A stretch of 37,150 bases of DNA, taken from the NCBI GenBank assembly GCA_944320485.1, contig CALUHQ010000039.1:1-37150 (forward strand), read 5' to 3'. This document shows positions 1 to 37,150 of this stretch, piece by piece (the stretch's first letter is position 1; every line of letters begins with the position of its first letter). This DNA is from Candidatus Methanomethylophilaceae archaeon. Lineage in GTDB: Archaea > Thermoplasmatota > Thermoplasmata > Methanomassiliicoccales > Methanomethylophilaceae. Position numbers and translations under genes: made by a program. Under the pieces are notes generated by a model. The model worked only from the letters and a program-made list of their open reading frames with translations. It was not told where the DNA came from and did not search any database.

Positions 1-303
1 TCCGGAAAGAACCCCATCACCCACATCGGAAAGATCTACAACGTCATGTCCAAGCTCATCGCGGACGACGTCGCCAAGCAGGTCACCAACGAGGCCGAGA
101 TCAGGGTCAGGCTGCTGTCCCAGATCGGGAAGCCCGTCTCCGAGCCCCTCAACGCCTCGGTGCAGATCGTCCTGCCCGACGCCGAGACCAACCCGAACCT
201 CGCCAAGTGGAAGTCCGAGGCCGAGGCCATCGCCACCGACTGGCTCGACAACGTCGACAAGGTCTCCGACATGATCATCGAAGGAAAGGTCCGCACCTTC
301 TGA
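1..303 (+). CDS. mat: Archaeal S-adenosylmethionine synthetase, C-terminal fragment
   Basis: The frame is open from base 1 and ends at TGA 301-303, leaving the last 100 residues. They open with SGKNPITHIGKIYNV and continue with LLSQIGKPVSEPL and a terminal EGKVRTF. These match my memory of the C-terminal segment of the archaeal-type methionine adenosyltransferase (GKNP-HVGKIYN and RILSQIGKPI blocks), which makes AdoMet from methionine and ATP. This family is divergent from bacterial MetK. The N-terminal three quarters lie outside the window, so the internal ATG at position 46 is not a start. The next gene begins about 118 bases downstream with its own TATA-like sequence. Identification is from recalled family sequence and is fairly secure. 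Confidence 0.88.
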   Translation, partial: SGKNPITHIGKIYNVMSKLIADDVAKQVTNEAEIRVRLLSQIGKPVSEPLNASVQIVLPDAETNPNLAKWKSEAEAIATDWLDNVDKVSDMIIEGKVRTF

Positions 304-420
304 GGCCTTCCGCCAAACCCTCCTTCCGGGGGCCGTCCAGACGGTCCCCGGAACAACTTTCCAAAGTACATCTTTAAGAAGATACACAGCCTACACCACC
401 CATCCAACCAGGGTGTTCAC

Positions 421-1005
421 ATGAAGATCATCGACGAGCCGCAGTACGGTCCCATGTTCCGCTTCAACGACGCAAACGTCTACTGGGCGCTCTACGTCCT
501 CTCGGACGGCAAGCGCATGGGGCGCAAGAGGCTCGCGGAGGAGGTCGGCGTAGGCGAGGGTAGCATGCGCAGGATCATCGACACCCTGAAGGAGTGGGGA
601 TTCATCCTGATCAAACAGACCGGCATCACCATAACCAAGGCCGGCCAGGCGTTCCTCAACCAGCTGCCCATAAGGCCCGTGAGCGTCAACCTGGGGGAGG
701 CCGTCGTCGGGGAGTACCAGCAGGCGGTCCTGGTCCTGGGTGCGGCCAACAAGGTCGTCAACGGGATGGAGCAGAGGGACATGGGGATCAAGGTCGGCGG
801 AGCGGGATGCACCACCATCGTCATCCGCGACGGCAACCTGATGGTCCCGCCAGACTGGAACATAGACGAGAAGGACCCCGATCTCGCTTACAAGATCAGG
901 AAGGACAGCGGCATCACGCAGTCCGACGCCCTGGTCGTCGGCGGCGCCGACTCGAGGACGTCCGCCGTCGAGGCGGCCGTCACCGCAGCCCTCAGCATGT
1001 TCTGA
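421..1005 (+). CDS. Winged-helix DNA-binding protein (DUF4443-like)
   Basis: The product is 194 residues. Residues about 20-80 read as a winged helix-turn-helix: RKRLAEEVGVGEGSMRRIIDTL is a recognition-helix pattern, followed by a wing-like ITITKAG. The remaining ~110 residues form a mixed alpha/beta domain with VLVLGAANKVVNGMEQRD and VVGGADSRTSAVEAAV, resembling what I recall of the archaeal DUF4443 family. It is probably a transcription regulator that senses a small ligand through the C-terminal half. The ATG at 421 follows a TATA-like TCTTTAAG near 370. The TIM-barrel gene starts nine bases after its stop, so the two are probably co-transcribed. The effector and target genes are unknown. 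Confidence 0.7.
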   Translation: MKIIDEPQYGPMFRFNDANVYWALYVLSDGKRMGRKRLAEEVGVGEGSMRRIIDTLKEWGFILIKQTGITITKAGQAFLNQLPIRPVSVNLGEAVVGEYQQAVLVLGAANKVVNGMEQRDMGIKVGGAGCTTIVIRDGNLMVPPDWNIDEKDPDLAYKIRKDSGITQSDALVVGGADSRTSAVEAAVTAALSMF

Positions 1006-1014
1006 GGCGGTACC

Positions 1015-1953
1015 GTGCGCCATCTCCTCAGCCACACGGTCTACGGGGGCAGGGAGCTCTTCGGGGAGGACCCCTACGGGTTCCTGGGGAGCATCGGCGC
1101 GGACGGCATAGAGCTGCTGACATCCTACGAGGAGCCGGACCCATGGTACAGGGGCCTGGCGGAATCGGTGCACCTTCCGTACGCCACCGACTGGCTGGCG
1201 GCATGGGAGGACAGGCCCTACGACCTGGACGACGACTGCGCGCTGTTCTACATGTTCGGCAGGAGCAGGGACGACGTGGTGTCCAACGTGACCCGCGCCA
1301 TCGAGCTGGCGTCGTCGCTTTCCCCCGCATACGGCGTGTTCCACGCCGCCAACGGGGATATCCCTGAGCTCTGCATGCGCAGGCACTCCAGGGACGACAG
1401 GCAGGTCCTATCGGACCTGGCGGAGATGGTCAACACCGTGGTCGCCGGCTTCCCCGGAGGGGAGCCGCCCTTCAGGATACTTTTCGAGAACCTGTGGTGG
1501 CCCGGCCTCAGGCTCGTGGACGAGTCGGACTACAGGTTCCTGGCCGGGAAGCTGGAGTTCGAGGACTGGGGCATATGCCTGGACACCGGGCACATGATGA
1601 ACTGCCTGCCCGACATCCGCACGGAGTCGGACGGGATCGAGGCCCTCCTGGACATCTTCCACGGCTACAGCAGGAGCCTGGTGGACAGCGTCGTCGCGGT
1701 GCACTTCCACTGGAGCGCGTCATGGGACTACCGGTCCAGCTTCGAGGAGAGGAGGATGGAGGGTTCCGCCTACGACTTCATCGGCACGGCCTACCCGCAC
1801 ATAATGAGGATCGACCAGCACATGCCCTTCTCCGACCCGCGCTGCGCCGAGCTCCTGGACGTCCTGGAGCCTGACTTCGTCACGCACGAGCTCCCCGGCT
1901 TGAAGACCGGGGTGGCCGAGGACTTCATCCAGCAGAGGTCGCTGCTGCCTTGA
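1015..1953 (+). CDS. TIM-barrel protein of the xylose isomerase/AP endonuclease 2 superfamily
   Basis: The protein has 312 residues and a GTG start nine bases after the preceding stop. It has alternating strand-helix blocks of the sugar phosphate isomerase/epimerase barrel. Candidate metal ligands sit at the usual strand ends: FENL near residue 160, ICLDTGHMMN near 185 and AVHFHWSAS near 230, followed by HELPG close to the end. Members bind divalent metals and act on sugars, or on abasic DNA in the endonuclease IV branch. The endonuclease IV ligand pattern is not clearly complete, so an isomerase/epimerase-like role is as likely. The substrate cannot be assigned. It probably shares a transcript with the upstream winged-helix gene. 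Confidence 0.68.
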   Translation: MRHLLSHTVYGGRELFGEDPYGFLGSIGADGIELLTSYEEPDPWYRGLAESVHLPYATDWLAAWEDRPYDLDDDCALFYMFGRSRDDVVSNVTRAIELASSLSPAYGVFHAANGDIPELCMRRHSRDDRQVLSDLAEMVNTVVAGFPGGEPPFRILFENLWWPGLRLVDESDYRFLAGKLEFEDWGICLDTGHMMNCLPDIRTESDGIEALLDIFHGYSRSLVDSVVAVHFHWSASWDYRSSFEERRMEGSAYDFIGTAYPHIMRIDQHMPFSDPRCAELLDVLEPDFVTHELPGLKTGVAEDFIQQRSLLP

Positions 1954-1966
1954 CGGCGGCTTCCCT

Positions 1967-1990
1967 CTTTATAACCGACATCTTTAATAC
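1967..1990 (+). promoter_or_regulatory. TATA-box region for eL40
   Basis: CTTTATAA at 1967-1974 is a good archaeal box A. A second AT-rich element, TCTTTAATAC, lies at 1981-1990. Initiation about 25 bases downstream would leave a short leader before the ATG at 2025. Which of the two boxes is used is not decidable by eye. Confidence 0.5.
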
Positions 1991-2024
1991 TACCTCTATA
2001 TTGGCACCTTCCAGAGGAATCTAA

Positions 2025-2174
2025 ATGGCACGTTTCAAAGAGGCTGAGCACAGGCTCCTTGATAAATCGGTCTGCATGACCTGCTACGCCACCAACCCCA
2101 AGAAGGCTGACAGGTGCAGGAAGTGCGGTTCCAAGGATCTCAGGCCCAAGGCCAAAGAGAGCAGGAAGCAGTGA
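2025..2174 (+). CDS. rpl40e: Large ribosomal subunit protein eL40
   Basis: This is a 49-residue basic protein starting [12 protein letters not shown], with one zinc ribbon. The ligand pattern is Cys-Met-Thr-Cys, ten residues, then Cys-Arg-Lys-Cys. That, the length and the Lys/Arg-rich tail are diagnostic of archaeal eL40, a zinc-binding protein of the 50S subunit. In eukaryotes the homologue is made as a ubiquitin fusion; here it stands alone, as usual in archaea. It has its own promoter and is followed by a strong hairpin, so it is probably transcribed as a single gene. Confidence 0.93.
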
Positions 2175-2222
2175 TATCTGCTTCATATTGATTTTACGGC
2201 CGGCATCGGCCGGCATTCATTC

Positions 2223-2253
2223 GGACCAGCTCGGGCTATGCCCGGGCGGGTCC
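2223..2253 (+). terminator. Two-tier hairpin downstream of eL40
   Basis: GGACC at 2223-2227 pairs with GGTCC at 2249-2253, and inside it CGGGC at 2232-2236 pairs with GCCCG at 2240-2244 around a three-base loop. It lies 49 bases past the eL40 stop. No T-run follows, so it may be a processing or mRNA-stability structure rather than a terminator. Confidence 0.4.
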
Positions 2254-2333
2254 CCATTCGTGGCCGATCGGGGGTCAGTCGGACAAACCCGTTATATCGT
2301 CCGTCAGAGATGACCAAGAGGAGTTGAACCACC

Positions 2334-3257
2334 ATGAAGGCGCTGATCGTGGACGATAACGTCGCCGTGCAGGAGATCATAAAGGACATCCTGTCGGACA
2401 GGGGCCACATCGTACGTCTGGCCAGCACCGTCGACGAGGCGGTGGAGAAGATCAGGAGCTTCGAGCCGGACGTCGTCCTCCTGGATTCCCAGGTCGGGGA
2501 CGAGGACGGGACCCACGTCATCACAGAGGTCAGGGACCAGATGGCCGGATTCGACCTCAGGGTCATCCTCATCAAGGCATCGGGCGAGATCGCCCCCAAG
2601 GACATCCCCGAGATCAAGGGCTACGTCGACAAGCCGTTCAAGTCCACGGACATACTGGACGCCGTCAGCCATCTGCAGGTGTCCGAGGTCCAGGCCGAGG
2701 TGGAGGAGTCCGGCAGGAAGAAGGCCAAGAAGAAGCAGGGCCGGACCTTCCGCCGCAAGAAGGGCGCCGTCACGGAACCGCTTCCGGACCTTTCCAAGAG
2801 CGGCATACAGTTCGGCATCTCGTACGTGGTGTTCGAGCCGGAGCCCGACAGGATCTACACGTTCATGTCTAAGTTCGACCCGTCCGAGTACAACATAATG
2901 GTGATCACCACCGGCAGGGCCAAGGCGATCAAGGAGAGGTTCGACTACAAGAGCATGGAGATCGTCCCCCTGACATCCCGCGGAAGGATGGGTTCCGAGG
3001 ACATCCACTCCCTCGGCAGCCTGATGGTCCGCATCAACGAGTTCGTGAGGGACCGGGAGCGGCCGGTCATCGTCTTCGACGCGTTCGGGGAGATAATAGC
3101 CGCCGACGGTCTCAACCCATCCCTGCTCATGCTGCAGCAGCTCATGACAGGGGCCACCAGGACGTGCACCTTCGCCGTCTCGGTGGACATGGCGCCGCTG
3201 ACCGACAAGGACCGCGGCATACTGCTGCACAGCATGGAAGAGTACGACAGGGACTGA
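2334..3257 (+). CDS. Response-regulator receiver fused to a DUF835-like domain
   Basis: The protein has 307 residues. Residues 1-120 are a CheY-like receiver with acidic pair D7-D8, phospho-acceptor D51 (VVLLDSQ) and conserved K100 (VDKPF). The usual Ser/Thr before the Lys loop is replaced (VILIKAS). A basic, Lys-rich linker at about 120-150 joins it to a C-terminal domain of ~150 residues. That domain, with MVITTGRAKAIKERF, IVPLTSR and PVIVFDAFGEII, resembles DUF835, a frequent partner of receivers and PAS domains in archaea. Without a DNA-binding domain it probably acts by protein contacts. No histidine kinase is nearby. Enolase starts five bases after its stop, so the two are likely co-transcribed. 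Confidence 0.78.
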   Translation: MKALIVDDNVAVQEIIKDILSDRGHIVRLASTVDEAVEKIRSFEPDVVLLDSQVGDEDGTHVITEVRDQMAGFDLRVILIKASGEIAPKDIPEIKGYVDKPFKSTDILDAVSHLQVSEVQAEVEESGRKKAKKKQGRTFRRKKGAVTEPLPDLSKSGIQFGISYVVFEPEPDRIYTFMSKFDPSEYNIMVITTGRAKAIKERFDYKSMEIVPLTSRGRMGSEDIHSLGSLMVRINEFVRDRERPVIVFDAFGEIIAADGLNPSLLMLQQLMTGATRTCTFAVSVDMAPLTDKDRGILLHSMEEYDRD

Positions 3258-3262
3258 TAGAT

Positions 3263-4528
3263 ATGGAGATAGAGAAGGTATGGGCGAGGGAGGTCCTTGA
3301 CTCCAGGGGCAACCCCACGGTCGAGGCCGAGATCACGGTCAAAGGACACAGGATCACAGCGATCGCGCCGTCCGGCGCGTCCACGGGGACATGGGAGGCC
3401 CATGAGCTCAGGGACGGCGGCGACAGGTACGGCGGGAAGGGCGTCCTCAAGGCCGTGGAGAACATCCGCGGCGAGATCGCCAAGAGGATCGTCGGCATGG
3501 ACCCGACAGACCAGAGGGCGATCGACGAGGCCATGATCGAGCTCGACGGCACCGAGAACAAGACCAGGCTCGGGGGCAACGCCACCGTGGCCGTGTCTCT
3601 GGCCGTCGCCAGGGCAGGGGCAATGGCGGAGGGCGTGCCGGTCTACGAGCACATCGGTTCCGACCATGTGACGCTCCCCGTCCCCATGCTCAACATCATC
3701 AACGGCGGGAAGCACGCCGGGGGCAACCTCAGGATCCAGGAGTGCATGATCATCCCCGCTGGGGCCAAGTCCTTCTCCGACTGCCTCAGGATGTCGTCCG
3801 AGGTCTACATGCACCTCAAGTCCATCCTCAAGTCGAAGTACGGTGTCGGCGCCATCAACATCGGCGACGAGGGAGGGTTCGCCCCTCCCCTGGACACCGT
3901 CGACGAGGCGCTGTCCACCATCGTCTCCGCGGTCTCCGACGCCGGGTACACCCCCGGCAAGGATGTGTTCCTGGCGATCGACGCCGCGTCCTCCGAGTTC
4001 TACAAGGACGGGGTCTACGACGTGGACGACATGAAGCTCTCCGCCGGGGAGCTGGCCGACCACTACGTCGAGCTCACCAAGGCCCACCCGCTCATAAGCA
4101 TCGAGGACCCCTTCTTCGAGGACGACTTCGAGACCACCGCCGAGCTCACGAGGAAGATCGGCAGCCACGTCCAGATTGTCGGAGACGACCTCTTCGTCAC
4201 CAACAGCAAGCGTCTTGCCCGTGGCATCGAGGCCGGGGCCGCCAACGCGCTCCTGCTGAAGGTCAACCAGATCGGCACCGTCACCGAGTCCGGCGACGCC
4301 GCCAAGATGAGCTTCGACAACGGCTACAACGTGGTCGTGTCCCACAGGTCCGGAGAGTCCGAGGACACCACCATCGCTGACCTGTCCGTCGGATGGGGCT
4401 CCGGGGAGATCAAGACCGGCGCGCCCGCCCGCGGAGAGAGGACGGCCAAGTACAACCGTCTCCTGAGGATCGAGGAAGACCTCGGCTCCAAGGCCAGGTT
4501 CCCCGGCGTCTCCAAGTTCAGGATCTGA
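3263..4528 (+). CDS. eno: Enolase (phosphopyruvate hydratase)
   Basis: Enolase interconverts 2-phosphoglycerate and phosphoenolpyruvate with magnesium, in the cytoplasm. The 421-residue length is normal. Visible blocks are REVLDSRGNPTVE at the N-terminus, the SGAST loop, NIINGGKHAGG, GDEGGFAPPL, the metal-binding IEDPF segment, and the family signature LLLKVNQIGTVTES with the catalytic Lys. RSGESEDTTIADL follows near the C-terminus. The ATG at 3263 was chosen because MEIEKVWAREVLDSRG is the normal enolase start and it lies just after the preceding stop. The frame is open further upstream, but that part overlaps the receiver gene. Confidence 0.97.
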   Translation: MEIEKVWAREVLDSRGNPTVEAEITVKGHRITAIAPSGASTGTWEAHELRDGGDRYGGKGVLKAVENIRGEIAKRIVGMDPTDQRAIDEAMIELDGTENKTRLGGNATVAVSLAVARAGAMAEGVPVYEHIGSDHVTLPVPMLNIINGGKHAGGNLRIQECMIIPAGAKSFSDCLRMSSEVYMHLKSILKSKYGVGAINIGDEGGFAPPLDTVDEALSTIVSAVSDAGYTPGKDVFLAIDAASSEFYKDGVYDVDDMKLSAGELADHYVELTKAHPLISIEDPFFEDDFETTAELTRKIGSHVQIVGDDLFVTNSKRLARGIEAGAANALLLKVNQIGTVTESGDAAKMSFDNGYNVVVSHRSGESEDTTIADLSVGWGSGEIKTGAPARGERTAKYNRLLRIEEDLGSKARFPGVSKFRI

Positions 4529-4562
4529 GCGCGGCATCCTCCGGGATGCCCTCGAAAACCCC

Positions 4563-4602
4563 TTACTTTTCCTCATTTTCTTCGGTTTCCGAAGGTGTTT
4601 TT
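4563..4602 (+). terminator. T-rich tract after enolase
   Basis: Pyrimidine-rich DNA with repeated TTTT runs and a terminal TTTTT begins about 35 bases past the enolase stop. Archaeal transcription commonly ends at such T-tracts without a hairpin. TATA-like sequences follow at about 4600 and 4630. Confidence 0.35.
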
Positions 4603-4712
4603 ATACCCAATTTCGGCTTGATTCCACTATTTAAAGGTACCTATCGGGAAACAGCGTTAACCCATCGCTCCTAACGATTTTAGGAAAACCTGAATCATCC
4701 CTCGTGGCAAGG

Positions 4713-4720
4713 CTTATATG
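4713..4720 (+). promoter_or_regulatory. TATA box (CTTATATG) for the small Cys-rich protein
   Basis: A clear box A in an otherwise GC-rich region. Initiation would fall near 4740-4745, just before a GTG at 4747 and about 70 bases before the TTG at 4810. It therefore bears on the start choice for the next gene. Confidence 0.5.
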
Positions 4721-4809
4721 TGCCATCAGTATAGGGAGATAGGCGCGTGTACGGAGCCTATGGATGGATAAGGATACTCCGGAAATCCGCGTCGTCTCGG
4801 GGGAGAACG

Positions 4810-5082
4810 TTGACTGTAGATTACGATAATGACAGCGTTAGCTACGCTTCACATGGTGCAGAACTGCGCACTCTGGACAATATGGCCGCGAATGCGGTCA
4901 TGAGTGTGTACTGCAACTGCGGGCGCATCGTGGTTTTGGACCGTTCCGAGATGAGGCTGAAGCTCAGCCTCGGCAAGGAGCTGGAGTGCATGTCTTGCAG
5001 GAATGCAAGGATCTCCAGGGAGATCGACGCCCTCAACGACCATTTCAACGGTGTCGAGGAAGTCGACGACTGGCTCCTCTGA
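4810..5082 (+). CDS. Small Cys-rich protein, function unknown
   Basis: The product is 90 residues from TTG 4810, which has a strong ribosome binding site (GGGGGAG at 4799-4805, four bases away). An in-frame GTG at 4747, almost at the predicted transcription start, would add 21 residues; I prefer TTG because the extra residues look non-coding. The protein has Cys-Asn-Cys-Gly (YCNCGRIVV) and Cys-Met-Ser-Cys (LECMSCRNARI), likely one zinc site. An acidic helix follows, and the end is DDWLL. A small zinc-binding protein that interacts with nucleic acid or protein is possible, but I do not recognise a family. The first codons are unusually AT-rich for this window. Confidence 0.6.
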   Translation: MTVDYDNDSVSYASHGAELRTLDNMAANAVMSVYCNCGRIVVLDRSEMRLKLSLGKELECMSCRNARISREIDALNDHFNGVEEVDDWLL

Positions 5083-5113
5083 AACCCATCACTCTAAAAC
5101 TCTTAGACCGTAA

Positions 5114-5133
5114 TACGATTGATTATAATCGTA
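5114..5133. terminator. AT-rich inverted repeat between convergent genes
   Basis: TACGATT at 5114-5120 is the inverse of AATCGTA at 5127-5133, with a six-base spacer. It lies between the stop at 5082 and the topA stop at 5174, in an island much richer in A/T than its surroundings. A bidirectional terminator is the simplest reading. Confidence 0.4.
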
Positions 5134-5173
5134 ACACCATAAATACCCGGTTATAACAAGGGAGGTCCAGGCT

Positions 5174-7471
5174 TCAGGACTTGTCCTCGGACTCGGCCTG
5201 GGGCTCCTGCTTTTTGCTCTTAGAACCCTTCTTCCTGCCGGGGCAGTCGGGGTTGATGCACTCCTCCGCGTTGCCCATCTTTATCATCGGGGCCTTGCAG
5301 ATCGCGCACTGCCTCCCGGCGTAGGAGATGCTTCCCCTGGGCCTCAGCGGGTAGGTCTGCGTGCAGTTGGGCCACTCGGAGCATCCGGCGAACCTCTTAC
5401 CGGCCTTGGAGTACAGGATCCTCATCCTCCCCGCACCGCAGGTGGGGCAGGGGCCGAGGTCGTTCTTCTCTGTGTTGCTCGGGCACTTCGGGTCGATGCA
5501 CTGGACCATGGGCGGGTTGCCCTTCCTGATGATCCTGAGCTGTGGGAGTCCGCACACGGGGCAGGTGGTCTCCACGGTCTGTATGAGCGCGCCCCTTGGC
5601 ACGGGATATGCCCTCTTGCAGTCCGGGTACCCGTCGCATCCGATGAAGTTCCCGTTCTTGGACCTCTTGATCGTCATGTTGTTCCCGCAGGTGGGGCAGA
5701 TGCCGATGTGCTGCTGGGAGTGGAGCGCGGCCTTGATCTCGGACCCGATCTCGTCAGAGTCCTCGGAGATCTTGACGGCCACGTCGTGGAGCATGTCCTG
5801 CGATTCGGTGACCACCGAGTCCAGGGTCCTCTCTCCCTCGGATATGCTGAGCATGTCGGCTTCAAGCTTAGCTGTCATGTCCGGCTCGGTGATGCCGCCG
5901 CCGTGGTTCTCCAGCGCCTTTGTGAGCGCGATCCCGCTGGGAGTGGGGATCATGTAGTTGCCCTGGACGTAGTTCCTGGAGTACAGCTTGCCTATGATGT
6001 CGTGCCTGGTGGACTTGGTTCCCAGCTGGAGCCTGTCCATCTCCTGGATCAGGGAACCCTGGTTGTACCTGTACGGGGGCTTCGTCTCCGACTCCACCAC
6101 GGTCATGGACCTGATGTCCACCTTGTCCCCGACGCTGAGGGGCGGGAGACGGCTGTCGTTGGCCTTCAGGTACTTCCCGTAGTACTTCTTCCAGCCCTTC
6201 TTCTTGAGGACGTAGCCCTCGGACTCGAAGATCTCGCCACCGACGTCTATGTTGCACTCTGTGACCTCCGCCTCGGCGTTGGGCGCCACCGTGGCCAGGA
6301 ACCTCCTGACGATGAGCTCGTAGAGCTTCCACTTGTCGCCCTTCATCTTGTCCGCGGAGGCTCCCGCGGTGGGGTATATGGGCGGGTGGTCGGTTGTGCG
6401 CCTCTTTCCCTTGGAGGGAATGATCTTCTCCTGCGCCAGGATCTCCTCGGCCTCCGACTTGAAGTCCCCGTCCTTCAGCTTCTCCAGGACCGACCTGAGG
6501 TTGAGGGTGCGGGGGTACTCCGTGTTCTCGGTACGGGGGTACGAGATGTATCCGCCGGTGTAGAGGTCCTCCGCCAGCTTCATGGCGGTGGTCGGCGGGA
6601 TGCCGATCTTGTTGGCCTCCACCTGCATCATGGTTGTGTCGAAGGGAGCCGGCCTGTACTCCTCCTTGGGCGAGACCTTGTATGAGACGACGGTCCCCTC
6701 CTTGTGCTCGGAGATGACGTCCAGGATGGCCTCGGCCTCGTCCTTGTCCCAGAAGGGGTTGGATGTATGGGAGCCTTTAAACGCGAGGATGCCGAACTTG
6801 CCGATTATCTCCCAGTAGGGCTTGGGCACGAAGCTCTCGATCTCCTCGTGCCTGTCGACGAGCAGCTTGAGCGTGGGGCTCTGGACCCTGCCCACGGACA
6901 TGAAGTTCTTCCCCACCTGTCCTGATGAAAGGGAAATGAGCCTGGTGAGCACGGCGCCCCAGGCGAGGTCGATGATCTGCCTCGCCTCGGCCGCGTCGGC
7001 CAGCTTCTTGTCGGGTTCGGTCAGGTTGTCGAAGGCATTCTCCACCTCGCCCTTGGTCAGGGCGCTGAACTTGGCCCTCTTGACGATGCTCATGTCGGCA
7101 CCGGCCTCGCGGACGGTCTCCATGCCGATGAGCTCCCCCTCCCTGTCGTAGTCGGTGGCGATGATTATCTCGTCCGCCTTCGAGGCGAGGTCCCTGATCA
7201 TCCCGAGGATGGACTTCACCCTGACGGTCTTGACCTGCGGGGCGTACACCAGGTCCACTGGGGAGGTGCTGCTCCAGTCGTTGTACTCCTTGGGGTAGTC
7301 CAGCTCAATGATGTGTCCCCTGAGGCTCACGACGTCGTAGTCGTCGCCCCCGGACTCGAAGGAAATCACCGTCACGCCGCCGGTCGTGGAGGAGTGGGAC
7401 TTGCCGTCCGACAGAATCGTGGATATCCTCCTGGCCGCGTTGGCCTTCTCGGTGATTATCAGCTTCTTCAT
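5174..7471 (-). CDS. topA: DNA topoisomerase I (type IA, archaeal) with four zinc ribbons
   Basis: This 765-residue enzyme relaxes negatively supercoiled DNA by transient single-strand cleavage. The N-terminal TOPRIM domain has E8/K9 (ITEKA) and the metal motif D107-Y-D109-R-E111. The catalytic Tyr is Y311 in YISYPRTEN. Conserved core blocks are FMSVGRVQSPTL, FDTTMMQ and the HPPIYPT segment. After about residue 600 come four Cys4 ribbons: CPTCG with CDGYPDC, CPVCG with CIDPKC, CPTCG with CSEWPNC, and CAIC with CINPDC. A highly charged Lys/Glu tail ends the protein. Type IA enzymes vary in ribbon number and four is at the high end. It is a single-gene unit facing the preceding gene. Confidence 0.95.
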   Translation of the reverse strand: MKKLIITEKANAARRISTILSDGKSHSSTTGGVTVISFESGGDDYDVVSLRGHIIELDYPKEYNDWSSTSPVDLVYAPQVKTVRVKSILGMIRDLASKADEIIIATDYDREGELIGMETVREAGADMSIVKRAKFSALTKGEVENAFDNLTEPDKKLADAAEARQIIDLAWGAVLTRLISLSSGQVGKNFMSVGRVQSPTLKLLVDRHEEIESFVPKPYWEIIGKFGILAFKGSHTSNPFWDKDEAEAILDVISEHKEGTVVSYKVSPKEEYRPAPFDTTMMQVEANKIGIPPTTAMKLAEDLYTGGYISYPRTENTEYPRTLNLRSVLEKLKDGDFKSEAEEILAQEKIIPSKGKRRTTDHPPIYPTAGASADKMKGDKWKLYELIVRRFLATVAPNAEAEVTECNIDVGGEIFESEGYVLKKKGWKKYYGKYLKANDSRLPPLSVGDKVDIRSMTVVESETKPPYRYNQGSLIQEMDRLQLGTKSTRHDIIGKLYSRNYVQGNYMIPTPSGIALTKALENHGGGITEPDMTAKLEADMLSISEGERTLDSVVTESQDMLHDVAVKISEDSDEIGSEIKAALHSQQHIGICPTCGNNMTIKRSKNGNFIGCDGYPDCKRAYPVPRGALIQTVETTCPVCGLPQLRIIRKGNPPMVQCIDPKCPSNTEKNDLGPCPTCGAGRMRILYSKAGKRFAGCSEWPNCTQTYPLRPRGSISYAGRQCAICKAPMIKMGNAEECINPDCPGRKKGSKSKKQEPQAESEDKS

Positions 7472-7621
7472 CGCCTGGCGGACGTCCTCTGCTTTATTTA
7501 ATGGTTCTTTGGACTATAAGTTCCTGCTACCGTAGCCCCCTCCGACGGAGTGGCGGGATGTTCTGTCCAGACTGTATCCAGCATCACACCGGTTTATCAA
7601 CCATGGGGCGATACCTGGGTC

Positions 7622-8542
7622 ATGGCTTCTGCGTACGATTTCGAAACGGCCCTTCGCGCATCCGTAGGGGTGGTTGATACATCCATCCTACAGGATGCGG
7701 AAGTGGCGGCTGTGCTGGACATCGAGCGCTCGATAGGAAGGGTCTCCGGCGGGATGCCCCTGGAGGTGCCGGGGCTGGTCTCCGCATCATGCAGGGGGAC
7801 GGTGTTCGCCCTCTCCTGCGACTCCCGCTTCCCCCGTCCCTCGTCGGTGACGATCGAGATGGTCGACTGCGATGGGACGGTGGTCGGGCACGACGTGCCG
7901 CCGGGCAGGGTCGACGAGTACAGGTCCCGCGGGGACGTGATGTGGATGTCCGAGGGCTTCGTCCTGTACCCCTCCAAGAAGTGCAGAGGGGAGGTGAGGC
8001 TGGTGATGCGCTCCAGTCCCCTGGAGACAGTCCCGGTCCCTGACGGCATGGTGACCGAGGTGTTCTACCCTTCGGTGTCCTCGGCCGAGCACGTCAACCG
8101 CGTATGCGGGTTCGGCGGGGACGGCCTGTCGACCATAATCCTGGGTGTCGACGGCCTCGAGGCGGACGGGTCAGTTCCTGTGGCCGATGTGATGGAGGTT
8201 GCCGGAGGAGGGTGCCGCCATGGTGAGCCTGCCCCTCAGGACGCCCTTTATCGACGTGATCTCGTTGGCGAAGCTCTTGAGCTCACCGAGCTTGCCCTCG
8301 CAGATGAGGATCTCCATGCACTTGTCGTGGTCCAGGTGGATGTGCACCGATGTGTTCACGAGGGGCTGGTGCTCGTGCTGGAGGTCGGTCAGCTTCTCGC
8401 CGACGGCGCTCATCGTGTGGTCGTAGACCATGACGATGGTGCCGACCATCCACTCGTCCTCGTTCTTCCACTCGTTCTCCGCCAGGGAGTCCCTGACCAG
8501 GTCGCGGATCGCCTCGGACCTGCTGACGTAGCCTTTCTTTGA
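7622..8542 (+). CDS. Hypothetical protein; 3' end runs antisense through nikR
   Basis: The ATG at 7622 lies about 25-30 bases after a TATA-like GGTTTATC, which fits a leaderless start; an in-frame GTG at 7550 is the alternative. The first ~180 residues look like a real soluble protein, with blocks such as VLDIERSIGRVSGGMPLEV, GTVFALSCDSRFPRPSS and GFVLYPSKKCRGEVRLV, and show strong GC bias at codon position three. I recognise no family. After about position 8170 the frame is exactly antisense, codon for codon, to nikR and turns into low-complexity Val/Leu/Asp sequence. The first in-frame stop is at 8542. The true end is probably near 8170-8220 after a frameshift; other frames stop at 8189 and 8222. 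Confidence 0.42.
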   Translation: MASAYDFETALRASVGVVDTSILQDAEVAAVLDIERSIGRVSGGMPLEVPGLVSASCRGTVFALSCDSRFPRPSSVTIEMVDCDGTVVGHDVPPGRVDEYRSRGDVMWMSEGFVLYPSKKCRGEVRLVMRSSPLETVPVPDGMVTEVFYPSVSSAEHVNRVCGFGGDGLSTIILGVDGLEADGSVPVADVMEVAGGGCRHGEPAPQDALYRRDLVGEALELTELALADEDLHALVVVQVDVHRCVHEGLVLVLEVGQLLADGAHRVVVDHDDGADHPLVLVLPLVLRQGVPDQVADRLGPADVAFL

Positions 8543-8611
8543 GATGGATTCGTCGAAGGCCTTGAGGAGCTCCGGCTCCAGGGAGACCCCGATGCGTGTC
8601 ACGCCGTCCAT
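8171..8611 (-). CDS. nikR: Nickel-responsive transcriptional regulator NikR
   Basis: This 146-residue protein has an N-terminal ribbon-helix-helix (RIGVSLEPELLKAFDE, then SRSEAIRDLVRD) and a C-terminal ACT-like nickel-binding domain. The four nickel ligands of E. coli NikR (His76, His87, His89, Cys95) correspond to H79, H90, H92 and C98, with identical spacing. NikR tetramers bind operators when nickel is plentiful and typically repress nickel uptake genes. The ATG at 8611 gives the standard N-terminus; the frame stays open upstream but without similarity. Hydrogenase nickel-insertion gene hypA lies 4 kb away, consistent with a nickel-dependent metabolism. Nothing shows which promoters it controls. 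Confidence 0.94.
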   Translation of the reverse strand: MDGVTRIGVSLEPELLKAFDESISKKGYVSRSEAIRDLVRDSLAENEWKNEDEWMVGTIVMVYDHTMSAVGEKLTDLQHEHQPLVNTSVHIHLDHDKCMEILICEGKLGELKSFANEITSIKGVLRGRLTMAAPSSGNLHHIGHRN

Positions 8612-8765
8612 GCCGGTTAATCTCCGAAGCCAGTAATAACACTTTACGCCCGCCCGATGCGCGGTGAGCGCGCACCCGGGCGGACGTGCATGCGTGTGCA
8701 TCCGCGTCCAGACGGGCATCCGCGCACGCGATAGGGTTAAGAGAAACGGGTCCGATACCGCCATC

Positions 8766-9560
8766 ATGTCGGCCGATATCGAGAACCTCGAACGTGCGAT
8801 CGTCTCCGCCATCAGGGCCGGAGTCGAGGACCAGGATGTGGCCGTGGCGTTCTCCGGGGGACTGGACTCCGGACTCGTGGCCGCGGTCGCAAAGGACTAC
8901 GCCAGATCCGTCACCCTTTACACATCCGGTAAGGACCAGTCATACGACGTGGTCATGGCCCAGGACATGTCCGAGAGGCTCGGTCTCCCCTGGCTCCACA
9001 TACCCATAACGAAGGACAACATCGAGGCCAGGCTCAGGGAGATGATCTCCATCACCAGGACGTCCAGCCCCCTGACGCTCTCATTCGAGCTCCCTCTGTT
9101 CTTCGTGTGCAAGACCGTCCACGAGAAGTACATCCTCGGCGGACAGGGCTCCGACGAGCTGTTCTACGGATACAACAAGTACGTCGGTCTCCCCGACGAC
9201 GAGCTGGTGAGGATGAGGAAGGCCGACCTGGGCAAGCTCATCACGTCCACCATCCCCCACGAGACCATCGTGGCGGACCACTTCGGCAAGAAGATCCTCT
9301 ACCCGTACATGGACCCCATCGTGACCATGCAGGTCAACGCCATGGACCTCAAGGACCTGAAGCCCCTGGACGCCGATTCCAGGAAGATGGTCCTCAGGAG
9401 CGTGGCCAGGAACCTCGGCTACCCGTTCATCGCGGAGAAGAGGAAGAAGGCCGCCCAGTACGGCTCCGGTACCATGGACCTGGTCAGGGAGGTCGCCAAG
9501 GACAAGGGAATGACCTACCCGGAGCTCGTCGACTCCATCTACAAGGACATCTTCGAGTGA
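8766..9560 (+). CDS. Asparagine-synthase-like ATP pyrophosphatase without glutaminase domain
   Basis: The protein has 264 residues. The N-terminus carries the PP-loop SGGLDS (residues 30-35), which binds ATP pyrophosphate in asparagine synthetase, NAD synthetase and related adenylating enzymes. Further blocks are LGGQGSDELFYGYNKYVGL, close to the Asn synthetase C-domain, and YPYMDPIV. The Ntn-type glutamine amidotransferase half of AsnB is absent and no partner is adjacent. It may therefore use free ammonia or adenylate another substrate. The ATG at 8766 follows a TATA-like GGGTTAAG; the upstream in-frame extension is arginine-rich and not credible. Archaea often carry such stand-alone proteins of unknown substrate. 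Confidence 0.8.
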   Translation: MSADIENLERAIVSAIRAGVEDQDVAVAFSGGLDSGLVAAVAKDYARSVTLYTSGKDQSYDVVMAQDMSERLGLPWLHIPITKDNIEARLREMISITRTSSPLTLSFELPLFFVCKTVHEKYILGGQGSDELFYGYNKYVGLPDDELVRMRKADLGKLITSTIPHETIVADHFGKKILYPYMDPIVTMQVNAMDLKDLKPLDADSRKMVLRSVARNLGYPFIAEKRKKAAQYGSGTMDLVREVAKDKGMTYPELVDSIYKDIFE

Positions 9561-9587
9561 GCGGAGCGGCGGTCCAGCCGCCCTCCC

Positions 9588-10466
9588 TCACAATCCCTTT
9601 TCCAATCTTCTGATGATGAGGTCCGCGTACTCCCCGGCGATGTTGATCCCGGTGACCCTCTCGAACTCCATGAAGAACGCGTTGGAGTTCACCTCGCATA
9701 CCACCGGTCCGTCCTCCCCGAAGAGGTAGTCGATGCCGCAGTAGACGAGGCCCAGGGCCCTGGCTATGCCGAGGGACTCCTCGACCAGGGCGTCGTCGAG
9801 CTCGTAAGGCGCCCCGTGCCCGCCGCCGGCTATGTTGGACTGGAAACCGTCGGAGCTCCTCAGCATCCCGCCGAGGACCCTGTCCCCAACGACCATGACC
9901 CTGAGGTCCCTGCCCATGCTGGAGGTGACGGCCTCCTGGATCAGGTGGGCGTCGCACTTGACCTCGGACATAACGCGCCCGAGCTCGCCCCTGTCGCGCG
10001 CCAGGAACACCCCGGTGCCCATGGACCCGTGGCACTCCTTCACCACCACTGGGTATCCTAGCTCCCCCTCGATCCTTTCGTAGACCTCGTCGCCGATGAC
10101 GGCGTCCGGGTCGTAGCACAGCAGTCCCGGAAGCGTCCTCGGCATGCGGAAGCCCCTGCCGGCCAGCTCGATGTACGTCATCATCTTGTCGTCGCAGGCC
10201 ATGATCGATTCGTACGAGTTGAACAGGGGTATCCCGGATATCTGCAGGCATCTGAGGGTGTACCTGTCCTTGTCCAGGAAGATGCAGAAGTCGAAGCCGT
10301 CCACCGCCGTGGCGATGCCGTCGCCGTCGACGACCGCCAGGAACCTGTCGTTGTGCCACACCTCCACGTCCACCCCGCGGAGGGCGAACTCCTCCGTCAG
10401 GCGTCCGGCCTGATGGAGCATCTGGGGCCTCCTGGTGTACGCGTTCAGTATGATCAGGCCCCTCAT
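9588..10466 (-). CDS. RimK-like ATP-grasp ligase
   Basis: The product is 292 residues from ATG 10466. It has the ATP-grasp fold of the RimK/MptN/CofF/LysX family, which join an amino acid to a carboxylate with ATP. Visible elements are an N-terminal pre-ATP-grasp domain (MRGLIILNAYTRR), the ATP-binding VVVKECHGSMGTGVF, RDLRVMVVGDRVLGG, and the magnesium-binding VCEVNSNAFF near the C-terminus. In methanogens close relatives add glutamate to coenzyme F420 or tetrahydromethanopterin, and either is possible; sequence alone does not decide. An alternative ATG at 10505 sits about 25 bases after a TATA box on this strand and would give a leaderless mRNA with 13 extra residues. It is divergent from folC. 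Confidence 0.82.
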   Translation of the reverse strand: MRGLIILNAYTRRPQMLHQAGRLTEEFALRGVDVEVWHNDRFLAVVDGDGIATAVDGFDFCIFLDKDRYTLRCLQISGIPLFNSYESIMACDDKMMTYIELAGRGFRMPRTLPGLLCYDPDAVIGDEVYERIEGELGYPVVVKECHGSMGTGVFLARDRGELGRVMSEVKCDAHLIQEAVTSSMGRDLRVMVVGDRVLGGMLRSSDGFQSNIAGGGHGAPYELDDALVEESLGIARALGLVYCGIDYLFGEDGPVVCEVNSNAFFMEFERVTGINIAGEYADLIIRRLEKGL

Positions 10467-10528
10467 GCGGGTCCCCTGCGGGCAGGTCTCGGCGTCTGCG
10501 CTCATCCGCGTCGGGAATCGGCCCGGGA

Positions 10529-10583
10529 TGTAATAACCCAGCGGTCCCAGGGAGTCCGAATCTCCCGACGAAGACCTTATATC
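10529..10583. promoter_or_regulatory. Divergent promoters of the ATP-grasp gene and folC
   Basis: On the minus strand GGTTATTACA (10529-10538) lies about 25 bases upstream of the ATG at 10505. On the plus strand CTTATATC (10576-10583) lies 33 bases before the folC TTG at 10616. Both are standard box A sequences in GC-rich surroundings. Confidence 0.5.
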
Positions 10584-10615
10584 CGTTCCGATGTTGGAGC
10601 GTCCCGGAGATTTCA

Positions 10616-11878
10616 TTGGACCCAGACGGGAACATGGCATGGCTCGAGGGCCTTGCCAGGAAGGGCATAGTGCCGGGGCTCGAGAGCACCCTGGAGCTTC
10701 TGAGACGCGTGGGGGATCCCCACGTCGGGATGCGTTTCGTGCATGTCGCAGGTACGGACGGCAAAGGCTCCGTGTGCGCGATGATCGAATCCATCCTGAA
10801 GGCGGCCGGGAAGAGGGTCGGGGCTTTCACGTCCCCGACAATCATGAGGGTCAACGAGGGCATCCGCATGGGCGGCGAGGAGATCAGCGACAGGGAGCTG
10901 ATCCAGATGATCGGAGAGGTCCGCCCCCACGTGGAGGCCATGACCGACGAGGGCATCGTCTGCACCAGGTTCGAGGTGCTGACGGTCATCGCGCTCCTCT
11001 ACTTCAGGACGGTGTCCGCCGAGATCGCCGTGGTCGAGGTCGGCATGGGCGGTAGGCTAGACAGTACCAACGTCATCTCGCCGGAGGTCACGGTCATCAA
11101 CAACATCGGCATGGAGCACGTCGAGTTCCTGGGCGACACGATCGAGAAGATCACCCTGGAGAAGGCCGGCATCATGAAGCCCGGCGTCCCGTGTATAACG
11201 ATGAATCCCGACCCGATATACGAGGTTCTCGAAACTCACGCCAGGGAGGTCGGGTGCCCCATAGTCCGCGTCCTGGACACCGACGTCGAGGTCATGTCCA
11301 GCTGGCCGGAGTGCGTCGACATGGTCTACCGCGGAGAGCTCCACACGGTGTACCTCCCCGGGAGGCACCAGGCCAGGAACGCGTCGCTCGCAATAGAGGC
11401 GGTCTCGCACCTCTCGGACAGCGAGGAGGTCGCCGGATTCGTCTCGGAGGGCCTGGAGTACGTCTCGTGGCCGTGCAGGATGCAGAAGCTCCTGGCCGAG
11501 CCGATAATCGTGGACGTCACCCACACCCTGAACGGGGCCAGGTGCCTCAGCTCAGACATAGCCGAGATCTACGGCAAGGTCGTCCTCGTGCTGGGGATGC
11601 TCGGGGACAAGGACGTCGACGGGGTGGCCGAGGAACTCTCCAAGATCGCCGCCAAGGTCTTCGTGACGTCGCCGGCCTCACCCAGGGCGGCACCGGCGGG
11701 CAGGCTGGCGGAGGCGATGTCGCGCTACGGGCCGGTGGACGGGGAGTTCGGCACGGTCGCGGAGGCGATGGACGCCGCCATGGAGGCCAGGGAGGACATG
11801 AACGTCCTCGTCACAGGCTCTTTCAGGACAGCGGAGGATGCGTTGAGATGGCTGCAGTCGAGATATGCGAGATCCTGA
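10616..11878 (+). CDS. folC: Folylpolyglutamate/dihydrofolate synthase family protein
   Basis: This 420-residue Mur-ligase-family enzyme has the P-loop GTDGKGS (residues 46-52), then TSPTIMRVNEGIRM, the metal/ATP segment VEVGMGGRLDSTNV, and NIGMEHVEFLGDTIEKITLEKAGI. LPGRHQARNASLAIEA and VDVTHTLNGARC lie in the C-terminal half. FolC adds glutamate to folates or makes dihydrofolate from dihydropteroate. In an organism using tetrahydromethanopterin the pterin substrate could differ. The TTG start at 10616 has GGAGA about six bases upstream; ATG 10634 is the alternative. The last 31 bases overlap the start of nth, so the two are translationally coupled. Confidence 0.9.
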   Translation: MDPDGNMAWLEGLARKGIVPGLESTLELLRRVGDPHVGMRFVHVAGTDGKGSVCAMIESILKAAGKRVGAFTSPTIMRVNEGIRMGGEEISDRELIQMIGEVRPHVEAMTDEGIVCTRFEVLTVIALLYFRTVSAEIAVVEVGMGGRLDSTNVISPEVTVINNIGMEHVEFLGDTIEKITLEKAGIMKPGVPCITMNPDPIYEVLETHAREVGCPIVRVLDTDVEVMSSWPECVDMVYRGELHTVYLPGRHQARNASLAIEAVSHLSDSEEVAGFVSEGLEYVSWPCRMQKLLAEPIIVDVTHTLNGARCLSSDIAEIYGKVVLVLGMLGDKDVDGVAEELSKIAAKVFVTSPASPRAAPAGRLAEAMSRYGPVDGEFGTVAEAMDAAMEAREDMNVLVTGSFRTAEDALRWLQSRYARS

Positions 11879-12516
11879 ACATAATGGCCGAGGACTACGA
11901 CGTCGGGGTGTACCCCGGCAGGAGCTCCGAGGGTCTGAACCCCGAGTGGCCCTGCGACCCGTTCCACGTCCTCATAGCCACGATACTGTCCCAGCGCACC
12001 AGGGATGACAACACCAGGAAGGCATCCGACAACCTCTTCGGGAGGTTCGATTCCGTGGATGCCATAGCCGAGGCCGACCCGGCGGAGGTGGCCACCCTCA
12101 TCCGTCCGGCGGGGTTCCCCACACAGAAGGCCAACGCCATCGTGGAGTGCTGCAAGGTCCTCAGGGACCAGTACGGCGGGAGGATCCCGGAGGAGACCGA
12201 GGAGCTGGTCAAGCTGCCCATGGTCGGCAGGAAGACCGCGGCCTGCGTCAGGTCCTACGCCATGTGCATCCCGTCAGTCTGCGTGGACACCCATGTCCAC
12301 AGGATATCCAACCTCATGGGCCTGGTCAGCACCAGGACGCCGGAGGAGACGGAGTTCGCGCTGATGGACCTGACCCCCAGGGAGAGGTGGTCCGACATCA
12401 ACAGGTACTTCGTCCGCCACGGGCAGGTCACCTGCCAGCCCAACCACCCCCACTGCGAGAGGTGCCGCGTCTCCGGTTTCTGCGCCTTCTACGCCGATAA
12501 GAACCGTTTAAAGTAA
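11848..12516 (+). CDS. nth: Endonuclease III (DNA glycosylase/AP lyase)
   Basis: The product is 222 residues. It removes oxidised pyrimidines and cuts at abasic sites. The helix-hairpin-helix LPMVGRKTA contains the catalytic Lys K129, and D147 (VDTHVHR) is the second catalytic residue. The iron-sulphur loop is complete: C196, C203, C206 and C212, spaced 6-2-5 as in Nth. The ATG at 11848 has GGAGG upstream and lies inside the end of folC. A longer open frame upstream is a shadow of folC in another frame. A methylguanine methyltransferase and an alkylbase glycosylase follow within 3 kb, making this a small DNA-repair neighbourhood. Confidence 0.95.
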   Translation: MAAVEICEILNIMAEDYDVGVYPGRSSEGLNPEWPCDPFHVLIATILSQRTRDDNTRKASDNLFGRFDSVDAIAEADPAEVATLIRPAGFPTQKANAIVECCKVLRDQYGGRIPEETEELVKLPMVGRKTAACVRSYAMCIPSVCVDTHVHRISNLMGLVSTRTPEETEFALMDLTPRERWSDINRYFVRHGQVTCQPNHPHCERCRVSGFCAFYADKNRLK

Positions 12517-12548
12517 CTGGCTTAAACCAGCCAGCGGATACCCGCGCG

Positions 12549-12929
12549 ATGCATGAAGTGTCGGTAGTGACAAGTCTCGTCGATGCGGTGATCGCCGAGC
12601 TGGAGAGGTACAACGTCGTCAAGGTGAACAGCGTCACCGTCGTCATCGGCGATCTCACGAACCTGGGCGAGGAGCAGATGAGCTTCGCGTACGAGATCGT
12701 CACCCGCGGAACCATCCTGGAGGGGTCGCAGTTCATCGTGGAGCACGAGCCCATCGAGCTCGTCTGCGACAGCTGCGGGTACGAGGGGCCGGCGACGGTC
12801 ATCACCGACCCGGACTTCGACACCCATTCCATACCCGTCCTGTCCTGTCCCGAGTGCGGGGGGCACGTGAAGGTCGTGAGGGGGATGTCCTGCACCGTCA
12901 AATGCATGGATATCGAGGAGGCTGACTGA
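12549..12929 (+). CDS. hypA: Hydrogenase/urease nickel incorporation protein HypA
   Basis: This 126-residue protein begins MHEVS; His2 is the nickel ligand of the family. The zinc domain has C73-x2-C76 (LVCDSCG) and C100-x2-C103 (LSCPECGG). HypA works with HypB to deliver nickel to [NiFe]-hydrogenase precursors. The segment between the Cys pairs (ATVITDPDFDTHSIPVL) is longer than in E. coli HypA, which is common in archaea. Its TGA overlaps the hypD ATG by one base (TGATG), so translation is coupled. hypB, hypC, hypE and hypF are not in the window. Confidence 0.95.
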   Translation: MHEVSVVTSLVDAVIAELERYNVVKVNSVTVVIGDLTNLGEEQMSFAYEIVTRGTILEGSQFIVEHEPIELVCDSCGYEGPATVITDPDFDTHSIPVLSCPECGGHVKVVRGMSCTVKCMDIEEAD

Positions 12930-14014
12930 TGTTCAAGTACAGGGACGAGGCGACAGCGAAGAAGATCCTAGAGCGCATAGGGGCCATGGACATGGACGTG
13001 CGCCTCATGCACATATGCGGGACCCACCAGGACACCATCGTCCGCTTCGGTCTCGAGGAGATGCTCAACGACGTCGGCGTGACCATCGCCCAGGGGCCCG
13101 GGTGCCCGGTGTGCGTCACCACCAGCCACGAGATCGCCGACGCCATCACCCTCGCCAGGAGCGGCGTCACCGTCACCGCCTTCGGGGACCTGATGAGGGT
13201 GCCCACCACAGTGGGTTCGCTGTTCGACGCCAAGGCCGACGGGGCCGATGTGAGGATAGTGTACTCCATAGACGACGCGGTCCAGATGGCCAGGGACCAG
13301 CCCGACAAGCCGCTGGTCTTCGTCGGGGTGGGGTTCGAGACCACCGCCCCCTCAACCGCGGTCCCGATCAACAGGGACGACTGCCCCGAGAACTTCAGCG
13401 TGTACAGCTGCCACAGGATCTGCCCGCCCATCATACAGGCGCTCTTCGACCTGGGCGAGAACAGGATCGACGGGTTCATCATGCCCGGCCACGTGGCCGT
13501 CATAACCGGGACGAGGATGTTCGAGCCGGTCTCCGAGGTACACCACGTCCCGCAGGTCGTCGCGGGGTTCGAGCCCCTGGACATCCTGATGTCCTGCTAC
13601 ATGCTCTGCAAGCAGCTCAAGGAGGGCCGCGCCGAGGTGGAGAACGAGTACACCAGGCTGGTGAGGCCCGAGGGCAACCCCGCCGCGCTCAAGCTGATGG
13701 ACGAGACCTTCGAGCCCGTGGACAGGTCGTGGAGGGGATTCCCGGTAATCCCCAAGAGCGCGCTGGCGCTCAGGCCCGCCTACCAGGACCACGACGCCAC
13801 CAAGGTCCACGAGGACATCCTCAGGAACACCCCCGAGGTCGACGTGGAGGCCAAGGGATGCAGGTGCGGAGAGGTGCTGAGGGGCATAATCAAGTCGGAG
13901 CAGTGCCCGATGTTCGGCAAGGTCTGCAAGCCCATGAACCCCATGGGGCCCTGCATGGTCTCCGCCGAGGGCAACTGCAGCATCGCGTACAGGCTCGGCC
14001 CCAAGAGGGTGTGA
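12929..14014 (+). CDS. hypD: Hydrogenase maturation protein HypD
   Basis: The product is 361 residues. HypD is a [4Fe-4S] scaffold protein that, with HypC, assembles the Fe(CN)2CO unit of [NiFe]-hydrogenases. Conserved motifs are HICGTHQDT (C30), GPGCPVC (C59 and C62), GVGFETTAPSTA, and the Cys-rich C-terminal region with CRCGEVL, CPMFGKVC and GPCMVSAEGNC. Length and motif order are normal for the family. It is coupled to hypA upstream, and an unknown gene starts two bases after its stop, forming a three-gene unit. Confidence 0.96.
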   Translation: MFKYRDEATAKKILERIGAMDMDVRLMHICGTHQDTIVRFGLEEMLNDVGVTIAQGPGCPVCVTTSHEIADAITLARSGVTVTAFGDLMRVPTTVGSLFDAKADGADVRIVYSIDDAVQMARDQPDKPLVFVGVGFETTAPSTAVPINRDDCPENFSVYSCHRICPPIIQALFDLGENRIDGFIMPGHVAVITGTRMFEPVSEVHHVPQVVAGFEPLDILMSCYMLCKQLKEGRAEVENEYTRLVRPEGNPAALKLMDETFEPVDRSWRGFPVIPKSALALRPAYQDHDATKVHEDILRNTPEVDVEAKGCRCGEVLRGIIKSEQCPMFGKVCKPMNPMGPCMVSAEGNCSIAYRLGPKRV

Positions 14015-14016
14015 CC

Positions 14017-14577
14017 ATGACAAAGATCGCCGTCGAGACCAAGCTCCTGAACAGGGTGCTGATCGTCACCAACGACTCCACCGTGTTCCTGGTGAGGAAC
14101 AGGATAGACTCAGCCTTCAACATGTTCGGCGGACGCGTGACCGAGGTAAAGAACCTCGTGAAGAGGCTGGACACCGCCGTCAAGAATGACGGCTCCAAGC
14201 TCTGCGACGTGTCTTTCGGCATAATCACCACCAGGTACGGCTTCGTCCCCGCGAACTATCAGATCGAGGACTACCCGAGGGTCATGTCCAACAAGGAGGA
14301 GTACGAGGCGGTGGACGCCGCCAACCACTTCGTGGAGAAGACCTCCTTCCTCACGAGGCCCTTCGACAAGGTCGTCATATGCGTGCCCAAGGACATGTTC
14401 GCCATGTTCCTGAGGGCCGACGCCATCGAGCACGGCAAGGTCATCGCGGTCACCAGCCCCGACTTCAGGGAGGAGTGCGAGAGCCGCGGATGGACCTGGC
14501 TGGAGAGGAAGGGCGCGAGGGTCGGCGACGCCAACGCCGACGAGATCGAGAGGATCGTCAGGGAGATGTGCGCCTAA
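14017..14577 (+). CDS. Conserved-looking unknown protein downstream of hypD
   Basis: This 186-residue soluble protein starts two bases after the hypD stop and is therefore very likely in the hypA-hypD operon. Blocks include SFGIITTRYGFVPANYQIEDYP, split around an aromatic Tyr-Gly, then DKVVICVPKDMFAMFL and VIAVTSPDFREECESRGW. The pattern faintly recalls DUF6884/YaaA-type proteins, which have a strand followed by a Tyr-Gly-Leu/Phe-Val motif, but I cannot confirm this. Co-transcription hints at a link to hydrogenase maturation or nickel use. The last 20 bases overlap the 3' end of the convergent alkD-like gene. Confidence 0.72.
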   Translation: MTKIAVETKLLNRVLIVTNDSTVFLVRNRIDSAFNMFGGRVTEVKNLVKRLDTAVKNDGSKLCDVSFGIITTRYGFVPANYQIEDYPRVMSNKEEYEAVDAANHFVEKTSFLTRPFDKVVICVPKDMFAMFLRADAIEHGKVIAVTSPDFREECESRGWTWLERKGARVGDANADEIERIVREMCA

Positions 14578-15244
14578 GGGCGCTCAGGGCGTCCTTCTCC
14601 TCCCCGGACACCCTCCGGGACTCCCTTATCTTCTGTATGGACCTGTTGTGGGTCCACGGCTCCAGCCGTCCGGACTCCAGCAAGTCCCTCACCATATCCG
14701 GGTGGTACACGTACACCACCGACACCGCCCAGGCCGCGCCCATGCGGTAGTAGTACCCTGGATGGTCGTGGGTGGCGATGTCCTCCAGCAGCAGCCGGCA
14801 GCGGGCCTCGTCCTTGAAATGGGACATCCTGGCTACCACCGAGACCCTCATGCGGTACTCCTCGCCAGAGTCTATGAGTCCGGAGAAGTAGTCCCATGCC
14901 CTTCCCATGTCGCCGGCGCGGACCTTCCACGACGAGCAGAACACGTCGCAGGTCGCCCAGTTGTCGATGTGATCCAAGAAATCCTCCGTCAGGGATATGC
15001 GCTCCTCCACGGTCACCGGGGCGGTGGCTATCACGATCCCCCTGAGGACCTCCTCCTCGAAGCACTCCGGCTCGGAGTCCAGGACCTGGCGCCAGTCGTC
15101 CCTGACGACAATGCGGGCGATCTCCCTGATGCGGGGGATGCGGACCCCGATGATCCCCTCCTTCCCGGGCGTGAGCTTCGAGTTGAACTCCGCCAGCCTC
15201 GGCTCGGCGGACTCCCTGAGCAGGTCCCTGTATGGGACGGTCAA
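14558..15244 (-). CDS. AlkD-like DNA alkylation repair protein
   Basis: The product is 228 residues of HEAT-like helical repeats. Motifs match the AlkD family of 3-methyladenine/7-methylguanine glycosylases: IGVRIPRIREIAR near residue 32, the VLRGIVIA helix, and IDNWATCDVFCSSWK near 110, the region that carries the conserved Trp and Asp of AlkD. AlkD excises bulky cationic bases without base flipping. It follows the methyltransferase gene with a four-base overlap (15241-15244), so the two form a dedicated alkylation-repair operon. Confidence 0.87.
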   Translation of the reverse strand: MTVPYRDLLRESAEPRLAEFNSKLTPGKEGIIGVRIPRIREIARIVVRDDWRQVLDSEPECFEEEVLRGIVIATAPVTVEERISLTEDFLDHIDNWATCDVFCSSWKVRAGDMGRAWDYFSGLIDSGEEYRMRVSVVARMSHFKDEARCRLLLEDIATHDHPGYYYRMGAAWAVSVVYVYHPDMVRDLLESGRLEPWTHNRSIQKIRESRRVSGEEKDALSALRRTSP

Positions 15245-15714
15245 AGGTTACCCCTCTCGAAGTCGATGAGCCTCCTCTTCAGGGAGGACCCCCCGGCGTA
15301 GTTGCCGACGCCCCCCGAGGAGGGCACCACGCGGTGGCAGGGGATGATGATCGGTATGGGGTTCTCCGCGCACGCGGTCCCGACCGCCCTGAAGGCCCTG
15401 GGGGACCCGACGTCCTCCGCCACCTGGGCGTATGTGCGCACCTCGCCGTACGGGATGCGCATGAGTGACTCCAGGACTGCGGTCCTGAACTCCGACCTCT
15501 GGTAGGAAAGCGGCAGGTCGAATGACCTCCTCTTCCCGCTGAAGTACTCGTTCAGCTGTCCGGCCGCCTCCGAGAGGATGTCGGTCTCGCGGTCCTCCAT
15601 GCAGGGGAGGTTGGAGCTGGGCAGGTAGAGCCCTGTGATCCGTCCATCTCCGTCCTCCGTGATGCTCACGGTGCCGATCAGGGTTATGCAGGAGAATATG
15701 CACGGGCCATGCAT
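15241..15714 (-). CDS. ogt: Methylated-DNA-protein-cysteine methyltransferase (Ogt/MGMT)
   Basis: The product is 157 residues. It transfers the alkyl group from O6-alkylguanine to its own Cys in a suicide reaction. The acceptor is C126 in IIIPCHRVV. The helix-turn-helix (RIPYGEVRTYAQVAEDVGS) and Arg finger region are present, and the C-terminus ends with GGSSLKRRLIDFE. The ATG at 15714 lies about 20-30 bases after the TATA box on this strand, compatible with a leaderless mRNA. It is first in an operon with the alkD-like gene. Confidence 0.94.
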   Translation of the reverse strand: MHGPCIFSCITLIGTVSITEDGDGRITGLYLPSSNLPCMEDRETDILSEAAGQLNEYFSGKRRSFDLPLSYQRSEFRTAVLESLMRIPYGEVRTYAQVAEDVGSPRAFRAVGTACAENPIPIIIPCHRVVPSSGGVGNYAGGSSLKRRLIDFERGNL

Positions 15715-15732
15715 GAATCGGCATTTCTATCC

Positions 15733-15744
15733 ATTACTATATAG
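15733..15744. promoter_or_regulatory. Shared TATA region between ogt and the DUF1848 gene
   Basis: ATTACTATATAG forms a box A readable on both strands. It is about 20-30 bases from the ogt ATG on the minus strand and about 40 bases before the DUF1848 ATG at 15781 on the plus strand. Confidence 0.45.
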
Positions 15745-15780
15745 GGGTTTCTCCGGGAAAGCGTCAAGTCCAGAAGGCGT

Positions 15781-16710
15781 ATGCGGGAACAGATGATCAT
15801 ATCCGCCAGCCGTCGCACGGACATCCCGGCCTTCCATTCGGAGTGGATGATGAACAGGCTCAGGGCGGGGTACGCCCTGGTCCGCAACCCGGTGTCCAGG
15901 ACCACCGTCCACAGGGTCGACCTGACCAGTGGCAACGTGGACTGCATAGTCTTCATGACCAAGGATCCCGGGCCGATGGTGGACAACATGAGGGAGATCG
16001 CCAGGATGGGGCACACAGCCCTGTTCCAGGTCACGCTCACCCCCTACGGGAAGGACCTGGAGCCGGGGGTCAGGTTCAAGGCGGATGTCAACGACTCCTG
16101 CCTGGACATGGCGGGCATCATCGGCAGGGACAGGATGGTCTGGAGGTACGACCCGGTCATCCTCAACGCCGGGATATCGCTGGAGTACCACCGCAGGAAG
16201 TTCTCCATGATGTGCTCCGAGGCCTCCCAATGGACCGACAGGTGCGTGTTCAGCTTCGTCGACATCTACGGGAGGCTCCTGGGCCTGGAGGGCGCGGGGG
16301 TCATCAGGAGGGTCTCGCCGGAGGAGATGGACGCGTTCGCGGGGATGGCGTCGGAGGTGGCCCGCGACCACGGGATGACCCTGAGCTGCTGCTGCCCCCG
16401 CAGGGACCTGTCCCGCTTCGGTATAGAGCCGAGAGGGTGCCTGGACGCCGCCACCCTGAGGTCCCTGGACATCCCGTACGACAGCGCCAGGTCGGACCTG
16501 AGGGAGGGGTGCCTGTGCGTCAGGAGCGTCGACATCGGCGAGTACGGGACTTGCGGGCACGGGTGCGTCTACTGCTACGCGGGCGGCGACGGCTGGATCC
16601 GCCGCCTGTACTCGGACGACACGGAGCTCCTGTGGGGCGCCGTCATGCCCCGCGACAGGGTGGTGGACCTGAGGGGCAGGGACGCCGAGCGTCTCGATAG
16701 ATATACATGA
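15781..16710 (+). CDS. DUF1848 protein with radical-SAM-like Cys cluster
   Basis: The product is 309 residues; ATG 15793 is an alternative start. The N-terminus IISASRRTDIPAFHSEW is the hallmark of DUF1848. Other blocks are GYALVRNPVS, VDCIVFMTKDPGP, FQVTLTPYGKDLEP and MVWRYDPVI. Near the C-terminus TCGHGCVYCYA is a CxxxCxxC motif like a radical SAM cluster, but placed at the opposite end from normal. CSRxx-type clusters (CCCPRRD) and an additional LREGCLC add Cys residues. The family is thought to bind an Fe-S cluster and its reaction is unknown. The gene ends 16 bases before mntP. Confidence 0.82.
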   Translation: MREQMIISASRRTDIPAFHSEWMMNRLRAGYALVRNPVSRTTVHRVDLTSGNVDCIVFMTKDPGPMVDNMREIARMGHTALFQVTLTPYGKDLEPGVRFKADVNDSCLDMAGIIGRDRMVWRYDPVILNAGISLEYHRRKFSMMCSEASQWTDRCVFSFVDIYGRLLGLEGAGVIRRVSPEEMDAFAGMASEVARDHGMTLSCCCPRRDLSRFGIEPRGCLDAATLRSLDIPYDSARSDLREGCLCVRSVDIGEYGTCGHGCVYCYAGGDGWIRRLYSDDTELLWGAVMPRDRVVDLRGRDAERLDRYT

Positions 16711-16726
16711 AAGGCATGTGGCCGCC

Positions 16727-17287
16727 ATGGAATACCTCAGCGTGCTGCTGATCGCCGTCGGGCTGGCCATGGACGCGTTCGCCGTGGCCATCTGCAAGGG
16801 CCTGGCCATGAGGAAGCCGGGTGTCAAGGCGATACTGGTCATCGGCCTGTGGTTCGGGTTCTTCCAGGCCGTCATGCCCGTGATCGGCTACCTGCTGGGG
16901 TCGTCGTTCTACTCGTACATCTCCGAGTACGACCATTGGATCGCATTCGCGCTGCTGGCACTGATAGGGGCCAACATGATACGCGAGGCCCTCTCCGGCG
17001 AGGAGGAGGGGGTCGACGACAGCATAGGCTTCAGGACGATGCTGGTGCTGGCCATCGCCACGAGCATAGACGCGCTCGCGGTGGGCATATCCCTGGCCAT
17101 GACGGGCGACGACATAGTCCAGTCGGCCGTCATGATCGGTGTGGTGACCTTCCTGATCTCGGCAGCCGGCGTGAAGATGGGGAGCCTGGTCGGTGACAGG
17201 TTCGGCAGCCGTGCAGAGCTCGTCGGAGGCGTGATCCTCATCCTGATCGGTCTGAGGATCTTACTGGACCATCTGGGGATCCTCTGA
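16727..17287 (+). CDS. mntP: Manganese efflux pump MntP
   Basis: This 186-residue membrane protein has six likely transmembrane segments. The N-terminal helix LLIAVGLAMDAFAVAICKG carries the conserved Asp of the MntP family, and an internal repeat with the second Asp occurs as ATSIDALAVGISLA. MntP exports Mn2+ and protects cells from manganese excess. The ATG at 16727 is about 25 bases after GATATACA, which would make a leaderless mRNA; GTG 16718 would add three residues. In bacteria mntP is often under a manganese riboswitch; none is visible here. The last 27 bases overlap the convergent gene. Confidence 0.92.
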   Translation: MEYLSVLLIAVGLAMDAFAVAICKGLAMRKPGVKAILVIGLWFGFFQAVMPVIGYLLGSSFYSYISEYDHWIAFALLALIGANMIREALSGEEEGVDDSIGFRTMLVLAIATSIDALAVGISLAMTGDDIVQSAVMIGVVTFLISAAGVKMGSLVGDRFGSRAELVGGVILILIGLRILLDHLGIL

Positions 17288-18271
17288 CTCGTCCAGGTCC
17301 ATCAGCAGGCAGTGCCTGACGTACGCGTCGACGGCGTCCGGTTCGTCAATCCCGTTCTGGTCCTGGGGGGCCGACCTCTTGGCTAGGAGCATGCCGATGA
17401 CGCCCACGTCCTTCATGCGGGGGAGGATCGATTCCAGACGGACCTCGTTCTCCTTGAGCTTCACGTCGTCCCAGTAGGCCATGATCCTGCGCATGTCGCC
17501 CTCGTCCATCTTGGAGGTGTACGAGATCAGGTCCTTCCTGATGAGGTCGTAGACGTGGAACTCCTCCATCTCGTCGTCCACGTAGGTGTCTGCGTTGTAT
17601 CCGACGCTGACGAGGTACTCGTCTATGATGCGGATGAGGCACCAGAAGTTGTGGTGGTACTCGACGATCCTCCTGAAGAGCTTGGGGATGACGTCGGTGA
17701 ACGTCTCCTTGCCCTCCGCCTGGAGGCTCCCCATGAGGGACCTGTAGTCGCGGTAGATAGTGTAGTAGAAGAACGCCTTGCAGGATTCCGCGGTGCTCGC
17801 GTAGATCTCGTCGCAGAGCTTGTCTATGTAGCGCAAGGGCTCGAACTCGACGTACTCCCTCTCCTTGTCGTACATCATGTCGGAGATGCATCTCGCCATC
17901 AGGCAGATGTAGGCGTCTATGTTCGTGTAGACGGTGAGGAGGTCCAGCCCCCTCTTCCATTCGGCGGCGGCCCTGCCGTCCTCGCCCATGGAGGCGTAGA
18001 TGGCACCCAGAAGGAAGTGGGCGTCGAAGTCGTCGTCAGAAATCTCCAGGAGCTCGTCGGCTATGGATTGGGCCTTCTTGGGGTTGTCATCCCGAAGGGC
18101 GTCCATGGCCTCCCTGAGGCGGTCCCCCTTCTCTCCGGGGCGGATGAAGTGGAGGGCGCTCCCGCGGTCGGTGTAGATGTTCTTGCCGCAGCTCCTGCAG
18201 AGGTATTTCGAACCGTCGCCGGTGTCGACGTCCCCGCCGCAGTAAGGGCAGAACATCAGTGCGAAATCCAT
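17261..18271 (-). CDS. Zinc-ribbon protein with helical (TPR-like) repeats
   Basis: The product is 336 residues. The N-terminus has a Cys4 ribbon, FCPYCGGDV then LCRSCGKNIYTDRG. A helical segment follows that reads like tetratricopeptide repeats (AQSIADELLEI, then FDAHFLLGAIYASMGEDGRAAAEWKRGLDLL), then a long helical region rich in Tyr and acidic residues. I recognise no enzyme motif; a scaffold or adaptor is plausible. A TATA-like ATATTATATCC at about 18291-18305 on this strand would give an almost leaderless mRNA. A second repeat-like protein lies at 36,624-37,148 on the other side of the accessory locus, so the two may mark its borders. Confidence 0.72.
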   Translation of the reverse strand: MDFALMFCPYCGGDVDTGDGSKYLCRSCGKNIYTDRGSALHFIRPGEKGDRLREAMDALRDDNPKKAQSIADELLEISDDDFDAHFLLGAIYASMGEDGRAAAEWKRGLDLLTVYTNIDAYICLMARCISDMMYDKEREYVEFEPLRYIDKLCDEIYASTAESCKAFFYYTIYRDYRSLMGSLQAEGKETFTDVIPKLFRRIVEYHHNFWCLIRIIDEYLVSVGYNADTYVDDEMEEFHVYDLIRKDLISYTSKMDEGDMRRIMAYWDDVKLKENEVRLESILPRMKDVGVIGMLLAKRSAPQDQNGIDEPDAVDAYVRHCLLMDLDESEDPQMVQ

Positions 18272-18355
18272 GAGGGTGAAAGGACGGCTCAGGATATAAT
18301 ATGGTTACTGGCCGACCGAGCGTCGGGTGAATCCGATCTAAGATTGGTATAGCAG

Positions 18356-18371
18356 ATTGTAAGCATACAAT
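18356..18371. promoter_or_regulatory. Perfect 16-bp palindrome in the 18,272-18,542 intergenic gap
   Basis: ATTGTAAGCATACAAT is ATTGTA, four bases, TACAAT. It lies in the 271-base gap upstream of the divergent zinc-ribbon and immunity-like genes, about 50 bases behind the TATA box of the former. It differs from the TTGG-N9-CCAA operators of the next 18 kb, so a different regulator would be involved. The rest of the gap shows nothing else I can name. Confidence 0.4.
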
Positions 18372-18542
18372 GTTTCCGATCCCGGGGGATCCGCCCGTAC
18401 GTATGTGGTCCTGGCACTGGTGGCCCAGGGGATGACCGGGATGCCGTCCGGGGAGGGGCCGGCTCTAAACGTTGTCAATTACACGGATGATACCCCTGGC
18501 CGCGGGGATGGGTCCATATCCCAGGCAGGCGTTCCGTCCCGC

Positions 18543-19244
18543 ATGGATTTCGACGACGCGCTGGCACGTCTGGAGAGGGGCAACGCGATCCTCTTCCGCA
18601 TGGACAGCCCGTGCCTGGCACAGTTGGCCGGGCGGCTCTCGTCGGCGGACCGCAGGACGGTCGTGCTGTGGGGGCTGGAATGCGCGGGCCGCGTGGCTGA
18701 CAGGCTGAGAGGCATGTTCCCGGAGGACGGGAGGCCGGCCGAGGCCGTCCGCACCTGCACCCTCTGGTCGGAGGGTGCGGTCCGCATGCAGGAAGCGAGG
18801 AGGGCGATCCTGGCGGTCCACGGGATGGCCCGGGACGTCGGGGACCCGATCGTCGCCGCGCTGTGCCATGCGGTCGGTCAGGGCTGCTCGTGCGTCCACA
18901 CCCCCGGCCATGCGATGGGCCTCCCCGTCTACGAGCTCACCGCCATCCTCCTGGAGGGAGGCGACGGATGGGAATCGAGGGCGGAGGACACCATAGACGG
19001 ATACCTGAAGGCACTGGACGAATGCGAGATCAGATCGTCGGAACCCAGGGAATGGGCCGGGTTCCTCCGAGGTCCGGAGAATCGGCGACAAAGCGGACCG
19101 ATCGGCTGCCGGATCCGGGGCTCCCGTCGAGGAGGGGCTTGCATCTGGCGTAGAGGTCCACGGCGGGATGAATGGTCGCCCGGACCCTGCGGGGGCAAGG
19201 GGTTATTATCTCGTCAGAGTATGTTGGATGTATGTTCCAACTAG
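18543..19244 (+). CDS. Imm-5-like putative immunity protein
   Basis: The open frame gives 233 residues from ATG 18543. Residues about 30-160 match the putative immunity protein (Imm-5-like) pattern. That pattern is LWGLECAGRVADRLRGMFPEDGRPAEAV, split here by neutral residues, then LWSEGAVRMQEARRA, HGMARD, a Cys-containing helix and HTPGHAMGLPVYELTAILLEG. The family is all-helical with conserved His; a true immunity role is unproven and no toxin is adjacent. After about residue 185 the sequence turns Arg/Gly-rich and looks non-coding, and the stop overlaps the start of the nifH-nifD-like gene by 13 bases. The real end may be earlier with a frameshift. No convincing ribosome binding site is visible. 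Confidence 0.58.
   Translation: MDFDDALARLERGNAILFRMDSPCLAQLAGRLSSADRRTVVLWGLECAGRVADRLRGMFPEDGRPAEAVRTCTLWSEGAVRMQEARRAILAVHGMARDVGDPIVAALCHAVGQGCSCVHTPGHAMGLPVYELTAILLEGGDGWESRAEDTIDGYLKALDECEIRSSEPREWAGFLRGPENRRQSGPIGCRIRGSRRGGACIWRRGPRRDEWSPGPCGGKGLLSRQSMLDVCSN
19201..19210 (+). promoter_or_regulatory. TATA box of the nifH-nifD-like operon
   Basis: GGTTATTATC is an archaeal box A. Initiation about 25 bases downstream falls at the ATG (19232), so the mRNA is predicted to be leaderless and the operator at 19224-19240 straddles the start point. Confidence 0.6.
19224..19240. promoter_or_regulatory. Operator 1, TTGGATGTATGTTCCAA (nifH-nifD-like)
   Basis: This 17-bp palindrome, TTGG-N9-CCAA, extends to TTGGA/TCCAA. 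It covers the predicted transcription start and the start codon. It is one of six copies placed before accessory transcription units. A repressor bound here would block polymerase entry. Confidence 0.72.
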
Positions 19245-21364
19245 CGGTGTACGGCAAGGGCGGCATCGGGAAATCGACGATGTCGGCCAACATCTCGGTG
19301 GCCCTAGCCGAGAGGGGCCTCAGGGTCATGCAGATCGGATGCGATCCGAAGCACGACTCCACGAGGCTGCTCCTGGGAGGCAGGGCTCAGCGCACCGTGC
19401 TCGAATACGTGAGGGAGACGCCGATCGGCAGGAGGAGGCTCGAGGATGTCATCGAGGATGGCACGGCGGGGGTGCTCTGCGCCGAGGCCGGCGGACCCGA
19501 ACCCGGCATAGGCTGTGCCGGACGCGGGATACTCACGACGTTCGACACCCTGAAGAGGCTGGGGGCCGACGACATCGGTGTGGACGTCAGGGTCTACGAC
19601 GTACTCGGCGACGTAGTCTGCGGGGGATTCGCGGTACCGCTGAGGAGCGAGTACGCCGACGGGGTCATCCTCGTGACCTCTGGGGAGTTCATGGCGATGT
19701 ACGCGGCGAACAACATCATGCGCGGGTTGCTCAACTTCGACAACGGGAAGCCGAGGCTCCTCGGCATCGTTCTCAACTGCCGCGGGGTGGAGGGGGAGAG
19801 GGAGACCGTGGAGAGGTTCGCGAAGGCCACGGGCACGGAGGTCATCGCGATGATCCCCAGGGACCGTCTGTTCGCAGATGCGGAATCCCGGGGGCACACC
19901 GTCATGGAGCTGCATCCGGACGGGGCCATCGCGGAGCAGGTGCGCAGAATCGCGGACCGCATCGTCGCGGCCTCCGAGGGAGGGGGCGTGACGTTCTTCC
20001 CCCGTCCGCTGGATGACGCTCAGCTCTCCGATCTGGCGGCCGGCAGGGAGATAAGGCCGCCATCGGTCGAGGTCCCGCAACGAACCGTCTGCGGCGGATG
20101 CCGCAGGAACTCCATAAGGGATGCGAGGGTGATGAACTCCTGTTCCGCCTACGGCGCCGCGTCCGCCTTCGCGAGGCTCGGCGACACCGCCGTCATCGTG
20201 CACGGCCCCATGTCCTGCTCGTACCTCATGGCTATCACCCGCGCAAAGGCCATCATGGGACTTTATGAGCAGGGTCTGTACGAAACGGGTCCGACCCTGG
20301 ACATCCGCTCCTCCATGATGGACGATTCCGCCGCAATATTCGGAGGGGACGGGTTCCTGAGATGGGCGTTGGAGAATGCGATCGGCGAGGGCTACCGCAA
20401 GGTCGCGGCGGTCACCACCTGCATGCCGGGCATCATCGGGGACGACTGCAACTCCGTCGTGCAGTCGGTGCGCCTCGCGCATCCGGATGTCCGCATCGAT
20501 CTGATATCGGCGGACGGGGACATCAAGGGCGAGTTCAACGACGGGTTCGAGATGGCCTCGGAGGCCATCGCCGACCGCATAGACCCGTCCGTGGAGCCGG
20601 AGAGGGGTCTCGTGAACCTCGTCTCCAACTCGTTCTTCGACATCCAGTCCCTGTCGAACCGTCGGGAGCTGGACAGGATCCTCGCGTCCTTCGGCCTCAT
20701 GGTCAACTGCAGGTTCATCGACGACGGTTCCCCCGCGCCGCCGGAGGAGTTCTGCCGCGGGGAGTTCGACATACTCATGAGCGACACGAGGGGCGCGAGG
20801 CACATGATGTCCCTCGTCACGGAGCACACGGGCCGCGAGCCGTTCCCTGCCCCGATGCCGCTGGGCATCCGCGGATACCTGGATTGGGTCCGCGAGGTGG
20901 GACGCCGCACCGGCAGGGAGGTGCTGGCCGAGAGGGAGGCCGAACGCGCCGGGAGGGAGTATTCCGACTTCATCGACGTACACCGCCCTGCGATGGAGGG
21001 GAGGCGCGTCATAGTCACATGGAGGATGGGGTCCAACCCGGACTGGCTCATCGACACCCTGCGTGACCTGGACGTCGAGATCCTCCGGATCGGCACCGCC
21101 CCGAACCCGCGCAAGACCGTCAGGTCCGGCTCCGATTCCAGGTACGGCATCACGGAGGACTACACGGAGGAGGACCTTTCGAGGGACCTCGAGGAGATGA
21201 GGCCCGACCTGCTGATAGGGGACCTCCCGCGTCCCGTCCCCGATGGTACGGCGTTCGCCAAGATCAGCAGGATGGGGGTGGGCTACCGTCCGGTGTTCGA
21301 CTACGTCCGGTATCTCGAGAACATCCCCCGCATCCCGGCGGTCGAGGGGTGGAGGTTGCCATGA
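19232..21364 (+). CDS. NifH-NifD-like fusion (nitrogenase-like reductase)
   Basis: The product is 710 residues. Residues 1-265 are a NifH/BchL-type ATPase: P-loop GKGGIGKST (8-16), GCDPKHDSTR, and both Cys that bridge the [4Fe-4S] cluster of the homodimer, C95 (GIGCAGRG) and C130 (DVLGDVVCGGF). After a linker with C287-G-G-C290 comes a NifD/BchN-like domain with C304, C329 (HGPMSC) and C397 (TTCMPGIIGDD). These are spaced 25 and 68 residues, close to the three P-cluster Cys of NifD. I find no FeMo-cofactor Cys/His ligands, so N2 reduction is unlikely. Fusion of the two components in one chain is unusual. ATGA overlap couples it to the NifK-like gene. ATG 19232 gives the canonical NifH start. 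Confidence 0.88.
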   Translation: MFQLAVYGKGGIGKSTMSANISVALAERGLRVMQIGCDPKHDSTRLLLGGRAQRTVLEYVRETPIGRRRLEDVIEDGTAGVLCAEAGGPEPGIGCAGRGILTTFDTLKRLGADDIGVDVRVYDVLGDVVCGGFAVPLRSEYADGVILVTSGEFMAMYAANNIMRGLLNFDNGKPRLLGIVLNCRGVEGERETVERFAKATGTEVIAMIPRDRLFADAESRGHTVMELHPDGAIAEQVRRIADRIVAASEGGGVTFFPRPLDDAQLSDLAAGREIRPPSVEVPQRTVCGGCRRNSIRDARVMNSCSAYGAASAFARLGDTAVIVHGPMSCSYLMAITRAKAIMGLYEQGLYETGPTLDIRSSMMDDSAAIFGGDGFLRWALENAIGEGYRKVAAVTTCMPGIIGDDCNSVVQSVRLAHPDVRIDLISADGDIKGEFNDGFEMASEAIADRIDPSVEPERGLVNLVSNSFFDIQSLSNRRELDRILASFGLMVNCRFIDDGSPAPPEEFCRGEFDILMSDTRGARHMMSLVTEHTGREPFPAPMPLGIRGYLDWVREVGRRTGREVLAEREAERAGREYSDFIDVHRPAMEGRRVIVTWRMGSNPDWLIDTLRDLDVEILRIGTAPNPRKTVRSGSDSRYGITEDYTEEDLSRDLEEMRPDLLIGDLPRPVPDGTAFAKISRMGVGYRPVFDYVRYLENIPRIPAVEGWRLP

Positions 21365-22623
21365 GGCGGCAGCTGCCCGACGGGCTGACGGGTTCGATCA
21401 TGGCCGTGGAGGGGATAGCGGATGCGGCCGTGTTCCTCCACGGTCCCGGAGGATGCAGGGTGCGCCACACGGTCATATCCTCGGCGGTGCTCCCCCGGGA
21501 AGGGTCCGAGCCGTTCACCGCCCCGTACTACTACGGCTACCCGAGGGTGCCGTCCTCTTATCTCGACGAGTACGATTTCATCAACGGCGCCTACTACAAG
21601 TCGTCCGAGGGCCTTGGCGAGGTCGCATCCAGGCGCCCGTCGCTCGCGGTGGTGATCGATTCTCCCGGGGCGGGGCTGATCGGGGACGACCATTGGCGCG
21701 CCATCCGCGAGAACGGGCTGGAGGACGTGGCGATGCACATCCCGGAGTCGATGGCCTCCGTCCCGGCGACGCGTGCGTGCGGCCGCACGCTGGCATATGT
21801 GATGGAGCACCTGGATCCCGAGCGGGGCGACGTGCGCGGAGGGACGGTGAATCTCCTGGGGCTGTCGCTCATGGACAAGGATTGGAGGGCGGCCAGGGAC
21901 GAGCTGGCATCTCTCCTGAACGACATGGGTCTGGAGGTCGTATGCTGTCCGGGTGCCGGTTCCTCGGTGGACGAGCTGGTCCGTTCCGTCGATTCCGAGT
22001 TCAACGTGGTCGTCTGTCCGGAGATGTGCTCCGGGCTGACGGAATGGTACGGGTCCCGCGGGGTCCCCTCCATACGCTCCGGGAAGGGGGCGCCGGTCGG
22101 CTTCGATGCCCTCGAGGCATGGGTCATGGCGGTCGCGGATGCGACGGACAGGGACCCCTCCAAGGCACTGGGGAGGATAGACGCCTGCGGACGGGAGGTG
22201 GCGCGCAGGTTCACGGGGATGCGCTACAACGCCGTCCGCATCCGCGGGCTCACGTTCTCGGCCGCAGGGACGGCATCCATAATCAGGCCGTTGACCGAGT
22301 GGCTCTATGGATATCTGGCCATGGCCCCGGCCGCCGTCGCAGTCGATGACGGTGCGGACGAGGTCGAATCCGAGGCCTTGGCATCATTCCTTGAACGTGT
22401 GGGCTTCCAGGAGGCATGGAGCAGGGAGCCCGTCCCTTCGGGAGTGGTCCTCTGCGAGGGGATCGCCGCCCTGACGATGAAACTGGCAGGCGATTGCCGC
22501 GCCGGAATACCGATCGGATATTCGTCCATGGGCATCGACGACATCATGCCCAGGCCGGTATACGGGATGCAGGGGGCGATGTACATCCTCGACGAGATCC
22601 TCCATGGGGTGAGGGGGACTTGA
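21361..22623 (+). CDS. NifK/BchB-like nitrogenase component 1 subunit
   Basis: This 420-residue protein starts within the stop of the fusion gene (ATGA). The N-terminus is short: HGPGGCRVRH gives C32, the equivalent of NifK Cys95. The third P-cluster Cys position is replaced (VVIDSPGAGLIGDD), and no N-terminal Cys precedes C32. It therefore offers one ligand. With three Cys in the NifD-like domain that makes a 3+1 site like the single [4Fe-4S] cluster of dark protochlorophyllide reductase, where BchB gives an Asp. Later blocks, TVNLLGLSLMDKDWRAARDEL, split by a turn, and GVPSIRSGKGAPVGFDAL, fit the Rossmann-like repeats of the family. It is the probable partner of the fusion protein. Confidence 0.82.
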   Translation: MRRQLPDGLTGSIMAVEGIADAAVFLHGPGGCRVRHTVISSAVLPREGSEPFTAPYYYGYPRVPSSYLDEYDFINGAYYKSSEGLGEVASRRPSLAVVIDSPGAGLIGDDHWRAIRENGLEDVAMHIPESMASVPATRACGRTLAYVMEHLDPERGDVRGGTVNLLGLSLMDKDWRAARDELASLLNDMGLEVVCCPGAGSSVDELVRSVDSEFNVVVCPEMCSGLTEWYGSRGVPSIRSGKGAPVGFDALEAWVMAVADATDRDPSKALGRIDACGREVARRFTGMRYNAVRIRGLTFSAAGTASIIRPLTEWLYGYLAMAPAAVAVDDGADEVESEALASFLERVGFQEAWSREPVPSGVVLCEGIAALTMKLAGDCRAGIPIGYSSMGIDDIMPRPVYGMQGAMYILDEILHGVRGT

Positions 22624-23549
22624 TGCTGAACCGCAGGGCCGTCATCGCGGTCCTCATGGCGGCCGTGGCCGTCGTCGCCATCGCATGGGTCATCCACGAT
22701 ACGGGCCGCTACGAGGCGCCCTCGTCGTTCGACGTCGAGGAGGACTCGTACATCGAGTGGGAGGTCACATGCACCGTGGACGGGGACGAACCCGTCTCGG
22801 AGAGCCACGTCGTCCGCGGTGTGGTCTCAGAGGTCCGCTCAGATGGCAGCTTCGCCCTGGATATCTACGTCGACGGCGAACTCTCCGACGACGCCGGCGA
22901 GAGGCGGTACATCAGCTCGCTCATTCTGTCCGATTCGGCGCTCGAGCACCTTTCGGACAGGGACGCGGGCGTGGCGATTCTGGACACAGGGGACGGAGGG
23001 ATGGTCTGCAGCGTGTACACCCTGGTGCGGCAGTTCGAGGACCGCACCGAGACGGACACGATCTACGTCGGCGGGGATTCCATGGTCCACAGATTCGTGA
23101 GGCAGTGCGACCGCTGGGATGGGTTCGAGACCGTCGAGATAACCCTGCTCGGGACCGACATGGTGCGATCCGATCCGGGTGTCCGGATTGTCCGGCACGG
23201 TCCCGTCCGTCCTCTCACGCACGGGCGGGACCGCCTAATCCGTTTCTTAGACCTTCCTGGTCTTCAGCAGCCAGTAGTCGATCGTGTAGAACGCCACGCC
23301 CCAGAGGATCAGTCCCAGGAGGCAGAGCCAGTCGAATTCCAGGAAATCCGGCAGCGCCGCGGACCTGATGAGCTCGCTCGAGTAGGTCAGCGGGAGGCAG
23401 TACAGGATCGTCTGGAACACGGGATGGAGCGCGGAGACGGAGAAGAACGTCCCGCACAGGAACGTCATCGGCAGGATGATCAGGCTGTTGAAGGTCGCCA
23501 TGCTCTGATGGGACTTCGCCAGCAGGGCGGCCGCCATGCCGAGGAATGA
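22623..23549 (+). CDS. Membrane-anchored extracytoplasmic protein; 3' end uncertain
   Basis: It starts at ATG 22623 in a TGATG overlap with the NifK-like gene, so it is in the same operon. The N-terminus is one hydrophobic segment (AVIAVLMAAVAVVAIAWVI) after MLNRR, typical of a signal anchor. About 165 acidic, beta-rich residues follow (YIEWEVTCTVDGDEP, FALDIYVDGELSDD, TDTIYVGGDSM), with no motif I recognise. After about residue 185 (near 23180) the frame enters a strong hairpin at 23198-23233 and then runs antisense through the convergent permease to 23549. The real protein probably ends near 23195, with a frameshift or missing stop. A surface sensor or carrier serving the reductase system is possible. 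Confidence 0.5.
   Translation: MLNRRAVIAVLMAAVAVVAIAWVIHDTGRYEAPSSFDVEEDSYIEWEVTCTVDGDEPVSESHVVRGVVSEVRSDGSFALDIYVDGELSDDAGERRYISSLILSDSALEHLSDRDAGVAILDTGDGGMVCSVYTLVRQFEDRTETDTIYVGGDSMVHRFVRQCDRWDGFETVEITLLGTDMVRSDPGVRIVRHGPVRPLTHGRDRLIRFLDLPGLQQPVVDRVERHAPEDQSQEAEPVEFQEIRQRRGPDELARVGQREAVQDRLEHGMERGDGEERPAQERHRQDDQAVEGRHALMGLRQQGGRHAEE
23198..23233. terminator. Bidirectional terminator hairpin
   Basis: A 13-base arm starting CGGTCCCG (23198-23210) pairs with 23221-23233 (ending GGGACCG), with one G-T wobble, around a ten-base loop. It sits between the convergent membrane-anchored gene and the permease, whose stop is at 23247. No clear T-run follows on either strand. Confidence 0.55.
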
Positions 23550-24020
23550 GAACACGATGCACGAGAGCACCGTGCACACGACGAACATCGGTGTGAGCTC
23601 CAGCTCCATCCCGCCGATCCCGCCGGCGCCCAGACCGAGCCCCAGAGCATACAGTATGAAGCAGGCGATGAGCCCGCGCACAAGTCCGAGCATGCACTTG
23701 CCCCAGACGATGGCGTGGAGGCTCAGGGGGCACATCATCATCTCGTCGAAGCTCCGATAGTACAGCCTCTGCACGTTCATCCTCGTCGATGTCGACGAGA
23801 ACGATGAGTTCAGTGACGACAGCGCCACGATGCCGGGGATGACGAAGGAAACGTACGATACGCCGATGTCCGTGGTCCCGGTCCTGAGCCCGAACCCGAA
23901 CGCTATGAGGTAGAGTATCGGGCTCATGATGCTCATTATGAGGATGTTCAGGAAGTTGTGCCTCATGAACATCATGTCGCCCCAGGCGACGTAGTAGATC
24001 TGCCTCAGGAGGTTGCTCAC
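23247..24020 (-). CDS. ABC-2 type exporter permease
   Basis: This 257-residue membrane protein has about six transmembrane helices (IMSIMSPILYLIAFGFGL, VRGLIACFILYALGLGLG, VLSCIVFSFLGMAAALLA, and others). The order and the loop SLNSSFSSTSTRMNVQRLYYRSF match the ABC2/DrrB/NodJ permease family. It starts with GTG 24020 inside the stop of the ATPase gene (GTGA overlap) and has GGGAGGG just upstream. It forms an exporter with that ATPase under operator 2. The substrate is not evident; relatives export drugs, polysaccharides, lipids or haem-like molecules. Confidence 0.86.
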   Translation of the reverse strand: MSNLLRQIYYVAWGDMMFMRHNFLNILIMSIMSPILYLIAFGFGLRTGTTDIGVSYVSFVIPGIVALSSLNSSFSSTSTRMNVQRLYYRSFDEMMMCPLSLHAIVWGKCMLGLVRGLIACFILYALGLGLGAGGIGGMELELTPMFVVCTVLSCIVFSFLGMAAALLAKSHQSMATFNSLIILPMTFLCGTFFSVSALHPVFQTILYCLPLTYSSELIRSAALPDFLEFDWLCLLGLILWGVAFYTIDYWLLKTRKV

Positions 24021-24877
24021 TTCCCTCCCCCCACTGACTTCCCGGTGAGCTCGACGAACACGTCCTCGAGGTTCGTCTTGCGTATGGTCACGTCCACGCC
24101 GGTGTCTATCGTCGATGCGAAGGCGTTGGCATCCTCGCGGGTCCCGAAGTAGCGGTACTGTGTCTTGCCGCCCTCCAGGTACTCCACCGCAACCGAGCCC
24201 ACGCCCTCGCAGAGCCTCTGCGGGGTGTCCAGGGCGATGATCCTCCCATGATCGATGATCCCGACCCTGTCGCACAGGGCCTCGGCCTCCTCGATGTAGT
24301 GGGTGGTGAGCACTATGGTCGTACCATCGGCGTGCAGTTTCCTCACCACGTCCCACAGGAGCCTGCGGGCGTTGATGTCCAACCCGGAGGTGGGTTCGTC
24401 GAGGAACAGCACCCTGGGGCTGTGCAGCATCGCGCATACGATGGCGGCGCGCTTCTTCCATCCTCCGGAGAGGGAGTCCACGGGCTTGTCCAGGTACTCC
24501 TCCAGACCGAAGAGGTCGGAGAGCTCCCGGATCCTGGCGTCTCTCTCGGCCTTCCCCATCATGTGGTACATGGCGTGGGAGATCATGTTCTCCCGGATGG
24601 TCAGGTCCTTGTCCAGGGACACCTGCTGCTGGATGACCCCCATGCGGCTCTTCGCCTCCACGGGATTCCTCCTCAGATTGTACCCGTCGACCGTTATGGT
24701 GCCGGAGTCGAAGTTCGTCAGGGTAGCCACGCACCTCACGGTGGTGGTCTTGCCGGCGCCGTTCGGGCCAAGGAAGCCGAACAGCTCCCCCTCGCGGATC
24801 CTCAGGTCCAGATGATCGACAGCGGTCTTCCCGTCGAACATCTTGACGAGGTCCTCTATCACAATTATGTCGCCCAT
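24017..24877 (-). CDS. ABC exporter ATP-binding protein (DrrA/CcmA-like)
   Basis: The product is 286 residues. The nucleotide-binding domain has Walker A GPNGAGKTT, Q-loop IQQQVSLDKDLT, signature LSGGWKKR, Walker B VLFLDEPTSGLD and switch His in TTHYIEEA. The signature LSGGW deviates from the usual LSGGQ. The C-terminal ~80 residues (AVEYLEGGKTQYRYFGTRED, then TNLEDVFVELTGKS) are the DrrA-type accessory domain. It energises the co-transcribed permease. Operator 2 lies 31 bases upstream of its ATG, which ties it to the reductase-chelatase regulon. Confidence 0.9.
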   Translation of the reverse strand: MGDIIVIEDLVKMFDGKTAVDHLDLRIREGELFGFLGPNGAGKTTTVRCVATLTNFDSGTITVDGYNLRRNPVEAKSRMGVIQQQVSLDKDLTIRENMISHAMYHMMGKAERDARIRELSDLFGLEEYLDKPVDSLSGGWKKRAAIVCAMLHSPRVLFLDEPTSGLDINARRLLWDVVRKLHADGTTIVLTTHYIEEAEALCDRVGIIDHGRIIALDTPQRLCEGVGSVAVEYLEGGKTQYRYFGTREDANAFASTIDTGVDVTIRKTNLEDVFVELTGKSVGGGK

Positions 24878-24908
24878 AGCATCTCCCCGGGCGGTGGCCC
24901 GCAGTAAG

Positions 24909-24925
24909 TTGGATGATGGGTCCTA
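24909..24925. promoter_or_regulatory. Operator 2, TTGG-N9-CCTA (ABC exporter)
   Basis: Read on the minus strand it is TAGGACCCATCATCCAA, with one mismatch in the distal half-site. It lies just downstream of a box A (AAATTTAATAG on the minus strand, 24926-24936). The 24,878-25,098 gap is AT-rich and holds this and the divergent operator 3, with nothing else I can name. Confidence 0.6.
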
Positions 24926-25068
24926 CTATTAAATTTGTTTTTATGGGACAGAACTAAACCCTAATCGACCAATATTAGAGGTTTATTATTTAATATCAAC
25001 AATAATTTAAGTAGAATTATGATGACGATATGTCATTTTTAGGATTATCATTAAATGCTATGAATTAA

Positions 25069-25085
25069 TTGGCATATACATCCAA
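25069..25085. promoter_or_regulatory. Operator 3, TTGGCATATACATCCAA (importer ATPase)
   Basis: This perfect TTGG/CCAA palindrome has the same sequence as operator 4 read on the other strand. A TTAAATG box A lies at 25051-25057. Thirteen bases separate it from the ATG at 25099, the same distance as operator 6 to the chlI ATG. Confidence 0.75.
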
Positions 25086-25098
25086 CCGAAGTGGTTTC

Positions 25099-25962
25099 AT
25101 GCAGATAAGAATCGACAACGTGGAGTTCTCTTACACAAGCGTGCCCGTCCTCAACGACATCTCGCTGGACATAGACGGTCCCGCTTTCGTCTCCATCCTG
25201 GGGCCGAACGGTGTGGGGAAGTCCACGCTGATCCACTGCATCAACAAGATTCTGCAGCCGACCTCCGGTTCGGTCTTCATCGACGGCAAGGACGTCAAGG
25301 AGACGTCGATCAAGGAGCTGGCCAAGCAGATCGGATATGTGCCCTATTCGGCCAACGATTCCTTCCCGCTCACCGTGGTCGACACCGTGATGATGGGCAG
25401 GCATCCTCATTCCAAATGGAAGTCCCTCGACAACGACCTCGACGTGGTCTACGACACGTTGAAGATGCTCGGGATCTCGCATCTCGCGATGCGCCAGTTC
25501 AACGAGCTATCGGCGGGCCAGCACCAGAAGGTCATGCTGGCCAGGGGTCTGGTGCAAGAGCCCAAGATCCTTCTCCTTGACGAGCCGACCTCCAATCTGG
25601 ACATCCGGCATCAGCTGGATGTCACGAAGATGCTCAAGCGGCTGTCCGCCGAGAGGGGGATCCTGATCATCATGATCAGCCATGACATCAACATCGCGGC
25701 GAAGTACGCCGACAATGTCATACTGATGTTCCAGGGCAAGATCTTCGACGTCGGTACGCCGAGCGAGGTCATCACGGAGGACAACCTCAGGACGGTCTAC
25801 GGGGTCGAATCCCGCGTGATCGACGACGAGGGCCGTCCGCACGTGATACTCAGGGACGCCCTTCCGATGGACGAGAGGATCAACCCGTCCGCAGTCATGG
25901 CCGGCATCAGGGAGCGCAGGGCCCGCGACAGGTCTTCGGAATCGCAGCAGGTCGAATCGTGA
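25099..25962 (+). CDS. FecE/BtuD-like ABC importer ATPase
   Basis: The product is 287 residues. Motifs are Walker A GPNGVGKST, Q-loop IGYVPYSANDSFPLTV, signature LSAGQHQK, Walker B ILLLDEPTSNLDIRHQ and switch His in ISHDINIAAKYAD. The short strand-rich N-terminus and the VVDTVMMGRHPH block are typical of ATPases for iron-siderophore, haem and vitamin B12 importers. The signature LSAGQ replaces LSGGQ, as often in this family. It begins a cluster with the binding protein and two permeases but has its own operator. TTG 25069, inside the operator, was rejected as a start. Confidence 0.92.
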   Translation: MQIRIDNVEFSYTSVPVLNDISLDIDGPAFVSILGPNGVGKSTLIHCINKILQPTSGSVFIDGKDVKETSIKELAKQIGYVPYSANDSFPLTVVDTVMMGRHPHSKWKSLDNDLDVVYDTLKMLGISHLAMRQFNELSAGQHQKVMLARGLVQEPKILLLDEPTSNLDIRHQLDVTKMLKRLSAERGILIIMISHDINIAAKYADNVILMFQGKIFDVGTPSEVITEDNLRTVYGVESRVIDDEGRPHVILRDALPMDERINPSAVMAGIRERRARDRSSESQQVES

Positions 25963-25995
25963 TTCTTGTGGAATGGGACTTTTCGATTGTGAGAA

Positions 25996-26012
25996 TTGGA
26001 TGTATATGCCAA
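25996..26012. promoter_or_regulatory. Operator 4, TTGGATGTATATGCCAA (binding protein)
   Basis: It is the reverse complement of operator 3. It lies 26 bases before the ATG at 26039, within the gap after the ATPase stop, giving the binding protein and permeases separate control. The associated TATA box is weak (ACTTTTCG near 25977). Confidence 0.72.
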
Positions 26013-26038
26013 CTAAGACGACATATCGAAGTGAGAAC

Positions 26039-27418
26039 ATGGAAAAGAAGACAGTGACCATCATCGCGGCTGTCGTGGTCGTGGCGATAGTCGTAGTTGC
26101 CGCCGTGCTCGTCGGGTTCGGCGGCAACGGAGGCGACGATTCCTCCGGGGATTCCGAGATCGCCTCCCAGCTCCAGATCAGGGGCAACGCCAACGACGAC
26201 TACACCATCGACGACAAAGACATGGAGATACTCGAAGACGTGATGGCCGGCGAGAGATCCATCTCGGATTATCCTCTGGCCGATGTCAACAACGACGGTA
26301 ACGTCGATGAGACGGACAAGCAGCTTCTGCAGGACCTGATCGATAGGAAGGACGGAACCACCGTGTACGTCCTCTGTCTGGATGTGAACGGCGAACCCAC
26401 CACCGTCTCATGCACCTACCCCCTGAGGGATGTCGTCCCCTACGGGACCAATATACAGCTACCAACCCTCTATGCGAACGGCGGTCAGTATGTGGCCGGA
26501 TATTTCGTCAGCAGCTATGAGACTGCCGAGAGCTCCATCAGCGACAGCGCTGTCGACCTCGGTGGAAGTCAGCGTCAGATCAGTGACGCGGCATGGAAGA
26601 ACTTCACCGCACTGGATGCAAACACCGAAGGAGGGCTCGGTGCGCTGCTCGTGGATTATAGCGGTATCGCCCAGATCACGGATGTCCGTGCAGCCGATCT
26701 CGAGGCGGCCGAGATCCCCATGATCATCTATTCCTCGGCGGATGCGATTTCCGAGATCACCACCGTCCTGACCCTCGGATTCCTGTTCGGAGGGGACTGC
26801 GAGACGATCGGCGTGGAATACGCCCAGAAGAGCTGGGACATCATCAATCAGATCGATGAGGCGGTCGGAGGGCTGTCCGATGACGACAAGTGCAGCTACA
26901 TCTGCTGCACGATGTACATCTACATCTGCGAGAATGACTCCACCTTCAACAGTAGCGCATCCACCGCCGGTGGACTGCCCTACTACGCTGTCAATCAGGA
27001 TTTCGCTGATACGTATACCGGCGACGGATCGACGAAGATGCAGAGTGTCGAGGCCCTGTCCAATTTCACGGACGTGGGTGCCATCCTCAACAACCGCTCG
27101 ATGGACTGGGGTCTAGACGCAGCCGGGATCGAGGACCTCGTCATAGACACATGGGACCACGACAACAAGGGGGTCTCCTCGACCATGTACTTCAAGGGGT
27201 TCGAGGACAGGCTCGTCTACATCAACAACCTTCTGCCCGGAGCCGTCAAGGTCGCCTACATGGCCCATGCGATGTATGGCGATGATTTCTCCAGGGAGTG
27301 GGCCGATGGGGTCCTTCAGGACTTCATAGACATGGGCACCGCACCTCTCGATGGACAGACTCTCGACACAATCCTCGCCTACATCGATCACGACCTCTAC
27401 ATGGAAGTGACCGCCTGA
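26039..27418 (+). CDS. Dockerin-bearing substrate-binding protein of a FecB-type importer
   Basis: The product is 459 residues. Residues 6-27 are a hydrophobic anchor (VTIIAAVVVVAIVVVAAVLV); no lipobox Cys is visible. Residues about 46-106 form a dockerin-type-I-like pair of Ca-binding loops (NANDDYTIDDKDMEIL and DVNNDGNVDETDKQLLQDL). The rest resembles periplasmic-binding-protein class III domains of iron, haem and B12 importers, with YPLRDVVPYG, IAQITDVRAADLEAAEIPMI and LTLGFLFGGDCETI. It presumably captures the ligand outside the cell and passes it to the two permeases. ATG 26039 was chosen because earlier in-frame ATGs precede or lie in operator 4. The binding domain is Tyr/Asp-rich. The ligand is unknown. 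Confidence 0.86.
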   Translation: MEKKTVTIIAAVVVVAIVVVAAVLVGFGGNGGDDSSGDSEIASQLQIRGNANDDYTIDDKDMEILEDVMAGERSISDYPLADVNNDGNVDETDKQLLQDLIDRKDGTTVYVLCLDVNGEPTTVSCTYPLRDVVPYGTNIQLPTLYANGGQYVAGYFVSSYETAESSISDSAVDLGGSQRQISDAAWKNFTALDANTEGGLGALLVDYSGIAQITDVRAADLEAAEIPMIIYSSADAISEITTVLTLGFLFGGDCETIGVEYAQKSWDIINQIDEAVGGLSDDDKCSYICCTMYIYICENDSTFNSSASTAGGLPYYAVNQDFADTYTGDGSTKMQSVEALSNFTDVGAILNNRSMDWGLDAAGIEDLVIDTWDHDNKGVSSTMYFKGFEDRLVYINNLLPGAVKVAYMAHAMYGDDFSREWADGVLQDFIDMGTAPLDGQTLDTILAYIDHDLYMEVTA

Positions 27419-27424
27419 ACAAAC

Positions 27425-27443
27425 CGGGGGGCTCATCCCCCCG
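27425..27443 (+). terminator. GC hairpin between binding protein and permease
   Basis: CGGGGGG (27425-27431) pairs perfectly with CCCCCCG (27437-27443) around CTCAT, seven bases after the binding-protein stop. Such hairpins often stabilise the upstream mRNA or partly terminate, so that the binding protein is made in excess of the permeases. Confidence 0.5.
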
Positions 27444-27458
27444 ATTCCCAAGGATACC

Positions 27459-28550
27459 ATGGAATACGAAGAGGAAGGGCTCACGAGAGACGGGCTTAAG
27501 GAGGAGTACCATCATGCCATCGCCCGGAAGATCATCCTTCTGACGGTCTGCGTACTGGGGATAGTCCTCTTTGTAGGATTGCTCTCCCTATCGAATTACG
27601 AGGGTGTGGGTCTGAAGGAGACCTACGAGATCATCTGGAACCACATACTTGGCAACGAGTACCCTTCCAAGTCTCTGTTCTGGTGGGCGGACCGCTACAT
27701 CTGGAACACGGCGTTCCCCCATGCCCTGGCAGCGATAATTGCCGGAGCCGCCCTGGCGATCTGCGGCACCATGATGCAATCGATGATGGTGAATCCGCTC
27801 GCGGATCCCTACAGCACGGGGATATCGTCCGGAGCCTGCTTTGGGGCGATTTGCGCCATCGTGGTGGGGGTGTCGTTCTCGTCAGTGACCGGCGAGATGG
27901 GGATCGTCACCAACGCGTTCATCGGTGCGATGGTGCCGGCGCTGCTGATCGTGTTCCTGGCCCAGCGTATCCACATGACCCCGGCGACCCTGATCCTGCT
28001 GGGGACCGCGATCTCCTACTTCTTCAACTCGATGATCACCTACCTGATGGTCACCACGGACGCCGATACGCTACAGAGTGCGTACATGTGGCAGGTCGGC
28101 AGCCTCGACGGAATGTCCTGGGATTCGCTTCCGATAATGGCCGTCGTGACGGTCATCGGTTCCGCGATCGTGATGCTCCTCTCCTCCAAGCTGAACGTCA
28201 TGTCGCTCGGCGAGAACAGCGCCATCAGCCTGGGGGTGGACGTCGAGAGGTTCCGTCTCCTCTGTCTGGTGCTGATGGCGGTGATGACTGCCGCGATCGT
28301 GTCATTCACAGGGATCATAGGCTTCATCGGGTTGGTGGCACCGCACATGGTCCGTCTCGTGATCGGGTCGGACAACAGGTTCGTCGCACCTATCTCCATG
28401 GCCGCAGGGGCATTGCTGCTACTGGCCGCCGATTACATCGCGTTCCAGTTCTCGGATATACCTGTCGGTGTGGTGATGAGCGTCATCGGCAGCCCCGTGT
28501 TCTTCCTGATAATCCTATGGCAGACGAGAAAGGCGGGGGCGATATACTGA
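27459..28550 (+). CDS. FecCD-type importer permease 1
   Basis: This 363-residue polytopic membrane protein is of the FecCD/BtuC family. Diagnostic blocks are GAALAICGTMMQSMMVNPLADP split over a helix-loop, TGISSGACFGAI, LGENSAISLGVDVERFR, and TGIIGFIGLVAPHMVR, the loop that contacts the ATPase. About ten transmembrane helices are expected. The N-terminus (EEEGLTRDGLKEEY) is shared with permease 2, showing duplication. It follows the binding protein after a hairpin and overlaps permease 2 by 34 bases. Confidence 0.93.
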   Translation: MEYEEEGLTRDGLKEEYHHAIARKIILLTVCVLGIVLFVGLLSLSNYEGVGLKETYEIIWNHILGNEYPSKSLFWWADRYIWNTAFPHALAAIIAGAALAICGTMMQSMMVNPLADPYSTGISSGACFGAICAIVVGVSFSSVTGEMGIVTNAFIGAMVPALLIVFLAQRIHMTPATLILLGTAISYFFNSMITYLMVTTDADTLQSAYMWQVGSLDGMSWDSLPIMAVVTVIGSAIVMLLSSKLNVMSLGENSAISLGVDVERFRLLCLVLMAVMTAAIVSFTGIIGFIGLVAPHMVRLVIGSDNRFVAPISMAAGALLLLAADYIAFQFSDIPVGVVMSVIGSPVFFLIILWQTRKAGAIY

Positions 28551-29614
28551 TCGAGGATACCAGGGACGGGTTCCGCGACGAGTACCGGTCCATGAACAGA
28601 AGGAAGGCCATGTTCATACTGGCATTCCTTCTTCTCGCAGCAGGTGCGTTCTTCCTGACACTGGGGTTCGGCATCTATGACATCGGTGTGACGGATGCCG
28701 TGGGGGTGTTCTTCGACCACCTCCTTGGAAATCCCATCGATCCGAAAGATGACTACTATGTCTGGGACGTACGCGTCCCCAGGGCGATCGGGGCCCTTCT
28801 GATCGGTGCGGGGCTGTCGGTGGCCGGTGCCATCATGCAGAATGATTTCAAGAACCCCTTGGCCGAGCCCTACACGATGGGGATATCGTCGGGGGCGTTC
28901 CTGGGTGCCACCCTGAACATAATACTCGGCATATCGATCGTCCCGTTCATCAGCGGGACCGCGACGACCGTCGTGAACTCGTTCATCTGCTCGCTGATTC
29001 CGACGGCTATAATCGTCCTGGTGGCGAAGTACCGCAACCTGACCCCGACGGCCATGATCCTCACGGGCATCGCGGTCATGTTCCTGTTCAGCTCCATCAC
29101 CCAGATCATGATGGTCACCGCGCCGTCCGAGACGATGGCCGATGCCTACGAGTGGAGGGTCGGATCGTTGAGCAGCATGCAGTGGGAGTACATCCCGGTG
29201 ATGCTGATCGTCACCGTACTGATCACGGCGGTCCTGTGGTTCTCCTCCAGCAAACTCAATGTGATGTATGCAGGGGACAGGGCCGCGCAGACGTTCGGGG
29301 AGAATGCGAGGGGAATTCGGGTCTCGACCCTCGTCCTCGTATCGGTCATGACCGCGGTCCTGATATGTTTCACAGGGACCATAGGATTCATAGGCCTCGT
29401 GGGTCCGCACGTGGCAAGGATATTCGTGGGCTCCGACAACCGCTATCTCATCCCCACATCCGCGGCCTTCGGGGCGGCGTTCGTGATACTCGCCGATACT
29501 CTGGCCAAGGTCAGCGGACCGAACGGACTGCCTGTGGGCGTCATATGCTCGATGATCGGCGGGCCGCTCTTCATCTGGATCCTCGTCAGGCAGCGCAAGA
29601 GCGCCTGGATATGA
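28517..29614 (+). CDS. FecCD-type importer permease 2
   Basis: The product is 365 residues and paralogous to permease 1. It has AGAIMQNDFKNPLAEPYTMG, TGISSG-type helix starts and FTGTIGFIGLVGPHVAR. ATG 28517, inside the end of permease 1, gives MADEKGGGDILIEDTRDG, which aligns with the N-terminus of permease 1; the upstream open frame is a shadow. Two different permeases suggest a heterodimeric channel, as in FecCD and FhuB. It converges with the chelatase gene, 68 bases away. Confidence 0.92.
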   Translation: MADEKGGGDILIEDTRDGFRDEYRSMNRRKAMFILAFLLLAAGAFFLTLGFGIYDIGVTDAVGVFFDHLLGNPIDPKDDYYVWDVRVPRAIGALLIGAGLSVAGAIMQNDFKNPLAEPYTMGISSGAFLGATLNIILGISIVPFISGTATTVVNSFICSLIPTAIIVLVAKYRNLTPTAMILTGIAVMFLFSSITQIMMVTAPSETMADAYEWRVGSLSSMQWEYIPVMLIVTVLITAVLWFSSSKLNVMYAGDRAAQTFGENARGIRVSTLVLVSVMTAVLICFTGTIGFIGLVGPHVARIFVGSDNRYLIPTSAAFGAAFVILADTLAKVSGPNGLPVGVICSMIGGPLFIWILVRQRKSAWI

Positions 29615-29682
29615 CCCGTTTCGGCGGGGACTCGGGAGCGAACCCGGGCCCCGTCGTTCAAAAGCGGTGGCCCGGTCGGGGA

Positions 29683-32600
29683 TCACCTGTCCTGGACCTC
29701 CTCGATCCTCCCCTCCAGTTCGAGGTAGATGTCCTTGAGCCTGTCGAGGGTCTCCGGTCTCACGTCCCACATCCCGCGGTCGATGGCCTCGAACAGCCTG
29801 TCCATCATGTCCGCCATGGCATGGGGGTTCTCGTCCTCCATCCACCTGCGGGTGTCCTCGTCGAAAAGGTAGGTGTTGGCCAGCCTCTCGTACATCCAGT
29901 CGTCCACGATGTCCGATGTCGCATCCCATCCGAAGGTGTACTCGGTCAGGTTCGCGATCTCCGCCACGCCGCGGTATCCGTGGCGCTTCAGGCCGTCTAC
30001 GAACTTCGGGTTGAGGACCTTGCTCCTGTAGACGAAGCCGAGCTCCTCCCTCGTGTCCCTGACGCGCACCCTGTCCGGGTCCGAGCCGTCGCCCATGAAG
30101 GACATGGCGTCCTTGTTCCCGTAGGCGCGGACGAAGGAGTTCATCCCCCCGAGGTATCCGTAGACGTCGTCGATGTCCAGCAGGTCGATCTCCCTGTCGG
30201 GCATGTTCTTCACGGTGGCCTGCACCTTCGAGAATCTCCGGACGAACTCGTCCCTCATGGATTCGCCGTGCAGCCCGCGCCCGTAGGCGCAGCTCCCCCA
30301 GGTGATGTAGATGTCCGCCAGGTCCTGGACCGTCTCCCAGTCGCTGGACTCGATGGCGTGGTTCACACCGGGGCCGTAGGCCCCCGGTGGGCACCCGAAC
30401 ACGCGGACCGACGCGCGCCTCCGCGCCTCGTCCACCGTCAGGCCGTCGGCCATGCCGTCCACGATGTCCTTCCTGAGGTTGGCGGCGAGGGCGTTGTTCT
30501 CGTCGCTCTCGTCGAGCCCGGCGATCATCTTCACGGCATCGTCGATGAGGTCGATGAGGTTGGGGAACGCGTCCCTGAACAGTCCAGTGATCCTGACGGT
30601 GACGTCGATCCTGGGGCGTCCGAGCTCCTCCAGGGGCACCGGCTCCAGGCCGATCACCTGCCCCCCGCTAGACGACCATACAGGTTTGACGCCCATGAGC
30701 CAGAGGATGTATGCGACGTCGTCGCCGTTGGTCTTCATGGTGTCCGTTGCCCAGATGATGAACCCCACCTCCGTGGGGTAGGATCCTTTCTCTTTCGTGT
30801 AGCGCTCGATCATCTGGTCCGCCATGCGTCTGCCTATCTCCCAGGCCGCCTTCGTGGGGACGATGTCCGGGTCGATGCCGTAGAAGTTCCTGCCCATGGG
30901 CAGGATGTCCGCGTTGCCGCGGGTCGGAGCGCCGGAAGGTCCCGGGAGGACGTAGCCCCCCTCGAAGGCGTGCATCATGTTCCCCATCTCGTCCGTCATG
31001 CGGGCGAGGTTAGGCACCAGGGTGTCGCAGATGTACCCGACGGTCCTGGCCAGGTCGTCGGAATCGCCGATCTCCGCGGCCAGGCGGAGGCATTCGTCCC
31101 TCGCGTATCCGGCCGTCTGCATGTCTGATATGAGCGACATGACCCGCCCGTCTATCCTGTCCAGGACGGCGCTGTTCAACTCCCCTCCGGTCTTGCCCGA
31201 GCTGTCGTCGAGCAGGGCGTCCAGTTCGTATCCCATGGCCGATGCCACGGCCGAGCGGAGCGACGGCACGTCGCCGTTCCTGACGCGGGTGAGCGAGTAG
31301 ACGCTCTCCGTCAGCAGCTCCCCCTCCGGTGCCCTGCCGAGCACGTGCAGCCCGTCGCGGATTATGGTGTCCTTGATGTCCGTGATGTAGTCGTGGATCC
31401 TGCCTAGCTCGCCCTCGAAGTCCTCCGGCGAGATGTCGTCGGGGATCCCGAGCTCCTTCAGGAGGTCCGCCTTCCTGGCGGCGTCCAGGACCTCGGACAC
31501 CATCGCCTTCCTCTGCTCACCCTCGGCGGCGGTGTTCTTGAAGACCTCCTGCAGGGGGCCGTCGACGGCCTCCAGCGCGTCGTAGGATCCGGCGCGCGCC
31601 ATGGTGGGGCACATGTGCCCTATGAGCACCGCCTCGGACCTGCGCTTGCACTGGATGCCCTCGCCGGGGTCGTCTATCACGTAGGGGTAGATGTTCGGTA
31701 TCGAGTCCAGGACAAGGTCGGGGAAGCACTTCCCAGACAGGCCCACGCTCCTCCCCGGAAGCCATTCCAGCGTCCCGTGCGTGCCGACATGGACCACGGC
31801 GTCCGCCTTGAAAGTGTACTTGAGCCAGCGGTAGAACGCCAGGTACTGGTGCGGCATCGGGACGACGGGGTTGTGGTAGACGGATTCCATCTGATCGGCC
31901 CATGACCTGAGGGGCTGGTATCCGATGTACACGTTCCCGTTGACGATCCCGGGGATGACGAACCTCCCGTCCTGTACTGATACCGTTCCGGGTGGCTTCC
32001 CCCAGATCTCCTCCATGCGCCTGCGGTTGAACTCGGACAGCTTCCCGTACTCCGGCTCGTAGTCCGACATCGGGACCATGGCCGCCGCCTTCTCCCGCAC
32101 CCTCTCCTCCGATGACCACTCCAGGTCGTTGGTGATGTTGTCGAGGATCTCGTCGGTGAGCGCCCTGGATGTCTCCGGGACGTGGTCGACGGTGTAGCCG
32201 AGCGACGACATGCGATCGAGCATGTCCCTGACGCTCTGCATCGTGTCGAGGCCCGCGGCACCGCCTATCCTCCCGGAATCCGGCCTGGACTGGTACATCA
32301 GGATGGCTATCCTCCTCTCGGACGCGGGCTTGCGGCGGAGCCTGGCCCAGGCGCCGATGGTGGACACGAGGTGTCTAATCCTGTCCGGGAGCGGGGTGTA
32401 GACCTTCGGTCCGCCCCTGCCGCGTTCGTTGCTGGCGAAGGGCACTGTGATGATCTGCCCGTCGACCTCCGGCCAGATCACGTTCATGCCGAAGTCGCCC
32501 TTCGACAGCCCCTCGGCGCTCTCCTCGTAGTCGGCGAAATGGGAGGACACCGACATGGCCTGGAACACGGGCACGTCGGTGAGCATGTGGAAGTAGTTCT

Positions 32601-33423
32601 GCCCGTCCGGGGTGTACACCCCCGAGCAGTCCCTGGAGTTGTTGAGCTGGGAGAACGGGGTGGCCATGGCGATGGCGTCCACCCTGCTCCTCCCGTCCTC
32701 GGTGAAGTATTCGCGGACGACGGCGACGCTCCCCTCGTTTCCGTCGGTCCTGCTGGCCACCGACGAGAAGAACACGGGGATGATGTTCATGCTCTGGGAC
32801 TCCGTCTCGCGGATGAACGCGTCGATGTGCTCCAGGTTCCCGTAGATCCAGATGTTGGAGGTGAACATCAGGCCGACCGTGGGTTTGGACGGGTCCAGAT
32901 GGGTCAGGTACCCCTCCAACGTCACGTCCCTGTCGAAGTCGGGGTGGTAGATGCCGTTGGGACGCTGCTCCACGGGATCCGGTACGTCCCCCTCACCAGT
33001 GACGGCCAGATGCACCCATTGGACGATGGCGCGGTCGTTCTCCGCCCCGCGCCTCCTGATGAACTCGCGGAGCCTCATGTACTCACTGTCATCACCTTTG
33101 AAGAGGTCGCGGTATACCAGCGAGACCTCCAGGTTCCCGGAGTAGACATAGACGTATCCTGGACATTGCCTCAGGACCTTCTCCCACTGCTCGAAGCGGC
33201 GCATCCTGGTCGGATCGGCCATCACTCTTACGAGGACCAGGTCGGCCGCCTTGGTCCTGAGGACAAGTTCGTGATAGAGCAGAGGGTCGTCGTCTATGTC
33301 GGAGTCGTTCGCGCAGAACAGGTCGAGTTCCCAGTTGTTCTCCCGGCAGACATCCTCCGCCGGTGCGCGGAACGAGGAGGCGTCGACGCTCTGTATCGTG
33401 ACATAGACTATTCTGAGGGGCAT
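29683..33423 (-). CDS. cobN: CobN/BchH-like metal chelatase large subunit
   Basis: The product is 1246 residues, the usual CobN/BchH size. These proteins hold the tetrapyrrole while AAA+ partners drive insertion of Co, Mg or possibly another metal. Conserved blocks are VGLMFTSNIWIYGN, the VHVGTHGTLEWLPGRSVGLSG core near residue 545 split around its Trp, YPYVIDDPGEG, GGYVLPGPSGAPTRG, IIWATDTMKTNGDD, VRVFGCPPGAYGPG and GRGLHGESMRDEF. The metal cannot be deduced. In anaerobes such genes are often called cobN with chlI/chlD in place of cobS/cobT. Operator 5 is two bases from its ATG, giving an almost leaderless mRNA. It is divergent from chlI-chlD, as expected for a single chelatase complex. Confidence 0.92.
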   Translation of the reverse strand: MPLRIVYVTIQSVDASSFRAPAEDVCRENNWELDLFCANDSDIDDDPLLYHELVLRTKAADLVLVRVMADPTRMRRFEQWEKVLRQCPGYVYVYSGNLEVSLVYRDLFKGDDSEYMRLREFIRRRGAENDRAIVQWVHLAVTGEGDVPDPVEQRPNGIYHPDFDRDVTLEGYLTHLDPSKPTVGLMFTSNIWIYGNLEHIDAFIRETESQSMNIIPVFFSSVASRTDGNEGSVAVVREYFTEDGRSRVDAIAMATPFSQLNNSRDCSGVYTPDGQNYFHMLTDVPVFQAMSVSSHFADYEESAEGLSKGDFGMNVIWPEVDGQIITVPFASNERGRGGPKVYTPLPDRIRHLVSTIGAWARLRRKPASERRIAILMYQSRPDSGRIGGAAGLDTMQSVRDMLDRMSSLGYTVDHVPETSRALTDEILDNITNDLEWSSEERVREKAAAMVPMSDYEPEYGKLSEFNRRRMEEIWGKPPGTVSVQDGRFVIPGIVNGNVYIGYQPLRSWADQMESVYHNPVVPMPHQYLAFYRWLKYTFKADAVVHVGTHGTLEWLPGRSVGLSGKCFPDLVLDSIPNIYPYVIDDPGEGIQCKRRSEAVLIGHMCPTMARAGSYDALEAVDGPLQEVFKNTAAEGEQRKAMVSEVLDAARKADLLKELGIPDDISPEDFEGELGRIHDYITDIKDTIIRDGLHVLGRAPEGELLTESVYSLTRVRNGDVPSLRSAVASAMGYELDALLDDSSGKTGGELNSAVLDRIDGRVMSLISDMQTAGYARDECLRLAAEIGDSDDLARTVGYICDTLVPNLARMTDEMGNMMHAFEGGYVLPGPSGAPTRGNADILPMGRNFYGIDPDIVPTKAAWEIGRRMADQMIERYTKEKGSYPTEVGFIIWATDTMKTNGDDVAYILWLMGVKPVWSSSGGQVIGLEPVPLEELGRPRIDVTVRITGLFRDAFPNLIDLIDDAVKMIAGLDESDENNALAANLRKDIVDGMADGLTVDEARRRASVRVFGCPPGAYGPGVNHAIESSDWETVQDLADIYITWGSCAYGRGLHGESMRDEFVRRFSKVQATVKNMPDREIDLLDIDDVYGYLGGMNSFVRAYGNKDAMSFMGDGSDPDRVRVRDTREELGFVYRSKVLNPKFVDGLKRHGYRGVAEIANLTEYTFGWDATSDIVDDWMYERLANTYLFDEDTRRWMEDENPHAMADMMDRLFEAIDRGMWDVRPETLDRLKDIYLELEGRIEEVQDR

Positions 33424-33424
33424 A

Positions 33425-33441
33425 TTGGATGATAAATCCCA
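33425..33441. promoter_or_regulatory. Operator 5, TTGGATGATAAATCCCA (cobN-like gene)
   Basis: On the minus strand it is TGGGATTTATCATCCAA, two bases before the ATG at 33423. A box A, ATTAATATCA, lies at 33443-33452 on the same strand. One base departs from TTGG in the distal half-site. Confidence 0.66.
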
Positions 33442-33588
33442 CTGATATTAATCATCCCCTCAATGTGATACGGTCCCAGCGGAATTTTCGATATGCTGGT
33501 TATTTGTTTGAGAATGAATCCGGGCGTGATTCGGGACCTTCCCTATGCGTGACAATAATCATCCATACATCTGGTTTATATCGGATAG

Positions 33589-33605
33589 ATGGATTTATCA
33601 TCCAA
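33589..33605. promoter_or_regulatory. Operator 6, ATGGATTTATCATCCAA (chlI-chlD)
   Basis: Its core is the same as operator 5 (GGATTTATCATCCAA). It follows a box A, TTTATATC at 33575-33582, and ends 13 bases before the ATG at 33619. The divergent 195-base gap between cobN and chlI is AT-rich and contains only these two promoters, plus a lone ATCCA half-site near 33561. Confidence 0.66.
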
Positions 33606-33618
33606 CTAAGTGAGGCCC

Positions 33619-34644
33619 ATGGACAAGCTGCTATTCCCATTCGTATCGATCGTCGGCCAGGATGACATGAAGAGGGCGTTGCTCCTCAACATCGTGGATC
33701 CCGGCATCGGAGGCGCTCTCATCAAAGGCGAGAAGGGGACCGCCAAATCGACCACCGTCAGATCCCTTTCCCAGATCCTCCCTCCGAGGTCGGTCGTCCC
33801 CGGCTGTCCCTTCGGATGCGACCCGTCGAGGCCCGACAGGCTCTGCCCGTACTGTGCGGAGCGGCTGTCCGTAGAGGGGGGTCTCCCATCGGAGGAGGTC
33901 CCGATGAGGGTCGTGGAGCTTCCGCTCAGTGCCACGGAGGACCGTGTGTCCGGGACCCTGGACATCGAGCACGTACTGAAGACGGGTGAGAAGAGGTTCG
34001 AGCCCGGGGTCCTGGCGCAGGCCAACGGCAATCTCCTCTATGTGGACGAGGTGAACCTGCTGGACGACCACATCGTCGACCTCCTGCTCGATTCAGCCGC
34101 CATGGGAGTGAACTACGTGGAGAGGGAGGGCGTATCGTTCTCCCACCCGTCCAGGTTCGTGCTCGTCGGCACCATGAATCCGGAGGAGGGCGAGCTCAGG
34201 CCCCAGCTCCTGGACAGGTTCGGCCTCTCGGTCGACGTCCACGGCGACCGCGACACGGCCAAGAGGATGGAGGTAGTCCGCAGGAGGCTCGCGTTCGACT
34301 CCGATCCGGAGGGGTACACGGCATCCGTCGCCGTGGAGACCGAGGCCATGCGCCGCAGGATCATCGACGCGAGGGCGATGCTTTCCAAGGTCACGGTGCC
34401 CGATCCAGTACTCGAGGCGGTCGTAAGCATCACAACCCACTTCGGGGTGGACGGCCACCGCGCCGACATAACGATGCTGAAAGCGGCCAGGGCGAACGCC
34501 GCCCTGGAGGGTCGTCCAACCGTCATCGCTGACGACATCCGCACTGTGGCCACGCTGGTCCTGTCGCACCGCATGAGGCGCAGGCCGTTCGAGGAGGAGG
34601 CCTTCGACCCCGAGGAGCTGGAGACATGTCTCAAGGGGATCTGA
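33619..34644 (+). CDS. chlI: ChlI/BchI-like AAA+ chelatase subunit
   Basis: The product is 341 residues. AAA+ motifs: Walker A GEKGTAKST (37-45), Walker B LLYVDEVNLL (D143/E144), sensor-1 GTMNPEEGELRP and Arg-finger region LLDRFGL. Between Walker A and the next strand an insert carries four Cys, C63, C67, C76 and C79 (GCPFGCDP and LCPYC), a likely metal site not found in plant ChlI. It provides ATP-driven force for the CobN-like chelatase. GTG 33610 would add three residues. The last 19 bases overlap chlD. Confidence 0.93.
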   Translation: MDKLLFPFVSIVGQDDMKRALLLNIVDPGIGGALIKGEKGTAKSTTVRSLSQILPPRSVVPGCPFGCDPSRPDRLCPYCAERLSVEGGLPSEEVPMRVVELPLSATEDRVSGTLDIEHVLKTGEKRFEPGVLAQANGNLLYVDEVNLLDDHIVDLLLDSAAMGVNYVEREGVSFSHPSRFVLVGTMNPEEGELRPQLLDRFGLSVDVHGDRDTAKRMEVVRRRLAFDSDPEGYTASVAVETEAMRRRIIDARAMLSKVTVPDPVLEAVVSITTHFGVDGHRADITMLKAARANAALEGRPTVIADDIRTVATLVLSHRMRRRPFEEEAFDPEELETCLKGI

Positions 34645-37100
34645 GCTTCCCGTTCGCAGCTGTCCTCGGTATGGACGACGCCAAGCGCGCGATCATGTGC
34701 GCGGCGGTCTGCCCCTGCATCCGTACCGTGCTGATCCGCGGCGGCCCCGGTTCCGCGAAGACGGTGCTTTCCAGGGCGGCCGGACGTCTGACCGGCAGGC
34801 GCGTGGTGAACGTCCCCCTGAACGTCACCGAGGAGATGCTCTTCGGCGGCATGGACGCCGAGGCCACCATACGGGAGGGCCGCGCCGTCATGCAGAGGGG
34901 TCTCCTCTCGGAGGCCGACGGGGGGATCCTCTACGTGGACGATGTGAACCTCATGGACCAGCGCATGCTGGCATCCCTGCTGGACTGCGTGTCGTCGGGC
35001 CGCGTGGTCGTCGAGAGGGAGGGCGTCTCCGGGGAGTACCGCTGCGACACGCTGATGATCGCCACGATGAACCCGGGTGACACGGACATCAGCCCACATC
35101 TGCTGGACAGGTTCGATCTGTGCGCCTACTCGGACTTCCCGGACGACGACGTCCGCGGGAGGGAGGAGATCCTCCGCAGGAACTCGGCCTTCGCCGGGGA
35201 TCCGGAGGGTTTCGTGTCCATGTATGCGGACGAGGAATCCGAGCTCCGCGAGAGGATCGCCCATGCGGCGAGGATACTCCCGCTTGTCACGATCTCCGAC
35301 GATCTGCTCGGGGTAGCCGTCGAGCTGGCCGCCAAGGTCTCCGCCGACGGCTTCCGCGGGGACATCGCCATGGCGGAGACGGCTTCCGCGCTCGCCGCCC
35401 TCAACGGCAGGGACGAGGTCCTGAGGAAGGATGTGGAGGAGGCGGCGATGATATGCCTCGCCCATCGCAGGAACTACTCCCAGCCGCCCACGCCGCCGGA
35501 GCCTCCGCGGCAGGATCGGGACGAAGAACAAGACCGGTACGAGGAGCCCCCGCAGGGGCCATCCCCCGACGACGGTCGCGACGACTCCCTGGACGGCCGC
35601 GAGGAGCCTTCGGATCTCCCGCAGGACCTCCGGGACATGCTTGACGAGATGATGTTCGAGATCGGGGAGCAGTTCAGGGTCATCGACTACCTGCAGGACG
35701 GCAGGAGGGTCATCCGCACCACCTCGAGCCGCAAGGGCAGGAGAGCCATGGCCGAGAGCAAGGACTCCACAGGAAGGTATGCCCGCTCCAGGATCCCGGA
35801 AGGCCGCGTGTCCGATGTGGCGTTCGACGCCACCGTACGCGCCGCCGCGCCCTATCAGAGAGGCAGGGACCACGGGACTCTCGCGATTGCCATCGAGAAG
35901 CAGGATATCAGGCGCAAGGTGAGGGAGCGCCGCTCCGGCTGCACGATACTCTTCCTCGTCGACGCCAGCGGGTCATTGGGCGTGCGCAGGAGGATGGCCG
36001 CCGTCAAGGGGGCCGTGCTGTCCATGCTCCGCGACAGCTACGTCAAGAGGGACCGCATCGGTATGATGGCCTTCCGCAGGGACTCCGCAGAGCTGATACT
36101 TCCTCCCACCAGGTCAGTGGAGTACAGCTACCGCAAGCTGGAGGGGCTCCCCACGGGAGGGAGGACGCCCCTGGGCCAGGCCCTGATCACCGTGAACGAG
36201 TTCATGACCTCCTATTCGAGGTCCCATCCCGGCGAATCATGCTACATCGTCCTCATCACCGACGGACGCGCCAATGTCCCCCTGCGCGAAGGGGCCGATG
36301 CAAACGAGGAGGCGAGGGAGCTCGCCGCAGACATGACGATACCGCAGGTGCGGTGGATTGTCGTCGATGCCAGCACGGGGTACATAAGGTTCGACAACGC
36401 CGAGCGTCTCGCCGAGGAGCTCGAGGGCACATACTTCAGGCTCGAGGATCTGAACGCCGACAGGCTCGCTGAGAGCGTGAGGTCCGTGATTGGTCGAAGC
36501 CGTCGAGTCCGAAAGCCGGGAATCGGTTGTTCGGAAGGAACGATAGGTGTCGGAGGGGGCAGTCTGCTGGGTCGCCCCCTCCGTGGTGTCACCATGATGA
36601 GAAGGAGGAAAGATGTTCGCGCCTCACGCCGCTTTGGCCATCTCCAGGAGCTTTCCGAGCATCCTGGAGCATGCGTACTCCATGGATGCCTCGTTCTCGT
36701 TCAGCATCTTGATGTAATCCTCCTGGTGCTCGGGCCGGGGGGAGCTGACGATTATCTTCCCTATCATCTCGAGGGTGGCCGCGGTGTCCTTCCTGTCTTC
36801 CAGGTCTGTCACGGCCAGGAGGTCGAGGATCATCACATCGGCCCTCAGGACGTAGATGATGGATCTTCCAACCTCGATGTCAATCTCGCCATTCCTGATG
36901 GCTTCGACATAGGCGAGGATTTTCGCGGCCTTCCCGAGGAGCCCCTGGTCCGGCTCGTCGCGGCCGGAGTCCTTTTCTCCGAGGACCGCCAGGTCGCTGT
37001 ACGCCCATCCCAGCAGCAGGGTCATGCGATAGCTCCTCTCCTCTTCCGGAACGGATTCGATCGTCCGTATGCATCCGGAGTACTCGCCGAGGCTCTTTAG
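34626..37100 (+). CDS. chlD: ChlD/BchD-like AAA+ and VWA chelatase subunit; 3' end overruns
   Basis: Residues 1-280 are an AAA+ domain: Walker A GGPGSAKT (39-46) and a Walker B ending VDD, not DE (D105/D106). A Pro/Asp/Glu-rich linker spans about 283-335. The C-terminal VWA domain has MIDAS Asp446 in VDASGSL, later TGGRTPLGQAL and ITDGRA. It bridges ChlI and the CobN-like subunit. The expected end is around residue 620-635 (FRLEDLNADRLAESVRSV, near 36490). No in-frame stop occurs there; the frame continues through the terminator hairpin at 36551 and antisense over the next gene to 37100. One base skipped just before 36487 would meet a TGA. Only the first ~630 residues are credible. Confidence 0.85.
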   Translation: MSQGDLSFPFAAVLGMDDAKRAIMCAAVCPCIRTVLIRGGPGSAKTVLSRAAGRLTGRRVVNVPLNVTEEMLFGGMDAEATIREGRAVMQRGLLSEADGGILYVDDVNLMDQRMLASLLDCVSSGRVVVEREGVSGEYRCDTLMIATMNPGDTDISPHLLDRFDLCAYSDFPDDDVRGREEILRRNSAFAGDPEGFVSMYADEESELRERIAHAARILPLVTISDDLLGVAVELAAKVSADGFRGDIAMAETASALAALNGRDEVLRKDVEEAAMICLAHRRNYSQPPTPPEPPRQDRDEEQDRYEEPPQGPSPDDGRDDSLDGREEPSDLPQDLRDMLDEMMFEIGEQFRVIDYLQDGRRVIRTTSSRKGRRAMAESKDSTGRYARSRIPEGRVSDVAFDATVRAAAPYQRGRDHGTLAIAIEKQDIRRKVRERRSGCTILFLVDASGSLGVRRRMAAVKGAVLSMLRDSYVKRDRIGMMAFRRDSAELILPPTRSVEYSYRKLEGLPTGGRTPLGQALITVNEFMTSYSRSHPGESCYIVLITDGRANVPLREGADANEEARELAADMTIPQVRWIVVDASTGYIRFDNAERLAEELEGTYFRLEDLNADRLAESVRSVIGRSRRVRKPGIGCSEGTIGVGGGSLLGRPLRGVTMMRRRKDVRASRRFGHLQELSEHPGACVLHGCLVLVQHLDVILLVLGPGGADDYLPYHLEGGRGVLPVFQVCHGQEVEDHHIGPQDVDDGSSNLDVNLAIPDGFDIGEDFRGLPEEPLVRLVAAGVLFSEDRQVAVRPSQQQGHAIAPLLFRNGFDRPYASGVLAEAL
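36551..36583. terminator. Perfect 10-bp stem hairpin after chlD
   Basis: CGGAGGGGGC (36551-36560) pairs exactly with GCCCCCTCCG (36574-36583) around a 13-base loop. It lies between the convergent chlD and repeat-protein genes and marks where chlD should already have ended. Confidence 0.6.
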
Positions 37101-37148
37101 CAACTCCGCCTTCTCCAGGACCCTGGTGCTGTTGCCGACCCCTTTCAT
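36624..37148 (-). CDS. Helical repeat (TPR-like) protein, function unknown
   Basis: The product is 174 residues from an ATG two bases inside the window edge, so the true start could lie outside. It is all-helical by appearance: LEKAELLKSLGEYSGCIRTI and YRMTLLLGWAYSDLAVLGEK suggest repeat pairs of the tetratricopeptide type. A block EIDIEVGRSIIYVLRADVMILDLLAVTDLEDR follows, broken by charged turns, and the C-terminus is LGKLLEMAKAA. No catalytic motif is seen. It is convergent with chlD beyond the terminator and has no operator copy in view, so it is probably outside the regulon. Codon bias supports this strand over the antisense chlD extension. Confidence 0.6.
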   Translation of the reverse strand: MKGVGNSTRVLEKAELLKSLGEYSGCIRTIESVPEEERSYRMTLLLGWAYSDLAVLGEKDSGRDEPDQGLLGKAAKILAYVEAIRNGEIDIEVGRSIIYVLRADVMILDLLAVTDLEDRKDTAATLEMIGKIIVSSPRPEHQEDYIKMLNENEASMEYACSRMLGKLLEMAKAA

Positions 37149-37150
37149 CT

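Follow-up and report, generated by a model that had tools for sequence, protein, structure and literature searches.

A conserved module of predicted dockerin fold precedes the receptor domain in one clade of FecCD importers of Methanomassiliicoccales

Results

An ABC importer locus encodes a substrate-binding protein with a dockerin-like module

The window analysed here is a stretch of 37,150 nucleotides (contig CALUHQ010000039.1) from a genome of Candidatus Methanomethylophilaceae, assembled as 1.71 Mb in 83 contigs with a completeness of 88%. It encodes an importer in the order ABC ATPase, substrate-binding receptor (26039-27418) and two FecCD permeases, with a gene for a CobN-type chelatase on the opposite strand beyond the permeases. 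Among named relatives, the closest are MAGs of Candidatus Methanomethylophilaceae, with a receptor 92% identical to that of the window. The features of the locus are as follows:

25069..25962, + strand: ABC ATPase of the importer (PF00005)
26039..27418, + strand: substrate-binding protein with dockerin-like module, 459 aa (open reading frame)
26054..26119, + strand: hydrophobic N-terminal segment, approximately residues 6-27, no lipobox Cys (read by eye)
26171..26341, + strand: dockerin-like module, residues 45-101 (Pfam, profiles, predicted structure)
26186..26221, + strand: loop 1, NANDDYTIDDKD, residues 50-61, Asn at position 1 and no Gly at position 6 (residue tally, pattern)
26282..26317, + strand: loop 2, DVNNDGNVDETD, residues 82-93, canonical dockerin/EF-type loop (residue tally, pattern)
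26354..27415, + strand: receptor domain of FecB/YiuA/CeuE type, residues 106-459 (structure comparison, profile search)
27459..28550, + strand: FecCD permease 1 (PF01032)
28559..29614, + strand: FecCD permease 2, start approximate, domain match 28640-29590 (located in the FecCD permease census)

Elsewhere in the window, a 730-aa frame (19172-21364, +) joins NifH-like (23-290) and NifD-like (324-686) domains and is followed by a second NifD-like protein at 21349-22623. A similarly long NifH/NifD-like frame occurs in the relatives L073 (726 aa) and L089 (792 aa).

The receptor protein starts with a hydrophobic segment; a linker of low complexity, some 17 residues long, leads to the module, and the receptor domain follows. 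Loop residues are numbered from the ATG at 26039, which is matched by the equivalent start of the 92% identical relative in L073; an alternative upstream start lies at 25973. The N-terminal segment, within which residues 14-24 were modelled as a helix of low confidence, is a probable uncleaved membrane anchor. In the whole-protein model, residues 39-459 are ordered (pLDDT 90.4, pTM 0.88) and only about four residues join the module to the receptor domain. The high pTM and this very short join suggest that the module may be fixed relative to the receptor domain. The predicted fold of the receptor domain is that of YiuA, FepB and CeuE (9if3_D, Z 24.6, 306 residues, rmsd 2.9), and the protein is thus a FecB/BtuF-type receptor by fold, co-encoded with FecCD permeases and an ATPase. 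A profile from the whole-protein alignment retrieved 4ovk, 4mo9 and 4hn9 for the receptor part. PF01497 gave no match to the window protein at E≤0.1; relatives do match it (for example L105, E 1.9e-31).

The module has a predicted dockerin fold and near-invariant loops

The original prediction placed a dockerin-like module with two Asp/Asn loops between the membrane anchor and the binding domain, and both the loops and the module were borne out by sequence, profiles and predicted fold. A Pfam search recovered Dockerin_1 (PF00404) in the window protein, yet at 19 bits (E 0.0016), below the curated cut-off of 22.9, while relatives exceeded this value (L107, 25.1; L109, 28.1; L079, 49.4). With a module profile built from relatives (36 rows, the window copy among them), the window copy scored 97.5 bits (E 8e-28). 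A two-loop pattern, written after the loops had been seen, matched one of the 145 open reading frames of at least 80 aa in the window, none of 20,000 shuffles of the whole protein and 7 of 100,000 shuffles of residues 41-105.

Predicted alone, the module adopted a dockerin fold with two calcium-loop/helix repeats (pLDDT 91.4). All 24 entries listed at Z≥2 in a structure comparison were dockerins, the best being 2ccl_B (Z 10.1, rmsd 1.7, 60 residues). Foldseek returned nothing at E≤0.001 for the module alone (best 0.022), as expected for a query of only 65 residues, but its 29 best-ranked rows were all dockerin chains; our assignment of the fold rests on these rows together with the Z-score comparison. 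The profile of 36 receptor-linked modules also found solved PDB dockerins, including 1daq, 2mte and 1ohz, and solved dockerins were likewise retrieved by the module part of the whole-protein profile.

Orthologues carry the module with strictly conserved loop residues. Residues were tallied over 38 aligned sequences; because the whole protein served as query, homologues in which the module has been lost are less likely to be represented. Loop 1 carries Asn at position 1 in 38/38, Asp at position 5 in 36/38 and Asp at position 12 in 38/38, and loop 2 has Asp at position 1 in 38/38, Asp at position 5 in 36/38, Gly at position 6 in 35/38 and Asp at position 12 in 38/38. These residues would place calcium in loop 2 and probably in loop 1. 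Because loop 1 begins with Asn in all 38 rows and has no Gly at position 6 among the residues tallied, it may bind calcium weakly or not at all. Six of the seven invariant columns fall inside the module. Averaged over columns, the commonest residue has an identity of 0.59 in the module and 0.44 in the receptor, where the best 57-residue stretch reaches 0.50, and among rows less than 35% identical to the window protein overall, the module is closer (33-53%) than the receptor (11-34%) in 20 of 20. This exceeds what a passive spacer would need and could indicate a binding surface.

The module is linked to one FecCD permease clade

Receptor homologues were detected in 71 of the 102 family genomes and, with the 38-row profile at E≤1e-10, in 91 of the 147 genomes of the order. 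Throughout Methanomassiliicoccales, a large family of importers has the module immediately N-terminal of the receptor domain. The loci read in six further genomes, which represent three other families of Methanomassiliicoccales, all (6/6) combine the module with a permease and an ATPase; the receptor profile matched the module protein in five, the exception being L173. When the module profile was run on 389 genomes drawn from the phylum, 43 were positive, 37 of them in the order and six in another family. Two of these six were inspected and rejected as receptor modules: both are 835-aa proteins whose dockerins are ordinary and C-terminal, with a loop that starts GD, and neither has a receptor.

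In tandem receptor fusions, each receptor unit is preceded by its own dockerin-like module (L079 6357-9482; L106 936-4166; L105 7127-11044; L087 9164-12439), with three copies in the 1306-aa L105 protein. Some of these fusions carry Big_2 or Listeria-Bacteroides repeat domains ahead of or between the units. By eye, receptors of 760-880 aa (L107 12315-14600, L091 10735-13017, L082 11722-16709) appear to end in two C-terminal repeats of about 150 aa; a Pfam scan of the L107 receptor gave a dockerin match only. In one of three adjacent paralogues (L170 13385-14641, +), an in-frame TAG lies between module and receptor. TAG can encode pyrrolysine in Methanomassiliicoccales.

Since a whole-protein query disfavours module-less homologues, we conducted a census of FecCD permeases in five genomes (G000, the window genome, and G050, G055, G008 and G011), using a single permease query and reading the surroundings of each match. 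Of 63 permeases, 36 accompanied a module receptor, 25 did not and 2 were unassignable. Loop 1 begins GN[AV][ND] in all 26 receptor-linked module rows of these genomes (25 distinct), weak rows included. In a tree of the 63 sequences, one branch separates module from module-free permeases (98 bootstrap / 89 SH-aLRT). The label changes once in 99% of 200 bootstrap trees, and none of 500 shuffles was as low, with the labels partly post hoc (ten set by inspection or module absence, including two reassigned, plus two rows of one cluster set to the module label). Without the post hoc labels, the module label takes 7 changes compared to 20.6 by shuffling. The module looks like a permanent component of a single importer clade. 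In the window genome, two other receptors were found by PF01497, both without the module. A module-clade permease also sits with its ATPase where a 6.5 kb contig ends (L115; G000 C2). No receptor is visible there, and the assembly may therefore lack a second module receptor.

Open reading frames of 48 module loci (some overlapping) were clustered with those of 24 other loci, which include L144 (module at 39 bits, below the 40-bit limit); many module loci are longer stretches. No dedicated partner gene common to the 48 module loci was found besides permease, receptor and ATPase. One family present in 42/48 module loci and 14/24 others resembles antisense shadow frames. CobN was found in 12/48 module loci compared to 1/24 others, in loci that differ in length, a hint that the importers take up metals or metal-tetrapyrroles. 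From the FecCD, CobN and nitrogenase-like neighbours in the window, a metal or tetrapyrrole is a plausible ligand of its receptor. Separately, a family judged CBS-like by eye (for example L109 692-1549, -) occurred in 12/48 module loci and 0/24 others, again of unequal lengths.

No cohesin is found in the window genome or in the other module-bearing genomes searched with a lineage profile

The original prediction also held that the module would attach the receptor to a cell-surface partner; docking to a cohesin is not supported by the searches below. Neither PF00963 nor a lineage-specific profile, built from ten cohesins of the family, matched anything in the window genome (88% complete). PF00963 was positive in 13 of 102 genomes of the family, 11 of them over the cut-off, and 12 of the 13 also hold a receptor homologue, one at only E 1.9e-4. 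However, 59 of the 71 family genomes bearing a receptor homologue gave no cohesin with PF00963. The lineage profile recovered both positive controls and matched none of 20 module-bearing genomes, among them that of the window, its sister and six single-contig genomes (G050, G053, G055, G008, G011, G012). On the results of these two profiles, cohesin docking within the genome was rejected as the main reading, although some genomes could encode a cohesin-like partner that has diverged too far for either profile to detect. The prediction had named missing cohesins together with degenerate loops in orthologues as grounds against itself; no cohesin was found in the window genome, whereas the loops are near-invariant over the 38 sequences.

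Dockerins at the cohesin loci of the family differ from the receptor-linked copies. They have Asp at loop position 1 in 9/9 rows and score 21-47 bits against the module profile, compared to 39-83 bits for receptor-linked copies; because these ranges overlap slightly, it is the loop 1 motif rather than the score that separates them. From this difference and the genomes without a cohesin match, we conclude that two dockerin-like classes exist in the family, of which the receptor class is kept without need of cohesins.

Discussion

We think it reasonably likely that the module is a fixed, built-in, calcium-stabilised rigid stalk for the receptor of one FecCD importer clade, without cohesin docking. 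Since matching cohesins appear to be absent, the module is probably a fixed stalk rather than a plug. A domain of dockerin fold would have become a permanent part of the receptor in this clade of Methanomassiliicoccales; calcium in its loops would stabilise a rigid stalk between membrane anchor and receptor, which could keep the receptor close to its cognate permease, with distance and orientation fixed. Judged from sequence, the calcium-dependent spacer, offered by the original prediction as its second option, fits best.

The module might go beyond a stalk and contact the importer's own permease pair as a calcium-dependent docking or orienting element. Its strict co-inheritance with one FecCD clade, its better conservation than that of the receptor and its presence ahead of each receptor in tandem fusions are all consistent with such contact, but co-inheritance also follows from common descent of the operon, and in known type II importers permease contact is made by the receptor lobes. 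We therefore consider this unlikely, though it is the first alternative we would name. A calcium-stabilised stalk is the simplest function; permease contact is possible and more interesting. More speculatively, and in our view improbably, the dockerin fold may have been re-used as a calcium-dependent importer part that contacts the permease or sets the reach of the receptor, in which case extracellular calcium would control the uptake of metal or tetrapyrrole cofactors in gut methanogens.

We give little credence to the reading that the module is a true dockerin and tethers the receptor to a surface protein or scaffold that bears cohesins, as has been suggested in ANME archaea. The predicted fold, the receptor homologues in 12 of 13 cohesin-positive family genomes and the dockerin-bearing ABC receptors reported alongside cohesins in ANME archaea (PMC9012536) all favour it. 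The receptor is already membrane-anchored, however, and no cohesin was found in the window genome, in 59/71 genomes with receptor homologues (PF00963) or in any of the 20 searched with the lineage profile; the dockerins at cohesin loci are also of another kind, with Asp at loop position 1 in 9/9 against GN[AV][ND] in 26/26. Equally improbable, in our estimate, is the binding of a non-cohesin partner in the cell envelope that clusters receptors: a small domain kept so well at one position of very dissimilar receptors would fit, but none of the neighbour genes shared among the loci codes for an obvious partner, although such a partner need not adjoin. That the module is a functionless degenerate remnant or a chance resemblance, as the sub-threshold Pfam score of the window protein might suggest, is very improbable given the invariant loop residues over 38 sequences, the dockerin fold and the shuffles.

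A dockerin is usually taken, almost by reflex, for one partner of a plug-and-socket pair. In the present case, an entire clade of transporters from a common gut-methanogen order retains the dockerin fold under strong constraint with no socket found. If the stalk reading is confirmed, many dockerins annotated outside cellulosomes could be reinterpreted as calcium domains with a structural role, and the importers of these methanogens, perhaps of needed cofactors, would have a part undescribed for type II importers in the open-licence papers searched.

Those open-licence papers also yielded none on dockerin-module receptors of Methanomassiliicoccales. The combination of receptor and dockerin is itself already known, because dockerin-bearing ABC receptors were reported in ANME archaea. 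The ANME genome paper lists ABC receptors, including NikA/OppA and TroA types, among common dockerin proteins, suggests their attachment via cohesins, and describes many cohesins and scaffoldin-like proteins in ANME groups (PMC9012536); many dockerin and cohesin domains were also counted in ANME-1 and ANME-2a in an earlier review (PMC5244752). The receptors studied here resemble those of ANME as archaeal ABC receptors with dockerin domains (PMC9012536). By description, ANME archaea have cohesins and scaffoldins, whereas most genomes searched here gave none, the window genome included, and the module of the present receptors is N-terminal and fixed in one FecCD-linked clade.

The module shares its fold and two-loop repeat with type I dockerins of clostridial cellulosomes (PF00404; 2ccl, 1ohz, 1daq). 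It differs from them in its internal position between anchor and receptor, in a loop 1 that starts with Asn and has no Gly at position 6, in the Pfam score of the window copy, which is below the cut-off, and in that no cohesin partner was found. With FecB/YiuA/CeuE-type receptors of type II importers the window protein has in common the receptor fold (PF01497 fold) and the adjoining FecCD permeases and ATPase, but its sequence matches PF01497 nowhere at E≤0.1 and it adds the dockerin-fold module. Relative to these systems, the new elements are the missing cohesins, an Asn-first signature in loop 1 and a constitutive link to one permease clade.
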